Shown in pieces: positions 1 to 64,000 of a stretch of 64,000 nucleotides of DNA. The stretch lies in the NCBI RefSeq assembly GCF_024662215.1, contig NZ_CP096115.1:1240001-1304000 (forward strand), read 5' to 3'. The first letter of the stretch is position 1. Every line of letters begins with the position of its first letter. The position numbers were made by a program, and so were the translations under genes. Under the pieces are notes generated by a model. It worked only from the letters and a program-made list of their open reading frames with translations. It ran no database searches and was not told the origin of the DNA. Source of the stretch: Methanoplanus endosymbiosus. Its GTDB lineage: Archaea; Halobacteriota; Methanomicrobia; Methanomicrobiales; Methanomicrobiaceae.

Positions 1-1437
<1,437 letters not shown>

Positions 1438-1489
1438 CCATCCTCCAAAGAGTCCTGATTATACTCGTAATACCATAATAGATGGATTG

Positions 1490-1540
1490 TAGTTCTATAT
1501 AAATGTTTTCCAAGTGCCGCAAGCAGTTCTATAAATAGTT
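1490..1540 (-). promoter_or_regulatory. Doubled TATA-box promoter of grpE-dnaK
   Basis: Reading the minus strand there are two archaeal-type TATA boxes, CATTTATATAGAAC (about 1493-1504) and CTATTTATAGAAC (about 1526-1540). On the plus strand both lie in a direct repeat that begins AGTTCTATA at 1491 and 1525. The proximal box is at a suitable distance for a start site around 1470, giving a leader of about 30 nt that contains GGAGG. Assignment as the heat-shock promoter is inferred from position. Confidence 0.5.
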
Positions 1541-1603
1541 TTAGATCAGGCAAAATCAGCAAAAACAATTATAATTATTTATTTCCGGAAAAATGTAAAT
1601 GGA

Positions 1604-2420
1604 TTATCTGGTTTTTATCCCCATATCACGCACTAACTCTTTCATCCTGGGCGCAGGCTCTTTCCACCTCCAGAGTCCAAAGCGCACATATCCGGGATCA
1701 AGCTTATTCTTCTTCGCCCATTTTAAGAGATAGTCCTCCCAGGTCTTATACAGATCAGGAAGAATACCACGTGTCCTTCCGGCCTCACTCTCAAGCATTG
1801 CAGGGCACATCCGGCACACCACTCTCCCACAGCCTATATCATAGAGGGGATTTAACGGAAGTTCACGCCACCAGATGTACAGGAATACCTCCAGAGCACG
1901 CCAGTTCCTTATCGGAGAAAGCCTGACCTTAATGGAGTCATCTCCCAGAATACCGATGCCAAACCGTCGTCCAGTCCGGACAATGACAGAACCAGGTGTG
2001 TAATTCCGGCTGACAGGATCAAAAGAGATCCATCCAGAACTTAAACCATTGGCAATAACAGGATCATTTCTGTCAAAACCGCCGGTCTTGTTGAAGAGAA
2101 TTACTTTTGGAATGTTATTACAGCCAAACCTCCCACTGAGAAGATCTGCTATCAGCTTAGCGGCCGTAACGAAATAAGTAATTTATTGTGTTTTAAAATA
2201 AATTTTGAAACCCTATGATATTGAAGATTATTCCTATATAATTATTATTTTGACCTTCAAATGTATCAGTTATTTTTGAGCATTCACTTATTATCATATT
2301 CAAGAGCAGGCCTGATATCATATGGCCTTAAAAGAGACATCCCTGTGCCCTTAGCCTTACAGCCACAGACACCACACCACCTAAAAGGGATACATTGCAT
2401 TCAGGACAAAAGAAAAGGCT
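1604..2420 (-). pseudogene. Decayed archaeal PAPS-reductase-family gene
   Basis: Three pieces in three reading frames match the order of the archaeal phosphoadenosine-phosphosulfate-reductase family. The 5' piece (about 2380-2411) reads FFCPECNVSLL. The next (about 2284-2396) reads WCGVCGCKAKGT and RPYDIRPALEYDNK and then stops. The third (1604-2182) carries GCNNIPKVILFNKTGG, WISFDPVSRNYTPGS, SPIRNWRALEVFLYIWW and VCRMCPAMLESEAGR. The PP-loop core with the SGGKDS motif, expected between the SFDP and SPIRNW blocks, is absent. At least two frameshifts and an internal deletion therefore separate it from a working gene. The family's typical order (zinc ribbon, PUA-like part, PP-loop, C-terminal Cys motif) is from general knowledge; exact borders are approximate. 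A complete insertion sequence lies just upstream. Confidence 0.72.
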
Positions 2421-2550
2421 TTTTTTAATATTGTTTCAGGATTTTTATTCATCAGAACACATAAAGGCCACCATTATTTCCAATAATAATGTTTATAGTG
2501 CACTACACAGCAGTGAACAAACTTTCTTAAACAAACGTTCCGGATTATTA

Positions 2551-2558
2551 CAAAAAGT
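2551..2558. repeat. Left target-site duplication of the ISL3 element
   Basis: The 8 bases CAAAAAGT directly outside the left inverted repeat are repeated exactly outside the right end at 3910-3917. Eight-base target duplications are characteristic of the ISL3 family. Confidence 0.85.
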
Positions 2559-2585
2559 GGCTCCTCGCTGTTTTATGTGGGTAAT
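2559..2585. repeat. Left terminal inverted repeat of the ISL3 element
   Basis: Begins GGCTCCTCGCTG and ends GTGGGTAAT. It overlaps the last codons of the transposase gene, whose stop lies at 2573-2575, and pairs with the reverse complement of 3883-3909. Confidence 0.85.
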
Positions 2586-3808
2586 CCAAAGTTGAGATCC
2601 CCCAATCTGAGATAAATCATCTTAATTAGAGTCTTACTATTACGATATCCTCTGGCTGCTCGTTTGAATGTTTGGATAAGACTATTTGTCCCTTCAAGAA
2701 TGGCATTTGTCATGCCTGATTTGACAATATTCAAAATACCTCCCTCATGTTTTTTAATTGTTTTAGCGACCCTAATCATGGGTTTAAGTTTGGATTCATT
2801 TGCCAGGACAACCCATTTATTTAAAGAATCAAGTGTATTTTCAGGGTTATCTTGGTTCCATAATTCTTGGAATCTACGCTTTAGTTTGTATGCTTCAGCG
2901 GTTTTGAGATTAACACAAAGGAGATTATTTAGCTCTATTCTCTGTTCTGGCTTTAAATCATTAGGATCTTTTAACCACAAGTATTTTGTTTTCTTTAGAA
3001 TTGGTTGCTTTTTTGATTCCCCGCGTCTTATCTGATCAACTGCATCGCTTATGATTTTTATCACGTGAAATTTATCCAAAGTGACATTACAGTCAGGAAA
3101 CGATTCTCGAAAACCCTTGAGAAATGCAGGAGACATATCGCAGCAACCAGAGTGAATTAAATCAGGATTTCCACCATGAGCGAGGAGTTCATTACGGAAT
3201 GAAGTTAGTGTTGATGAGTCTTTACCGTCACAAACATAGATTACCCGTTTTGTTTCATAATCAACAACAAGCGTTACATAATTGTGCCCTTTCTTTACAG
3301 AAGTTTCATCAATACCAATGCTTGAAACTGACGAAAGATCTTCCTTATTAAGAGCTTTTACAACGTAGTATTCCACAATTCGCCATAATCTCGTGTCATG
3401 CTCTCCAATATATTCTGCCACTTGAGCCACAGGCATACGCTGGATGAGATATAGAACCATTGATTCAAATAATAAGGTGAATCCACTACCTTTTCTTGCC
3501 CACGGAACATCTGCAACATGAACTCCACAGGTTTCACAGCATACACGAGGTACTCGACAGTGCAAATAAGCTTTATGCTGAAAAAAATCAAGGTGCCGCC
3601 AAGTCTTTTTAGTGGTGTCATGTACTTTGCAGAGTGATGCACCACATATTGGACAGTTGAATTTTGCACCAGTATTAAAATCAACAGATATGTCTATTTG
3701 TTGAAGATTTGAGCTGAAATCAAGAGATTTAATGTGCCAAGGTGAAGTTATTCCAAGTGCCTGTTCAAAGAGAAAGTATTGATTTGATGAGTCATTATGT
3801 GAGAACAT
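2573..3808 (-). CDS. ISL3-family transposase
   Basis: DDE transposase of 411 residues, the normal length for the family. The N-terminal zinc ribbon has CPICGASLCKVHDTTKKTW at about 37-55 and a second Cys pair CCETCG near 90. A helix-turn-helix region follows. The catalytic residues are seen in SIGIDETSVKKGHNYV (first Asp, about 164-179), DMSPAFLKGFRESFPD (second Asp) and NAILEGTNSLIQTFKRAARG near the C-terminus (Glu). There is no frameshift or internal stop. It is the only gene of the insertion sequence. Confidence 0.93.
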   Translation of the reverse strand: MFSHNDSSNQYFLFEQALGITSPWHIKSLDFSSNLQQIDISVDFNTGAKFNCPICGASLCKVHDTTKKTWRHLDFFQHKAYLHCRVPRVCCETCGVHVADVPWARKGSGFTLLFESMVLYLIQRMPVAQVAEYIGEHDTRLWRIVEYYVVKALNKEDLSSVSSIGIDETSVKKGHNYVTLVVDYETKRVIYVCDGKDSSTLTSFRNELLAHGGNPDLIHSGCCDMSPAFLKGFRESFPDCNVTLDKFHVIKIISDAVDQIRRGESKKQPILKKTKYLWLKDPNDLKPEQRIELNNLLCVNLKTAEAYKLKRRFQELWNQDNPENTLDSLNKWVVLANESKLKPMIRVAKTIKKHEGGILNIVKSGMTNAILEGTNSLIQTFKRAARGYRNSKTLIKMIYLRLGDLNFGLPT

Positions 3809-3882
3809 AGAATCTATTTACCTGTAATTTTTGAGGTATTTAACTCAAATATATTATTTAATACATCACAATTGAATTTATA

Positions 3883-3909
3883 ATCACCCACAGGATTTAG
3901 CGAAGAGCC
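3883..3909. repeat. Right terminal inverted repeat of the ISL3 element
   Basis: Its reverse complement begins GGCTCTTCGCTAAATCC and continues TGTGGGTGAT, matching 20 of 27 positions of the left repeat. It lies on the upstream side of the transposase gene. Confidence 0.85.
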
Positions 3910-3917
3910 CAAAAAGT
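3910..3917. repeat. Right target-site duplication of the ISL3 element
   Basis: CAAAAAGT, identical to 2551-2558. Confidence 0.85.
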
Positions 3918-3953
3918 TCTGTATTATACTATATGATGGCCGAAATTCTGTAC

Positions 3954-3972
3954 ATCACGTGATCTTTATAGA
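3954..3972 (+). promoter_or_regulatory. Probable purH promoter with a palindrome
   Basis: The perfect 10-bp palindrome ATCACGTGAT (3954-3963) directly precedes the TATA-like CTTTATAG. A start site about 25 bp later would fall at the purH ATG (3995), so the transcript may be almost leaderless. An operator role for the palindrome is inferred from position only. Confidence 0.4.
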
Positions 3973-3994
3973 TTTTAAAATTAAATTGTATGGT

Positions 3995-5482
3995 ATGAAA
4001 TACGCACTTCTTTCAGTCTGGGACAAGACCGGGATCATCCCGCTTGCACAGGCACTCAATGATAATGGATATACAATTTTAAGTTCAGGCGGAACTGCAA
4101 AAATATTAAAGGAAGCCGGGCTTGATGTAACCGAAGTCTCCGAATATACCAGTGCTCCGGAGATGATGGACGGAAGGGTCAAGACACTCCACCCAAAGAT
4201 TCACGGCGGTCTTCTCGGAAGAAGGGGAAAAGACGATGCAGTGATGGAAGAGAACGGAATCGGACCAATAGATATTCTTGCAGTAAACCTCTATCCCTTT
4301 GAGGAGATGTCAGGCAAAGATCTTCCGCTTGACGAACTCATTGAATACATTGACATCGGCGGCCCGGCAATGATCAGGGCGGCTGCAAAGAACTTTAAGG
4401 ATGTTGCAGTAGTCATCGAACCGGCAGACTACAAAAAAATAATTGAATCCTTAGGAAAAGAGGGCCTAACCTACGATGACCGTAAAATCCTTGCAGCTAA
4501 GGTATTTACACGAATGGCAGCATATGACGGTGCAATAAGCAATTACCTTAATTCAGAGGGAAGTGCAGTGCCGACATCCTACACCGTTCAGTTCAAAAAC
4601 GGAAGAGAACTCCGTTACGGTGAAAACCCACACCAGAAAGCCGCAGTTTTCGGCAATACAGGTATTGCCGGACAGTTACCCCTTCAGGGTAAGGCCATGT
4701 CATACAATAATTACCTTGACACTGATGCGGCAACCGGACTGTTGAGGGAATTTGATGAGACCGCAGCAGTGATTGTAAAGCACAATAACCCATGTGGTGT
4801 CGCAACCGGAGAAACACTCATTGAAGCATACCTTAAGGCAAGGGATGTCGATCCGGTCTCTGCATACGGCGGAATTGTCGCCCTTAACCGTGAAGTCGGT
4901 GCAGATGTTGCAGAAGAGCTTGCATCCACCTTCATTGAGGTGGTCATTGCTCCGTCCTACACCGAAGAAGCCCTTGAAATAATGAAGAGAAAGGAAAATA
5001 TGCGCGTGCTCATTCTTCCGGAAGAGAACGAAAAGGAGGAGTTAAGAACAATTGACGGTGGTGCACTTCTCCAGAGAACACCAAAGATTGTTCAGGAGAC
5101 CTGGGAGGTTGTCTCAGATCGTGATCCGACACCTGATGAGATTGACGCAATGAAGTTTGCAATGAAGATCTGCAAGCATACAAAGAGCAATGCCATCATC
5201 TTTGCAGACAAAAATTCCGCACTCGGTATAGGAGCCGGACAGATGAACCGTGTCAATTCAGCAGAAATTGCAGTTAAAAAGGCCAATTTCCCGCTTAAGG
5301 GTTCTGTTGTTGCATCCGATGCCTTCCTTCCGTTTGCTGACACACTTGAGGCCGTTGCAGAGGCAGGTGCAACCGCACTCATCCAGCCTGGTGGTTCAAT
5401 CCGTGATCAGGAGGTCATTGATGCTGCCAACAGACTTGATGTTGCAATGATCTTCACAGGCATCAGATATTTCAGACATTGA
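3995..5482 (+). CDS. purH: Bifunctional AICAR transformylase / IMP cyclohydrolase PurH
   Basis: Catalyses the last two steps of IMP synthesis: formylation of AICAR and ring closure. At 495 residues it has the full bacterial-type length with both domains. The N-terminal MGS-like cyclohydrolase domain (about 1-145) starts MKYALLSVWDKTG and includes SSGGTAKILKEAG and GRVKTLHPKIHGG. The C-terminal transformylase domain has LRYGENPHQKAA, VIVKHNNPCGVATGETL and the final QPGGSIRDQEVIDAA with GIRYFRH. I chose the ATG at 3995 because the conserved family sequence begins there; an in-frame upstream start would add 12 residues unlike the family. Many other archaea lack this fused form and use separate enzymes. 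Confidence 0.95.
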   Translation: MKYALLSVWDKTGIIPLAQALNDNGYTILSSGGTAKILKEAGLDVTEVSEYTSAPEMMDGRVKTLHPKIHGGLLGRRGKDDAVMEENGIGPIDILAVNLYPFEEMSGKDLPLDELIEYIDIGGPAMIRAAAKNFKDVAVVIEPADYKKIIESLGKEGLTYDDRKILAAKVFTRMAAYDGAISNYLNSEGSAVPTSYTVQFKNGRELRYGENPHQKAAVFGNTGIAGQLPLQGKAMSYNNYLDTDAATGLLREFDETAAVIVKHNNPCGVATGETLIEAYLKARDVDPVSAYGGIVALNREVGADVAEELASTFIEVVIAPSYTEEALEIMKRKENMRVLILPEENEKEELRTIDGGALLQRTPKIVQETWEVVSDRDPTPDEIDAMKFAMKICKHTKSNAIIFADKNSALGIGAGQMNRVNSAEIAVKKANFPLKGSVVASDAFLPFADTLEAVAEAGATALIQPGGSIRDQEVIDAANRLDVAMIFTGIRYFRH

Positions 5483-5619
5483 ATAATATAGACACAGACA
5501 TACGTGTGCACATATACAATCAAATCTCTTTTTTTACAGACCATTATGCAGCAGAATTCCGGATTTAAACGATCGTGTTATATGATAGCATGCTACATAT
5601 TAGCATGGAGTTATAGTAT

Positions 5620-5730
5620 ATGTTTTTCGGATTGCCTGATACAACCGTCTTTACAGTCTCAGGTGCCACTGCACTAATATTGCTTGCCCTTCTCATATGG
5701 GGCCTGTCCTTTAAGGGGGCAGACATTTGA
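5620..5730 (+). CDS. Small single-helix protein, probable symporter accessory subunit
   Basis: A 36-residue ORF beginning MFFGLPDTT, with one hydrophobic helix (about residues 12-28, GATALILLALLIWGLS) and a short polar tail ending FKGADI. Its TGA overlaps the TTG start of the following sodium/solute symporter, so the two are translationally coupled. Small accessory proteins of this length, often starting M(F/L)G and placed directly before an SSF symporter, are known in archaea and bacteria; assignment here rests on size, hydrophobicity and the overlap. The preceding gap (5483-5619) holds a T-rich run after purH and a TAGCATGCTA palindrome at 5586-5595. Confidence 0.6.
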   Translation: MFFGLPDTTVFTVSGATALILLALLIWGLSFKGADI

Positions 5731-7256
5731 ACGGCGATTTTCTGACAATGGGAATTATTGCCCTTTATGCACTTGGCCTCATACTCATAGGGGGCTGGGC
5801 ATCAAGAAAAGTTCATAATACCGAGGATTATGTCCTTGCCGGAAGATCGCTTGGGTTCTGGGTATTTACAATATTAATGGTCGCTTCGGTATGCAGCGGA
5901 ATGACACTTGTAGGTGTCAGCGGTTTTGGTTATGCATCCGGATGGCCGGGCATATGGGAGCAGCTTGCTGTGCCTCTTGCGGCATCATTTGCAATAATTG
6001 TCTTCGGAGTAAAACTGCATTATATCGGAAAAAAAGCAGGATATATGACGGTTGAGGACTATTTTGCCCACAGATTTGAAAGTCCTAAGATGGTCAGGGG
6101 AATTTCAGCCATTGCAGGTATTGTCGTATCACTGATCTATCTGGTCGGCCAGTACACTGCTATAAGTATAGTTCTGGTCTGGCTCTTTGATATCGACCAT
6201 AGAATTGCCCTGATAATTGCAGCAGTCATAATTACGGTGTATACAGTCATAGGCGGCATGTATGCCGTTTCATGGACAACACTGATTCAGGGAGGAATTC
6301 TTATTGTTGGGGTCTTTATCATGGCACCTCTTGTGATAATCTCAGCCGGAGGGCTTGAACATATAAATGATGTTCTCTCGTCCATTGATCCCAATATGGT
6401 GCAGCCGTATTACCCGTCAGCATATGCGGCTTATGCATACTGCACACCGGAATTTTTAGTCTCCTTTGTTGTACTGCTTACAGTCGGACTTGCATGTGCA
6501 CCACATGTGGTAAATAATGTGCTTGCAGCAAAGGACGATAAGTTCTTCAAATGGTCACCTTTGATCGCATTCGGACTCTATCTGGTTGTGATGCTCCTTG
6601 TGAAGTTCTCAGGATTTGCCGTAAGAGTGCTTGTTGAAGAGGGCAAACTTGTGCTTCCTGACGCAGTCAATGCACAGGATTTTGCATTTATGTACGGGGT
6701 CGAGTATGCCGCACCAAATGTATTTATCTGGGCACTTTTTGCAGTAATTGTCCTCTCAGCCGTTATGTCAACAACTGACAGGCTTATGCTCACAATAGGG
6801 ACGATGTTTTCATGGGATATATATAAAAATCTCTTAAAACCGGAGGCAACCGACAGGCAGATTCTGAGATTAAGTCAGATATGTGTATTCATCTCAGCGG
6901 CAGTATCACTTGTCCTGGCTCTGAATCCACCGGAAATGCTTGCATTCCTCATCTGGATGGGTATAGGTGTTATGCTCTCAACATTTGCAGTGCCGTTTCT
7001 TGCCGGACTGTACTGGAGAAGGGCAAACTCATATGGTGCAATTGCAGCGATGCTAACCGGACTTATAGCCTCAGGGATATTTGGCTATTACCACCAGTTT
7101 ATTGACAAACTGCCAATGCACTTCTCAATGTATTCACTGGTATGTGCAGCCATTGCAATGATAATTGTAAGCCTGCTCACACCGAAAAACTCAGAGGAAG
7201 TGTTAGATCTGACATTTACCGGCCCATACATCCAGCCAAAAGAACTTAAAAAATAA
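5727..7256 (+). CDS. Sodium:solute symporter (SSF family)
   Basis: Integral membrane transporter of 509 residues with about 13 predicted helices, the usual SSF size. Recognisable stretches are RKVHNTEDYVLAGRSLG after helix 1, the Gly-rich helix-2 region with GVSGFGYASGWPGIW, VIGGMYAVSWTTLIQGG, and ALFAVIVLSAVMSTTDRLML, the last corresponding to the sodium-site SS(T)D segment. The likely start is TTG at 5727, overlapping the stop of the small upstream protein; an ATG at 5748 is the alternative. The substrate cannot be read from sequence; organic acids, amino acids and pantothenate are all possible. Confidence 0.85.
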   Translation: MNGDFLTMGIIALYALGLILIGGWASRKVHNTEDYVLAGRSLGFWVFTILMVASVCSGMTLVGVSGFGYASGWPGIWEQLAVPLAASFAIIVFGVKLHYIGKKAGYMTVEDYFAHRFESPKMVRGISAIAGIVVSLIYLVGQYTAISIVLVWLFDIDHRIALIIAAVIITVYTVIGGMYAVSWTTLIQGGILIVGVFIMAPLVIISAGGLEHINDVLSSIDPNMVQPYYPSAYAAYAYCTPEFLVSFVVLLTVGLACAPHVVNNVLAAKDDKFFKWSPLIAFGLYLVVMLLVKFSGFAVRVLVEEGKLVLPDAVNAQDFAFMYGVEYAAPNVFIWALFAVIVLSAVMSTTDRLMLTIGTMFSWDIYKNLLKPEATDRQILRLSQICVFISAAVSLVLALNPPEMLAFLIWMGIGVMLSTFAVPFLAGLYWRRANSYGAIAAMLTGLIASGIFGYYHQFIDKLPMHFSMYSLVCAAIAMIIVSLLTPKNSEEVLDLTFTGPYIQPKELKK

Positions 7257-7522
7257 TATTTTCAGAAAATTCAGATAACAGCCAGTACATCATAGCAGAA
7301 ATATCATAATCTGATGACAATGTCACAATGGTCTGTGATGAAGCAGGTATCAGCAACAGGCATCAGAATTTGACCTGTCTAATCTTCCCTTTTCCCATCC
7401 CTTCTGATATCTTCTCAACAGTATCTGCAAAAGAAAGATCTGTAAAATAAGATGCTTATTTTATTAAGAAAAGGACTGCAAATACCCCGGAACTGACAAA
7501 AATATCAGGACAATTATATCAC

Positions 7523-8125
7523 ATGGGACCTCCGGAAGATAGCTGCAAAACATTTAAATCACGCGATCTCGAAGATGCACTCTACTGGCTGTTCTACGCA
7601 GGAATTGTCCATAAAGTGGACAGGATTGAAAAGCCCGGTGTGCCGCTCTAAATTTACTCTGACAATACAAACTTTAAGATTTACATGGCAGATGTTGGCC
7701 TCCTGAGATCTCTCAGCGATTTTCCCGCAGCAGGTCTGCTGTCAGCAACGCCCGTAGTCTCGGACATGCGTGGGGCCATGGCCGAAAACTCCGCCTTAAC
7801 CGAGTTACTGTCAGGTGACAGCCATAACCCGTACTTCTGGAAATCCGGCGGTAATGCTGAGATCGATTTTATCTTCCAGGACGAATTAAATATTATCCCT
7901 GTTGAAGTGAAGTCAGAAATAAATACCAGATCAGGAAGTCTTGCGGAGTATAGAAAACGGTTTCATCCGGAAATTTCCCTTAGAACAAGCCTTAAAAATA
8001 TTTCTGTAAGTGAGAGTAATGGTGAAAAGATATTTGATATTCCACTATACCTTTTATGGAATCTGGATCAGTATCTCAGACTTAAGCAGTCAGAAATGAA
8101 ACATAAACAGAACTCAAATCAATAA
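7523..8125 (+). pseudogene. Broken DUF4143-type AAA ATPase gene (C-terminal remnant)
   Basis: The frame from 7523 reads KTFKSRDLEDALYWLFYAG, then HKVDRIEKPGVPL, an in-frame TAA at 7649-7651, and continues IYSDNTNFKIYMADVGLL, GAMAENSALTELLSG, YFWKSGGNAEIDFIFQ and IIPVEVKS. This is the C-terminal DUF4143 domain of a family of archaeal and bacterial ATPases, with its nuclease-like EIDF...VEVK core. The N-terminal AAA domain with Walker motifs is missing and the stop interrupts the rest. The part after 7685 could still be translated as 146 residues, but a functional protein is unlikely. The 180 bp before it (7257-7440) hold no recognisable gene. Confidence 0.7.
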
Positions 8126-8169
8126 GATAATTATATATTAAGCATCCGGACACCAGGAATATCAGTATT

Positions 8170-9264
8170 ATGCCCGAAGATGAAGATCAAAGGATAATCT
8201 TTCATATAGACATGGACAGCTTCTATGCCTCAGTAGAAGTGAGGGAACGCCCCGAACTTACCGGAAAACCGGTTGTGATAGGTGCTGACCCAAAAGAGGG
8301 TCACGGCAGGGGTGTTGTGAGCACCTGCTCATATGAGGCAAGAGCATTCGGAATACGATCAGCCATGCCGATATCAAATGCCTACCGGAAGTGTCCGGAA
8401 TGTGTATTTCTTCCGGTAAATATGCCCCTTTACAGTAAGGTCTCTGAAAATGTGATGGAGATCCTGAGGCAGCACTCTGAAAAATTCCGGCAGGTGAGTA
8501 TTGATGAGGCATACCTTGACATGAGCCATCTTGAAGATTATAAAACTGCTGAGATCGTGGGATACCGGATTAAGGAACAGATAAAAGAGGAGGAGAAAAT
8601 CACATGCTCGGTTGGAATCGGCCCGTCAATGGTCATAGCAAAGATCTCTTCAGATTATAACAAACCGGACGGCCTTACTATTGTAAAACCTGAAGATGTA
8701 ATGAATTTTCTCGCACCCATGCCTGCCGGAAAGATACCCGGCATAGGCAGAAAATCTGCTGCAAAACTTGAGAAAAACGGCATAATTACAATTGCTGACC
8801 TTAGAAAATGTGACGTTCAGAGCCTCATCTCTGCATTCGGCAGACACGGCGAAGCTATGTACTGGATGGCAAGGGGCACTGACAACCGGGAAGTAAGGGA
8901 GAGAGAGGGCAGAAAATCAATAGGGCGGCAGACAACCTATGAGGAGGATGTGACAGATACTGCCGTCATTATGGAGAGCATTAACCGGATATGCAGGGAC
9001 ATTCACAGAAGAATGTCAAAACAGGGTTACAGATGCAGAACAATAACTGTAAAAATAAGATATTCCGGATTTATTGACAGGACAAGGTCAAAATCCCTTA
9101 GCCGCCACACAGAAAATCTCTCAGAGATTATGAATACCGCAGAGAAAATTTTTGAAGAATTGTATGAGAATAAGCCGGTCAGGTCATTCGGAGTAACTAT
9201 TTCAGGATTTGAAAACAGAGATTCCCATCAGACAGGGCTTAACGAATTTTTATCAGTTAAATAA
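8170..9264 (+). CDS. dinB: DNA polymerase IV (Y family)
   Basis: Translesion polymerase of 364 residues acting in damage tolerance. The palm starts with FHIDMDSFYASVEVRE, whose first Asp binds metal, and the catalytic pair is in VSIDEAYLDMS (about 113-123). The helix-hairpin-helix thumb contains GKIPGIGRKSAAKLEKNG, and the little-finger domain has GRQTTYEEDV. The length is typical. It lies 45 bp after the DUF4143 remnant and has no obvious operon partner; a short AT-rich stretch before the ATG could be its promoter. Confidence 0.93.
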   Translation: MPEDEDQRIIFHIDMDSFYASVEVRERPELTGKPVVIGADPKEGHGRGVVSTCSYEARAFGIRSAMPISNAYRKCPECVFLPVNMPLYSKVSENVMEILRQHSEKFRQVSIDEAYLDMSHLEDYKTAEIVGYRIKEQIKEEEKITCSVGIGPSMVIAKISSDYNKPDGLTIVKPEDVMNFLAPMPAGKIPGIGRKSAAKLEKNGIITIADLRKCDVQSLISAFGRHGEAMYWMARGTDNREVREREGRKSIGRQTTYEEDVTDTAVIMESINRICRDIHRRMSKQGYRCRTITVKIRYSGFIDRTRSKSLSRHTENLSEIMNTAEKIFEELYENKPVRSFGVTISGFENRDSHQTGLNEFLSVK

Positions 9265-9419
9265 CTCAGTTCCGGATAGAAAGAATTACAGGACGTTTAA
9301 GAGTGCTCAAATGAGTCAGGATAATGATTGCAGATCAGAAATAACTGTAAAAAAAGGCTGACCGGCACATATCCGGAATTTACCGGATAAAAAAATATAA
9401 TTTATAAAAATAATCAGGA

Positions 9420-11009
9420 TTAATATTCAGCCTTCTTGGCCGGTTCAAACTTTATATCACAGCCCTTTATCGTCCGGCCGCCCATGATATTATGAACCTC
9501 TTTTGCAAACTTCAGAGGGATATCAACAAATGAGAAGTTCTCATAGATATCAATTGCACCAATTGAGTTGCCCGGAATTCCGGTCTCTCCGGCTATTGCA
9601 CCGACGATGTCGCCCGGCTTAATCCTCTTGTTCTTTCCGATGCTGATGAAGAACCTTACCATGCCAGTCTCCCCGCCGGTCTCTTCGTAACTGTCCTCAT
9701 CGGTCTTGACCTTATGTGAACCCATATAGATTTTAAGCATTGCAGCGGCAACATCTGAGGCATCACAGTCATTCTCTTCCAGGAAACGTTCAACAACAGT
9801 GAGGTAGCATCCGGAATCTTCCTCAGACATAATTTCCTTTACAGTCTCGATATATCTCTCAACACGGCTGTTTTCGACATCCTTTAAGCCCGGCTTCTGG
9901 ATTCTCTTAAGTCCTGACTGTGAGATCCTCTTGAGCATCTTTAATTTGCCGTATTCCCTTGGGCCGACAAATGTGTATGATGTACCTGACCTTCCTGCAC
10001 GTCCGGTCCTTCCGATTCTGTGAATATAGTATTCAGTATCCTGAGGAACATCGTAATTATAAACTGTGTCGATATCTTCAACATCAATACCTCTTGCAGC
10101 AACATCGGTTGCAATGAGAATATCAATTGTTCCGTTTCTGAACTTGCCCATCACACGATCCCTCTGCTGCTGTTTGAGATCTCCGTGAAGCCCTTCTGCG
10201 AAATATCCGCGTGAGCGTATAACTGATGACAGTTCATCCACTCTCTTTTTGGTATTGCAGAATACGATTGCCTGTCCCGGCCCTTTGATATCAATAAAAC
10301 GGCAGAGAAGATCAGCCTTCTCGCTCTCCCTTACTTCAATGTAAAACTGTTCAATTGAAGGGACAGTAAGTGTCTTTGGAGTGATGCTTACAAACTGTGG
10401 ATTGTTCTGGAAGGATTTTGAGATCCTGAGAATAGGTCCGGGCATTGTTGCTGAGAAGAGAACGGTCTGGCGTTCTTTCGGTGCATAACCAAGAATTTCT
10501 TCGAGGTCTTCCCTAAATCCCATATCAAGCATCTGGTCAGCTTCATCAAGGACAACAAAGTTAACTTCAGACATTGAGAGGGTCTTTCTTCCGAGATGGT
10601 CAATAACCCTTCCCGGAGTGCCGATTATGACCTGAACTCCACGTCTCATAGCTGAGATCTGCCTTTCAATTGGCTGACCGCCGTAGATTGGAAGGATCTT
10701 TATGTCATCCATATATTTAATCAGGCGATTGAACTCTTCTGCGATCTGGATTGTAAGCTCTCTCGTAGGTGAAAGAACAATTGCCTGGACTGCGAGTTTA
10801 TTAGGATCAATTTTCTCAAGAAGAGGAATTGCAAATGCTGCTGTTTTGCCTGTACCTGTCTGTGCCTGAGCGGTTATGTCCTTTCCGGACATGATCAATG
10901 GAATTGAAATATTCTGTATGGGCGTTGGTTCTTCAAAACCCATATCTTCTATAGCTTTAAGTATTTCGTTTGAAATATCAAGTTCTTTAAATTTCAAAAA
11001 AGAAGACAT
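9420..11009 (-). CDS. deaD: DEAD-box RNA helicase with DbpA-like C-terminal domain
   Basis: ATP-dependent RNA helicase, 529 residues, probably involved in ribosome assembly or RNA unwinding, especially in the cold. All helicase motifs are present in order: Q motif GFEEPTPIQ, motif I AQTGTGKT, PTRELTIQ, GTPGRVIDH, motif II VLDEADQML, SAT in FSATMPG, IVFCNTKKR, ATDVAARGID and motif VI HRIGRTGRAG. A helical region (about 370-440) and a C-terminal DbpA-type RNA-binding domain with GDIVGAIAGETGIPGNSIGA complete it. The ATG at 11009 lies close behind AT-rich sequence, so the message may be leaderless. Confidence 0.92.
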   Translation of the reverse strand: MSSFLKFKELDISNEILKAIEDMGFEEPTPIQNISIPLIMSGKDITAQAQTGTGKTAAFAIPLLEKIDPNKLAVQAIVLSPTRELTIQIAEEFNRLIKYMDDIKILPIYGGQPIERQISAMRRGVQVIIGTPGRVIDHLGRKTLSMSEVNFVVLDEADQMLDMGFREDLEEILGYAPKERQTVLFSATMPGPILRISKSFQNNPQFVSITPKTLTVPSIEQFYIEVRESEKADLLCRFIDIKGPGQAIVFCNTKKRVDELSSVIRSRGYFAEGLHGDLKQQQRDRVMGKFRNGTIDILIATDVAARGIDVEDIDTVYNYDVPQDTEYYIHRIGRTGRAGRSGTSYTFVGPREYGKLKMLKRISQSGLKRIQKPGLKDVENSRVERYIETVKEIMSEEDSGCYLTVVERFLEENDCDASDVAAAMLKIYMGSHKVKTDEDSYEETGGETGMVRFFISIGKNKRIKPGDIVGAIAGETGIPGNSIGAIDIYENFSFVDIPLKFAKEVHNIMGGRTIKGCDIKFEPAKKAEY

Positions 11010-11396
11010 TTGAGTATAATATGATCTATGGCTATATTATCTTTTAGTGTGTGACAAGAATTTTAAGTGCGAAATGACGGAATGTATCAATCCACAGCTA
11101 TTGAATTAATATTCAGATCAGATCTGCTACAGCAGCAGAAATATTAAGAAATTCCACGCAATGCCCGTATAGAAGTGATTTACTGCCCGGTTGATTCAGC
11201 AGACATGTACATACCCGCAGACATATATCCAAACAGCAATAAGCAAATCAGATGAGATCATACTATGCACGCAGAAAAGAGCAGATAACCAGTCAGAATC
11301 AGAGAGCCATGCGGCACATATTAATAACTATCGTACAGCATGGCCCGCAATAATTCGGCAGGAATTTCAGGAAAACCTTCACAATGGAAATCCGTT
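11010..11396. other. Gap between deaD and pcm
   Basis: This 387-bp stretch contains the deaD promoter region at its left end. I see no RNA gene or convincing coding region. An open frame of 105 codons across it on the plus strand has low-complexity composition, runs into the conserved pcm gene on the other strand and shows no family features. Confidence 0.5.
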
Positions 11397-12047
11397 CTAT
11401 TCCCGCCATCCCCTCTTTCCGGTTAAAGGAACAAAACGGACTCCGCCATATGATGAAATAACAGGTTCTCCATTGGTCATCCTGATCCTCATCAGTGTCT
11501 GGGAGTAATAATCCCCCACAGGAACAACCATTCTGCCACCCTCATTCAGATTTAAGAACAGATAATCCGGCATCTGAGGAGACGCGGCAGTGATTATTAT
11601 ACAGTCAAAGATGCCGTAATCACGTGCAACCCCGGTTCCGTCTGCACAGATCACCTTAACATTATAAATTCCGGATTTCCGGAGGTTCTCCTCTGCGGCT
11701 TTCGCAAGCTCAGGGACTATCTCAACCGAAATAACCTCATGGACAATCTCTGCCAGTACTGCTGACTGGTAGCCTGATCCTGCACCAATTTCCAGAACCC
11801 TGTCGGATTTCTGTGGACTTAGAAGTTCAGTCATTATACCCACAATATACGGCTGTGAGATCGTCTGTCCATATCCTATGGGAAGCGGCTGATCGCTGTA
11901 GGCATGCCTCCTGAAATCTTTGGGGATGAAAATATGCCGCGGTACTTTCTCCATTGCCGCAAGAACGGACTTATCCACAACACCCCTCTGCCTAATCTGA
12001 TATTCAACCATATCCATGCGCAGCTTCCGGTAATATTCCTCATCCAA
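11397..12047 (-). CDS. pcm: Protein-L-isoaspartate O-methyltransferase
   Basis: Repairs isomerised aspartate residues in aged proteins using S-adenosylmethionine. The protein has 216 residues, the usual length. Family features: VEYQIRQRGVVDKSVLAAM, VPRHIFIPKDFRRHAYSDQP, GYGQTISQPYIVGIM, the SAM-binding VLEIGAGSGYQSAVLAEI at about 78-95 and FDCIIITAASPQMPD. A GGAGAT sequence stands before the ATG. It is transcribed alone or after an MFS gene lying 133 bp upstream on the same strand. Confidence 0.94.
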   Translation of the reverse strand: MDEEYYRKLRMDMVEYQIRQRGVVDKSVLAAMEKVPRHIFIPKDFRRHAYSDQPLPIGYGQTISQPYIVGIMTELLSPQKSDRVLEIGAGSGYQSAVLAEIVHEVISVEIVPELAKAAEENLRKSGIYNVKVICADGTGVARDYGIFDCIIITAASPQMPDYLFLNLNEGGRMVVPVGDYYSQTLMRIRMTNGEPVISSYGGVRFVPLTGKRGWRE

Positions 12048-12180
12048 AATTATCTCCTCCCAAAGGAGAGTAATAGACAGGGAAGTATATATTCTTTAAC
12101 CGGGCATACAGTCAGACCACAATAAAATACACAGGGAATTTTCAGTTACAGAACACACAAAAATATAAAATAAAATCTGT

Positions 12181-13587
12181 TCACCGGGATTTTGCAGGAA
12201 AAACAATTTTTCCGGATAGCAGGACAAAAATTACGGCTGAGATAATGACCATAACCCCTGAAGAGTGATAATAAACGCCAAGTCCGTATATGTCAATTAT
12301 AATCCCCCCGATTACCGGTGCAATCATATCACCAACACCTCTGACAGAGTTATAGATGCCCATAACAGCACCCATTCCGGCAACCCTCCCCGCATCAACC
12401 ATATAGGCATTTAAGGCAGGATATACAAAAAGTCCGCCCACTGCATGCAATAATGAGAGCGCAAGGAGAAAAGGAAGACTTCCCGCAAAGGAGATGGCAA
12501 TAAAAGCCACACCCATTATCAGGCATCCAACCGGCACAAGGTACCTTCTGCCCTTGCGATCGGCGATATTGCCAAATATCATCTGTAAAATTCCGGCTGA
12601 AAAAACATTCAGCGATATGATAAGACCGGCTGCACCCGGAGACAACCCGATTCCGGGAACATAGAGCGGAATGAATACCAAAAGGCCGATCATTCCGAAT
12701 TCTGTCACAAAAGTGACAAGCAGAACTCCGGCATAGAGGGGATTTTTAAAGAGCAGTTTCAGGGCTTCGGATGATAAAATGCCGGATATACGGGACAACC
12801 ACGAATTACCTGAATGTCCGGAGATCATGGATTTTCCGGCAGCATCACTCTTCTTCACCGCAGACTCCTCAGACCCTTTATATTTATCTTCAGACAGGAC
12901 ATTTCCGGAGATTTCATTCCGGATTTTTACCTCTGACGGCAGAAAGAGCACAAGAACAAGAAATGCAAGTGTGGAGAGGAGAGTCAGGGAATAAAATGCT
13001 GCCTTAAATCCGGAGAGGTCATAGAGATAGCCACCGATGAGAGGCCCTGCACCAAATCCGAAGAGAATTGCGGCCTGAAATTTCGCCATAAAACCGGCTT
13101 CCTCCCCCGGAGCTGCAATCTCTCCGAGATATGCCATAGCAACCGGCGCAATCATTGCTGATGATATGCCGTGGATCAGCCTGACTGCAACAAGTGCCAG
13201 CACATCACCGGCGATGATGTAGCCAAGAGAAATTACGGCATAGAGCAGAAGTCCGGATGCGATAATCTTCTTCTTGTCACACCTGTCAGAGAGTGACCCG
13301 AAGTATGGCATAAAGACTGTCCTTGAGAATGCAAACGCACCAAAGACGATACCAATCCAGAGTCCGGATGCACCAAGGTTGTCTGCGTAAACGCTGAAGA
13401 GAGGCACAACTATTCCAATGCCAACGAGAGATATGAAGACGCAGAGGGATAAGATCAGAAGAATCCTGTTTTTATCCGGATTTTTGGGCAAACCCACCCC
13501 GAAATTACGCTGATTGTTCTGGTTACAGATTTCGTTTTCATTCTCTTTTTTATTATGGTTCTGGAGTTTATTTTCGTCTTTATTCAA
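12181..13587 (-). CDS. MFS transporter, 12 helices
   Basis: Major facilitator superfamily membrane protein, 468 residues. A charged Asn/Lys-rich N-terminus (about 1-40) precedes the first helix. The motif between helices 2 and 3 is FGSLSDRCDKKKI, and its counterpart in the second half is FGNIADRKGRRYLVPVG. A long polar loop (about 220-260) joins the two six-helix halves. The pattern resembles multidrug or sugar exporters, but no substrate can be named. It probably starts at TTG 13587, overlapping the TGA of the preceding small gene, so the two are coupled. Confidence 0.85.
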   Translation of the reverse strand: MNKDENKLQNHNKKENENEICNQNNQRNFGVGLPKNPDKNRILLILSLCVFISLVGIGIVVPLFSVYADNLGASGLWIGIVFGAFAFSRTVFMPYFGSLSDRCDKKKIIASGLLLYAVISLGYIIAGDVLALVAVRLIHGISSAMIAPVAMAYLGEIAAPGEEAGFMAKFQAAILFGFGAGPLIGGYLYDLSGFKAAFYSLTLLSTLAFLVLVLFLPSEVKIRNEISGNVLSEDKYKGSEESAVKKSDAAGKSMISGHSGNSWLSRISGILSSEALKLLFKNPLYAGVLLVTFVTEFGMIGLLVFIPLYVPGIGLSPGAAGLIISLNVFSAGILQMIFGNIADRKGRRYLVPVGCLIMGVAFIAISFAGSLPFLLALSLLHAVGGLFVYPALNAYMVDAGRVAGMGAVMGIYNSVRGVGDMIAPVIGGIIIDIYGLGVYYHSSGVMVIISAVIFVLLSGKIVFPAKSR

Positions 13588-13922
13588 TATTTAACTCCGG
13601 ATTTACAGTTGAACAGTTCAGCAAGCCTGTCTTTCAGCAGAACCTCATCTTCGGTTAAATTATCGCCATTACCGGAAAGATAATTATCGTAAAGGAAACG
13701 GAAATTGTCATTAATGCCAAGCATCCCCTGCTTTAGGGTTGGGGCATTCACCTGCATATTAAACTCCTCACTGAATAGAATAAATTCCCCGTCCTCATCA
13801 TCCCATTTTACCGAGAACTCAATATTCCGGGAGAGTTTACCCACATCATGCCTTGAGAATATCACTTCTGAAACCTGTATATTTCCAAATTCAGATTTCC
13901 GGTCTTTTGTCCCTGAGTCCAT
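13584..13922 (-). CDS. Hypothetical small acidic protein upstream of the MFS gene
   Basis: A 112-residue soluble protein with no signal peptide or membrane segment. It contains SRNIEFSVKWDDEDGEF, SEEFNMQVNAPTLKQG and a C-terminal acidic helix with LTEDEVLLKDRLAELFN, and ends KSGVKY. I do not recognise a family. Its TGA overlaps the TTG start of the MFS transporter by four bases, which indicates cotranscription and coupled translation. The composition is like the neighbours, so it is probably a real gene. Confidence 0.6.
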   Translation of the reverse strand: MDSGTKDRKSEFGNIQVSEVIFSRHDVGKLSRNIEFSVKWDDEDGEFILFSEEFNMQVNAPTLKQGMLGINDNFRFLYDNYLSGNGDNLTEDEVLLKDRLAELFNCKSGVKY

Positions 13923-14039
13923 AAATTATATATTATCTGATTCCTGATCATTCCGGAGATATAGCATCATTACAATTACGATTACTCTCCCAAAAAGAGA
14001 ATATAATTTTATTATTGGGTAACCGGATAAGGCCCGGAT

Positions 14040-15422
<1,383 letters not shown>

Positions 15423-15518
15423 TCAGGCAGTGATTATCCGGCCGGAGAAGACTAACAGAGAACTCTGCCTATAGGCATTTGACAGGTTATTTGTAAATCA
15501 AAATCCAACCTGAATAAT

Positions 15519-16832
15519 GTGAAGACTGCAATACTCGGAGCAGGGCTGACCGGACTTGCCCTTGCAAGACTTTTAAAAGAGAAAGGTCAGGATATAACTG
15601 TCCTTGAAAAAGAGAAAGAGATCGGAGGGCTATGCCGGTCAAAGACTGAAAACGGATTTACCTTTGACATCGGCGGATCCCACATCATATTCAGCCGGGA
15701 CACTGAAGTCTATGACTTCATGTGCGACCTCTTAAAGGATAACAGGGACACCAGAGACCGCAATACCAAAATATTCTATAAGAACAGTTATGTCAGATAT
15801 CCCTTTGAAAACGGACTGTATCAGCTGCCCCCTGATGACCGCTTCTTCTGCATAAACGAATTTGTAAAAAACCTCATATCGCTTGAAAAAGGTGAATTAA
15901 AAGATCCGGAAAATTTCAGGGAATGGATATATTACACATTCGGAAAAGGCATTGCAGAATCCTATATGATTCCTTACAATGAAAAAATATGGAATTTTCC
16001 GACAGAGAAGATGTCACACCACTGGGTTGACGGAAGAATCCCGCGCCCGCCTGTAGAGGATATAATAAAGGCATCAATCGGTATAGAGACCGAGGGCTAT
16101 ACACACCAGTCAGTCTTTTCATATCCGGTTAAAGGCGGCATAGAAGCACTCATACATGCCATAGCAGAACCTGTAACTGATGACATTAAGACTGAATTCT
16201 GCGTTAAAACCATAAGAAAAGATGGGGAAGGGTTTATTATCGGGGATGGAAATGAAGAGATAAGGTGTGATAAGATAATATCAACACTGCCGCCGCAGAT
16301 AATTCTGCCCTGTATGGAAGACGTACCTGAAGAAGTCACTGTTGCCTGCCGGAATCTTAAGTACAATTCCATAGCCTGTGTGGGCATAGGCGTAAAAGGA
16401 GACTTAAATGAGATCTCATGGTTATATGTCCCGCAGACCGAACTTGGGCCGGCAAACAGGATCTCATTCCCGTCAAATTATTCAATGGAGGTCTCACCGG
16501 ACGGTCATTCATCCATCCTTGCAGAAATTACATTCAATGAAGGCGATGCCATATCAGAGATGTCTGATGACGGGATTGCAGACGGGGCAATAGAAACATT
16601 ATGCAGGATGGGAATTCTGGAAAAGCCCGATGATGCAGTGTATAAAACCGTTGAGAGATTTGAGTATGCATATGTAGTCTATGACACAGAATACCAGAAC
16701 AATGTAAAAACAGTCAGGGACTATATCGAGTCAGCCGGAATTGATCCCGTAGGAAGGTTTGCGGAATTTGAGTATCTCAATATGGACGGCTGCATCAGAA
16801 GAGTTCTGGACTACACAAAAAAACTCAGCTGA
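15519..16832 (+). CDS. FAD-dependent oxidoreductase, UDP-galactopyranose mutase / amine oxidase type
   Basis: Flavoprotein of 437 residues. The N-terminal dinucleotide-binding fold is TAILGAGLTGLALARLL, followed by VLEKEKEIGGLCRSK and FDIGGSHIIF. Other conserved parts are YNEKIWNFPTEKMSHHW, the Gly-rich YPVKGGIEALIHAI, and DGCIRRVLDYTKK at the end. The arrangement resembles UDP-galactopyranose mutase-like and protoporphyrinogen-oxidase-like proteins found in polysaccharide loci. Start is GTG at 15519. It is followed at 117 bp by an MFS exporter and then a glycosyltransferase, which fits a role in sugar or lipid-linked glycan metabolism, but the substrate is unknown. Confidence 0.72.
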   Translation: MKTAILGAGLTGLALARLLKEKGQDITVLEKEKEIGGLCRSKTENGFTFDIGGSHIIFSRDTEVYDFMCDLLKDNRDTRDRNTKIFYKNSYVRYPFENGLYQLPPDDRFFCINEFVKNLISLEKGELKDPENFREWIYYTFGKGIAESYMIPYNEKIWNFPTEKMSHHWVDGRIPRPPVEDIIKASIGIETEGYTHQSVFSYPVKGGIEALIHAIAEPVTDDIKTEFCVKTIRKDGEGFIIGDGNEEIRCDKIISTLPPQIILPCMEDVPEEVTVACRNLKYNSIACVGIGVKGDLNEISWLYVPQTELGPANRISFPSNYSMEVSPDGHSSILAEITFNEGDAISEMSDDGIADGAIETLCRMGILEKPDDAVYKTVERFEYAYVVYDTEYQNNVKTVRDYIESAGIDPVGRFAEFEYLNMDGCIRRVLDYTKKLS

Positions 16833-16949
16833 AAAACTCAGCTGTAAATATAAGCTGAAGACTTTCCGGGCAATAATACCGGCCAATAAGTCACTCAGCC
16901 GGACAATAACTGAAATATCTTTTTTTAAGAGGCAGACCGATAATGACTT

Positions 16950-18371
16950 ATGAATAACGGTCCGGGAAAATATTTCGGAAATGAAACCCTGCTTTTAGCT
17001 GTCATCTCCATAGGTGTTTTTATGGACGGACTTGACGGTGCAATTGTAAACGTCTCACTCCCGCAGATTGCTCAGGATTTCGGAGCGGAAATTGAACTGG
17101 TGTCCCTCGTTGTCACTGCATATCTCATCTTTCTTAGCGGACTGATGATAACTTTCGGAAAATTAGCCTCATACAAAGGGGCAAAAAAGATATACATCGC
17201 CGGAATTTTACTATTTACAGTATCATCACTTCTATGTGCCCTCTCCACAGGCATCGAGATGCTGATAATCTTCAGATCACTTCAGGGCATTGGTGCGGCA
17301 ATGATTGCACCGACAGCTATTGGAATAGTAGCAAAGGAAATACCGGAAGAGAGGAGGGGAAAGTCCCTTGGCATTCTCGTTGCCGCATCATCGTTCGCTT
17401 TTGCACTCGGCCCTGTGGCAGGCGGATTTCTGACTGAATATCTGAGCTGGCACTGGATATTTCTGATAAATCTCCCCATAGGCATAGCCGCAGCAGCCCT
17501 CTCCCTGAAATTTATTCCGGGATCAGAGAATATTCCAGGCGATAAGCACAGAAATAAAGAATCCTTCGACTATGCAGGATCACTGTTATTTCTCATCTCA
17601 GTCGGAATTCTGATTACAACCCTTGGAATGGCCGGAGATGCCGGCCCGCTCTCGCCATCAGTGATAATCTCCCTGGCTGTATGCGCAGCTCTCTTTTATC
17701 TCTTCTACAGAAGAGAGAAATCAGCATCAAATCCGGTATTAGAGATCAGCATATTCAGAATTCCGGAATTCAACAGCTCAACCGCAACCTATATGCTGAT
17801 TATGGGTGCATTCGGAGGCGCGGTTTTAATCCTGCCTTTTTATTTTCAATACATCAGATTATGGTCACCTGCAATGGCAGGGCTTGCCCTTCTGATACCA
17901 TCAGTTATGATAACCATATTCAGCCCGCTCGGCGGGATGGCAGCAGACAGATATGGTGCGCGTGTGGTATGTATCATAGCCGGAATTCTGGCCACAGCAG
18001 GATTTCTGCTCACAGCATGTTATTCAGGAAATTCACCACTCATCTTCATTGCGGCAACGCTTCTTCTTCTCGGAGTGGGCTGCGGCCCTGTAATGAGCGC
18101 AGGTGCATCAGGGATCATCTCCTCCGCACCGGCTGAAAAAAAGGAGATTGCATCGGGCATCATGAGCACATCGGTATATCTTGGAACTGCCATAGGAACG
18201 GCAGTCTTCACTGCCATATTCAGCCTCTTTACCAAAACCGCCGGAAGTTCAATGAACCCCGGAGCAGAGATATTTATGGAGGGATTCTTTGCCTGTTTTA
18301 TAGCCGGAACAGTATTCTGCCTCACTGCAACCCTCCTTGCATATACACAGAAGGCAAAAAAGATGACATAA
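16950..18371 (+). CDS. MFS transporter, DHA2 (EmrB/QacA-like), 14 helices
   Basis: Membrane exporter of 473 residues. Helix 1 carries the family motif FMDGLDGAIVNVSLPQIA. The motif-C region is LGPVAGGFLTEYLSWHWIF, followed by LINLPIGIAA, both diagnostic for DHA2 drug:proton antiporters. The total of about 14 helices fits this subgroup. It may export a drug, lipid or glycan precursor. It lies between the flavoprotein gene and the glycosyltransferase on the same strand. Confidence 0.86.
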   Translation: MNNGPGKYFGNETLLLAVISIGVFMDGLDGAIVNVSLPQIAQDFGAEIELVSLVVTAYLIFLSGLMITFGKLASYKGAKKIYIAGILLFTVSSLLCALSTGIEMLIIFRSLQGIGAAMIAPTAIGIVAKEIPEERRGKSLGILVAASSFAFALGPVAGGFLTEYLSWHWIFLINLPIGIAAAALSLKFIPGSENIPGDKHRNKESFDYAGSLLFLISVGILITTLGMAGDAGPLSPSVIISLAVCAALFYLFYRREKSASNPVLEISIFRIPEFNSSTATYMLIMGAFGGAVLILPFYFQYIRLWSPAMAGLALLIPSVMITIFSPLGGMAADRYGARVVCIIAGILATAGFLLTACYSGNSPLIFIAATLLLLGVGCGPVMSAGASGIISSAPAEKKEIASGIMSTSVYLGTAIGTAVFTAIFSLFTKTAGSSMNPGAEIFMEGFFACFIAGTVFCLTATLLAYTQKAKKMT

Positions 18372-18447
18372 ACCCGAAATAACTTTTTTGAGGAATATTG
18401 CAGACCTACATCTATATTGCCTAAAAACCAGAAAATATTAAGAACAG

Positions 18448-19158
18448 ATGGAACCCAGAATTTCGGTTGTAATACCAACCTACAACGAGGAAGACAATAT
18501 TAGTGCCTGCCTTGAATCACTCTCAAAACAGACAATTCCAAGAGAAGAATACGAACTTATTGTTGTTGACGGTGGTTCGGCAGACAAAACACGGGAATTT
18601 GCCGAAAAATATGCTGACCGGGTGTTCATCCAGAAGAGCAAAAGGGTTGGCGGTGCAAGAAATGACGGTGCAGAGGCTGCAAAGGCCAAAATACTTGCAA
18701 CAACCGATGCAGACTGCCTGATACCGGAAGACTGGCTTGAAACAATTCTTGCAATCTTTGAAAACAACCCCGATACAGTGCAGCTGTATGGAACAGTGGC
18801 ACCAATAGAACCGGGAATAAAACATAAAATATCACTCATTCTTGCCAATGTCTTCTCCGGACTTGGATACTACACTCATACCCTGTATTACACTCTTGGG
18901 TGCAATACGGCATTTCGGGCAGAGGCATACCACTCCATAGGGGGATATAAATGCATTGATGCCGGAGATGATCTTGAGATCGCACAGAGAATGAGAAAGA
19001 TCGGGAAAGTCAGGCTGAGCACTAAAATTAAGGTCCGGTTCTCAATGAGAAGATATGTTCAGTTTGGGACCCTCAAATCATTGTACATCTGGCTTTATAT
19101 CGTGATAAAAGGCGGGAATTCAGCCAAATACACATATGCAAGACAGAAATACAAATAA
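18448..19158 (+). CDS. Glycosyltransferase family 2
   Basis: GT-A fold enzyme of 236 residues. It begins RISVVIPTYNEEDNISACLE, with LIVVDGGSADKTREFAEKY and a DXD-type metal site in ATTDADCLIPEDW (about 90-102). The acceptor region includes GCNTAFRAEAYHSIGGY and DAGDDLEIAQRMRKIGK, the ED-type motif. There is a weakly hydrophobic stretch near the C-terminus (LYIWLYIVIK) that may bring it to the membrane. With the neighbouring flavoprotein and exporter it probably serves surface glycan or glycolipid synthesis. Confidence 0.86.
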   Translation: MEPRISVVIPTYNEEDNISACLESLSKQTIPREEYELIVVDGGSADKTREFAEKYADRVFIQKSKRVGGARNDGAEAAKAKILATTDADCLIPEDWLETILAIFENNPDTVQLYGTVAPIEPGIKHKISLILANVFSGLGYYTHTLYYTLGCNTAFRAEAYHSIGGYKCIDAGDDLEIAQRMRKIGKVRLSTKIKVRFSMRRYVQFGTLKSLYIWLYIVIKGGNSAKYTYARQKYK

Positions 19159-19263
19159 TAAAACAGAGAATATAATTCTATTTTGCCAATTTAAATATCA
19201 CGAAATATTTTAAAGATATATATTATGCAATCAACCACACCTATTATTACCACAGAGAACATT

Positions 19264-19290
19264 CTATTTAAAGCAGACAAGTCTGCAAGA
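19264..19290 (+). promoter_or_regulatory. Promoter and palindrome of CxxC gene 1
   Basis: TATA-like TCTATTTAAAG directly followed by the inverted repeat GCAGAC-AA-GTCTGC. The ATG follows about 10 bp later at 19299 through AAGAGTACTAAA. With the usual 25-bp TATA-to-start distance the palindrome lies between the TATA box and the transcription start, a typical repressor position in archaea. Genes 2 and 3 have the same arrangement. Confidence 0.6.
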
Positions 19291-19298
19291 GTACTAAA

Positions 19299-19472
19299 AT
19301 GAACGGAAGAGATAATTTCGGTGGACGCAGAAATTTCGGCGGACCAAGAGAGATGCACAAGACAACATGCTCAGACTGCGGAAAAGAATGCGAAGTACCA
19401 TTCGTGCCTACCGAAGGAAGACCTGTATACTGCAACGACTGCTTCCCAAAGCACAGAAAGCCTAGATACTAA
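19299..19472 (+). CDS. CxxC-x17-CxxC zinc-ribbon protein, copy 1
   Basis: A 57-residue basic protein. The N-terminus is rich in Arg, Gly and Phe (MNGRDNFGGRRNFGGPREMH). Then come two Cys pairs, CSDC and CNDC, separated by exactly 17 residues including GKECEVPFVPTEGRPVY, and the tail FPKHRKPRY. This fits the archaeal CxxC-x17-CxxC domain proteins, presumably zinc binding; an RNA or single-stranded DNA role is suggested only by the RGG-like N-terminus. It is the first of three near-identical genes on the same strand, each with its own promoter and terminator. Confidence 0.85.
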   Translation: MNGRDNFGGRRNFGGPREMHKTTCSDCGKECEVPFVPTEGRPVYCNDCFPKHRKPRY

Positions 19473-19490
19473 ATATCCGGGAGAAAACAT

Positions 19491-19521
19491 TGACCGGATT
19501 TACGGTCAGTTTACTTTTTTA
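19491..19521 (+). terminator. Hairpin terminator of CxxC gene 1
   Basis: Stem TGACCG / CGGTCA with a 6-nt loop (19491-19508), followed by a T-rich tract ending TTTTTT at 19520. It lies 19 bp after the stop codon. Confidence 0.65.
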
Positions 19522-19522
19522 T

Positions 19523-19690
19523 CAGCTTATTATATTAATCATCAGCCAGCCGTATCATTATCGTCAGCTTATTATATTAATCATCAGCCAGTCGTATCAT
19601 TACCATCAGCTTATTATATTAATCATCAGCCAGTCGTATCATTACCATCAGCTTATTATATTAATCATCAGTTAGTCGTATCATTATTAT
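19523..19690. repeat. Four tandem copies of a 42-bp repeat
   Basis: Units start at 19523, 19565, 19607 and 19649, each beginning CAGCTTATTATATTAATC and containing CATCAGCCAGTCGTATCATT with a few changes. The copies are contiguous, so this is a simple tandem array, not a spaced one. It begins exactly where the sequence shared by CxxC copies 1 and 2 stops. Confidence 0.9.
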
Positions 19691-20085
19691 CGGCAGATCA
19701 TATTACCCCCAAATTATATATGTATAGCGATACATGAAATAATTACTATACTAGGGAATAACCGATTATAGTCATTCACCTATGCTTCGTTAAGTTATCC
19801 TCTCAGGAATAAGTAGCGGCACTTTGAAATCTCCACAGATATTAGTCATATGCTTAAAAGAGATCAAACATAATTAATGAAAGTTACGTAAATGACCATA
19901 CATAGCCATAATATTATCCGGTATTATAACGATAATCTGAAGTTATAAATTACTGCACAGCCACCCCTCAATTATCAGGTTAAACTGTCAGGATTATGCA
20001 TTTAAATCTTTATTTCTGAAATTCATGCCAATTTCACTCAGATTGGCTGTACATTACCACCATCACAGCTATTATCAACTCAGGC
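19691..20085. other. AT-rich gap between CxxC copies 1 and 2
   Basis: No gene is visible. The part around 19910-19950 (ATCCGG, ATTATAAC, ATCTGAAG) resembles the sequence at about 20455-20490 upstream of copy 3, so upstream DNA was duplicated with the genes. Confidence 0.5.
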
Positions 20086-20091
20086 AACATT

Positions 20092-20118
20092 CTATATAAA
20101 GCAGACAAGTCTGTAAGA
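20092..20118 (+). promoter_or_regulatory. Promoter and palindrome of CxxC gene 2
   Basis: TATA-like TCTATATAAAG followed by GCAGAC-AA-GTCTGT, the copy-1 palindrome with one end base changed so that the last pair becomes G-T. The ATG is at 20127. Confidence 0.6.
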
Positions 20119-20126
20119 GTACTAAA

Positions 20127-20300
20127 ATGAACGGAAGAGATAATTTCGGTGGACGCAGAAATTTCGGCGGACCAAGAGAGATGCACAAGACAACATGCTC
20201 AGACTGCGGAAAAGAATGCGAAGTACCATTCGTACCAACCGAAGGAAGACCTGTATACTGCAATGAGTGCTTCCCAAAGCACAGAACGCCCAGATACTAA
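20127..20300 (+). CDS. CxxC-x17-CxxC zinc-ribbon protein, copy 2
   Basis: 57 residues, identical to copy 1 except for the second Cys pair (CNEC instead of CNDC) and the tail (FPKHRTPRY instead of FPKHRKPRY). The first 50 codons are almost identical at the DNA level too, as are the promoter and terminator, showing a recent duplication of a unit of about 290 bp. Confidence 0.85.
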   Translation: MNGRDNFGGRRNFGGPREMHKTTCSDCGKECEVPFVPTEGRPVYCNECFPKHRTPRY

Positions 20301-20317
20301 ATATCCGGGAAAAATAT

Positions 20318-20348
20318 TGACCGGATTTACGGTCAGTTTACTTTTTTA
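20318..20348 (+). terminator. Hairpin terminator of CxxC gene 2
   Basis: The same TGACCG / CGGTCA stem as after copy 1 (20318-20335), followed by a T tract at 20342-20347. Confidence 0.65.
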
Positions 20349-20526
20349 TCAGTTAATTCATTATTGCTGATTTCATCATTATAAAATCCGATCATCAGTA
20401 ATCTCTGAAATAATTTCTATATCCTGAGAGAATTATTAACACGGGCCGTAATCCCATCCGGAAATTATAACAATGATCTGAAGCTGTAAACTATCAGCTA
20501 CAACATATATTATTGCCAAAGGAAAC

Positions 20527-20554
20527 ATTATAGATATTGCAGATATTCTGCAAG
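20527..20554 (+). promoter_or_regulatory. Promoter and diverged palindrome of CxxC gene 3
   Basis: TATA-like CATTATAGATA followed by TTGCAGA-TAT-TCTGCAA, a perfect 7-bp inverted repeat. It differs in sequence from the copy-1 palindrome but pairs equally well. The ATG is at 20564 after AGAGTACTAAT. Confidence 0.6.
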
Positions 20555-20563
20555 AGTACTAAT

Positions 20564-20737
20564 ATGAACGAAAGAGATAATTTCGGTGGACGCAGAAACT
20601 TCGGCGGCCCAAGAGAGATGCACAAAGCAATATGCTCAGACTGCGGAAAAGAATGCGAAGTACCATTCGTACCTGCCGAAGGAAGACCTGTATACTGCAG
20701 CGACTGCCTCCCAAAGCACAGAACACCCAGATACTAA
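20564..20737 (+). CDS. CxxC-x17-CxxC zinc-ribbon protein, copy 3
   Basis: 57 residues, the most diverged of the three: MNERDNFGGRRNFGG at the start, MHKAICSDCG at the first Cys pair, CSDC at the second and LPKHRTPRY at the end. The 17-residue spacer is kept. I chose the ATG at 20564 by analogy with copies 1 and 2; a longer open frame from 20537 would cover the palindrome. The terminator has a different sequence from those of the other copies. Confidence 0.83.
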   Translation: MNERDNFGGRRNFGGPREMHKAICSDCGKECEVPFVPAEGRPVYCSDCLPKHRTPRY

Positions 20738-20754
20738 TATCGGGGACAATAAAG

Positions 20755-20780
20755 GGCCGGATTCCGGCCATCTTTTTTTA
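20755..20780 (+). terminator. Hairpin terminator of CxxC gene 3
   Basis: Perfect stem GGCCGG-ATT-CCGGCC (20755-20769) followed by ATC and seven T. The sequence differs completely from the terminators of copies 1 and 2 but has the same structure. Confidence 0.7.
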
Positions 20781-20987
20781 TATCGGGATAAGATCCTGTA
20801 CCGGATGGTAAAATAACTGTGACCCGGAGATTAAAGCAGAATGCAGGATACACAATGATGATAATATTTGTCAGGTCATATTTAATCAGACCATACTGCC
20901 GGAATTAGAATCTCCAGAGACAAACAGAAGAATTGTCCATTATTTCTCCGGAAAATTCAGAAATACGGGATTATAACCAAAACAATA

Positions 20988-21011
20988 TATCTGATTCAGA
21001 CTTAATCTGAA
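20988..21011 (+). promoter_or_regulatory. Palindromes upstream of AMP phosphorylase
   Basis: Overlapping inverted repeats TCTGA-T-TCAGA and TTCAGA-CTTAA-TCTGAA (the latter 20995-21011) lie just after a TATA-like CAATATAT and 22 bp before the start codon. A regulatory role is inferred from position. Confidence 0.4.
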
Positions 21012-21032
21012 GTATCCCACTGAAGTGTTATT

Positions 21033-22574
21033 ATGATTAAACTCAACGCAAAACTGATGGATATCGATTATCGGGGAGTTATGCTCAACCGTGAGGACTC
21101 AAGAACAGTCGGAGTCCTTGACGGAGATCGTGTCCAGATAATAAACCAGGAGAGAGGAGATTCAGTACAGGCAATAGTAACAACAACAGAGACAATCATT
21201 CCAAAAGGGACAGTAGGAATATTCTACGTCACAAATAAACGCCTTGATGCAAAAGAAGGAGAAATGTTAGAGATAAGAGTTGCAAATCGCCCTGTATCCA
21301 TAGATTACATCAAGAAAAAGATGGACGGAGGTAAGCTAACCTCAGATGAAACATTCTCAGTCGTTAACGATATAGTAAATGACATTCTCTCACCCGGAGA
21401 GGTCAGTGCATACATTACAGGCTCTTATATCAACGGCCTTGACATGGACGAAATTGAGTACCTCACACGCGCAATGGTCTCAACAGGTGAAGAGATCTCA
21501 TTTGACTCTCACCCGATTGTGGACAAGCATTCAATAGGCGGAGTTCCGGGCAACAAGATCTCACTCCTTATCGTTCCAATCATCGCCGCAGCCGGACTTA
21601 AAATTCCAAAGACAAGTTCAAGGGCAATAACAGGCGCGGGTGGGACTGCTGATCTCATGGAAGCCCTCTGCCCGGTCTCGTTCTCAGCAGATGAAGTCAG
21701 GAAGATGACCGAGAAAGTGGGCGCTGTTATTGTCTGGGGCGGCGCGACAAATATCGCCCCTGCTGATGACAGGATAATCACCCATGAATACCCGTTAAAG
21801 ATCGATGCAAGAGGACAGATGCTTGCAAGTGTCATGGCAAAGAAGTATGCAGTCGGCGCTGATCTTGTTGTCATTGACATTCCGGTAGGGGAACATGCAA
21901 AAGTCAGGACACCTGAAGAAGGAAGAAAACTTGCAAGGGAGTTCATTGACCTCGGCGAAAGGCTTGGCATGAGAGTCGAATGTGCACTTACGTATGGTGA
22001 CTCACCAATAGGTCACGCAATAGGTGTAAATCTTGAAGTCCGTGAAGCTTTAAAGGCCCTTGAAGGAGCGGAAATTCCCGGATCTCTGATACAGAAAAGT
22101 ATATCTCTTGCCGGCATTGCCCTTGAAATGGCCGGAAAGGTGCAGAACGGCGAAGGAGCAAAGGCAGCAGACGAAATCCTCAAATCCGGAAAGGCACTTT
22201 TAAAAATGAAGGAGATAATTGAAATTCAGGGCGGAAATCCGGATGTTAAATCGGATGACATCGTTCCCGGAAGCTATTCATACGATATAAGAGCACCCGA
22301 ATCAGGATATGTTGTTGAACTTAACAACAGTTCACTGATAACTATTGCAAGAGCCGCCGGAGCGCCAAACGATCATGGTGCAGGCATATATATCCATAAA
22401 AAGAAAGGCAATCATGCCAAGAAGGGCGAACCGATCTTCACAATTTATGCTGACAGGCCGTGGAGGCTTGAAAATGCACTTGAGACAGGCAGGCAACTTA
22501 TGCCGGTAATTATTGAGGGAATGATGATAGACAGAGTGCCTTCAGACTACTGGAGAAGTTCCAGACGAACATAA
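21033..22574 (+). CDS. deoA: AMP phosphorylase
   Basis: Converts AMP and phosphate to adenine and ribose-1,5-bisphosphate, the first step of the archaeal AMP pathway, which feeds type III RuBisCO. The 513 residues are longer than bacterial thymidine phosphorylase because of the archaeal N-terminal barrel domain (about 1-85). The catalytic domain has [38 protein letters not shown] and [20 protein letters not shown]. The next gene, on the opposite strand, is ribose-1,5-bisphosphate isomerase, the following enzyme of the same pathway, which strongly supports this choice over a thymidine phosphorylase role. Confidence 0.92.
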
Positions 22575-22637
22575 TACCCCTTAACAATTACAATAATTAT
22601 TTTTTCACGATCACACAGCGTTAAAACCGGAATTTCC

Positions 22638-23582
22638 TCAGAAATCACGGTCAAAGTCGCCGATCTTCCAGCCAAGATAATCCTTGATGATAATATATGC
22701 CATCTCAGGGGGAATAGCACCCTCCTCCGTCACGATAAGATCAATATATTCCGCCGGAGTGATATCAAATGCAGGATTTCTGACAGTAACATTAGGCATT
22801 ATCTCTGCAATTTCCGGACTTAACACCTCTGAATTATCCCTCTCTTCTATTTTGATCAGTTCTCCGGTGAGGGTCTTTGGAGCAAATTTATAGGTCTCTG
22901 CTGCGACCATAACTCTTGTTCTTGCCTCATGGGCAGCAAGGGCAATCTGCGAGGTTCCGATTTTGTTCACAACCGAACCATTGACCGTCACTGCATCTGT
23001 GCCTATGACCACAATATCAACATTCTTCATAAAATAGCGGGCCGCAGAATCAACAATAAAATTTGTCTTAATGCCGGCATCGTTAAGAGTTTTAATCGTA
23101 AGCAGCCCCTGATTCCTTGGCCGGACTTCCGTTGCGAATACCTCAATATCCTTACCCTGCCTGTGGGCCTCAAGTATGCACCCGATTGCAACCTGAGAGT
23201 TGCAGTGGGTAAGAACAGTATCCCCGTCACTGATACGCCGGGCACCAATCTCTCCGATTTTTCGCACAGCGGAATTTGATCTCTCAATAAAATCATCCGC
23301 CCGGCTGACAATTCCGGCCCTGATCTCACCGGTATCATCCTCACCATTCATGCCTGAAAGAACAATATTTACTGCATTTGGCAGGGATACAGCAGTAGGT
23401 CTTGTACTAAGCAGAACCTCTCCCGCAGATCTCATCTTAGTAATAAAGGCACTGCTATTTTGGTCATCAAGAGACTCTGCATGGCTTTTCAGAGCAAAAA
23501 CTGCCTCACGGGCAATTTTTCCTGCCCCCCTAATTTCCATCGAACGGATTTTTCCGGCGGTCTCAGCAAGTACGGATTTCAT
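22638..23582 (-). CDS. Ribose-1,5-bisphosphate isomerase
   Basis: Isomerises ribose-1,5-bisphosphate to ribulose-1,5-bisphosphate. It belongs to the eIF2B/MtnA-like family; the length of 314 residues is typical. Conserved parts are EIRGAGKIAREAVFAL, the catalytic-Cys region DGDTVLTHCNSQVAIG, FATEVRPRNQG, the Asp-containing VIGTDAVTVNGSVVNKIG and TSQIALAAHEARTRVMVAAE. It is convergent with AMP phosphorylase, 63 bp away, whose product is its substrate. Translation-initiation-factor-like family members differ in these active-site stretches. Confidence 0.92.
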   Translation of the reverse strand: MKSVLAETAGKIRSMEIRGAGKIAREAVFALKSHAESLDDQNSSAFITKMRSAGEVLLSTRPTAVSLPNAVNIVLSGMNGEDDTGEIRAGIVSRADDFIERSNSAVRKIGEIGARRISDGDTVLTHCNSQVAIGCILEAHRQGKDIEVFATEVRPRNQGLLTIKTLNDAGIKTNFIVDSAARYFMKNVDIVVIGTDAVTVNGSVVNKIGTSQIALAAHEARTRVMVAAETYKFAPKTLTGELIKIEERDNSEVLSPEIAEIMPNVTVRNPAFDITPAEYIDLIVTEEGAIPPEMAYIIIKDYLGWKIGDFDRDF

Positions 23583-23635
23583 AAATATGATGGTTATACA
23601 GCCACAGTATAATAATCCTGCCGGATTTCCAATTA

Positions 23636-23701
23636 AAAATAGTCATTCATGAACCTGCGGGTTCACAGATGGCAGATGAAACAAATGTTTCATAGGAGAT
23701 T
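23636..23701. repeat. 66-bp dispersed repeat, copy A
   Basis: Begins AAAATAGTCATTCATGAACC and ends GTTTCATAGGAGATT. It matches 26952-27017 at 64 of 66 positions. It contains two inverted repeats, GAACC-TGCG-GGTTC and GAAAC-AAAT-GTTTC, separated by ACAGATGGCAGAT. It lies upstream of the ribose-1,5-bisphosphate isomerase gene. Confidence 0.9.
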
Positions 23702-24149
23702 TCAGGAAGCAAAAATATCCAGGACTACTGAGAACATATGAAAAGGTTAATTATTACTAAAATTCAAAAAAATATTACTTTGTGTGCAAATAATATTTTA
23801 AATTTCTGAAATTGCCGGAAACAGACAAGCAATAAACTTTCAGAACAACCCGATTTAAATTACTGAATACCCGGAAGAGATTGGAATATTGTGCACAGAG
23901 CAGTAACATTTAATCCGGAAAATTTATCCTGCCAAATGGAAATATCATTAAGTCCCCGCATAAAATCAAAAGGCAGCAGTTCTGTATATAAGAAATAAAA
24001 AAGAAAATGAAGCAGGAAAGTGCAGAAGAATAATCTTCTTCTCTCCGGAATTTTAGTGGATTATAATAATATATTAACAATTGAACTTCTGACTCAGACG
24101 CATCTAAGCCAGACTCCCTAATTTTTCAAAAATTACCCGCAGTTTTCAA
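23702..24149. other. Gene-free AT-rich gap
   Basis: No open frame with family features and no tRNA-like structure seen. Short A-rich runs near 23990-24010 precede the 3' end of the sensor gene. Confidence 0.45.
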
Positions 24150-25919
24150 CTATAATTTGTCCATCTCTCCGGTATATTCCTCCACTTTATTTTCATCATA
24201 ACTCATGCCGTGATATCTTACAAGATAATCCCTGATCTTTAAGGATTCAAGCCAGCCCTTGTCAAGTTTATGGACAATAACAGTTATCTCTTCGATCTGA
24301 TTAAGAATTACGTCAGGATTTCCATCTTCACCGAGCAGAACATGACTCATAATCACCTGAAGCGGGTTTCTTAGATTATCATTAAGTACTGCAAGCTGCC
24401 CGATATTCTTCTCAATCTGCTTGAGGGTTTCAGCCCTCATCTTCTCATTCTCAACCCTCTCAGTAATATCACGGGCAATCATAAGCGTTGCAGGTGACCC
24501 GAAATTATTGAATATATGGGCACTAACCTCAAAAGGGATCTCCCTTCCGTCTTTTGCAATAAAATATACCGTAAAGAAACTCTGCCCTTCCTTCATCCGG
24601 AGAAGAAATCCCGGATCATCCGAGATCTCCTCTCTGATGATATCCTCCGGACCAAGACCTGAAAACTCTTCTTTTAAATATCCAAGAATATCAACAGCGG
24701 CATCATTTACCTCAATGAAACTGCAGGAATTTTCACCATTACCACAAACAAGCACAACATCATTACCACTGTTAAAGAAGAGGCGGTATCTCTCCTCAGT
24801 AACATCAAGTTTAGTTTTGAGCTGTTTTTGTGAAGATTCAAGTTCTTCAAGCATCCCGTTTATACCGTCAGACAGTGATGAGATCTCATCAGAACCCTCG
24901 TCCTCAACCCGCTGTGAAAAATCGCGGTTTTTACCAATCTCATTTACAGATCTGCTAAGCAGAGATGTTCTTGAAAGGACAAACTTCTCAAGGAGAAGGA
25001 ATATTACAACCTCCATAATTATTGCTGAGAATATGAAAAGGAGAATTGAGAATATAAGAGTGGATTTTCCCTGAAGATAGACCGCTCTTGGGATTGTTAT
25101 CTCAAACAATATCTTTTCATCGCCATAGACATCGTTTATAAGGATTGTTCCAAGGAGATTGTCCTCATCTGCCGGAGTGATATCCATCGGTGCAAAGAGA
25201 TAGAGGAGATCGTTTTCATAACGGGTAACCAGAGGATATGAGGTTTCATCATAATCTGAAAAACGCTCCATCTTCTGACTGATCTCTTCAGAATCAGTAA
25301 CAGGCACAACAGGGAAGTTGGTTATGGCAGATAACCGGTCAAGCATCCGGTCATCAAAATATCTTGCCATAACTATTGTGCCGACCATCCCATCTCCCAA
25401 ATCTGCATCAGCAACAGGCCTTGAAGTTATCATAACCGGCCCTTTTGGGAGGATAATTATGCCCATTAAACCTTCTTTGTTCTCCGGAGAGTATGAGTGG
25501 AAATTGAACTCCTTAATTACAGATTCAGAATTCTCATCAACATCTGAAAATACAGAATTTACAAGATCATACTCAGAACCATCTAATTTGTTCCCTTCCG
25601 AATCATAAAAATATATCAGGTTAAACTGGAGCCTTTCAAATGTTTCCGGAGTCAAAAGACCCTGAATATTTCCGGAAGATTTGTTTTCCAGATAATATTT
25701 AACCGAATCAGTGCTTGACCACTCAATGGCAACTGAGTCCAGATGATTGATATCATCACCAAATGCAGTGACAACCCTCTCAAGGTCCTGTTTAATAATA
25801 TTCTCTTCAACATCAGAGTAACTGCCAAGGATAAATAAGCCATATGTGGCAATATGCAGAACAATAAGTACTGAAAAGACCGTTGCAACAATAATTACGG
25901 TTTTCTGTCGGATATTCAT
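24150..25919 (-). CDS. Membrane sensor protein: CHASE4-like, HAMP and PAS domains
   Basis: Signal-sensing membrane protein of 589 residues from the chosen ATG at 25919, where a helix-forming N-terminus MNIRQKTVIIVATVFSVL begins; a longer frame adds 33 residues with several Cys and no family look. A first membrane helix (about 6-28) is followed by an extracytoplasmic CHASE4-type domain (about 30-265, with INHLDSVAIEWSSTDSVKYY), a second helix (about 275-300), a HAMP domain (about 300-355), and a PAS domain (about 380-490, with FIEVNDAAVDILGY and REIPFEVSAH). The C-terminal 100 residues contain LNDNLRNPLQVIMSHVLL, which looks like a histidine-kinase dimerisation box in which the His is replaced. 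No ATPase domain follows. Confidence 0.78.
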   Translation of the reverse strand: MNIRQKTVIIVATVFSVLIVLHIATYGLFILGSYSDVEENIIKQDLERVVTAFGDDINHLDSVAIEWSSTDSVKYYLENKSSGNIQGLLTPETFERLQFNLIYFYDSEGNKLDGSEYDLVNSVFSDVDENSESVIKEFNFHSYSPENKEGLMGIIILPKGPVMITSRPVADADLGDGMVGTIVMARYFDDRMLDRLSAITNFPVVPVTDSEEISQKMERFSDYDETSYPLVTRYENDLLYLFAPMDITPADEDNLLGTILINDVYGDEKILFEITIPRAVYLQGKSTLIFSILLFIFSAIIMEVVIFLLLEKFVLSRTSLLSRSVNEIGKNRDFSQRVEDEGSDEISSLSDGINGMLEELESSQKQLKTKLDVTEERYRLFFNSGNDVVLVCGNGENSCSFIEVNDAAVDILGYLKEEFSGLGPEDIIREEISDDPGFLLRMKEGQSFFTVYFIAKDGREIPFEVSAHIFNNFGSPATLMIARDITERVENEKMRAETLKQIEKNIGQLAVLNDNLRNPLQVIMSHVLLGEDGNPDVILNQIEEITVIVHKLDKGWLESLKIRDYLVRYHGMSYDENKVEEYTGEMDKL

Positions 25920-26951
25920 GGAACTCAGATTATATGTAATATATCTGCCGGATATAAAAACGTGCTGTAAACAAGAAGGCAGACAGCAATATTTTCGGAA
26001 AAATGATCGAAATTCCAAAAATAGTTCAGTGTAACCTCACATTTCCAATCTCTTTAGGTAAGTTTTCATCACAACCGAAATACCAATAAAAATATAGCAC
26101 AACAGGGCAGGCACATAAGTAACCGAACCTCACGTGCACGAAATCAAGAATATCAGCATAAATCACAGAAAGGAGAATATGAAATATGAGCATAAAATCG
26201 TCAATATTTGACATTGAAAAATTAAGCGAAGGAAAAAGTGAAGACAGAAAGGAGATCGTCAGAGTATTTCTGGGCATTACCGGAAGCAGCAGCCGGATTT
26301 CCGAAAAAAATAACAGATGAAAGAGATGAAAATTACTATTTTCTGCCTCCGGAATCATCTGAGGAGAAGAACCGCAAAAAGAGCAATAAAGGAATAAAGG
26401 AGATAACCAAAGATTTAACCATGCGGAGAGCCGCGTCACGGACATATTCAGATTCTAAATATTATCGCCCGGACAACACATAACATATCCATAATATATT
26501 AAAACCTCTAAACACGCAACGCACATACGTAACCGATCTTCCGGGCACAACAGACACAAAAAAAATATCAGCACAATAACAAAATCCATTAAACACACCC
26601 ATTTCCAACAAATATAAAAGTCTGTCAGCACAGTCTGATAAATCAGTGATGACTGATCATTTTTAAGTATAGATTAGTTTTTCAACCGATCTAAGCTGAC
26701 ATTGTCTGTTTCAGACATCATGTCACTGAAAAATACGACTGTGCCCTGTCGCAGGACTATTTTTAAACCGACAATAAGACAATTAAATGCCCTCTCTGGA
26801 CAAATCCACAAGACGTTTGTAGCAACTGCACCCAAAAATTATACAATAATCCACCAAATTTTATTTGTGCAACAACCCCATAATTCCCAAACAATTCATG
26901 CACAATTGCTAAAAGAGCTAACAGACAGTATCCGGATTTAAAGACCGGATT
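25920..26951. other. One-kilobase low-coding region
   Basis: Apart from a weak ORF at 26238-26483 I see no convincing gene. It carries two 16-bp near-identical stretches, GCACATAAGTAACCGA at 26111 and GCACATACGTAACCGA at 26521, about 410 bp apart, and ends at a 66-bp dispersed repeat. The composition is AT-rich with A-runs. Confidence 0.45.
26238..26483 (+). CDS. Doubtful small hydrophilic ORF
   Basis: 81 codons from GTG 26238. The translation is charged, with WALPEAAAGFPKKITDERDE, NYYFLPPESSEEKNRKK and a Lys/Arg/Asp-rich tail ending YYRPDNT. A second frame from ATG 26187 reads 44 residues beginning MSIKSSIFDIEKLSEGK and overlaps it, so a frameshifted single gene is possible. No family is recognised and no clear ribosome-binding site is present. 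It may not be real. Confidence 0.25.
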   Translation: MKTERRSSEYFWALPEAAAGFPKKITDERDENYYFLPPESSEEKNRKKSNKGIKEITKDLTMRRAASRTYSDSKYYRPDNT

Positions 26952-27017
26952 AAAATAGTCATTCATGAACCCGCAGGTTCACAGATGGCAGATGAAACAA
27001 ATGTTTCATAGGAGATT
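26952..27017. repeat. 66-bp dispersed repeat, copy B
   Basis: Same as copy A at 23636-23701 except for two bases, both inside the first palindrome: copy B reads GAACCCGCAGGTTC, which is the exact reverse complement of GAACCTGCGGGTTC in copy A. It lies 37 bp downstream of the stop codon of the REC-PAS gene. Confidence 0.9.
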
Positions 27018-27053
27018 AAATCTTAGTTTTGGATAATATTTGGTATCCCTCAC

Positions 27054-28346
27054 CTACATCGACAGCCACCATAAATCATCAGGCACCCCCATAAACGGCA
27101 GAGGTTCATGCAGTTCAGCAAATATGCACTTTACATCCCCTTCTGCATCCAGATACGCTGTGGCATAGAGGTATGCCGCAATCTTCTCACCTGACTTTTT
27201 CAGAACATTCAGCCTGTGATCCCTGACTGCCTTTCCATCAGCCAGAGAGCCAAAGATACCATCTGCTGCTTCAGGGTTTAAGAGCCATTCACGCAGGTGG
27301 CAGTTTACAATATCTTCACGCCCGCATCCGAGAAGCTTTTCAGTAGCGCCATTGACATCAGTAATCCGGAGATCAGGTGAGAGAGTGACAAGAGGATCAA
27401 TATGAGACTCAATAAGCGCCTTCCTGTACTCATTCATTCTCTTAAGTTTCATCTCCGCTACCTTCCACTCAGTAATATCCCTTACCGATTCAATCGCACC
27501 TGCAACACTGCCGTCACCATCATAGAGATATGTACCCTTCGCACGCATGTAAGAGAGTTCACCGGACTGCATTGTGGAGATCTCTGCAATGATCATTGAA
27601 CCGGAATTAGTTGTTGTATTATAATTATCAGGCATAACTGCACCGGAATTCAGCAGAAGATCAGCAAGTGACGGCCTGCCTGTTCCATACAGTACTTCAG
27701 AAGGATTAAAACCCTTCCTACCCACAACATCACCGGCATGTACACCAGTCATCTCTTCAATGGCCCTGTTCCAGGCAATAACAACGCCATCTCTGTTCAC
27801 CGCATATGTCGGATCAGGCAGATGGTGAAAGAGTCCGGAGATGAACCTGTCAGAGTTTCCGGCACTCACCTCATACCTCCGGCTGTAAACCGCTTCAGTC
27901 ATTACATGCGACAGTTCGGCAAAGAGTGATTTCGGGTCACCACCTTTTCGGATATAATAATCAGCACCATTGTTTATAGCCTCAATTACAACCTCTTCAC
28001 GCCCTTTTCCGGTAAAGAAGATAAACGGAATATCACTGCCGGAACTCCTGATTTCAAACAGTAATTCAAGACCATTCATACCCGGCATCCCGTAGTCACT
28101 AACAACTGCATCATAACAGCCACATTCGAGTTCCCGGAGTGCCATTTCAGCCGAGTTACAGCATTTAACTATAAAATTCCCTTTTTTCTCAAGGAATATT
28201 TTGGTAACATCAAGGACACCTGATTCATCATCTACAAGAAGAACCTTTATTCGTTCATCATCCACGCCGGAAATAGCTTTCAGACAGGAATATTCATTGT
28301 CCGGCTGAGATTCAGAGCCGGAATTCTGAGCTGTATGTAAAAACAT
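27054..28346 (-). CDS. Response-regulator receiver protein with two PAS domains
   Basis: Cytoplasmic signalling protein of 430 residues. The receiver domain (about 33-150) has KVLLVDDESGVLDVT, the phosphoacceptor Asp in DAVVSDYGMPGMNGLELL and the conserved Lys in DYYIRKGGD, with FIFFTGKGREEV between them. Two PAS domains follow, about 165-295 (LPDPTYAVNRDGVVIAWN) and 310-420 (DPLVTLSPDLRITDVNGA). No kinase, ATPase or DNA-binding domain is present. It could be phosphorylated by a histidine kinase elsewhere. A GGAG sequence lies very close to the ATG, so a GTG slightly downstream is possible. Confidence 0.8.
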   Translation of the reverse strand: MFLHTAQNSGSESQPDNEYSCLKAISGVDDERIKVLLVDDESGVLDVTKIFLEKKGNFIVKCCNSAEMALRELECGCYDAVVSDYGMPGMNGLELLFEIRSSGSDIPFIFFTGKGREEVVIEAINNGADYYIRKGGDPKSLFAELSHVMTEAVYSRRYEVSAGNSDRFISGLFHHLPDPTYAVNRDGVVIAWNRAIEEMTGVHAGDVVGRKGFNPSEVLYGTGRPSLADLLLNSGAVMPDNYNTTTNSGSMIIAEISTMQSGELSYMRAKGTYLYDGDGSVAGAIESVRDITEWKVAEMKLKRMNEYRKALIESHIDPLVTLSPDLRITDVNGATEKLLGCGREDIVNCHLREWLLNPEAADGIFGSLADGKAVRDHRLNVLKKSGEKIAAYLYATAYLDAEGDVKCIFAELHEPLPFMGVPDDLWWLSM

Positions 28347-28540
28347 GATCTCCGGGTATAATATTCAGCCGATATATTACAAACCCAAAAAATATTTGTA
28401 ATATGTCAAAAATCCAAATGTTTTAAGGACATCCCATACAATACCAAAATATCGCGCAACCACCCCTGATTACAACATAGCTACGCAATATTCACGACAA
28501 AATTAAACTGAAATCTGAGAAAATATTTTGAAGCATTGTA

Positions 28541-28565
28541 AATTTCCAAATTAATTTTGGAAATT
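28541..28565. promoter_or_regulatory. Perfect 10-bp inverted repeat upstream of the feo operon
   Basis: AATTTCCAAA, spacer TTAAT, then TTTGGAAATT. It is centred about 75 bp before the feoA start, within a 280-bp gap (28347-28626) that has no gene. It is the best candidate for an iron-regulator binding site in this gap; a DtxR-type regulator is encoded at the end of the cluster. Binding is not shown by sequence. Confidence 0.5.
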
Positions 28566-28626
28566 ATTCAAAAACCAAATTTGTTTCGTACCCCGTTAAT
28601 ATCAACCAAATAAAAAAAATAATTAT

Positions 28627-28848
28627 GTGAAGATGCATCTCACTGAACTTTCACCCGGAGAGTCTGCCATTATAACAGAGATAAACGGTGGAAGAAACTT
28701 AATCCAGCAGCTTGCCCTCAGGGGACTCACCCCCGGAAAAAGGTTAACAATGATCTCCGGACGCTGCGGGCCTGTCGTTGTAAAAATCCATGGTGATTCT
28801 CTCGTCCTGGGCAGAGGAATGGCACATAAAATATTATTAGAGAGGTGA
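28627..28848 (+). CDS. feoA: FeoA-type ferrous iron transport protein, first copy
   Basis: SH3-like small cytoplasmic protein of 73 residues that accompanies the FeoB permease. It contains LTELSPGESAIITEINGG, LIQQLALRGLTPGKRLTMIS and DSLVLGRGMAHKILL, the standard FeoA pattern. Start is GTG 28627 or ATG 28633; no good ribosome-binding site, so the transcript may be leaderless. Its TGA overlaps the start of the second feoA (GTGA), showing tight coupling. Confidence 0.88.
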   Translation: MKMHLTELSPGESAIITEINGGRNLIQQLALRGLTPGKRLTMISGRCGPVVVKIHGDSLVLGRGMAHKILLER

Positions 28849-29075
28849 TTATTCTGGAGAAAAAATTATCAGAACTGGAATCCGGAGAAACAGGAATTGT
28901 TTACACCATCCCATGTTGTGAACATATTTTAAACTGCCTTGGCATAAGACCAGGGAAATCAGTAAAGATGGTTACAAAACAGCCAATCAAAGGACCTGTT
29001 GTTGTTATAGTAAACGAAATCGAAGTGGCCGTCGATTACGAAATTGCTGAAAAACTAAAGATTAAGACAGAGTGA
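28845..29075 (+). CDS. feoA: FeoA-type ferrous iron transport protein, second copy
   Basis: 76 residues from GTG 28845. It carries KLSELESGETGIVYTIPC, HILNCLGIRPGKSVKM and GPVVVIVNEIEVAVDYEIA. It differs clearly from the first copy, so the two are old paralogues rather than a fresh duplication. Two Cys in PCCEHILNC are unusual. It lies 17 bp before the feoB G-domain gene. Confidence 0.85.
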   Translation: MIILEKKLSELESGETGIVYTIPCCEHILNCLGIRPGKSVKMVTKQPIKGPVVVIVNEIEVAVDYEIAEKLKIKTE

Positions 29076-29092
29076 CATAATCGAGGATTCAG

Positions 29093-29707
29093 ATGGCTGG
29101 CAATAAAAATAAGGATAAAGAAAAAATTCTGATGGTTGGAAACCCAAACGTCGGAAAAAGTGCCCTGTTCAACAGGCTCACCGGTGCAGATGCAACGGTA
29201 TCCAATTATCCGGGCACGACTGTCGATTATACAAAAGGCATGCTTGAGACTTCGGAGATAATTTATGAGATAACCGATGTCCCCGGCATGTACTCACTTG
29301 AACCAAAAGACGGGGCAGAAGAGGTTGCATTAAAAATACTTGAAAATAACAGAGATGCAACGATTCTGATGGTCCTTGATGCAACAAGGGTTGAGAGAGG
29401 ATTATACCTGGCTCTTGAAGTGATAGAGAGGGGTTACAGGGCAGTATTAGTCATCAACATGATCGATGCCGCACATGAAAAAGGAGTTTCTGTTGATATA
29501 TACAATCTCCAGAAGATACTCGGAATTCCGGTGATAACCACATCAGCACTGAGTGGAGAGGGACTGCTGGATCTCACAGACAGAATAAGATATGCACAGG
29601 CCTCAGATATAGAGCTGATAGAGAAGAGAGCAAAAGGAGAAGTTACAGAGGAAGAAAGCAAAGGTGGCTGTGCCGGATGCGGACTCTGTGGCGGGGGGTG
29701 TATCTGA
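29093..29707 (+). CDS. feoB: FeoB N-terminal G domain encoded separately
   Basis: GTPase part of the ferrous iron permease as a free-standing protein of 204 residues. G1 is VGNPNVGKSALFNRLTG (about 15-31), the G2 region SNYPGTTVDYTKG, G3 ITDVPGMYSL, G4 NMID and G5 TSALSGEGLLD. It lacks all membrane helices. The C-terminal tail is Cys-rich (GGCAGCGLCGGGCI, five Cys in the last 14 residues), resembling the Cys-rich ends of some Feo proteins and possibly binding metal. The stop TGA overlaps the ATG of the permease gene by one base. Confidence 0.9.
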   Translation: MAGNKNKDKEKILMVGNPNVGKSALFNRLTGADATVSNYPGTTVDYTKGMLETSEIIYEITDVPGMYSLEPKDGAEEVALKILENNRDATILMVLDATRVERGLYLALEVIERGYRAVLVINMIDAAHEKGVSVDIYNLQKILGIPVITTSALSGEGLLDLTDRIRYAQASDIELIEKRAKGEVTEEESKGGCAGCGLCGGGCI

Positions 29708-30921
29708 TGACAACACCCACAGCAAAGAGATGGGAGATTGTTGACCTGATTGCAAACCGGACAGTCACCGCAGGAGAATATAAACCATCAATCAAAGATT
29801 ATCTGAGCGAACTGACAGTGAAGCCCCTCACCGGAATTCCGGTAGCATTAGCTGTCCTTTACGCATTCTGGAGCATATTTTCATCATTTGCAGGGGCACT
29901 TGTCACAGACGGCTTCATGGTAAAACTCTTTGACAATTACTGGCTGCCATGGATTCAGAATGTATGGCCAAACCCCGACAGCGTGCTTTACTTCCTCTTT
30001 GTCGGCGATCCGCTTGCAGACAACTGTTTTGAGGCATTCGGGATGCTCACATCCGGACTTTTTGTCTCGATAGGGGTGGTGCTGCCGGCAATATTCATAT
30101 TCTATCTCATGATGACCATTCTTGAGGATTCCGGCTACCTGCCCCGACTTGCAGTATTAATGGATGGACTATTCCATAAGATAGGCCTTCACGGATATGC
30201 AATAGTTCCGGCAATACTCGGCCTCGGATGCAATGTTCCGGCAGTTACAGCAACCAGAAATCTTGAGACAAAAAAACAGAGATTTATTATGATGGTGCTT
30301 CTTGCAGTATTCATTCCCTGCGGAGCACAGCTTGGGATAATGCTGGATGTAATACCGGAGACTGTCGGATGGGTGATGCTGTACCTGATAATCGGATTCT
30401 GCCTCTTCGGATTCATACTCGGCAAATTAATTCCGGGAGGGAACCCCGAAATATTAATCGACATTCCACCATACAGAAGACCGGCATTGCAGAACATATG
30501 CAAAAAACTCTGGGTAAAAACAAAGGGATTCTTTATAAATGCGATTCCTTTCGTTCTGCTCGGAATACTATTTGTAAATGTCCTGTATCTCCTCGGAGTT
30601 ATTCAGGCTCTTGCTGATCTCTTCGCACCACTATTTGTAACATGGTTTGGAGTGCCTAAAGAGACCGTCGGGCCGCTGATTGCAGCATTCTTAAGAAAAG
30701 ATCTTGCAGTAGCACAGCTCTCTACAATTGCTATGACACCATACCAGATGATAACAGCTGTCGTACTTATATCCATATACTTCCCGTGTGTTGCAACATT
30801 TGTGGTTATGCTTAAAGAAGGAGTGAAAGAACTTGCCGCTGCTGTAGGAGTGCTTGCAGTAATAGTATTCCTATACGGCGGACTGATACACCTCATTGGA
30901 ATATTACTGGGGGTAGCATAA
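29707..30921 (+). CDS. feoB: FeoB membrane permease part encoded separately
   Basis: Ferrous iron permease domain of 404 residues. Two Gate-type halves are visible: LAVLMDGLFHKIGLHGYAIV, PAILGLGCNVPAVTATRNLE with the metal-path Cys, and IPCGAQLGIM; then later FLRKDLAVAQLSTIAMTP and YFPCVATFVVML. About 9-10 membrane helices. It starts at ATG 29707, coupled to the G-domain gene. Most FeoB proteins join both parts in one chain; here the chain is split between them without loss of either. Confidence 0.9.
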   Translation: MTTPTAKRWEIVDLIANRTVTAGEYKPSIKDYLSELTVKPLTGIPVALAVLYAFWSIFSSFAGALVTDGFMVKLFDNYWLPWIQNVWPNPDSVLYFLFVGDPLADNCFEAFGMLTSGLFVSIGVVLPAIFIFYLMMTILEDSGYLPRLAVLMDGLFHKIGLHGYAIVPAILGLGCNVPAVTATRNLETKKQRFIMMVLLAVFIPCGAQLGIMLDVIPETVGWVMLYLIIGFCLFGFILGKLIPGGNPEILIDIPPYRRPALQNICKKLWVKTKGFFINAIPFVLLGILFVNVLYLLGVIQALADLFAPLFVTWFGVPKETVGPLIAAFLRKDLAVAQLSTIAMTPYQMITAVVLISIYFPCVATFVVMLKEGVKELAAAVGVLAVIVFLYGGLIHLIGILLGVA

Positions 30922-31380
30922 ATGGAAAATAAAAATAACATATTTGAGATATACACCGGAATTATCGGACTTGCCGCCATGATAACAGGCATATTAAATA
31001 TAATCGTATGGTCAGGAATATACCAGACAATAGATCTTGGGCTATTCACTATTGGCGGAGATGACTTCTTCAGGTGGGTCTGGGGAAGTCTCGTTGTAAT
31101 TTTTGGCGGGATTATGCTGATCTCCGGAGCAAAAGATATTCATAAGATCGAACAGTTCTCAAAATCATTTCTGGGCGCTGTAATGATCTGGATTGTTGCC
31201 GGAACAGACATATTTGCAACAATATGTGAAAACATTCCGGCAGGAGAGGAATCAGCAGAATTTTTCAATTCCCTGTCAGGTTTCGTTAGTGCCTTTGCAC
31301 CTCCGTATGCACCGGCAGTAATACTCCTTCCGTTCACACTGGCATTTGCAGTCTATTATTTCAGACTTGAAAACAACTGA
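30922..31380 (+). CDS. Four-helix membrane protein at the end of the feo operon
   Basis: 152 residues with four predicted membrane helices: around GIIGLAAMITGILNIIVW, LGLFTIGG/WGSLVVIFGGIML, FLGAVMIWIVAGTDIFATI and PAVILLPFTLAFAVYYF. The ATG directly follows the stop of the permease gene. I do not recognise a family. Its place suggests a role in iron uptake or in stabilising the split FeoB, which is inference from position alone. Confidence 0.65.
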   Translation: MENKNNIFEIYTGIIGLAAMITGILNIIVWSGIYQTIDLGLFTIGGDDFFRWVWGSLVVIFGGIMLISGAKDIHKIEQFSKSFLGAVMIWIVAGTDIFATICENIPAGEESAEFFNSLSGFVSAFAPPYAPAVILLPFTLAFAVYYFRLENN

Positions 31381-31419
31381 AGGTGAATAAAAAAGTATTA
31401 GATATATGAAAAAACTGTA

Positions 31420-31434
31420 GGTATATTATATACC
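31420..31434. promoter_or_regulatory. Palindromic TATA region before the DtxR-type gene
   Basis: GGTATA-TTA-TATACC is a perfect 6-bp inverted repeat that includes a TATA-like element, 71 bp before the regulator's ATG. It could be both promoter and autoregulatory operator. Confidence 0.4.
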
Positions 31435-31505
31435 CAAACCATAACAGATTACCCGGATTAAGATGCTCAGAACCAGAATATGACCATACTTGGCAGAAGT
31501 TATTA

Positions 31506-31949
31506 ATGAAAGCTGAAAAAAAAGCATGCAACCTTTCCAGAAAAGTTGAGGATTACCTTGAATCAATCCTCAACGTCACCATTCAGAAAGGCTATGCAAG
31601 GACAAAGGACATAGCAGATGAGATGTCCCTCAGCCCCTCAAGTGTTGTTGAGATGTTTAAAAAACTAGACAGACTGGGGCTTGTTGAGTACCGGAGATAT
31701 GAAGGGGTTGTGCTGAAGGAGAAGGGCAGGGAGATTGCCGAGGTTATAAAATACCGGCATGAGACACTCAAAAAATTCCTGATGCTGATTAAAGTGCCTG
31801 AAAAGACTGCAAATGAGGACGCATGTTTTATGGAGCATGAACTACATCCGGAAACAGTACGGCAGATCAGAACCCTGATTGAAATCCTTGAAAATAACCG
31901 GACAATCTCTGATGATATCAGAAGAATGATTGATTCCGGAAAATACTGA
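31506..31949 (+). CDS. DtxR/MntR-family metal-dependent transcriptional regulator
   Basis: 147 residues. The winged helix (about 10-75) includes YARTKDIADEMSLSPSSVV and LGLVEYRRYEGVVL. The dimerisation and metal-binding domain has KYRHETLKKFL and ACFMEHELHPETVRQI, matching the Cys/Glu/His ligands of DtxR proteins. The C-terminal SH3-like domain is absent, as in MntR-type members. It follows the feo genes on the same strand with its own promoter region, so it most likely controls iron uptake. Confidence 0.87.
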   Translation: MKAEKKACNLSRKVEDYLESILNVTIQKGYARTKDIADEMSLSPSSVVEMFKKLDRLGLVEYRRYEGVVLKEKGREIAEVIKYRHETLKKFLMLIKVPEKTANEDACFMEHELHPETVRQIRTLIEILENNRTISDDIRRMIDSGKY

Positions 31950-32088
31950 CGGTTATATCTTCAGTACTGATCATCATAGTACTGACTGTTATATCACCAA
32001 TGAGGTTCTTCTTTGGATATCGGATTATAATTAGAAAAATCACATATTTTCAAAGATTTTAAATATCCTAAGGGATTATGTAAATCTG

Positions 32089-32640
32089 ATGTTCATCGAA
32101 AGTGAATGTGTTGAGATTGTAGCAAAACTTATGGCTCTCTCAGCACGCACTGCACCAAAATCAAAGGGGAGCGATGTAATTGAGATTAAAATCGTTTCTA
32201 AGGATGAACTTGGTGCACTTGCCGCTTCGATGAGGAGTTTCGGAGAGGAGAATAACCTGAAATTCTTCCTCCGCGATGCCGGAAACATTGAAAAAAGTGA
32301 CTGTTGTGTAATTATCGGCGTAAAAGGTGACGGCTCACTTGGCTTAAACTGCGGAGGATGTGGTTTTCCAAACTGTTCCGGTATGCTCAGAGAGCAGAAA
32401 GCTATCCGGGATACAGGACGTGACACTGCATTTCATGGCCCAAACTGCGTATTGAGGCAGGCTGATCTCGGGATCGCAGTAGGTTCCGCAGCAAAGACTG
32501 CATCAATACATAACATAGACAACAGAATCATGTTTTCGGCCGGCGTTGGAGCACTGAAACTTGGCTGGCCCGGTGACTGCACCGTAGCATACGGCATACC
32601 GCTGTCAGCCTCAGGTAAGAGCATTTTTTTTGACCGATAA
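32089..32640 (+). CDS. DUF2148-family iron-sulfur protein
   Basis: 183 residues. The Fe-S motif LNCGGCGFPNCSGM at about 89-102 (C-x2-C-x4-C) is characteristic of DUF2148 proteins in anaerobes, and DRTAFHGPNC-like sequence (here TAFHGPNCVLRQADLGIAVG) gives another Cys. The end reads LGWPGDCTVAYGIPLSASGK. The reaction is not known; a ferredoxin-like electron or regulatory role is possible. It is followed at 36 bp by the RFAP synthase gene in the same direction. Confidence 0.82.
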   Translation: MFIESECVEIVAKLMALSARTAPKSKGSDVIEIKIVSKDELGALAASMRSFGEENNLKFFLRDAGNIEKSDCCVIIGVKGDGSLGLNCGGCGFPNCSGMLREQKAIRDTGRDTAFHGPNCVLRQADLGIAVGSAAKTASIHNIDNRIMFSAGVGALKLGWPGDCTVAYGIPLSASGKSIFFDR

Positions 32641-32676
32641 TAAATTAAGCTCTGTTTTGATAAAAAGAGGATAATA

Positions 32677-33747
32677 ATGCCCAGACTTATGATCCGGGGC
32701 GGAGACCTGGATCTTGTCGAGTATGATTTCTCACCATTTGAAGTGGGAGAGAATATCAGAACTCACGGTATCGATAAAAGGAATTTTAAACCGGAATTTT
32801 CAGAAAAGCCTGTAGAGGTCATAGTTCCGGCAAGAATCCATCTGACTGTTCTTGATATGAACAGGTTTGCACCCAACAGGCCCGGCGGCGGCGGCGTTGG
32901 ATTTGCAATCCAGTGCTACTGCAATTCAGTGGTTGAAGTAACAGAAGGCGCTGATGAGATAGACTACAACCGTGAACCAATAGTCAGGCATCTCGTGGCA
33001 GTCTTTAAGCAGGTCACAGGCTATTCCGGTGGATTTAAGATCTGCGCAAAGGACCACGAAAAGAAGCATGTCGGCCTTGGATCAACAGGTTCAGTCCTCC
33101 TTGCAGTCTGCCACGGAATGAATAAGGCAATCGGCTCCCCTCTCACCCATGAGGAGATCAGATATCTCATCGGATGCAACTATGTCGAGGAGACAACAGA
33201 TGGTAAAATAATCGGCGGCTTTGAGACCGGAGTCGGCCCTGCGGCGGCTACATACGGAGGTATGGCGGTTTTAGGTGACGAACTTACCCTTGTCTGCCAC
33301 CACAGTTTTGCAGAGGACGAAAATGTCTATGTAATTATCCCTCCCACAAAAGCCAAGGCATCAGGAGAGGACGAATTCAATGTCCTGATGAACAGGGCAA
33401 GGGCACTTGATTCACGTGACCGGGAACTTAAGGCATATTTTGTACTGATGGATTTAATTCCGGCCCTATGCAGGAATGACATAACAAAACTCGGAGAGAT
33501 CATCTGGGAGATGGACTTTCGGGGATCAAAGCGTGCCGAGGTTGAGCACAACTCATTTGAGATCTATTACTACATGAGCAGGCTAAAGGATGCCGGACTG
33601 GAGTTTGTAGGCATGAGTTCAGTCGGCCCTTCAGTTGCAGTAATAACAAAACTCGGAGAAGAGGAGATGAATGAGATCCTCAGACCAATTGGTCTTGAGA
33701 TTGCCATCAAAACAAAGGTTGACAACATAGGCATTCAGTTCAGATAA
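32677..33747 (+). CDS. Beta-ribofuranosylaminobenzene 5'-phosphate synthase (methanopterin pathway)
   Basis: GHMP-kinase-fold enzyme that joins 4-hydroxybenzoate with PRPP as the first committed step to methanopterin. The 356 residues include VIVPARIHLTVLDMNRFAPN near residue 50, the Gly-rich PGGGGVGFAIQ, the GHMP motif HVGLGSTGSVLLAVCHG, GGFETGVGPAAATYGG and MSSVGPSVAVI. The N-terminal 45 residues precede the usual family start and could be an extension. Other GHMP enzymes such as pantoate kinase are the main alternative, but PARIHLTVLD with PGGGGVG favours this one. Confidence 0.8.
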   Translation: MPRLMIRGGDLDLVEYDFSPFEVGENIRTHGIDKRNFKPEFSEKPVEVIVPARIHLTVLDMNRFAPNRPGGGGVGFAIQCYCNSVVEVTEGADEIDYNREPIVRHLVAVFKQVTGYSGGFKICAKDHEKKHVGLGSTGSVLLAVCHGMNKAIGSPLTHEEIRYLIGCNYVEETTDGKIIGGFETGVGPAAATYGGMAVLGDELTLVCHHSFAEDENVYVIIPPTKAKASGEDEFNVLMNRARALDSRDRELKAYFVLMDLIPALCRNDITKLGEIIWEMDFRGSKRAEVEHNSFEIYYYMSRLKDAGLEFVGMSSVGPSVAVITKLGEEEMNEILRPIGLEIAIKTKVDNIGIQFR

Positions 33748-33857
33748 CTCTGTCACAAATTCCGGCAGAACAACCGGAATTCCGGGGAGAAAAATCAGGA
33801 CATACGGATTTATATCCAAAATCCTGACAATAAAACATGACTTATTTTTTCCGGAAA

Positions 33858-34727
33858 CTATCTCTTCAGGGCTTTGGACATATATTCACGGATGCTCTCA
33901 GAGATCTCAGGGTCAGCCATTGCAAAGTCAAAAATTGCCTTTAGATAGCCTATTTTGTCACCTGTATCATACCTCTTTCCTGAAAAAGAGAAGGCATAAA
34001 CATCCTGAATTCCGTTCAGCATCCTTATTGCATCAGTAAGCTGAATCTCACCGCCGACACCCCTCTCAGTTCTTTTAAGGCAGTCAAACAGTTCCGGTGT
34101 AAAGACATAACGGCCAATTGCACCAAGCCTTGACGGAGCATCACATAGTGACGGTTTTTCAACAATGTCCATAATCTGATATAGGGATTTTTCGACCGAT
34201 TTTCCGTCAATGATACCATAGCTTGAGACCTTCTCATCCGGAACTTCCTCAATGGCAATTACAGAAGATCCTGTTCTGCCATAGACATCAATAAGCTGCC
34301 TTGTGCAGGGCTGTGAGTTGGTAACAATATCATCGCCGAGGAGAACAGCAAAAGGACTGTCACCTATATGCTTCTCAGCCCGGAGTACTGCATCCCCAAG
34401 CCCTCTCGGCTCTTTCTGCCTGATGTAATGAATATCCGCAATATCTGAGATTTCACGTATCAGATTCAGTTCATCAGTCTTACCATTCATCTCAAGGTGC
34501 ATCTCAAGTTCAGGAGAGTCGTCAAAGTAGTCCTCAATCGCCCTCTTGCTTCTTCCGGTGATGATAATGATGTCCTCAATGCCGGAATTGACAGCCTCTT
34601 CAACGACATACTGAATTGTAGGACGGTCTATTAGAGGGAGCATCTCCTTTGGCATTGATTTAGTTGCCGGAAGAAACCGTGTGCCAAGCCCTGCGGCAGG
34701 AATTACGGCCTTTTTAACAGATGTCAC
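33858..34727 (-). CDS. galU: UTP-glucose-1-phosphate uridylyltransferase
   Basis: Makes UDP-glucose from UTP and glucose-1-phosphate. The 289 residues match bacterial-type GalU: IPAAGLGTRFLPATKSMPKE at the N-terminus, YVVEEAVNSGIEDIIIITGR, FAVLLGDDIV, GIIDGKSVEKSLYQIMDIVE and EIQLTDAIRML. It overlaps the end of ugd by four bases (ATGA), so its product goes directly to the UDP-glucose dehydrogenase made from the same message. Confidence 0.94.
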   Translation of the reverse strand: MTSVKKAVIPAAGLGTRFLPATKSMPKEMLPLIDRPTIQYVVEEAVNSGIEDIIIITGRSKRAIEDYFDDSPELEMHLEMNGKTDELNLIREISDIADIHYIRQKEPRGLGDAVLRAEKHIGDSPFAVLLGDDIVTNSQPCTRQLIDVYGRTGSSVIAIEEVPDEKVSSYGIIDGKSVEKSLYQIMDIVEKPSLCDAPSRLGAIGRYVFTPELFDCLKRTERGVGGEIQLTDAIRMLNGIQDVYAFSFSGKRYDTGDKIGYLKAIFDFAMADPEISESIREYMSKALKR

Positions 34728-35998
34728 CAGCAGACACCCTCATATATCTCAGCAGTATCGGCCGCCTTTCTGATCCGTCTGCCGTCAATAACAAGCTTTC
34801 CTGAGTAATCAAGATCTTCAAACTCCGGCCATTCGGTTGTAATAAGCACAGCATCACATGCCATGACTTCGCCGCAGTCCTTTGCATATATAATACCGGG
34901 GAAGAGAACAGACATATTCTCTGATGCAAGCGGGTCATAGCCCACGACTTCAGCGCCCATTGCAGTCAGGGCTGATATGACCGGAATGGCGCGGCTCTCC
35001 CTGATGTCATCGGTATCGGGCTTAAATGCCAGACCAAACAGGCCGATCTTTCGTCCTCTGAGATCAGGCATATGCTTAGTCAGCAGGTCGATCATCTTTA
35101 ATGGCTGAGCTTCATTTACATCGAGAACAGCTTTCAGAATAGTTGTATCAACTCCGGAATCCATTGCCCCTGATAAAAGCGCCCTGACATCCTTTGGGAA
35201 GCATGAGCCGCCAAAGCCTATTCCTGACCGGAAAAATGAGGGGTTTATCCTTGCATCAAGGCCGACACCCTTAAAAACTTCCTCAGTGTCAATGCCGGCC
35301 ATTTTACAGATATTCCCGATCTCATTTGCAAAACTGATCTTGGTTGCAAGGAAAGCATTGCTCGTATATTTAATCATCTCAGCCGTCTTTATGCCGGTAA
35401 CAACCTTAGGGCAGTCAAAGTTGGCATACAGTTCACCAAGAACCTCTCCTGCACCCTCATCATACGAACCTATGACAATCCTGTCAGGGTTCATGAAGTC
35501 CTCAATTGCAACCCCTTCCTTTAAAAATTCCGGATTGCAGCCAAGATAAAATCCTTCACCGGCAGTTTTTCCTGATGTTCTCTCAAGGGCATCAAGAACA
35601 ACAGATTCCGTAGTTCCCGGAAAGACAGTGCTCTTTACGACAACAGTATGAACAGTCTTCTTATTGGTGTTGTTAAGGGCTGAACCGATATTTTCAGCCG
35701 CAGATCTGACGTAAACCGTATCAATAGTTCCATTCTCCGCACATGGAGTGCCTACAGATATAAAAGTCAGATCAGTACCTTCAATGGCAGAATTATAATC
35801 ATCGGTTGCAGAGATAAGCTGCTTATTCTTCTTTAAAATCTCAGCAAGCCCCAATTCGTATATCGGCGGAATTCCCTTATTTAAGAGATCAATCTTCCTT
35901 AGATCGATGTCAACAAAAACAATCTCATGCCCGAATTCCGAGAGGCACGCACCGGTTACAACCCCCACATAACCTGATCCTATTATTGATATTTTCAT
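34724..35998 (-). CDS. ugd: UDP-glucose 6-dehydrogenase
   Basis: NAD-dependent oxidation of UDP-glucose to UDP-glucuronate; 424 residues. Rossmann start KISIIGSGYVGVVTGACLSE, then GVGLDARINPSFFRSGIGFG and GGSCFPKDVRALL with the catalytic Cys, and the C-terminal substrate domain GLFGLAFKPDTDDIRES. It is upstream of galU in a two-gene unit. UDP-ManNAc dehydrogenases are related, but the pairing with galU supports UDP-glucose. Confidence 0.9.
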   Translation of the reverse strand: MKISIIGSGYVGVVTGACLSEFGHEIVFVDIDLRKIDLLNKGIPPIYELGLAEILKKNKQLISATDDYNSAIEGTDLTFISVGTPCAENGTIDTVYVRSAAENIGSALNNTNKKTVHTVVVKSTVFPGTTESVVLDALERTSGKTAGEGFYLGCNPEFLKEGVAIEDFMNPDRIVIGSYDEGAGEVLGELYANFDCPKVVTGIKTAEMIKYTSNAFLATKISFANEIGNICKMAGIDTEEVFKGVGLDARINPSFFRSGIGFGGSCFPKDVRALLSGAMDSGVDTTILKAVLDVNEAQPLKMIDLLTKHMPDLRGRKIGLFGLAFKPDTDDIRESRAIPVISALTAMGAEVVGYDPLASENMSVLFPGIIYAKDCGEVMACDAVLITTEWPEFEDLDYSGKLVIDGRRIRKAADTAEIYEGVCW

Positions 35999-36167
35999 GT
36001 AAATTTCCTTTTTTTATTATTTGTAGCCAAAGAAAAATGAACTTAACCTCTTACTTCCCATCCGGCATATCGAATGTAACTGTTGAATATTCCCGGAATT
36101 ACAGTCTGAACCTGCAATCAACGGGAAATAAGTCTGGGATAAATGATCACTTCAGTGACCGCTGATT

Positions 36168-37907
36168 TCAGATAACCGTGACGCTCTTTGCCAGATTTCT
36201 CGGCTTGTCAATATCCCGGCCAAGAATTACCGCAGACTGGTATGCAAGCATCTGAAGGACCACAATTACCGCAAGCATCTCCCCAAGGGGTGTCGATCTC
36301 TTCACATAGATGCAGACATCTGCAACATCATCGAGATCCTCATCACCCTCAGTCCCGATTGCGATTACAGGAGCATTCCTTGCCTTCATCTCCTTTATAT
36401 TGGAGAGCATGACAGGATGGGAGACATCCATTGTGCATACCGCAACAATGGGTGTCTCCTCACATAGAAGGGAGATTGGCCCGTGCTTTAACTCTCCGGC
36501 AGCATAGCCCTCTGCATGAATATAGGTTATCTCCTTGATCTTAAGAGCACCTTCCAGTGATACAGGGTAATAAAGACCCCTTCCGACATAAAAGATATCA
36601 AATGCCCCGGCGCATATCTCAGCCCCTTCAGATACATCCACTAACAGGGCATCCTCTATGACCTTGTGAATTTCACTGAGGTCCTCTTTGATATTACCAT
36701 TACAGAGTTTCCTCACTATTGACATAAAGACTGCAACCTGGGCCGTATAGGACTTTGTTGCCGCAACACTGATCTCAGGCCCGGCTCTCGTATATAATGA
36801 GTAATCCACAACCCTTGTAACCGAACTTCCGACTACATTTGTTACAGCCGCAGTAGTGCAGCCGGAGGCTTTTGCCATATTTAAAGCTGCAATAGTATCA
36901 GCAGTCTCACCTGACTGTGTAACAGCTATCACAACCGAACATTTCCTTGGCTTAAAGAAGCGGCATTCAGAAGCAACCTCAACCCGTACCGGAGTTTCAC
37001 AGTGCATCTCCATTAAGTATCTGAATAACAGACCTGCATTGTACGATGTCCCGCATGCTATGACACAGATCTCATCAGCAGAATTCAGTTCGCTGATGAA
37101 ATCAGGGTCAATATCACTGTTAAATGACTGGTAAAAGACATCAGACTCTTCATAGATCTCCTTTTGCATATAATGATCAAAACCGCCCTTTTTGGCGGAA
37201 TCGATCTCCCAGTCTATAACATCTGTCACAATCGCCTTTGGCATGCCGGAATTAAAGACTGAAACACCTTTGGAGTCAATTGAGATTATATCCCCGTCAT
37301 TGACATAATAGACATTCCGTGTATATTCAAGTATAGGTGTAACATCAGAGGAGGCAATTATCTCATTGTCACCGATTCCGATTACAAGGGGATTTTTATC
37401 CCTTGCAGCAACAATCCGGTCTTCTCCGGCAGCCACCGATAAAAACGCATATGCCCCCTCAAGATCCTCTGTCGCCCTTGTTACGGCCTCCAGCAGATCA
37501 CCGGCATAATACTTACCTATGAGATGTGCTATCACCTCACTGTCAGTATCTGATTTAAAGGTGCAGCCTTCCTTAATCAGCATTGACTTAAGGGACATAT
37601 AATTCTCAATAATGCCGTTATGAACTATAGCAATCCTCCCGGTGCCGTCTGTATGAGGGTGGGCGTTAATCTCATCCGGAATTCCATGCGTTGCCCACCT
37701 TGTATGTCCGATACATACAGTACCGCCTGTACCGCAGATCTCACCTGACAACTCGGAGATGCGTCCGGCACATTTATAGACATTCACCTCCCCGTCCACA
37801 GTTGCAATTCCAAATGAGTCATAACCCCGGTATTCAAGCTTTTTTAAACCCTCAATTACAACATCTGATGCACTCCGGTACCCAAAATAACCGACAATCC
37901 CGCACAT
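36168..37907 (-). CDS. glmS: Glucosamine-6-phosphate synthase (isomerising)
   Basis: Uses glutamine and fructose-6-phosphate to make glucosamine-6-phosphate. I chose ATG 37907, which gives MCGIVGYFGYRSA with the catalytic Cys as residue 2; a frame three codons longer exists. GAT domain: GHTRWATHGIPDEINAHPH, HNGIIENY and TDSEVIAHLI. Two SIS domains: ACGTSYNAGLLFRYLME, TQSGETADTIAALN, and SLEGALKIKEITYIHAEGYA with ELKHGP. About 580 residues. It sits in a cluster with GlmU- and GlmM-type genes. No glmS-ribozyme-like leader is seen. Confidence 0.95.
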   Translation of the reverse strand: MCGIVGYFGYRSASDVVIEGLKKLEYRGYDSFGIATVDGEVNVYKCAGRISELSGEICGTGGTVCIGHTRWATHGIPDEINAHPHTDGTGRIAIVHNGIIENYMSLKSMLIKEGCTFKSDTDSEVIAHLIGKYYAGDLLEAVTRATEDLEGAYAFLSVAAGEDRIVAARDKNPLVIGIGDNEIIASSDVTPILEYTRNVYYVNDGDIISIDSKGVSVFNSGMPKAIVTDVIDWEIDSAKKGGFDHYMQKEIYEESDVFYQSFNSDIDPDFISELNSADEICVIACGTSYNAGLLFRYLMEMHCETPVRVEVASECRFFKPRKCSVVIAVTQSGETADTIAALNMAKASGCTTAAVTNVVGSSVTRVVDYSLYTRAGPEISVAATKSYTAQVAVFMSIVRKLCNGNIKEDLSEIHKVIEDALLVDVSEGAEICAGAFDIFYVGRGLYYPVSLEGALKIKEITYIHAEGYAAGELKHGPISLLCEETPIVAVCTMDVSHPVMLSNIKEMKARNAPVIAIGTEGDEDLDDVADVCIYVKRSTPLGEMLAVIVVLQMLAYQSAVILGRDIDKPRNLAKSVTVI

Positions 37908-37912
37908 ATTTA

Positions 37913-39064
37913 TCACCTCACTATCGAATTTTCAGGAAGAATGCCTTCAATAGTCCTTCCGATCTCTATTTTACTGCCCGAACCTGCAATTGCACCTTTA
38001 AAGACGGTAAAAGGCGCAGCTTCAACACCATCACCGAGAATAGCGCCAAACCTGCCACGAATCAGGCCGCTTTCAGTCTCAACAAGCGACCGTGTGCTGA
38101 CAGTTGATATATGATCCAGAAGAATGCAGCCCGAACCAATCACAGAGTCCTTAACCAGTGAATGTGATCCAATAACACTGTCCTCCATCACAATTGAATT
38201 TTCAATGCAGGTAAATGCCCCGACCTTTGTCCGGTTGCCAACCGAAACTCCGGGCATGATGCACGAATTAGGCCCAATCTCACAGCCCTCGCCAATAATT
38301 GCAGGCCCCTGAATAACTGCACCGGGAGCTATTGTTGTACCCTCACCAATGCTCACCTTTCCGCTTATAACTGCATTTCTGCTGATTTTTCCGGAAAACT
38401 GAGGTGAGATCATCTCAAGTGTCCTCTTATTCATACGCAGGAGATCCCAGGGGTATATCGCATCCCTCCAGCATTCTGTAGTGACTGCTTTAAAGGATCT
38501 GCCACTTCTCTTCAGGTATTCTATTATCTCCGGAATTTCACAGCGATCCAGAAATCTGAATATATCTGTATCAAAAGAGAAAATTCCGGTGCTCACAATA
38601 GAACTCTCCGTCTCACCGGGTTTTTCACGTATGCCGGAGATCTTTCCGTCAGATACCTTCACAACGCCGAAATTTGACGGGTATGGATGTTCGGAGATTA
38701 AAACCGCGTTATCCTCGTTTTTTATCCGTGATAGTGATTCAGCATCTATGTAATTGTCTCCCGGAAGAAGAAGGAATCTGCCATTTATAAGATCTTTTGC
38801 ACAGAGAAGAGCATTTGCAGTTCCGATCTGCTTTTTCTGTGTAACGACTGTTACAGGATAGTCTGTATTGTTCAGATGGCGGATGAGCTGTTCACGCCTG
38901 TACCCCACAACAACAATTATGTCATTAATTCCGTTTTTTACAAGGGCATCCAGGACATAGTCGATTATCGGTTTGTTCGCAACCGGAATCATCACCTTGG
39001 CAATGCCCCTTGTAAGCGGCCTTAACCTGTGCCCTTCTCCCCCTGCCAGTACTACTGCCTGCAT
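37913..39064 (-). CDS. GlmU-like sugar-phosphate nucleotidyltransferase with hexapeptide domain (second of pair)
   Basis: 383 residues from ATG 39064. The N-terminal nucleotidyltransferase domain has VVLAGGEGHRLRPLTRGIAK, DYVLDALVKNGINDIIVVVG and LLLPGDNYID. The C-terminal left-handed beta helix has hexapeptide repeats such as TTIAPGAVIQGPAIIGEGCE. It is a diverged paralogue of the adjacent gene. Likely roles are UDP-GlcNAc pyrophosphorylase or glucose-1-phosphate nucleotidyltransferase; the exact sugar is unclear. An adjacent ATG at 39067 is an alternative start. It is separated from glmS by 5 bp. Confidence 0.8.
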   Translation of the reverse strand: MQAVVLAGGEGHRLRPLTRGIAKVMIPVANKPIIDYVLDALVKNGINDIIVVVGYRREQLIRHLNNTDYPVTVVTQKKQIGTANALLCAKDLINGRFLLLPGDNYIDAESLSRIKNEDNAVLISEHPYPSNFGVVKVSDGKISGIREKPGETESSIVSTGIFSFDTDIFRFLDRCEIPEIIEYLKRSGRSFKAVTTECWRDAIYPWDLLRMNKRTLEMISPQFSGKISRNAVISGKVSIGEGTTIAPGAVIQGPAIIGEGCEIGPNSCIMPGVSVGNRTKVGAFTCIENSIVMEDSVIGSHSLVKDSVIGSGCILLDHISTVSTRSLVETESGLIRGRFGAILGDGVEAAPFTVFKGAIAGSGSKIEIGRTIEGILPENSIVR

Positions 39065-39069
39065 CATTA

Positions 39070-40272
39070 TCACCGTCCGTATTTTGTATTGTCTGCTATC
39101 TTTCCTTCAACAAGGGTGCAGGGCGCTATTGCAGCACCGCTTCCGATAATCGTGCCCGGATTTACGGATGAGTTGATTCCAAATAACACTCCGTCACCGA
39201 CAACCGCACCAAACTTTCTCCTCTTTGTATTTCTGTCTCCGGCCATGATATCCCGCTTGTCATGCCTGAGGTTTGCAATCTTAGAACCTGCACCGAAGTT
39301 GCATTTTGAGCCGATCACACTGTCACCTATATAATTGAAATGGGGAATTTTCGTGTCAGGGAGAATTACCGAGTTTTTAAGTTCGGACGAATGCCCGACA
39401 TGGCAGTTGTCACCTATTGACGTTGCACCACGTATATAGGCATGCGGCCCGACTGTGCAGTTGTCACCGATTACACAAGGCCCTTCAATATATGTTCCTG
39501 ACCTAATAGTGCTCCCCTTTCCAAGGGACACCGCACCTTTCAGTACAACAAAATCCTCAACTGTCCCTTCAATATTACCCTCTAAATTCTCAAGCATAGA
39601 GGCATTTGCATCGAGAAGATTCCACGGTTCTCCGACATCACTCCATTCAGAGAGATTATAAATTGTCAGATTTCCGGTTCTGACATATCCCATAAGGGCA
39701 TCGGTAAGCTCAAATTCACCCCTCTCAGAGAGTTCAAGATCTGAAAGAATACTGAATATACCCGGTTCAAGGAGATATGCACCGGCGTTGATGAGATCAC
39801 CTTTCGGCTCGGAGGTCTTCTCAAATATCCCCGTTATCCTGTTGCCTTCTGTTGTTATGATCCCGTAGTCCTGCGGGTGTGAACTTTTAAAGACAGCCAT
39901 ACACGGCGACACAGCACCCGAAAGTCCGGATATGTCCTCCGAATTTATGACCATGTCACCATTTAAGAGGAGAAAATCATCTGATACAAGACCCTTTACT
40001 GCGTTTAAGGCATCTGCCGTACCTCTCTGACTTCTCTGCACCGCATATCTTATACTGGCCCCGAATTCAGAACCATCACCGAAGTACTGCCTGACGGCCT
40101 CTTCATGATAACCGACCACAAATATGAAATCAGTTATGCCAGCCTTTATGGCAGAGTCCATAAGATGCTCAAGCATAGGCCTGTTTGCCAGAGGCAGCAT
40201 TACCTTTGGCCTTGAGGTGGTAAGCGGCCTCATCCGTTTGCCTTCTCCGGCTGCAAGAATTACACATTCCAT
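39070..40272 (-). CDS. glmU: Bifunctional sugar-1-phosphate nucleotidyltransferase / acetyltransferase (GlmU type)
   Basis: 400 residues, the size of known archaeal bifunctional enzymes. The N-terminal domain starts CVILAAGEGKRMRPLTTSRP and has RPMLEHLMDSAIKAGITDF, GTADALNAVKGLVSDDFLLL and WSDVGEPWNLLDAN. The C-terminal hexapeptide domain includes GDNCTVGPHAYIRGATSIGD, NYIGDSVIGSKCNFGAGSKI and NLRHDK. It probably forms UDP-GlcNAc from GlcN-1-phosphate. glmM lies upstream and a paralogue downstream. Confidence 0.85.
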   Translation of the reverse strand: MECVILAAGEGKRMRPLTTSRPKVMLPLANRPMLEHLMDSAIKAGITDFIFVVGYHEEAVRQYFGDGSEFGASIRYAVQRSQRGTADALNAVKGLVSDDFLLLNGDMVINSEDISGLSGAVSPCMAVFKSSHPQDYGIITTEGNRITGIFEKTSEPKGDLINAGAYLLEPGIFSILSDLELSERGEFELTDALMGYVRTGNLTIYNLSEWSDVGEPWNLLDANASMLENLEGNIEGTVEDFVVLKGAVSLGKGSTIRSGTYIEGPCVIGDNCTVGPHAYIRGATSIGDNCHVGHSSELKNSVILPDTKIPHFNYIGDSVIGSKCNFGAGSKIANLRHDKRDIMAGDRNTKRRKFGAVVGDGVLFGINSSVNPGTIIGSGAAIAPCTLVEGKIADNTKYGR

Positions 40273-40294
40273 GTTAAAAATCCCTCTCTTAAAA

Positions 40295-41548
40295 TTATTT
40301 TTTTGATACTGACTTTAAAAGGCCAAGGCCTCTCTCCCTCATCTTCTTAGCAGTATCCATTGATCTGCCTTCGGCTGTAATCCTGACCTTAGGCTCAGTG
40401 CCGCTTGCCCGGATGAGACACCATCCGTCCTCATCCTCAATCCTTATGCCGTCTGTCGGATTTTCTGCACCGAGTGCTGTCAGGACATCACGTCCGTTTT
40501 CACAGAAATAAGAACTCCTGAGAATCGGATAATCAGGAAGCTCATCTATCGCCTCTGCAATATCAGTCTCTGAGGCAATCCGGCAGAAGAGTGCTGCTGC
40601 ATATATGCCATCCGGACATAGTGAATTTTTTGGGAATATCCAGCTTCCAGAAGGTTCTCCGCCGAAATCACCCCACGAGAGAAGTTCCTCTGAGACATAT
40701 GAGTCCCCTACGGGGGTTCTTCTGACTTCTGCGGACTCTTCAATTGCCATTGAGGCATCAGCAGTTGTCACGACCTTTTTTGCACCGGCATACTCTGCAA
40801 AGAGGACGAGGAGATGATCGCCTTTAATATAACGTCCCCTGCCGTCTATTGCCATAAAACGATCTGCATCACCGTCATGAATCAGACCGCCGGAAAACTT
40901 TCCGTCCCTCACCATATTTTTAAGGTAATGAACATTCTCCTCAAGCGGTTCTGAAGGTCTTGGAAAAACACCGGACGGTGTACAGTTTATGCAGCCCACA
41001 CTAACACCGGCCTCTTTCAGCAGAAGTGGTGTTATAACCGAACCTGCACCTCCGCCGCAGTCAAGAAGAACTGAGGCCTCCCCAATATCCACATTTTTTA
41101 AAATATTCTCGATATGTGGGCGGATGATATCAGTCTGCCGCACCTCCCCCTGGTTTTCCCAGCCGGAATTTTTGCAGGATTTGATTTTATCCTCTATTTC
41201 GGCCTGCTGTTTTTTTGTAAATGCAGAACCGTCCGGATTTATCAGTTTTATTCCATTATAGTTCTCAGGATTGTGTGAGGCCGTAACTGAGCATCCCGCA
41301 CCTGCACAACAGTAGTTGATTGCATTTGCAATTGTAGGAGTGGGTGCAATACCACATGAAACAACTCCCGCACCTGAAAAGAGTGCCCCTGCTATAAAGG
41401 CATCAGACAATGCAGGGCCGGTTTTTCTTGTATCTGTACCAACAACGATGTTATCTACATCATTACCGGCAGCAAAACCGGCTTTCAGTCCGATGTCTAA
41501 AAGTTCAGGGCCAAATGGTCGTCTTATCCCCGAAGAGCCGAAAAGCAT
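40295..41548 (-). CDS. glmM: Phosphoglucosamine mutase
   Basis: Interconverts glucosamine-6-phosphate and glucosamine-1-phosphate. The 417 residues are slightly short for the family (about 445). Conserved: LFGSSGIRRPFGPELLDIGL, the phospho-Ser loop TASHNPENYNGIKL (about 96-109), metal loop IHDGDADRFMAIDGRGRYIK, sugar loop FGGEPSGSWIF, and phosphate-binding IRASGTEPKVRITAEG. It is the first gene of the glmM-glmU-glmU-glmS series. Phosphomannomutase activity is possible as a side reaction. Confidence 0.9.
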   Translation of the reverse strand: MLFGSSGIRRPFGPELLDIGLKAGFAAGNDVDNIVVGTDTRKTGPALSDAFIAGALFSGAGVVSCGIAPTPTIANAINYCCAGAGCSVTASHNPENYNGIKLINPDGSAFTKKQQAEIEDKIKSCKNSGWENQGEVRQTDIIRPHIENILKNVDIGEASVLLDCGGGAGSVITPLLLKEAGVSVGCINCTPSGVFPRPSEPLEENVHYLKNMVRDGKFSGGLIHDGDADRFMAIDGRGRYIKGDHLLVLFAEYAGAKKVVTTADASMAIEESAEVRRTPVGDSYVSEELLSWGDFGGEPSGSWIFPKNSLCPDGIYAAALFCRIASETDIAEAIDELPDYPILRSSYFCENGRDVLTALGAENPTDGIRIEDEDGWCLIRASGTEPKVRITAEGRSMDTAKKMRERGLGLLKSVSKK

Positions 41549-41623
41549 AATTTATGTTTGGTTTAATGAATAAAATAACTTATTAGAACGCTGTCATAGC
41601 AGACAGCCGGATATTAAAAGAGA

Positions 41624-42232
41624 TCATCTCCTGCCAAAGGGGCAGAAGTGATTTAAGTTTAAAATATTACAGATACCGGCAGTGCCCGGTCCTGTGAAGA
41701 GCATCTCTTTTTCATCCCGGAATCGGTCTGTAATTTCAATGCCGGAATCACTGATAATGCCATCCGGAGAGATAATGATCAGATCAGATTCTTCAGGAGA
41801 TGCAACAACCTGAGAGATAAGTTTTTCCTTCAGAAATGGCATATTTCCGTTTAGGAAGACCTTTTTATCGCCGATAATCTCCTTTAGCTTACAAAGGCAT
41901 TCAGACTCCATACCCTCATCACAGGGTGAGGAGAGCCTTATAAAGCACATGAAATTTGTCATGGAATTAACAAGTGCACAGGCGGCTGCCCGCTTAAGGC
42001 AATTATTCAGCTCAGAATTATACATAAAAGAGATCTTTGTCTTCACCTCAAACGGATATTCAGTTGTCATATAAACACTCTTTCCACCATATGTGCTTCC
42101 CAGACATTTTCCTGTTGAAAAAGGGCATATCCTCCCGTCTGTCTTTATGCTGACTGCTGCAACTCCGTCATCACACCCGCTGCCAAATATATTTTCTTCA
42201 AGTTTTTTTACCGCTTCTTCAATAATATTCAT
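41624..42232 (-). CDS. Uncharacterised protein resembling the DUF4213/DUF364 heavy-metal-chelation type
   Basis: 202 residues, soluble. The N-terminal part has GVAAVSIKTDGRICPFSTG, and LKRAAACALVNSMTNFM resembles the NAL-type helix of DUF4213. The C-terminal part reads SDLIIISPDGIISDSGIEI, LFTGPGTAGICNILNL and NHFCPFG, which fits a Rossmann-like DUF364 pattern (GPG loop). Thirteen-odd residues are Cys, unusually many. The match is by eye and uncertain. It overlaps the cyclase-like gene by four bases, so the two are coupled. Confidence 0.45.
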   Translation of the reverse strand: MNIIEEAVKKLEENIFGSGCDDGVAAVSIKTDGRICPFSTGKCLGSTYGGKSVYMTTEYPFEVKTKISFMYNSELNNCLKRAAACALVNSMTNFMCFIRLSSPCDEGMESECLCKLKEIIGDKKVFLNGNMPFLKEKLISQVVASPEESDLIIISPDGIISDSGIEITDRFRDEKEMLFTGPGTAGICNILNLNHFCPFGRR

Positions 42233-42852
42233 ACAAATTCATCCTCCATATCTGTGAGAATAACCCTTGCCGGAGACCCGTCAAGTCCTCTGAGACGTAA
42301 TGGAAGTGCATACATAAAATATGAACCACTTCTGACATCTGATAGGTCCAGCAGTTCAATTACAGGAATATTTTCAGAGAGTATAATTCTGTGATTCTGT
42401 CCGTCTCCGCCATATGGATCAACTGAGGGCGTATCAATGCCAAATGACAGCAAACCGGCATCAGCAATTATCCGGGCAGCACCCTCAGAGAGATATGGAT
42501 AATCCTCCCGGAAATTATTTTCATATGAAAATTCCGTCTTTATCAGCAACCTCTTACAGCCCCCCTCCACAATCTCAGAGGCAAAACAGTCTGCTGTAAT
42601 TTCTCCGGATTTCACTCCGGAATCTGCCACCAGAACAGGGCCGATCAGCCTGAAGGGAGAGACCAGATCAACAGAATCCCCTTCAGGCAGATAATGTCTG
42701 GGAGCATCTATATGAGTACCGCTGTGAGAGCACATTTTAATCTCTGATACCATGCAGTCATCTGTAGTCTGAGAATAAAATTCAGCCTTTGGATCTCCCG
42801 GATAAGCCATAAGGCCACTGCAAACCTCTCTGGTCACATCATATACTGCCAT
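42229..42852 (-). CDS. Cyclase-family metal-dependent hydrolase (kynurenine-formamidase-like)
   Basis: 207 residues. The metal site HSGTHIDAPRHYLPEGDSVD (about 43-62) is the H-x-G-T-H-x-D-x-P signature. Other parts are RLLIKTEFSY, GIDTPSVDPYGGDGQNHRII and YALPLRLRGLDGSPARVIL. The family hydrolyses amides or cyclic esters; the substrate here is unknown. It overlaps the following gene and lies 46 bp after the SufB-type gene in the same direction. Confidence 0.83.
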   Translation of the reverse strand: MAVYDVTREVCSGLMAYPGDPKAEFYSQTTDDCMVSEIKMCSHSGTHIDAPRHYLPEGDSVDLVSPFRLIGPVLVADSGVKSGEITADCFASEIVEGGCKRLLIKTEFSYENNFREDYPYLSEGAARIIADAGLLSFGIDTPSVDPYGGDGQNHRIILSENIPVIELLDLSDVRSGSYFMYALPLRLRGLDGSPARVILTDMEDEFV

Positions 42853-42898
42853 AACACACCAAAGTCCATATTTCCGGAAAAAAACAGGTTATTATATC

Positions 42899-44017
42899 CT
42901 AAAATCCAGACTCTGACGCATCAATTGCATCATCGATCTGCTTCTGAAGCTGCTCAGGAAGTCCTTTGATCCTGACATCGAGGAAACCGCGGACAATCGT
43001 TGCCGTTGCCTCATCCTCATCAAGCCCTCTTGCCATAAGGTACTCAATTTCATCCTTTGCAATCTTTCCGACAGCTGCCTCATGCGAAAGTTCGGTCTGC
43101 TTAAGCCTGCCTTCAATTTCAGGAACAGCATGTATAATACCATCTTTAAGTATCAGACCTTTGCACTCGATATGACCTTTTGTATCCTCTTCTGCACCGA
43201 TTATATGAGATCTTGATATAACAGAACCTCCGGTTGTGATAACCCTTGAGATAAGTTCGGCACTTGCCCCTTTAGCCTCTAACACAGCCCTCTGACCAAG
43301 ATCCAGTTTTGAGCCCTCTGGTGCAAGAACAACTGAATTAAATCGTGCCACGGAATTTTCACCTTTAAGATGAGCAACCGGATACATCTGCACCTCCCCA
43401 ACAGGTTTCAGACTGACATAATTGGACAGAAATGTTCCACCTTCGCTTATCTCTGTCGCACTTCTTGGGAATACATTAATATTTTCACCCCAGGTGTGAA
43501 TCATTGTATTGCTGACAAGGGCATCTTTACCCACATAAATTTCGGTTATACCGTAATGTGTTCCTTTCTGACGGCCAAGGCTGCTTGTACATCCGGTGAT
43601 CAGATGAAGTTCAGCCCCTTCCTCAGCAATAATTATGTTATGAACAGTCTGAACCTCAGATTTCTGCATAAAAAGACAGGACTGCAAAGGAAATATGTTT
43701 TTACTGCCTTTCTTTGCAATTACAGCAAAACCCCTGACACCACCCTCAGCCTCTTTTCCGGAAACAAACTCAGTATATTGGTCTTTATCCTTTTTGACCA
43801 GATTCCAGCAGTAATCCTTCAGCCAGTCATATTTATTAAGGGCAATTTCAAGAGGGAGCATCTCAATGCCCTCTATCTTTGAAGAGGAATGATGAATATG
43901 CTGATCAGTCTGAATAAATGTGCCTGATCTGTGTTCAGAGGATAACTCAATCCCGGAAAGCTTTATTCTCTCTCTGTCTTCTGCTGAAATATCCGGATTT
44001 ATAATATCTTCTGGCAT
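42899..44017 (-). CDS. sufB: Fe-S cluster assembly scaffold SufB/D-type protein
   Basis: 372 residues from ATG 44017, chosen because AGGAG stands 8 nt upstream (a GTG at 44026 lies inside that box). Family stretches: HYGITEIYVGKDALVSNTMI with HTWG, FLSNYVSLKPVGEVQMYPV, SVARFNSVVLAPEGSKLDLG, ISRSHIIGAEEDTKGHIECK and ELSHEAAVGKIAKDEIEYLM. It makes the complex with SufC that assembles clusters. Only B and C genes are present, the minimal archaeal arrangement called SMS or SufBC. Its start overlaps the end of sufC by 19 bp. Confidence 0.9.
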   Translation of the reverse strand: MPEDIINPDISAEDRERIKLSGIELSSEHRSGTFIQTDQHIHHSSSKIEGIEMLPLEIALNKYDWLKDYCWNLVKKDKDQYTEFVSGKEAEGGVRGFAVIAKKGSKNIFPLQSCLFMQKSEVQTVHNIIIAEEGAELHLITGCTSSLGRQKGTHYGITEIYVGKDALVSNTMIHTWGENINVFPRSATEISEGGTFLSNYVSLKPVGEVQMYPVAHLKGENSVARFNSVVLAPEGSKLDLGQRAVLEAKGASAELISRVITTGGSVISRSHIIGAEEDTKGHIECKGLILKDGIIHAVPEIEGRLKQTELSHEAAVGKIAKDEIEYLMARGLDEDEATATIVRGFLDVRIKGLPEQLQKQIDDAIDASESGF

Positions 44018-44733
44018 CTTATGCACTCCTGGTAGCCTTTTTCCTGAATTACCTTTAAAATCTCTCTGGGATTACCGTCACACTTTATCTCGCCGTCACA
44101 GAGCATATGCCCAGCATCGGCATCAATATAGTCCAGAATGTATCCGGTATGAGTTATAATCAGACCGGACTTATGCCGGTCTATTATGTGCCTGTCCTTT
44201 TCAACAAGCATTGCAATTGATCTGCCGATAAGAGAGATGTTCTCCAGATCCACCCCGCTTTCAGGCTCATCCAGCATTACAAAATCGGGCTGCTGAAGCA
44301 TTAACTGCAGAACTTCGCTTCTTTTGATTTCCCCGCCGGAAAATCCGGAATTAACATCCCGGTCAAGAAAGTCATTCATATGCATTTTTTTGGCATAATC
44401 TCCAATAACCTTCTGATCTGCACCGGAAACAGCACCAAGAAGTTTCCCAAGCTTCAGGCCTGAAATCGTCGGAGGACGCTGAAACATAATTCCCATACCA
44501 TATCTGGCTCTCTCATGCATAGGAACCTCAGTCACATCACGACCTTTAAAAAATATCCTGCCCTCTGTGACATCATATCCCGAAAAGCCCATCACCGCCC
44601 TTAGAAGGGTTGTTTTCCCGGAGCCGTTCGGCCCCATCAGGACATGCGTCTCCCCTTCCTTTATGTGAAGGTTTAAGTCATGCAGGACTTCCTTACCTTC
44701 AACACTCACATGGAGATTCTCAATTTTAAGCAC
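43999..44733 (-). CDS. sufC: Fe-S assembly ATPase SufC
   Basis: ABC-type soluble ATPase of 244 residues. Walker A VLMGPNGSGKTTLLRAVMG (about 32-50), Q loop MGIMFQRPPTISG, signature SGFSGGEIKRSEVLQLML, Walker B FVMLDEPESGVDLENI and H loop LIITHTGYIL are all in place. It precedes the SufB-type gene and is translated just before it. A long leader with a predicted hairpin lies upstream. Confidence 0.93.
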   Translation of the reverse strand: MLKIENLHVSVEGKEVLHDLNLHIKEGETHVLMGPNGSGKTTLLRAVMGFSGYDVTEGRIFFKGRDVTEVPMHERARYGMGIMFQRPPTISGLKLGKLLGAVSGADQKVIGDYAKKMHMNDFLDRDVNSGFSGGEIKRSEVLQLMLQQPDFVMLDEPESGVDLENISLIGRSIAMLVEKDRHIIDRHKSGLIITHTGYILDYIDADAGHMLCDGEIKCDGNPREILKVIQEKGYQECIRCQKIL

Positions 44734-44791
44734 TCATATCACATCCATTTCTTATCCGGAATTATCTTATTCGTACTGAATGTTCATAACA

Positions 44792-44832
44792 AAGCATTTC
44801 TCTTTCAGAGATTATCTGAAAGCCACTGCTTA
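44792..44832 (-). promoter_or_regulatory. Structured leader of sufC-sufB
   Basis: On the sense (minus) strand an 8-bp perfect stem CTTTCAGA / TCTGAAAG with a 5-nt loop is enclosed by a second pairing AAGCA / TGCTT, separated by internal loops of 4 and 5 nt. It lies about 60-100 nt before the sufC start. A cis-acting role in control of Fe-S assembly is inferred. Confidence 0.45.
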
Positions 44833-44879
44833 TCTGAGATCATTATGAATTAAATATCCGGCTGTAGCATAAAACTATT

Positions 44880-44908
44880 TAGTCTTTTTGAGACTTATAA
44901 TATATCCA
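44880..44908 (-). promoter_or_regulatory. Candidate TATA box and small palindrome of the suf operon
   Basis: The minus strand reads GGATATATTATAAG followed by AGTCT-CAAAA-AGACT (44881-44895). Transcription starting about 25 bp on would give a leader of about 140 nt containing the hairpin at 44792-44832. Confidence 0.4.
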
Positions 44909-45199
44909 TGTCGTCATTTAGTCATAATTTAAGGTTTTTTTACTTTCACCCTGCGCACGGCCAAATGACTTATATCAGGTGTTAGATAAATGCAGATATG
45001 AGCCAGACATTCTATCTGCTTGCAGAAAGGGCAAAGAATTATTCATCATCCGAGAGGAAATGCCAGTATTCAAAAATAAAAACAGAGACAAAAAAAGAGA
45101 ATAAACACAATTATCCATCCCCAAATCAGAGAAATTTCGGAGATAACAGAAGAGGAGAAGGGATCATAATATATGCATAATTACCACAGCAGATTCAAT
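44909..45199. other. Gene-poor gap between sufC and prk
   Basis: Two genes end or start on either side. A 60-codon open frame at 44998-45180 is Lys/Asn/Ser-rich without family features, and I do not count it as a gene. Confidence 0.4.
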
Positions 45200-45244
45200 A
45201 TGGGTGAGCTGTGCAGCACACCCATAATTCACCTGTTAACAGGT
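45200..45244. terminator. Hairpin and perfect palindrome beyond the prk stop
   Basis: ATGGGTG-A-GCTG-TG-CAGC-A-CACCCAT (45200-45225) forms a stem of 7 plus 4 pairs with one A-A mismatch. Directly after it stands the perfect 14-bp palindrome ACCTGTTAACAGGT (45231-45244). They are 87-131 bp downstream of the prk stop codon and could end that transcript, although no clear T tract adjoins. Confidence 0.4.
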
Positions 45245-45330
45245 ATGGAAAATCAGGTAAAATAAAATCAGCAATTCAAAAAAAATTCGTTTTTCAGTCG
45301 GGAACTCCTTTTTTCCGGACAACTTAACGA

Positions 45331-46371
45331 TCAGGATTCCATCTGAATTCTTCTGTTAATTATTCTCCAGGACAGTAAAAGCTGAATCATTTCAGTTGCA
45401 GTCACATAATCCCGCCCTTCAAAGAGCGAAACAGGCGAAACTCCGGTCTGCTCTTCAATATTTAATTCCAGACATCTGATAACATCATACTGGAATTCAC
45501 CGTCAAGTGAAAGCGCACCAATCTTTTCGCCATCCCTCTCAGTCACCCTGAAATCAAAACCAAAGTCCCGGTCTGCCAGTGAATTAATAGCAAAGAGATC
45601 AAAGTTGAGACAGATATTTTTTACAGTCTTATCAAGGCGCTTCTGATGGAGTGTAATCCTGTAAACCCCTCTATCTGTCAGTGATAAATCATTAAAGGAT
45701 GAATCGGAGATCTCAATTAAAGCATCGGCATACTCTGACTGTGGGAGAACAAAACTCTCATAATCTCTTCTTCTTGCCTCAAGTTCTGAGAGAACATCCT
45801 CTTTATCATAGCCCCTGACATTAACATCACGCTCAATCTTCCATCCATATTTTACATTTGTATCAGGATTGACATATATGGAGAAATCAGTCAGTCTTCT
45901 CAGTTCAGGGGTTGCAAAAGCATGCAGACCCTCAATAATAAGTATCTTTGATGATGAAAACAGAACAGGCTCATCAAATTTTCCGGTTTTATGGTTGTAA
46001 ACCGGCTTTAATATCTCTTTTCCGGATTTCAGATCAGACAGATGCTCTTCAAGGATCCTGAAATTGTTTGCATCCGGATGAAGGGGTGTGATATTCATCT
46101 CCCGTCTCTCTTCCCTGTCAAGGATGTGATAATCATCAAGTGTTATTGTTGATACAAGGGAAGGGCCGAAGATCTCCCTGATTGCATCTGTAAAGGTTGT
46201 CTTCCCGGAACCTGAATCTCCTGAAACACCGATTATGAAGATCAGACCGGAATCTTCAATAATTTCCTTCAGATTTTTCACATTTCCAGAAGATGGCGGG
46301 CAATATTTACCATCACCGGAAACCCGGTTTGTAAATTTCCGCTCACTCATTAACTCATCTATGCCAGACAT
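45331..46371 (-). CDS. prk: Phosphoribulokinase (archaeal type, reductive hexulose-phosphate pathway)
   Basis: P-loop kinase making ribulose-1,5-bisphosphate from ribulose-5-phosphate. 346 residues. The Walker A motif IIGVSGDSGSGKTTFTDAI is at about 46-64, preceded by an extra N-terminus of 40 residues. Then come ITLDDYHILDREERREMNIT, HPDANNFRILEEHL, PVYNHKTGKFDEP and IIEGLHAFATPELR, and later WKIERDVNVRGYDKEDVL. These are shared by PRK and uridine kinase; the motif set, the size and the presence of such an enzyme in Methanospirillum point to PRK. No RuBisCO gene lies nearby. Confidence 0.82.
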   Translation of the reverse strand: MSGIDELMSERKFTNRVSGDGKYCPPSSGNVKNLKEIIEDSGLIFIIGVSGDSGSGKTTFTDAIREIFGPSLVSTITLDDYHILDREERREMNITPLHPDANNFRILEEHLSDLKSGKEILKPVYNHKTGKFDEPVLFSSSKILIIEGLHAFATPELRRLTDFSIYVNPDTNVKYGWKIERDVNVRGYDKEDVLSELEARRRDYESFVLPQSEYADALIEISDSSFNDLSLTDRGVYRITLHQKRLDKTVKNICLNFDLFAINSLADRDFGFDFRVTERDGEKIGALSLDGEFQYDVIRCLELNIEEQTGVSPVSLFEGRDYVTATEMIQLLLSWRIINRRIQMES

Positions 46372-46374
46372 AAC

Positions 46375-46412
46375 TAATTAGAATAAGATATTCTGTATTA
46401 TAAATAATAGGC
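46375..46412 (-). promoter_or_regulatory. Candidate prk promoter
   Basis: The minus strand shows TATTATTTATAATAC (about 46396-46410) and then GAATA-TCT-TATTC (46381-46393), an inverted repeat lying where transcription would start, close to the ATG at 46371. Confidence 0.35.
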
Positions 46413-46639
46413 AGACAGAAAAAAATCCGGCAGGCATTGCTGCGGACAGATACAAAAAACGTTTTCAAATTAAAAATTTATATCCCCCTTTCATCCGGAA
46501 AATATGAAACACCGGGAACCGGGAGATAATTATATTATCATCTAACCAACATAACTCAAATGCACATATGCACATCATTAATATATAACAAATCAACAAA
46601 TCATATATAGAAACGAGTATGTCAGCAAAAACCACAGGT

Positions 46640-46747
46640 ATATTTTTTATACATACAAAATAACGGCAGCAGCCAGATTTTCAGACTGGCAGACAAAAGG
46701 GGGAGAGAAGATATTAAGAGAAAATATACGATTTGGAGGGAAGTCAG
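46640..46747 (+). promoter_or_regulatory. Leader of the HTH-PAS regulator
   Basis: A TATA-like TTTTTTATACATAC at about 46645 lies about 100 bp before the start codon, and the ribosome-binding site GGAGGG is at 46735-46740. The rest of the 46413-46640 gap shows no gene. Confidence 0.35.
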
Positions 46748-47395
46748 ATGTTTAACATTAAGAATGATCCTTTATCGGATACTATCCGCAGAGAGATCAC
46801 AGGATTTGCAGAACCTGAAAACGCAGACAAAATGATCAGTATCATGGAAGTAATAAAAGAAGATCCGAGAGGAGTTACAATTTCACAGTTGTCAGACACT
46901 CTGGAGATCAACAGAAATACAATACGAAAGTATGCCATGGTGCTTGCAGCAGCGGGATATATTGAGGCAAGATCATGTGGGCATACAAAAATATACAACA
47001 TTTCAAAGAGAATTCCGGCAATCACAGTTATTGAAAATATATTTGAAGGGTTATTTGTTCTTAACTTTAATGATGAAGTCATTTACTACAATAAATCAAT
47101 GAAGAAAATTATTGATGAGATAATTCCGGACAGCAAAATAACAACCGAAGAGAAGATCTCAACTTTGGTTGCAGGAAACGAAATTGGCATTCAAATCAGT
47201 GAATCAAGGAAAAAAATATTTAATGAATCAGATTCAGACAACATCTCAATACTGATGATGCCCTCCAATGGATACACAGCAAAAATAATTCCCTCTGTAA
47301 ACCTTGAAGGAGAACCAATAACACTCGTAATGATGATAAAATCTCTCAATGAAAATATCGGTCCGGAAATTCAGAGAGAGTATCAGGCATTATGA
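46748..47395 (+). CDS. Transcriptional regulator with winged helix and PAS-like sensory domain
   Basis: 215 residues from ATG 46748, chosen because GGAGGG precedes it; a TTG five codons earlier lies within that box. The N-terminal half contains a helix-turn-helix (about 25-85: GVTISQLSDTLEINRNTIRK, YAMVLAAAGYIEARSCGHTK). The rest (about 90-215) fits a PAS-type domain, with VIENIFEGLFVLNFNDEVIY and a region ending in the beta-strand TLVMMIKSLNEN. The type is common in methanogens as single-protein sensors. It stands alone, followed after 216 bp by a zinc-ribbon gene. Confidence 0.75.
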   Translation: MFNIKNDPLSDTIRREITGFAEPENADKMISIMEVIKEDPRGVTISQLSDTLEINRNTIRKYAMVLAAAGYIEARSCGHTKIYNISKRIPAITVIENIFEGLFVLNFNDEVIYYNKSMKKIIDEIIPDSKITTEEKISTLVAGNEIGIQISESRKKIFNESDSDNISILMMPSNGYTAKIIPSVNLEGEPITLVMMIKSLNENIGPEIQREYQAL

Positions 47396-47611
47396 ACCGG
47401 ACATACAGGTGAACAGAACATAAACCCGGCACCCATAACAAAACAGAAAATATTATGCAGCAGACAGCATAACACAGGCAACATCACCATAATCCCAATG
47501 ATAAAAATCAGTAACCGGATACAGACATGAGTCCCACTTTGGACCAGCAGTTCTGAAATCACAGCGAATAAAACAGTTCAATAAATAAGCATTAGAATAC
47601 AAAATAACTGC

Positions 47612-48046
47612 ATGGAAGAATTACCCGAATATCAGATCTGCGAGCACTGCGGCAAGAGAGGTACACCAGTCTCAAAGACATGCTGGAACTGCCACAAACC
47701 ATATTATCCGGAAGGGGAAACAATATTTCTAAAGCCAAACAGGAATAACCAGGAAGAGAACATCTCTCAGGAGAATAAAGAAGAGAATAAACCGGAGATA
47801 GAGATAGAAACAATAACACCATGCGGCCTTGAAAAGCTGGACCTTCCGGGAAGGATATTTGCATACAAACTGCTCTTTAACGGCGATATGCTCCTGAATT
47901 TCTGCGAATGTGAAACATGCAGAAAGTCATACAGGGAATTTCTGGCATTTATAAATGAAAAAGATGCAGAAGACTCAGAAATTATAAAAGAGGCAGAAGA
48001 AGCAGACATAAAAAATATTGAGATTGACATATCAGTATTCTCCTGA
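47612..48046 (+). CDS. Small zinc-ribbon protein of unknown function
   Basis: 144 residues, acidic. The N-terminal ribbon is ICEHCGKRGTPVSKTCWNCH (two C-x2-C pairs, about 9-28). A Glu/Asn-rich linker follows (about 45-70), then TPCGLEKLDLPGRIFAYKLL and a second Cys group CECETC at about 108-113, and an acidic helix at the end. I recognise no exact family. The zinc ribbon suggests protein or nucleic-acid binding. Confidence 0.6.
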   Translation: MEELPEYQICEHCGKRGTPVSKTCWNCHKPYYPEGETIFLKPNRNNQEENISQENKEENKPEIEIETITPCGLEKLDLPGRIFAYKLLFNGDMLLNFCECETCRKSYREFLAFINEKDAEDSEIIKEAEEADIKNIEIDISVFS

Positions 48047-48144
48047 AAATAATCTGACAATCAGAATAATACATTAAGAAATCTTTTTTTCCCGGATTCA
48101 GCAATATAAATTATAACCGGTTATGAGCCGGAAGAGTGACCGCG

Positions 48145-49935
48145 TCAGTAATAAAAGAGATAGATCAGACTGACAGAGACCACAAGAAAAAGAACTGTCA
48201 TTCCCAGACCGGCACGTATGAAATCAGAATTTTTATAGTTGCCCGGAGATTTGATAAGCGCATTCACCTGATGGGTCGGAAGAATAAAAGAATTCGATGC
48301 ACAGATCCCGGCAAGCAGGGCCACAGGTGCAGGATGTATGCCAAGATCCGAGGACATCTGAATGAAAATCGGCACAAATACAACTGTAGATGCGATATTA
48401 GAGAGAATAATCGTTGAAACTGTCATCACAATTCCGGTTGCGACAAGAAACAGCAGCAGATTCCCTGCAAGATGTGCGCCTATAAATCCGGAGATCCATG
48501 AGGCAAAACCACTCTCTGAGAGAGCAACAGACAGAGGAAAAATACCGCCGATTAAAACAATAACTTCCCATTCAACTGAGCGGTATGCCTCATGGGATGA
48601 GAGTACACCCAGAAGCACCATACCTATTGCACCGATAAGAAAAGAGACTGCAATTGAAAGACCTGTAAATGTCAGAAATATCGAAGAGAGGAAACATGCA
48701 AGTGCACTCATCTCCTTTGTCCTGCGGTACGTATCACCCTCAATATGAGTGGTGACATAAAAATCATGATCACTGGAAATTTTCCTGATATTATCCCACA
48801 GACCCTGCACAACGATTGTATCGCCGGCATTGAGCGGCCTGTCAGAAAACTCTGCATTCTCCTCATTCTGCCCGGAGAAAAGAATAAGAGGTTCAAGGCC
48901 GTAACTTTTCCGGAAATTAAGTTCAAAGATACTCTTTCCAATCAGATGACTTTTAGGCCTTATTATGGCCTCTGCAAAACCCACCAGATCATTAGACATT
49001 GAATCTGCAAGTTTCCCTCCCGGAACAATGGTCACACCAAAGTCGCTGCAGAACCGGGATACATCCTCCTTAACTCCCATCAGTGCAAGAATCTGCCCGT
49101 CTGTGAATCTGGTATGTGTCCAGGGGGCATAGAGCACATCATTATTCTGGAGAAGAGCAATCAGATACAGATTATAATTTTTCAGCAGTTCTGCCTCCTT
49201 CCGGGTCACACCTTTCAGACGGCTGGTCCCTACAACACGCACATAATATATGGAAGAGACGAGATTCCAGGATTCAACAATTCCCTCCTGTTCCATGTCA
49301 CCTTCCAGAGAATCCGAGTCAGGAAGAACATATCTGCCAAAAAAGAAGAAATAGAAAACACCCGTTATGACAAGGGCAATACCCACAGGAGTTACATCAA
49401 AAAGACCATAGGGTTCATATCCGGCTGAGAGAAGAAAATCATTCACAAGTATCAGCGTGGCAGAACCAATCATTGTAACCGTACCGCCGATGACTGCCGC
49501 ATACCCAATCGGCAGCAGAATCCTCCGGGAAGGAATACCCGTCAGCCTGGAGATCCTCATAAGTGCAGGAATAAATAAAGCGGCAGAACCTACATTCTGC
49601 AAAAAAGCGGATATTAACCCTTCAAATATTGAAACAACACCAACAAGCCTCTTTTCATTCCGGCCGGCAACATCCAGAATATAACGGCTTGCCTTTATCA
49701 TAAGCCCGGTTCTCTGAATCCCTGACGAGATGACCATAACTCCAACCATAGCAATTACAGCTTCACTTGAAAAACCTTCAAACGCCTCCTGAGGAGTTAC
49801 AAGCCCAAGAATGACAAGAGTTGTAAGAATAATAAGTGCACTTACATCAGACCTTAATATCTCAGTTACAAAGAGAAAGACCGTCAGTATAAGAACAAAA
49901 AGAGTAAGGATAATCTGGACATCCATCAGATTCAC
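48145..49935 (-). CDS. SLC13/DASS-type anion permease with two RCK-C domains
   Basis: Membrane protein of 596 residues, about 11-12 helices in two halves (about 1-200 and 400-596). Between them lie two TrkA-C (RCK_C) type cytoplasmic domains, about 215-295 (GTSRLKGVTRKEAELLKNYN) and 315-390 (AIIRPKSHLIGKSIFELNFR). The helix regions include NVGSAALFIPALMRI and ILSNIASTVVFVPIFIQM, paired NxA(S)-type loops of the family. Substrate could be sulfate, phosphate or dicarboxylate; unknown. It ends close to a zinc-ribbon gene on the other strand. Confidence 0.82.
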   Translation of the reverse strand: MNLMDVQIILTLFVLILTVFLFVTEILRSDVSALIILTTLVILGLVTPQEAFEGFSSEAVIAMVGVMVISSGIQRTGLMIKASRYILDVAGRNEKRLVGVVSIFEGLISAFLQNVGSAALFIPALMRISRLTGIPSRRILLPIGYAAVIGGTVTMIGSATLILVNDFLLSAGYEPYGLFDVTPVGIALVITGVFYFFFFGRYVLPDSDSLEGDMEQEGIVESWNLVSSIYYVRVVGTSRLKGVTRKEAELLKNYNLYLIALLQNNDVLYAPWTHTRFTDGQILALMGVKEDVSRFCSDFGVTIVPGGKLADSMSNDLVGFAEAIIRPKSHLIGKSIFELNFRKSYGLEPLILFSGQNEENAEFSDRPLNAGDTIVVQGLWDNIRKISSDHDFYVTTHIEGDTYRRTKEMSALACFLSSIFLTFTGLSIAVSFLIGAIGMVLLGVLSSHEAYRSVEWEVIVLIGGIFPLSVALSESGFASWISGFIGAHLAGNLLLFLVATGIVMTVSTIILSNIASTVVFVPIFIQMSSDLGIHPAPVALLAGICASNSFILPTHQVNALIKSPGNYKNSDFIRAGLGMTVLFLVVSVSLIYLFYY

Positions 49936-49960
49936 CCATAAAACATATACATTATTAATA

Positions 49961-51082
49961 TTATCTGACAGCCCGACTAAGCTTATATGTCCCCTTAGGC
50001 ATCAATATCTCAAAAATACAGCCATTACCGTACACCCCACACTCGCAAACCTGCATATTGTGCATCATAAGGAGTTCTTTTACAAGAAATAGGCCAAGTC
50101 CGGAACCCTCACCAAATCCCTTCTCAAATATCAGAGCTTTCTGGTCATCCGGAACTCCGCACCCGTTATCTGAGACAGTCATCACTGCATATTCATCCCC
50201 TTCCCTGAAATCAATGGAAACAGTGAGATCAGAATTTTTAGAATGACGAATCGCATTTTCAAAGAGCACAGAATATATCCTGTAAAAGAGAACATCTCCA
50301 AGAATATTAAGATCATCAACGGAACTGTCCACAATTAGATTTATAATTCCAGTCTCATCCACTGATTTTTCAATGATCCGGCAGAAAGGCTGCCATGAAG
50401 GGTCATCAGAACCCAGCATGCTGATCGATTTTGTAAATGTTATCTGCTCATGGATATTATCTAAGGCTTTTTCAATTGATTTCAGATATATGGCAGCATC
50501 AGAACCCCCGTCAATCTCACTATGGAGAAGATCAGCATAACCAAAGGCGGCAGTAAGCTGATTCATAACGTCATGACGGATAACTCCGGAAAATAGGTTC
50601 AGTTTCCGGTTGGATTCCCTTATTGCATTCTTCACAGAGACCCGGTCATTGATGTCAAGGTGCACACCGGAAATCCGGGTAGGTTTTCCGCTATCATCAC
50701 ATTCTGAAACTTTACCACTGCTGAAGATCCATTTCCACGTTCCATCCCGGCATAGCATACGGAATTCAGCTTCGTAATACGGGCTGTCACCTGAGATATG
50801 AGAATTAATAGCATCAATCACTGTATTGTAGTCGTCCGGGTGAACAATTTTCAGCCAGTAAGATGGATCATCAGGAAATTCTTCCGGATTATAACCGAGC
50901 ATCTCAGCCCAGCGCCGGTTTACAACCTGTGCATAGTCACTCAGATCAGTATCCCATACACCAAGATCACTCTCCCATATAGCCTTAGAAATCCTCCCTT
51001 CAGTATTTTCCGGAAAAAAATTATTTAAAGGCAGACTGTCTGCGTTATTATCTCTATTATCCCTCAATTTCCAATACCCCAA
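49961..51082 (-). CDS. PAS-domain sensor histidine kinase
   Basis: 373 residues without membrane segments. The PAS domain with PAC (about 30-150) has WESDLGVWDTDLSDYAQVVN, HPDDYNTVIDAI and GTWKWIFSSGKVSE. The phosphoacceptor His is probably in GVIRHDVMNQLTAAFGYADL (about 169-188). The ATPase domain has N box VLFENAIRHS, G1 VSDNGCGVPDDQ and G2 GEGSGLGLFLVKEL. A full signal-transducing kinase, lying 25 bp from the SLC13 gene on the same strand and likely upstream in the same unit. It could sense a ligand in the cytoplasm. Confidence 0.85.
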   Translation of the reverse strand: MGYWKLRDNRDNNADSLPLNNFFPENTEGRISKAIWESDLGVWDTDLSDYAQVVNRRWAEMLGYNPEEFPDDPSYWLKIVHPDDYNTVIDAINSHISGDSPYYEAEFRMLCRDGTWKWIFSSGKVSECDDSGKPTRISGVHLDINDRVSVKNAIRESNRKLNLFSGVIRHDVMNQLTAAFGYADLLHSEIDGGSDAAIYLKSIEKALDNIHEQITFTKSISMLGSDDPSWQPFCRIIEKSVDETGIINLIVDSSVDDLNILGDVLFYRIYSVLFENAIRHSKNSDLTVSIDFREGDEYAVMTVSDNGCGVPDDQKALIFEKGFGEGSGLGLFLVKELLMMHNMQVCECGVYGNGCIFEILMPKGTYKLSRAVR

Positions 51083-51421
51083 TATTATCTGAAAATATAA
51101 TTCAGAGATTAGCCAAAAACATAGCTATCATCTCAAAAACTATTACAAAACATCCTGACATCACCTGTATTGCCTGAGAACCACAGCTCATGAGTGACTA
51201 TCCGGCACGCAACAGATGAAGAGACATTCACAGTTAAAGGTATTGTGTATTCTGCATTATAAAGTACTGGCATCTGAAATATCATGCAGAATATTACAGA
51301 TATATTCAAAAAAACGTTGAAATGCAAAAAAAGAAAATATTGAGAAATTCAATACGCAAAGCAGATCAAATGTCAGATTTGTGCATATCACAATGCAATA
51401 ACATTAGATCAATCTTCACCA
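51083..51421. other. Gap between the kinase and the aquaporin gene
   Basis: Contains the 5' flank of the kinase gene on the left and the 3' end of the aquaporin operon on the right. No gene or RNA structure recognised; a 64-codon frame at 51133-51327 on the minus strand has no family features. Confidence 0.45.
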
Positions 51422-52165
51422 TCAATCCTCCTTATTAATCCACTCATAGAGGAATACAGCGACAACCGCCCCTAAGATCGGCCCAATCAGATATATAATA
51501 AAACTCCCCGTAACATTCGGTCCGCCAAGCAGTAGATCGCCCACCATCGGGCCGAAAGAACGTGCCGGATTGAGTGAAGCTCCGGATATATTCCCAATTG
51601 TTGTGATTATTCCGGCAACAGTAAGACCGATAATAAGACCTGCAAAGCCGCTGGGTGCTTTCTCATCAACAGCCACGCCCATAATCACCGACATCAGGAC
51701 AAAAGTTCCGATAAATTCCGCAAGTATTGCCTCACCCATTGATATACCTGGGAAAGGTGCAGTTGCTCCGAGACCACCAATAAGTACAGCCTGATCTCCG
51801 ACAGAGAATGCAAAGAGCAGACTTCCAAAAACTGCACCAATCAGCTGCGCAACTATATATGCACCGGTATCACCGGCAGGAAACTTTCCTTTCGCCCACA
51901 GTGCAATGGTCACAGCCGGATTTATGTGTGCTCCGGACACTCTTCCGAATGCGTAGATCACCGCAGCAATCACAATACCAAATGCAAGTCCTATAGCAAG
52001 CCATGTCGAAAGGCCACCGGCATCACCAATACCTATGGAATATTCAGAAGCATGTACACTGCCCTGCGTGAGCAACAGTGCAATAACAGCAGAACCGGCA
52101 CCGAAATAGACAAGAAGTGCAGTTCCAATCAGTTCTGCAACTGATCTTTTAACAAGGGAAACCAT
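51422..52165 (-). CDS. Aquaporin / MIP-family channel
   Basis: Six-helix channel of 247 residues. Both half-helix NPA motifs are present: GRVSGAHINPAVTIALWAK (about 78) and NISGASLNPARSFGPMVG (about 193). Helix 1 has ELIGTALLVYFGAGSAVIAL. Archaeal AqpM conducts water, glycerol and possibly small gases; selectivity is not deducible here. It is the last gene of an operon with a DUF2180 protein and a DUF2193-like protein. Confidence 0.92.
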   Translation of the reverse strand: MVSLVKRSVAELIGTALLVYFGAGSAVIALLLTQGSVHASEYSIGIGDAGGLSTWLAIGLAFGIVIAAVIYAFGRVSGAHINPAVTIALWAKGKFPAGDTGAYIVAQLIGAVFGSLLFAFSVGDQAVLIGGLGATAPFPGISMGEAILAEFIGTFVLMSVIMGVAVDEKAPSGFAGLIIGLTVAGIITTIGNISGASLNPARSFGPMVGDLLLGGPNVTGSFIIYLIGPILGAVVAVFLYEWINKED

Positions 52166-52173
52166 TATTTACC

Positions 52174-52383
52174 TCAGCCCTTCTTCAGTGCATTGTAGCA
52201 GTCAGGACACAATATTCTGGGCAGGGACTTTGAAATACGGGATGCAGGGAAGGGATAACCTCCCTCCCACACATCATTATCCTCACGTATTGCATGCTCC
52301 ATGCAAAGACCCATTCCACAGACTATGCAGACCGCTACAGCGTCAGAGTCAACACCCTCTTTAGCGCATATGTAGCATTTCAT
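52174..52383 (-). CDS. DUF2180-type small Cys-rich protein
   Basis: 69 residues, MKCYICAKEGVDSDAVAVC at the start, then CGMGLCMEHAIRED and LPRILCPDCYNALKKG. Three Cys pairs plus His make a double zinc-ribbon-like pattern that fits DUF2180. It lies between the DUF2193-like gene (19 bp) and the aquaporin gene (8 bp) and is almost certainly translated with them. Function unknown. Confidence 0.8.
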   Translation of the reverse strand: MKCYICAKEGVDSDAVAVCIVCGMGLCMEHAIREDNDVWEGGYPFPASRISKSLPRILCPDCYNALKKG

Positions 52384-52402
52384 TTATCTCACCACAATTA
52401 TA

Positions 52403-53899
52403 TCAGACTGCGTCACGGTACTGGCAGTACTGGTGGCGGAAGTCAACACAGGATGCAGAAGCACAGTTCTTACATGCACGAACAGGCGCAGCTGCTGTTC
52501 CCTTGTCAAGAGCAATGACATTGGTCATCATAGTTGCTGTTATCGGCTCTGATGTAAGCAGGCACGGGTAGTCAGCAAGGCTCATCATGGCAGCAAACCT
52601 GACAGTAATCGCACATGCCGGATAGACGTACCTCTGCGGATTCTGAATTACATCATGCTTCTCAACCGGAGATAGATCAATACTCAGGCCACTGACATTG
52701 GGTTTAAGTCCTGCCGGAGTTCCTGCCTTAATCTTCCTTGCCCTGTCCATAATACCCCATCCGCGGTACACCATATCCATAAAGTCACAGTTGTGAAGCT
52801 CAGCAGCAGCGCCCCTTGTCGGATATAGCTGAACAAAGTTGTGGAACCTCTTTGTCAGTAGTTCAACAACGGAAAGGCCGTTAAACCCGTCAAGTTCAAG
52901 AATATACTCAGCAGCAGCGGCACTTGATCCGGTTGCGACACTCAGCACCTGATACGGGCTTTTAAACTTACTGATATTCTGCCTGAGAGAGCTGTCAATG
53001 ACATCTGTTACAGCTTCAATAATTCCCATCACCATATCATCCTTACACATATTGTATGTGGACTGGGCGATGTGGTGGGCAATGTCACCGACACAGTATG
53101 CGGGAATAGTGACAATATTTGCATAATGAACCTCGTCATCAAGTGCGGCCATAACGGCAGGTTTGATATCTTTTTTATATCCTTCCATGTACTTCCGGGG
53201 ATCAAATGAATTCATTCCAAGTGAGTCCATAAGATCGGCCTGTGCACTTACAGGCTGTTCGTAGATGTATTTTAACTCGGCAATCTCCTTCTCAACCGCA
53301 GATGCAAGAGTAGATCCTCCTTCTATTTCATGGGCAAATACATCGCCTGCACCATAGGATGTATTCATACCCCATGACTTTGCGGCAAGGATAGCTTTTT
53401 TGTGATCTCCCGGAATATCAGTCTTTCTCAGGATCTGGTTTACAATATTGCTTGTGCTGCCCGGAATCATGGCAAAGTCAACGACACAGGTAGGCCCATA
53501 AAATCCGGCGTATCTTCGTGCAGATTCAAGACCCACAATGGCCTCCTCTTTACCAATCTGTTCAATGAACTTGTCCACACTCTTCTTAAAAGCATCATCT
53601 TCCGCGTACAGCAGTTCAAGCACTGCCGGAGTCTGATAATGCTCAACAAAAGGATCATCCTCAGGCCGGACATAATCGGTAAGCGCCTTTAAATTATCAA
53701 AATGAGCATTCACTGAGATTTTATGCAGTCCGAAAACTGCCTCAGACTGCCCTTCGGCAACAGTCATCTTATTGACGGCATCAACATATGGCTTACCATC
53801 AGCAACTTTGAATTCTTTCCCCCTCTTCTCCCTGAGGATGGAAACATCAGCATACTGTGCCCCCATTGCCTCGTTTATCATTTTTTCATATATGGTCAT
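52403..53899 (-). CDS. DUF2193-type protein, function unknown, with C-terminal Cys cluster
   Basis: 498 residues, no membrane helices or signal peptide. Recognisable stretches are YADVSILREKRGKEFKVADG near the start, RRYAGFYGPTCVVDFAMIPG, AKSWGMNTSYGAGDVFAHEI, YANIVTIPAYCVGDIAHHIA, LYPTRGAAAELHNCDFMDMV and the final ACKNCASASCVDFRHQYCQY, a C-x2-C-x4-C-x7-C pattern suggesting an Fe-S or other metal site. The overall pattern is that of DUF2193, known mainly from methanogens; assignment is by eye. It heads the operon with DUF2180 and aquaporin and has a good TATA box and GGAGG site, so it is probably well expressed. Confidence 0.7.
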   Translation of the reverse strand: MTIYEKMINEAMGAQYADVSILREKRGKEFKVADGKPYVDAVNKMTVAEGQSEAVFGLHKISVNAHFDNLKALTDYVRPEDDPFVEHYQTPAVLELLYAEDDAFKKSVDKFIEQIGKEEAIVGLESARRYAGFYGPTCVVDFAMIPGSTSNIVNQILRKTDIPGDHKKAILAAKSWGMNTSYGAGDVFAHEIEGGSTLASAVEKEIAELKYIYEQPVSAQADLMDSLGMNSFDPRKYMEGYKKDIKPAVMAALDDEVHYANIVTIPAYCVGDIAHHIAQSTYNMCKDDMVMGIIEAVTDVIDSSLRQNISKFKSPYQVLSVATGSSAAAAEYILELDGFNGLSVVELLTKRFHNFVQLYPTRGAAAELHNCDFMDMVYRGWGIMDRARKIKAGTPAGLKPNVSGLSIDLSPVEKHDVIQNPQRYVYPACAITVRFAAMMSLADYPCLLTSEPITATMMTNVIALDKGTAAAPVRACKNCASASCVDFRHQYCQYRDAV

Positions 53900-53908
53900 T
53901 TCATTATA

Positions 53909-53985
53909 CCTCCATTCGGGTCAATCTTCAGATCATCTGAGACATATATAATACTATTCTAACCAGAGATGTTTATATAATGAAA
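53909..53985 (-). promoter_or_regulatory. Promoter and ribosome-binding site of the DUF2193-DUF2180-aquaporin operon
   Basis: On the minus strand, CATTATATAAACATC (about 53967-53981) is a strong archaeal TATA box. Transcription would begin near 53948, giving a leader of about 50 nt ending in GGAGG (53909-53913), 9 nt before the ATG. No other gene is seen in 53900-54173. Confidence 0.6.
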
Positions 53986-54173
53986 TTCTAAGATGAAAAT
54001 AAAAATAAAAACACCAGATAATCATTCAGTCACAAACATAATATTGCAGGAAGAAACATTTAAGTGCATAGAAATCACAGTTACAAAGTTCAGAGAACAC
54101 ATAACAATAAATTAATGTTTCATCAATGTGAACCTGCACCCGGTTCCAATACAGACATTTTCAGGCCACAAAA

Positions 54174-55217
54174 TTACCGCCATAAGGAATCTGAAAAGGG
54201 ATCTCTCCGGCAGGCATTATAATTCATCTTAACCTTCTCAGGAAAACGGTTGGCATAGCAGTATGCACAGAGATGAGGACAGGTGTTGTAAGAACCGACA
54301 TCGGCACTTTCAATGCAGCCACATGCAGGACGCTGCCCTTTATCCTTTTTTGCGTGACGGGAAAGATATCTTTTCATATCAGGATCACCGGAGCAGAGGC
54401 GTGCAATCAACTCAGGATCTACACAGCGATTCTTTTCTATACCAAATTTTCTCAGGTCATAATTCTCACCGCATGTAACGGCATTTATACCCCATCTCCC
54501 ACAAATCCTGCCCGCTTCCGCTGAGAATTCCAAAACCTCATCATCTGTAAATTCCCTGACTGAGCCTGCCGCCTTTATTCCGGACTTTTCCAGATTTCTC
54601 TCAACTGTTTTGTAGAGATCGATGAAGCTGAATACAAGCTTTTCGGTATAGAGATGTACCTCCTCACCGATATCTTCAATCCGCCCGATAAGTGTCTCAA
54701 CAGCGATGTTATCGGAGAGAATAAGCGGATCAAAACGCCAGATCACTCTTTCCGGGCCGCAAATATCAGATAATATCTTAAAAGTCTCAATTCTCTCAGA
54801 AAGTGGCGGAACATTTCTCTCAAAACCCTCCCGGTCATAGTTATTTAAGGTGAACTGAAAGTAATAGCAAAGGCCCATTCTGTCAATCCCCGGCAGATAT
54901 GAAATCAGAGGACGGGGATTTTTTGACCAGAATACAATCGCCCTTACATCATCGTAGATTATCCTGCGTGCCCTTCTGTTGTAAGGGTTTATCCTGACAG
55001 AATATCCGGCCTTCAGACGGTTCATAAACCATTCCGGATAGAATGCAGGAATATCGGTAGTCCTGCTCACAGAGATAATTTTCGGAGAAAAAGGGGAGTA
55101 TTCAGACGGAAATATTGGTGGAGTACTGTCAGTTAACTTCTGTTCAGCAGACTCCCCCGACCCTGAACCGGAAAGAACCGCATCATTACCGGAATTCAAA
55201 TCTCCAGCCACCCCCAT
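54174..55217 (-). CDS. DUF1848-family protein with Cys cluster
   Basis: 347 residues. A disordered-looking N-terminus of about 45 residues precedes the family region KIISVSRTTDIPAFYPEWFM, NPYNRRARRIIYDDVRAIVF with WSKNPRP, FQFTLNNYDREGFERNVPPL, and VIWRFDPLILSD. The C-terminus has ACGCIESADVGSYNTCPHLC and AYCYANRF, that is Cys residues in C-x-C ... C-x3-C-x2-C spacing, a candidate Fe-S site of radical-SAM type near the C-terminus. It follows sepS by 29 bp. Enzymatic role unknown. Confidence 0.8.
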   Translation of the reverse strand: MGVAGDLNSGNDAVLSGSGSGESAEQKLTDSTPPIFPSEYSPFSPKIISVSRTTDIPAFYPEWFMNRLKAGYSVRINPYNRRARRIIYDDVRAIVFWSKNPRPLISYLPGIDRMGLCYYFQFTLNNYDREGFERNVPPLSERIETFKILSDICGPERVIWRFDPLILSDNIAVETLIGRIEDIGEEVHLYTEKLVFSFIDLYKTVERNLEKSGIKAAGSVREFTDDEVLEFSAEAGRICGRWGINAVTCGENYDLRKFGIEKNRCVDPELIARLCSGDPDMKRYLSRHAKKDKGQRPACGCIESADVGSYNTCPHLCAYCYANRFPEKVKMNYNACRRDPFSDSLWR

Positions 55218-55246
55218 AAAAAATAAAAATGTATAATTTCCGGAAA

Positions 55247-56830
55247 TTACTCAAATTCCCATCTGACGGCTGTGAATACAGGCCCTCTGAGATCCAACTT
55301 CAGACCCCTGTCTGTGATATATCTCATAGCCCAGGGTTCTATTTTAATATTGAGATCTGACGGGAGTTTGGCCATCTTCACCTGAAGATCACCGGGCTCT
55401 CCGGTGAGGGAGGACTCCTCAATTCTTGCAGCTGCAAGGTTTGAAATTGCAGAAATATATGATATATGCGAGTTAACACCCTTGTCCCTCACCTTTCTGA
55501 AACTCTTGGTATCAGGAACACCGAGAACCTTCCCACCGGATATGAAGATCTCATTTCCTGCCGCAGGGCCAAGCAGTTTTGAGTTCTCCTCACGCTCTTC
55601 AACAAAGACCTTCAGTCTCATGCCGCAGAAATTATCAGACTCGTATGCTAAAAATTCACAGGGGCTTTCTGCATCACCATTTGAGACAGCAGCCTTTTCA
55701 ATAGCATATGCAATCTCAATACCTTCCTGAGTTGACGGCTCTTCCCTAAGCCCGATTGCACCTGCAAGTTCAAAGTCGGAATATTCACGCGGATACATCT
55801 GCGGATAGGTTAAGACCCTGACATCATCAGACTGATATTCGATCATAGCAAGGCGCTCAACACCCATTCCAAGATTCATAACCGGAACTTCAATCCCATA
55901 AGCTGAAAGGGCATATGGGCTGTACATACCAAATGTCGCAACCTCAACCCATCCGTGAACAGGATGCTTTGCATAGACCTCAGTCTGCGTATCAGGCACA
56001 TAATACTTTGATCTCTTCTCATCAGGCCTGAACTCAAAGTCAGTAAAGCCAAACGCAGATAAAAGTCCGGCAGTGACAGCCTTGCCATCCTCAATGGTAA
56101 CATCCTCACCTGCAATAATACATGAAGCAGAATGATATGTCATAAGCCTTGTCGGCCCTTCCTCCTGCTCTCTTCTGAAACACCTGTCAATCGAGAACTG
56201 TTTTACCGGAAGAGGAGACTTATCCCACATCTCCCCAAGTGACATAAACCATCCGGAAGTCATATGTGAACGGAGTGTTGTCCTTGACGATTCAGGAGAG
56301 AGATCCTTAAATTCCGGAAATACCTCATCCATCATAGCTGCAACAACGCCGTCATCAGCTCCAAGCACAGCGGCAATCTCATGTGTCAGATCATCACCGT
56401 CAATCTCAGACTTCTTGTAGGCATGAAGTGTTTTTCTGAGTTTCTCCTCAGTCTCTTCGTTTACAGTTACTCCGGTAAGCTCAGAAATCCGTTCGATCTG
56501 TTTTCTTCCGATTCCCACATTGGGCCGGGGAAGACCGCCGAGATAAAAAACCCGGTCTAAAACAGCATTGGCCTCCGGGCCGAACTGCTTAAAGACATCC
56601 TTTTCATCTATAAACAGCGGGACTCTTGCCTCATCAAAGCCCATTGAGAGATAAACCTCCCTTAAACGCTGGATGGTCTCTGCAACGGGGTGTGCTTTTG
56701 CCCCTGCAAACTTTCCCCTTGGATAGCTCTTTGATACAGGAGCTTTTGGAATAAACTCCGGTCCCTTATGCCATGCGGCATCGAAATCCTCCTTTGCCAG
56801 TGCCCTGAATTCTTCAGAATCAAATCTCAT
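55247..56830 (-). CDS. sepS: O-phosphoserine-tRNA(Cys) ligase
   Basis: Charges tRNA(Cys) with phosphoserine in methanogens; conversion to Cys needs SepCysS, which is not in this window. 527 residues, class II fold. Start [20 protein letters not shown], then [20 protein letters not shown], motif 2 region [19 protein letters not shown] with [11 protein letters not shown], and motif 3 region [14 protein letters not shown]. Start at ATG 56830, one base from the stop of taw1; probably cotranscribed with taw1 and argS. Confidence 0.95.
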
Positions 56831-56831
56831 A

Positions 56832-57731
56832 TTACTCCCTCGTCATACATACAACCCTGGATACAGGGCTTTCATCATTAATTTTGTAATCACAGTGCTT
56901 CGCAATCTCCTCTGCAAAAGCCCTCACCTGTGAATGTTCAGGCATTGCAGTCCTCGGCAGCCTCTTCATTGAAAAGCCAAGGTGCATATACCCTTTAACC
57001 TCTATAAAGTCCGCACCGGAATCCTGGTACATCTTCGCATACCCCTCAGGAGTATGGTCATTGATACCCAGAACAACCGTGGTTCTCACAGCAGACCTTC
57101 TACCGCCAAGAAGTGAGAGGCTCTCATTAATATTATCCCAGTAATCCTCATCCGGACGGCAGATCTTAAGATAGGTCTCCCTCTCAGGCGCATCCAGTGA
57201 GATGTAGGTCTGGTACGGACTGCACTTCTCAATCATCCACGGCTTTGTTCCGTTTGAAACCAGAAATGTGGTATTGTCACCAGCATTTAGGATATCAATC
57301 AGCTCCGGAAGCTGAGAGTAGCAGGTAGGTTCGCCTGAGAGCGAGATTGCAATCATATTGGGGTTGAGTGCCTCCTCCCACATCTTCTCAGTTGCAGTGC
57401 TGGATTCAAGAACAGGATTGTATCCGCCAAGAGACTTCTTCTGAAGTTTCTTTATACCACTCACTATAACTTCCGGCGGGCACTCCTCCTCCTCGACAAT
57501 CTCATATTCCATAGACCTCCAGCAGAAGAGGCATCTCTGGTTGCACTTCAGAGTCGGAGTCATCTGAACACAGCGGTGGCTGTCTATGCCGTAAAACTGA
57601 TGTTTATAACACATATCACCGCCTGAGAGTGCCCTCTTATTCCACATGCACGGCTTAAGTGCAGCAGAGGACTTCTTCGAGAAGAACTGATATCCCTGTT
57701 TTATCAGGGATCTACATGCTTCGGACTGCAT
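56832..57731 (-). CDS. taw1: tRNA 4-demethylwyosine synthase Taw1
   Basis: Radical SAM enzyme that builds the tricyclic base at position 37 of tRNA(Phe) from N1-methylguanosine and pyruvate. 299 residues from ATG 57731; an in-frame TTG is 9 bases earlier, but both overlap argS. The cluster motif is [20 protein letters not shown] (about 57-76). A second Cys pair in the N-terminal part ([20 protein letters not shown]) fits the second Fe-S cluster. Other parts: [34 protein letters not shown] and [14 protein letters not shown]. Confidence 0.94.
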
Positions 57732-59376
57732 CGATACCAAGAGTCTCCAGAGCCTCTTTAAGTGTGTTCTGTGCTGCTTTCACAAGTGTGAGTCTTGAGT
57801 TCCGGAGATCTCCTTCGGCCTTCAGAACAGGGTTAAACCTGTAGAATGTATTGAACTGGTCAGCAAGCTCACGTGCATATATGGCAAGGACATGGGGTCT
57901 TAATTCCCTTGAAATCTCATCAATAATTTTTGGGAACAGTGCAATATGCTTCGCAAGAGAGATCTCCTGTTCAGACTCTGCTTTTGCGATAATATCAAAA
58001 TCACCGGCCTTAGACAGAATTGAGCACGCCCTCGCATGAGCATACTGGATATACGGCGCACTCTGCTTCTCAAAGTCAAGCGCCTCAGTCCAGTTAAAGA
58101 CCGTGCTCTTCTCCTGCGAAACACGGATTATATCATATCTTATTGCTCCGGCAGCGACAGAACGGGCAATCCCCCGCCTCTCATCCTCCGGCAGCTCAGG
58201 TCTTCTGACTGTTACTTCCTCAAATGCCTGCTCCCTGACCTTGTCAATGAGTTCATCTGCTGAGATGAATTTCCCCGCCCTTGTACTCATAGAACCTTCC
58301 GGAAGTGAAACAAACTCAAAGAAGACAATGTCGGGCACACGATCACCGAGAAGTTTCATCGTTGCCTGAAGCTGGGTTCCGATGAGCTTATGGTCAGCAC
58401 CGAGGACATCAATTACCCTCTCAAAGTTGTCCCCTTTCCATTCATGAAATGCCAGGTCCCTTGCCGCATATACAGATGTCCCGTCAGAGCGGCGCAGGAA
58501 ATATTCCTTCTCAAAGCCGAATTCACTCAGGTCAAGTGAGAGGGAGCCGTCAATCTTCGCCTCCGGAAGAGCCTCAAGTCTGTGGAGAACATTGAGCATA
58601 AGTCCGTTTTTGACAAAATCCGACTCAAAGATGAAACGGTCATGCTTTGCATTCATCTTAAGGAGGGTCTCCTTCATGCCGTCAAGGCAGAGAATTACGG
58701 CCTCCCTAAACTTTTTTACAGTCTCAGGATCTCCCTGCTCAATTAAGGCCATCCTGCGGTTGATCTCATTTTTTATCTCCGGATCTGCCTCAATGGCACG
58801 GTTTGCGGCGACATATACCCTTGCCACATAATGATCACCCTTCTCGCCCCCGTCTCTCTCAATACCAAGAGTTTCAAATCCCCAGGAGACGATAGCAATC
58901 TGGCGGCCCATATCATTGACGTAATACTCTGCCTCAAGGCTGTAACCTGCTTTTTTCAGGATTCGTGTGAGGGTATCACCGATGACAGTATTCCTGATAT
59001 GCCCGACATGAAGAGGGCCGTTCGGATTTGCACTGGTATGCTCAATGCAGACACGCCCCGCCTTTGCCGGAAGGCTGCCATAACCTTCCTCAACAGCTTT
59101 GGTGATTACATTCGCTGTGTAGCCCGGACCAAATATAAAATTGATATAAGGGCCGGTAGTCTTAACCTCAATACCTGCATCAGAGAGAACATCTGAAATT
59201 TCGGAAGTGATATCTCCTGCAATCTTTGCAGGGTTTTCCCTTCTCTTCTTTGCAAGTGCAAATGCCACAGTGGAGGCAAGATCTGCATGATCCCCGCCAT
59301 GTGTAAGCAGTACATCCTCTTCGCCTGTTGCCTCTTTAAGAACAGACTCTATCCTTTCGTAAGTCTCGAAAAACAT
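57712..59376 (-). CDS. argS: Arginyl-tRNA synthetase
   Basis: Class I synthetase of 554 residues. N-terminal domain (about 1-85), then HTSANPNGPLHVGHIRNTVI with the HIGH-type HVGH, LEAEYYVNDMGRQIAIVSWG, the KMSKS-region equivalent SLPEGSMSTRAGKFIS, and a C-terminal anticodon domain with SAPYIQYAHARACSILSKAG and QFNTFYRFNPVLKAEG. Its stop overlaps the start of taw1. It is the first gene of the argS-taw1-sepS series, 175 bp from prf1. Confidence 0.95.
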   Translation of the reverse strand: MFFETYERIESVLKEATGEEDVLLTHGGDHADLASTVAFALAKKRRENPAKIAGDITSEISDVLSDAGIEVKTTGPYINFIFGPGYTANVITKAVEEGYGSLPAKAGRVCIEHTSANPNGPLHVGHIRNTVIGDTLTRILKKAGYSLEAEYYVNDMGRQIAIVSWGFETLGIERDGGEKGDHYVARVYVAANRAIEADPEIKNEINRRMALIEQGDPETVKKFREAVILCLDGMKETLLKMNAKHDRFIFESDFVKNGLMLNVLHRLEALPEAKIDGSLSLDLSEFGFEKEYFLRRSDGTSVYAARDLAFHEWKGDNFERVIDVLGADHKLIGTQLQATMKLLGDRVPDIVFFEFVSLPEGSMSTRAGKFISADELIDKVREQAFEEVTVRRPELPEDERRGIARSVAAGAIRYDIIRVSQEKSTVFNWTEALDFEKQSAPYIQYAHARACSILSKAGDFDIIAKAESEQEISLAKHIALFPKIIDEISRELRPHVLAIYARELADQFNTFYRFNPVLKAEGDLRNSRLTLVKAAQNTLKEALETLGIDAVRSM

Positions 59377-59550
59377 ATCTTTAATTCCCCGGATAAATTT
59401 ATTTTTAAGGTATATTCAATTGAAATCAGCCACGTTTCCAGTCAGTTCTGTATATTCATTCTGTATAAATCCATCTTCCGAAAACATCTGCATCCCGGAA
59501 ATAATCTGCACAATTAATATCCGGCCTGTAAAAAGAATAAAATTCCGGAA

Positions 59551-60825
59551 TCAGTATCCGGTTCTGTACCTGAGTATAGCTGCGATACCGCCAAAAGCAT
59601 TGTAAAGCATTGCACCTTCCTCAAAGTCATCAGAAATAATCATAACATTCGTTGAACTTGAATCCGCAGACTCTGTAAGCTCATCGATGATATCAGTTTC
59701 ATCTGCCATATACAGAGGTGCAGAACATTCCGGACAGTTGCCAAATTCAATATCTGACATCTTTTTACCGGGTTCAACCTGGACAGTCTCTTCTTTTTCA
59801 TAGTCACAGCTCTGGCATTTTATTGAAAGTCGTGATTTTCTCAGAACTGAAGAGAGAAGAAGGACATCAACGGCCCCGATCTCAAGGTTCTTTCTGACGC
59901 TCTCCTCACCATATGATGAAAGGCCGTCATCCTTGACAAGTTCCTTAAAGAAGCGTTCCATTACAACCTTCTCCTTCATCACCTCAACACCGCGGAGTGC
60001 CTCACTCGCATTGTCCACAAGTTCTGCAAGGCCGCTCTCGTTTGTATATGAACAGTCAAAGAGGCCGATCACTCTCTTCTGGAGTTCATGATGGATGAAT
60101 TCGCCGGCATAAAATTCATCCTTCGTGGGTGTCGGCCCGCCGATCAATACACCCTTAAACCTCTCAAAGAAGTCAGGTTCTGCCATAAAAATATCTGTGG
60201 CACGGTCTCCGACTTTCTTATAATATTCATTGATGGCAATGAGACGCAGACGCTGAAAACGCATTGCAGACTGACCACCTTTTCTCTGTTTTCCCGGAAC
60301 TGTAGAGGTCACACCTGAAACAGGTTCAATCCTGTTGCCCCTCAGAAAACCAATGTATGACTCCCTTCTGTCAATTACAATAAGCCCGTAAACCTCCTTT
60401 TCCACAAGCATCTGCTGAAGAGGTTCAAGCTCAAATTTGGAGGAACACCTGTACATATAGAGGTTCAGAGGTTCAGGGGGTTCGATGATGACACAGTCAA
60501 GATCAGTCCTGTCACCACCAAGCTTTACAGTACCGCAGAAAACTGCCAGACCGCTCTCCGGCGGCCTGTTATACTGCTTGAGCCTTGACAGGATTGAAGA
60601 GATGGCACTCTGTACATTAGTCTTAGTCTGTTTGCTTTTAATGTTGGAGCACTGCCCGTACTCGTCCTTCAACTGGTTTGTGACATCATAGATCTGCTTG
60701 TCGGGAGGTATGTATATAGTAATAAGCTCAGTTCCGCTTCCCTCTTTCTCATTGAGCTTCTCAAGAGTCTTTTTAAATTCGTAGCGCTTCCTTGCGCTGT
60801 CAATCTCAGTTACCTTTTCTGCCAT
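59551..60825 (-). CDS. prf1: Peptide chain release factor aRF1
   Basis: Archaeal homologue of eRF1 that recognises all three stop codons. 424 residues. The NIKS stop-recognition loop is in GQCSNIKSKQTKTNVQSAI (about 57-75), the catalytic GGQ in PGKQRKGGQSAMRFQRLRL, and the C-terminal domain ends with the C-x2-C pairs SIKCQSCDYEKE and GNCPECSAPLYMADETD. Normal length. It probably forms its own transcript. Confidence 0.96.
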   Translation of the reverse strand: MAEKVTEIDSARKRYEFKKTLEKLNEKEGSGTELITIYIPPDKQIYDVTNQLKDEYGQCSNIKSKQTKTNVQSAISSILSRLKQYNRPPESGLAVFCGTVKLGGDRTDLDCVIIEPPEPLNLYMYRCSSKFELEPLQQMLVEKEVYGLIVIDRRESYIGFLRGNRIEPVSGVTSTVPGKQRKGGQSAMRFQRLRLIAINEYYKKVGDRATDIFMAEPDFFERFKGVLIGGPTPTKDEFYAGEFIHHELQKRVIGLFDCSYTNESGLAELVDNASEALRGVEVMKEKVVMERFFKELVKDDGLSSYGEESVRKNLEIGAVDVLLLSSVLRKSRLSIKCQSCDYEKEETVQVEPGKKMSDIEFGNCPECSAPLYMADETDIIDELTESADSSSTNVMIISDDFEEGAMLYNAFGGIAAILRYRTGY

Positions 60826-61041
60826 CTGCTATAATTCACCTGCCGAAAAACCTTATTATTATTCAACTTTTATGACATTAAGCTTTAGTAATAAGGAATA
60901 ATTAACAATTCATAATTCCGGTTGCCACAATATGGATTAAAATAATTAAAAACAGAGGCAAAAATCCGGAAAAATACGAAGATTTAATTCCGGTTAAGAA
61001 AGTCCCAGCCGGAAAATATACCGGTTTTTGCCGGATAAAAA

Positions 61042-61950
61042 TCAGATTCCAGAAATGGGTTCAGCATCTGACAATGATTCCGGCTCTGATTCTGAAAGGA
61101 TATTTACAATATTGTCATCAACTTCACCGTTTAAGCCGTGATTTCCGTTAAATGCAATAAATTCCTTGGGTTCCCCTGCAAGAGTATAGAAATCCTGCCC
61201 ATATTCAAATTCAATGATATTGTCATCCGGAGAGTGGAATATATATACCGGAGACGGACTGATCATTCCGATGTAGTTATCCGGATTTATGCTTCTGATA
61301 AATCTGAGTGTCGCTGCACTGTAATCACCTTTTGGGAATGAAAATCCTGATGTTGAAACACCGAAATATCCGGAGAAATTGCTATCAATAGCGGCAGCAA
61401 TGGCAGCATAACGTCCACCGTTTGATGATCCGACAGCATAAACAGGCACACCAAATCTTTCAGAGAGGTAACTTTCACCATAAGTCAGGTCACCGACAAT
61501 GCGGTAATACTGAGGAATTTCACCATTGAGATAATAACCGAGATCTTTTGATATATCCAGCGGATAACCCTTGCTTTTACCACCATTGCCACGGATATCA
61601 ACTGCCAGAAAAGCAATGCCGGACTCCGCATAACTCTCTGCCCTGGCTTTATGATCTACAGCAGAGACACCTGCACCGGGGGCAAAGACTACCGCACAGC
61701 AGGGATCTTCCGGATATGTGAGAACCGAATAAACAGGCGTGCTTCCTTCCACTGATATAACCACCTCTTCAGAAATAATCCCGTCTTTCTCATAGATTAC
61801 AGTTGAAGCGGCAGAATATCCGGAGTTATCAACCGACAGTATGCCCTCATCAGAGACAGAATATCCCGATTCAGACGTATTATCCGTACATCCGCATGAA
61901 AATAATATCAGGGAAATTAAAACTAAAGATAAAAAAAGAGAATAATTCAT
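61042..61950 (-). CDS. Secreted lipoprotein-like alpha/beta hydrolase
   Basis: 302 residues from ATG 61950, where the signal peptide MNYSLFLSLVLISLILFSCG starts and leads to a lipobox-like SCGC at about 19-22; the open frame continues upstream into the next gene and is less likely. The hydrolase domain has VFAPGAGVSAVDHKARAESY, VDIRGNGGKSKGYPLD, the nucleophile elbow VGSSNGGRYAAIAAAI (Ser), the acid in FHSPDDNIIEFEYG and His in FNGNHGLNG. It is predicted to be anchored outside the cell; substrate unknown. Confidence 0.75.
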   Translation of the reverse strand: MNYSLFLSLVLISLILFSCGCTDNTSESGYSVSDEGILSVDNSGYSAASTVIYEKDGIISEEVVISVEGSTPVYSVLTYPEDPCCAVVFAPGAGVSAVDHKARAESYAESGIAFLAVDIRGNGGKSKGYPLDISKDLGYYLNGEIPQYYRIVGDLTYGESYLSERFGVPVYAVGSSNGGRYAAIAAAIDSNFSGYFGVSTSGFSFPKGDYSAATLRFIRSINPDNYIGMISPSPVYIFHSPDDNIIEFEYGQDFYTLAGEPKEFIAFNGNHGLNGEVDDNIVNILSESEPESLSDAEPISGI

Positions 61951-62011
61951 ATTGATTTTATTTCCGGAATATGTATTGATTTTATTTCCAAAAGGCCGCA
62001 TAGCCATTATT

Positions 62012-62533
62012 TTATGCTCCCAGACATTTATAGACGAGACATATGGTCTTTGCATCAACTATCTTCTCATCATCAATCATTTCGCGAAGATCACTGATTC
62101 TGACCTTTACAACCGTTATATCCTCATCCGCATCCTTCTCAAACTCATCTGAAGGTAAAAGCCCTCTTGCCTCATAAAGGTAGATAATCTCATTTGTGTA
62201 GCCCGGAGATGTAAAGATATATCCCCTGGGAATCATCTCAGATGCTGAAAAACCAGTCTCCTCAATGATTTCCCTCTTTGCGGTCTCTCCCGGAGATTCA
62301 CCCTCCTCTATCGTGCCGGCCGGGGCTTCATAGATGTAATCATCCACAGCATACCTGTACTGTTTTATGAGATAACAGAATTCATCATCCACAGGAAGCA
62401 TAGCAACTGCCCCTCCGGGTTTTACAACGATTCTCTCAAGTTTGACCCCGCCGGGAAGATCAATCAGTACTTTCTCGACTTTGAGCCTCTTGCCTTTGTA
62501 AATTTCATCAACAAGTTCTTTTTTATCAGCCAT
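62012..62533 (-). CDS. NUDIX hydrolase, ADP-ribose pyrophosphatase type
   Basis: 173 residues. The Nudix box AGTIEEGESPGETAKREIIE with ETGF (about 82-105) is complete: G-x5-E-x7-R-E-x2-E-E-x-G. N-terminal stretch ELVDEIYKGKRLKVEKVLID and GYIFTSPGYTNEIIYLYEA resemble ADP-ribose pyrophosphatases. It ends near the hydrolase gene and starts 38 bp from queC. Confidence 0.88.
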   Translation of the reverse strand: MADKKELVDEIYKGKRLKVEKVLIDLPGGVKLERIVVKPGGAVAMLPVDDEFCYLIKQYRYAVDDYIYEAPAGTIEEGESPGETAKREIIEETGFSASEMIPRGYIFTSPGYTNEIIYLYEARGLLPSDEFEKDADEDITVVKVRISDLREMIDDEKIVDAKTICLVYKCLGA

Positions 62534-62571
62534 TGAAATCAGACTCCACTCATTATTTTAGTTATATAACT

Positions 62572-63312
62572 TTAGTCACAGAGATTATTTCTGTATTCAA
62601 TCGGATCACTTCTGCCGGCCTCTTTAAATGCCTTCAGCCTGAAATAGCAGGAATCACAGCTTCCGCATGCAGGATGATCATCCCTGTAGCATGACCATGT
62701 GTACTCATATGGCACACCAAGTTCAAATCCCTTCTTTAATATCTCTGTTTTATTAAGGTTGACAAAAGGCGTTATAAGCTTTATATCTGTATCATCCGAA
62801 GTGCCGAGATCAATCACCTTCTGAAAGGCATCAATAAATTCCGGGCGGCAGTCCGGATAACCACTGTAATCTGATGCCTGAACACCTATGAATATCGCAT
62901 CCGCACCTTTGGCCTCAGCATAGCTTGTTGCAATTGAGAGGAGGTTTGCATTCCTGAACGGGACATAGGTATTAGGGATGCTCTCCCCGCCCTGATCATT
63001 ATCCCGGCTCAAATCCACAGCATCACCGGTAGATTTACCGGAATTATCATGATCATGGACAGTAAGCCCTTTGTCAGTCAGAGAACTGCCGCCAAAAGAG
63101 GAGAAGTAGTCCAGAGGGACAACAGCAAACTCTACTGCTCCAAGAAGTTCTGCAATCTTTTCAGCACACTGCCCCTCTTTCTTCTCAGTCCTCTGCCCAT
63201 ATGTCGTATGGAGGGCACAGATATCATACCCCATATCCTTTGCAAGATATGCAAGGGTTGATGAGTCCATACCACCTGAAAGAAGGCATACCGCTTTTTT
63301 ATTTTGAGCCAT
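62572..63312 (-). CDS. queC: 7-cyano-7-deazaguanine (preQ0) synthase
   Basis: Converts 7-carboxy-7-deazaguanine to preQ0, used for archaeosine in archaeal tRNA. 246 residues. PP-loop [20 protein letters not shown] at about 9-28, [34 protein letters not shown], and the zinc site [20 protein letters not shown]. Its ATG overlaps the stop of queE by one base (TAATG), so both are translated from one message. Confidence 0.94.
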
Positions 63313-63926
63313 TATTTCACACCAATTATCTTATGCAGCTGAATCTGCATTCTGCATGGGAGTTTATTATCCAGAATATAATCTGAAACAGCCCTGTAGT
63401 CAGATCCGGATACAGGCGAGAGAAATATTTCCGGAAGGGAAGCACAGGATTGTATAACATTCTCAGCGTATTCCAGATCCTCCTTCCCGGAGACTACGAA
63501 TTTAACAGAATCCCTGTTTCGCAGTTTTTTAAGGAGGGAGAGATCACTGACCTCACCTGAAGACGGACATTTAACGTCCATGCAGATCGAAGCAAAATCC
63601 ATCAGCGGGGTCGGATCTATTGTCCCGTTAGTCTCTATATCGATGATATATCCTTCTGAATCAAGGGCACTTAAGAGAGGAAGAAGTTCATCCATCCACA
63701 GGAGGGGTTCTCCGCCGGTAATGCAGATGTTGCTAAAACTCCTCTTCTTAATCTCACCGATGACCTCATCGGGAGTCATCTCCTCCCCGGATGTACCGTC
63801 CTGTGATTCAGGCGTATCACACCAGGCGCACCTGAGGTTGCACCCGGAAAATCTGACAAAGGTCGTGGGACGGCCCTGATTCTTTCCTTCTCCCTGAAGG
63901 CTGCTGAAAATCTCTACTACTTTCAT
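63312..63926 (-). CDS. queE: 7-carboxy-7-deazaguanine synthase
   Basis: Radical SAM enzyme of 204 residues. [20 protein letters not shown], then [15 protein letters not shown] with the C-x3-C-x2-C cluster (about 28-42), [20 protein letters not shown], and [11 protein letters not shown]. It acts between QueD and QueC. The start at ATG 63926 is 27 bp from the stop of queD. Confidence 0.94.
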
Positions 63927-63952
63927 ATCTGGTTTTTCCGGTTAAATCCAAA

Positions 63953-64000
63953 TTACTCGGTTATGTTCCAGTCAGCATAGCAGGATGTTGACTCCCACAC
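63953..64000 (-). CDS. queD: End of 6-carboxytetrahydropterin synthase QueD (partial)
   Basis: The last 15 codons before the window edge read VWESTSCYADWNITE and then stop. The E-(S/T)-x-x-x-A-(D/x)-(Y/W) ending fits the C-terminus of QueD/PTPS proteins. Its place before queE and queC supports the call; the rest lies outside the window. Confidence 0.6.
   Translation of the reverse strand: MWESTSCYADWNITE

Follow-up and report, generated by a model that had tools for sequence, protein, structure and literature searches.

The locus lies in a 64,000-nucleotide stretch of Methanoplanus endosymbiosus DNA, which was analysed as a whole and is referred to here as the window. It is composed of three genes read from the minus strand, with the following features:

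53900-53990, minus strand: 5' region of the operon, with GGAGG as ribosome-binding site and TATA-like elements rich in A and T, from the sequence
52403-53899, minus strand: first gene of the operon, encoding a soluble DUF2193 protein of type A, 498 aa (ORF and PF09959)
52403-52564, minus strand: C-terminal Cys site of the DUF2193 protein, from alignments of 79 and 60 sequences, with the codon of C446 at 52562-52564
52174-52383, minus strand: DUF2180 protein, 69 aa (ORF and PF09947)
51422-52165, minus strand: AqpM-type aquaporin, 247 aa (ORF and PF00230), with the filter F-I-A-R and two NPA motifs

The genes for DUF2193 and DUF2180 are separated by 19 bp, and those for DUF2180 and the aquaporin by 8 bp. 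A preliminary description had proposed a three-gene unit with these gaps, which the open reading frames and Pfam matches bear out; the span it gave, 52174-53899, does hold the first two genes, whereas the channel gene lies outside it, at 51422-52165. The DUF2193 protein matched PF09959 over residues 2-498 of 498 (E=2.2e-268, 891 bits, gathering cut-off 25), the DUF2180 protein matched PF09947 (E=1.5e-37, 128 bits, gathering cut-off 22.2), and the aquaporin scored above the cut-offs of both PF00230 MIP (E=1e-46) and TIGR00861. The GGAGG site and TATA-like stretches described earlier were also found in the sequence: GGAGG stands 9 nt ahead of the DUF2193 ATG, and TTATATAA and TATTATATATG are located about 75 and 45 nt upstream of this first ATG, respectively. 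These stretches are partly kept in relatives, and a G(A/G)GGT element is retained in an alignment of seven of them; the sequence ahead of the window's operon showed no conserved operator. Further upstream, on the minus strand, are a DUF1848 gene (54174-55217) and a gene that resembles O-phosphoseryl-tRNA synthetase by eye only (55247-56830), neither of which is conserved next to the trio. For six Archaeoglobus-like loci (L088, L091, L095, L103, L105, and L114), a divergent HTH_10 regulator gene lies upstream of DUF2193, and the intergenic region between the two carries conserved GTGGACATNTCCAC-like palindromes, which are likely the operator of the trio in these loci. We found no description of the trio operon in the literature searched.

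The window aquaporin matched PDB entries 3ne2 (probable AqpM, E=9.6e-90) and 2evu (AqpM, E=1.3e-87), and its NPA motifs read HINPAV and SLNPAR. Its ar/R filter contains no His, and all 150 aligned aquaporins have F-I-[S/A/G/T]-R or F-V-S-R at these positions, mostly F-I-[S/A/G]-R, which is a filter of the wide AqpM type. This filter by itself does not choose a solute. AqpM, for which two structures have been solved, is the archetype of archaeal aquaporins and, to our knowledge, has no agreed natural solute. Its place as the near-constant last gene of a DUF2193 operon was not described in the literature searched.

Recurrence of the trio in other genomes had been named as a check on the unit, and a survey of 80 loci from GTDB genomes speaks clearly for it. 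Three loci ended too early to be judged; among the 77 scored, the full trio was present in the same order in 72, DUF2193-AqpM occurred without DUF2180 in three (Methanobacteriaceae), and both partners were absent beside DUF2193 in two (Methanoregula). Upon surveying a 295-genome sample of the phylum with an AqpM threshold of E 1e-40, we found AqpM in 85 genomes, and 75 of the 85 AqpM genes followed a same-strand DUF2193 gene at a distance of 39-305 bp, so the neutral-solute channel suggested at the outset as the partner of DUF2193 is a near-constant one. Six genomes carried DUF2193 without this AqpM and ten carried AqpM without DUF2193. The statistics for this co-occurrence (Fisher p=3e-51, 295 genomes) and for that of DUF2193 and DUF2180 in the window's own order (both 36, neither 15, singles 1 and 3; p=1e-9) overstate the case, because related genomes are not independent events.

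Two further observations are unaffected by the kinship of the genomes, namely the spread of the trio, whose gene order is maintained over several orders and families, and the replacement of AqpM. Non-orthologous aquaporins of about 40% identity stand in the place of AqpM at L094/L097, L126, and L188: half of the six genomes that have DUF2193 but not this AqpM (G050, G097, and G095) carry one at this position, another is found there at the second DUF2193 copy of G266 (L126), and the substitutes examined retain an F-I-[A/T]-R filter. DUF2193 and an aquaporin with the AqpM filter are linked far beyond chance. The lineages in which DUF2193 or AqpM stands alone would be compatible with a linkage that reflects inherited gene order only, with no functional coupling; the persistence of the arrangement over such taxonomic distances, the substitution by non-orthologous channels at the same place, and the co-varying presence of the two genes render this explanation highly improbable. 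DUF2193 has been lost from G111 and G238, in which DUF2180-AqpM remains and, in G238, a DUF2193 fragment persists, and G253 retains DUF2180 beside a broken AqpM; the gene losses in the trio look ordered. At L126 and L188, the type-A DUF2193 gene and the different aquaporin gene are followed by a gene for an FrhB-like F420 iron-sulphur protein.

Many DUF2193 carriers are non-methanogens, and the operon is missing from many methanogens of the window's order. Both DUFs gave matches in the laboratory methanogen Methanosarcina acetivorans. As McrA was undetected in 24 of the 85 DUF2193 genomes of the sample and MtrH in eight type-A genomes, neither Mtr nor methanogenesis can be a requirement for type A; a function of DUF2193 specific to methanogenesis and a type-A mechanism relying on MtrH were rejected accordingly. 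The unit is conserved, as the preliminary description supposed, and it is not methanogen-specific. Among the conserved neighbours, there was no C1 gene around the type-A trio, and neither a redox or stress gene nor an Fe/S uptake gene around the trio itself.

Alignment of 79 DUF2193 sequences (50 type A and 29 type B) revealed 51 invariant, largely polar residues, including H66, E86, E125, R128, H275, H276, H369, D372, D375, C446, C476, C479, and C492, a residue pattern that is enzyme-like in appearance. The conserved C-terminal set consists of C446 and C476-x2-C479-x9-[H/C]489-x2-C492, with position 489 being His in 45 of the 50 type-A sequences and Cys in all type-B sequences. The tail of the window protein, RACKNCASASCVDFRHQYCQ, reads C-x2-C-x4-C-x7-C, from which a probable Fe-S protein had been proposed. 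This spacing is a property of the window sequence and not of the DUF2193 family: the position of C484, the third Cys, is Cys in only 3/50 type-A and 0/29 type-B sequences, and a family-wide Cys pattern of this form must be given up. The C-x2-C-x9-[H/C]-x2-C arrangement is a typical one for zinc sites. Considering that C484 is not conserved and that His and Cys alternate at position 489, zinc fits better than Fe-S, and the set formed by C446, C476, C479, position 489, and C492 looks like a zinc site, an Fe-S cluster of another geometry held by the invariant C446, C476, C479, and C492 still being conceivable.

The literature searched mentions DUF2193 in PMC9431491 and DUF2180 nowhere, which agrees with the earlier statement that almost nothing is established for either family. 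In that study, Mvol_0354 of Methanococcus voltae, a member of the same Pfam family PF09959 as the window protein, is a proteomics hit only; its level was higher on FeS2, its C-terminal motif is given as CX2CX6DX2(H/C)X2C, and the authors favour Fe-S. A role in iron-sulphur or sulphur acquisition, with DUF2193 as an Fe-S protein for Fe/S uptake and AqpM passing H2S, nevertheless seems distinctly unlikely to us, given the zinc-like Cys/His set described above, the lack of Fe/S uptake genes as conserved neighbours, and the many methanogens of the same order that do without the operon.

An AlphaFold2 model of DUF2193 built from a 60-row alignment was helical throughout (pLDDT 92.2, pTM 0.92). Sequence searches against the PDB, with the single sequence and with the 60-row profile, gave no match, and a Foldseek search with the model gave nothing at E<=0.001, only weak, unrelated helical matches, the best VIA-align score (Z 4.1) being one of these. 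The search for structural relatives proposed in the preliminary description has therefore yielded a helical model but no PDB match, which does not prove a new fold. No methyltransferase domain was detected with Pfam and NCBIfam, PF09959 being the only Pfam match and NCBIfam giving no hit. Identification of DUF2193 with COG4050 is wrong, as COG4050 is a methanogenesis marker (DUF2112/DUF2102).

Type B forms one deeply split clade in the DUF2193 tree with a support of 100/100. It shares only about 35-40% identity with type A, and the chemistry of the two may differ. Type-B genes were found in Archaeoglobus-like (f9), Syntropharchaeum-like (f31), ANME-2-like (f30 and f34), and Argoarchaeum-like (f35) genomes, and each of the 27 type-B loci with the upstream flank present (11 + 16) had a same-strand MtrH gene, four further loci cut by the contig end being left out of this count. 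With genes identified by Pfam and NCBIfam, the order in the ANME-2-like and Argoarchaeum-like genomes was mtrE-D-C-B-A, mtrH, mer, sometimes an aldehyde:ferredoxin oxidoreductase (AOR) gene, and type-B DUF2193 last. The ANME-2-like genomes possess two mtr sets, and most of them also two mer genes, DUF2193 accompanying the divergent set, and the single mtr set of the Argoarchaeum-like genomes is this DUF2193-linked divergent one. For ANME-2 and Ca. Argoarchaeum, Chadwick et al. 2022 (PMC9012536) show an Mtr2-Mer2 cluster that includes a 'hypothetical protein', and the gene marked '?' there is very probably type-B DUF2193. In a Syntropharchaeum-like locus (L120:130-4520), DUF2284, MtrH-family, URO-D-family, and aldehyde ferredoxin oxidoreductase genes lie directly upstream of type-B DUF2193 and a mer gene, possibly making up a full methyl-transfer pathway. 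The text of the paper on AF0009/MtoA, a methoxydotrophy gene of A. fulgidus, does not contain DUF2193 and gave no support for equating this gene with the MtrH partner.

Osmotic or pressure adaptation, in which AqpM moves water and DUF2193 and DUF2180 regulate or stabilise it, would agree with the roughly fourfold increase of AqpM in Methanocalculus sp. 1H1Hc7 at 25 MPa (PMC12727201). The table of that study names AqpM and has no entry for DUF2193 or DUF2180 by name, the channel filter is of the wide type, and a protein with so many invariant polar residues and a sister in the mtr2 operon is ill-suited to be a water regulator, so that we regard this explanation as very unlikely.

As for DUF2180, its ligand pairs C3xxC6, C19xxC22, C27xxH30, and C59xxC62 provide eight ligands in cross-brace order; C3, C19, C22, C27, H30, C59, and C62 are invariant and C6 is nearly so. 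The best structural neighbours of its model (pTM 0.61) were the zinc finger of Rim2 (Z 5.2 at 2.3 A over 49 residues) and those of FYVE domains (Z 4-4.7), and a profile search against the PDB found no relative. The protein thus looks like a FYVE-like two-zinc cross-brace. A basic phosphoinositide-binding motif resembling R-[RK]-H-H-C-R was absent, by eye, in 82 distinct DUF2180 sequences. At one locus (L106:3128-3370), a second, divergent DUF2180-like gene of about 44% identity lies upstream of the trio.

DUF2180 and AqpM also occur in redox surroundings. A tandem DUF2180 redox-stress cluster divergent from mer and lacking DUF2193 was observed in Methanosarcinaceae-like loci (L164-L170 and L177), and in ANME-1-like loci (L179-L184), AqpM mostly follows an HbpS-like gene at a short distance, and PNPOx-like genes lie in the vicinity. 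The main rival to a one-carbon role draws on such contexts. It holds that the operon is a redox-stress module for peroxide detoxification, in which H2O2 or a different small oxidant would cross through AqpM, DUF2193 would act on peroxide or radicals as a metal-dependent enzyme, and DUF2180 would be its zinc/thiol redox partner. Consistent with this, tandem DUF2180 of the Methanosarcinaceae-like type keeps company with an AhpD-like CMD protein, a multihaem cytochrome, FMN_red, flavoproteins, desulfoferrodoxin, and rubrerythrin; AqpM without DUF2193 adjoins the HbpS-like and PNPOx genes just mentioned or, at L185, a ferritin-like gene; and at L187, where DUF2193 lacks AqpM, a PNPOx gene takes the place of AqpM. 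Such genes are, however, not conserved around the trio itself, the redox neighbourhoods of DUF2180 are without DUF2193, and type B is found in the mtr2-mer2 operon and not in stress clusters. Literature searches on aquaporins and oxidative stress in methanogens gave nothing useful. We consider the redox-stress module unlikely, though to be kept in mind.

Two findings add weight to the original observation, the linkage to AqpM and the tie to mtr2-mer2, the latter not visible in the window sequence. The best explanation, in our view, is that the operon is a channel-plus-enzyme module. DUF2193 and the channel quite probably share one small neutral solute; whether that solute is a C1 compound we judge to be finely balanced, leaning slightly towards no. 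Accordingly worded, our preferred reading, held at a little less than an even chance, is that DUF2193 is an enzyme acting on C1 units and that its substrate or product, small and neutral, passes through AqpM. The presence of type B in the mtr2-mer2 operon ties the DUF2193 family to methyl/methylene-tetrahydromethanopterin chemistry, and since 51 residues are common to both types, type A is suggested to keep a related chemistry. Taken together with the channel link of type A, the simplest joint reading is that a free neutral C1 form crosses the membrane via AqpM. DUF2193 would then be a one-carbon enzyme of the cytosol that contains zinc and has a new fold; type B would handle a C1 unit at the methyl/methylene-tetrahydromethanopterin level beside Mtr2 and Mer2, and type A would handle the same kind of group as a small uncharged molecule moving in or out through AqpM, for which methanol, formaldehyde hydrate, and methanethiol are candidates. 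DUF2180 might serve as a zinc-loaded partner or assembly factor that is dispensable in some lineages. Counting against the C1 reading are the eight MtrH-less type-A genomes, the lack of a C1 neighbour, and the redox contexts of the partner genes.

A broader claim, which we find doubtful, would make DUF2193 a new class of one-carbon enzyme with an unseen fold, serving as the missing component of Mtr2-Mer2 in ANME-2-like and Argoarchaeum-like archaea and in AqpM-linked exchange of neutral C1 compounds in hydrogenotrophic methanogens and Archaeoglobi. If true, exchange of volatile or neutral C1 compounds would be the true physiological role of AqpM. The AqpM-DUF2193 linkage opens the natural solute of AqpM to direct testing, the type-B sister would provide an identity for an unexplained Mtr2-Mer2 cluster gene of anaerobic methane and ethane oxidisers, and one enzyme-like family without a recognisable fold joins ordinary methanogens, Archaeoglobi, and ANME.

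Among known systems, glpF-glpK is a channel-enzyme operon. The window operon resembles it in pairing a neutral-solute MIP channel with a co-translated cytosolic protein, by which the solute would be consumed or produced, and differs in that no family, fold, or reaction is known for the enzyme part. The channel is a plain member of the group of AqpM from Methanothermobacter marburgensis (2F2B/2EVU) and Archaeoglobus fulgidus (3NE2), with F-I-A-R in place of the F-I-S-R filter of known AqpM. DUF2180 is like the FYVE and RING-like cross-brace fingers in its eight ligands, four pairs, and FYVE-like spacing, and unlike FYVE domains in having one His ligand and lacking the phosphoinositide-binding motif. 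The Mtr2-Mer2 cluster (PMC9012536) corresponds to the type-B loci in which DUF2193 lies behind mer2, where it is very probably the 'hypothetical protein' of that cluster, whereas the window locus carries type A together with AqpM and DUF2180 and has no mtr or mer gene nearby.
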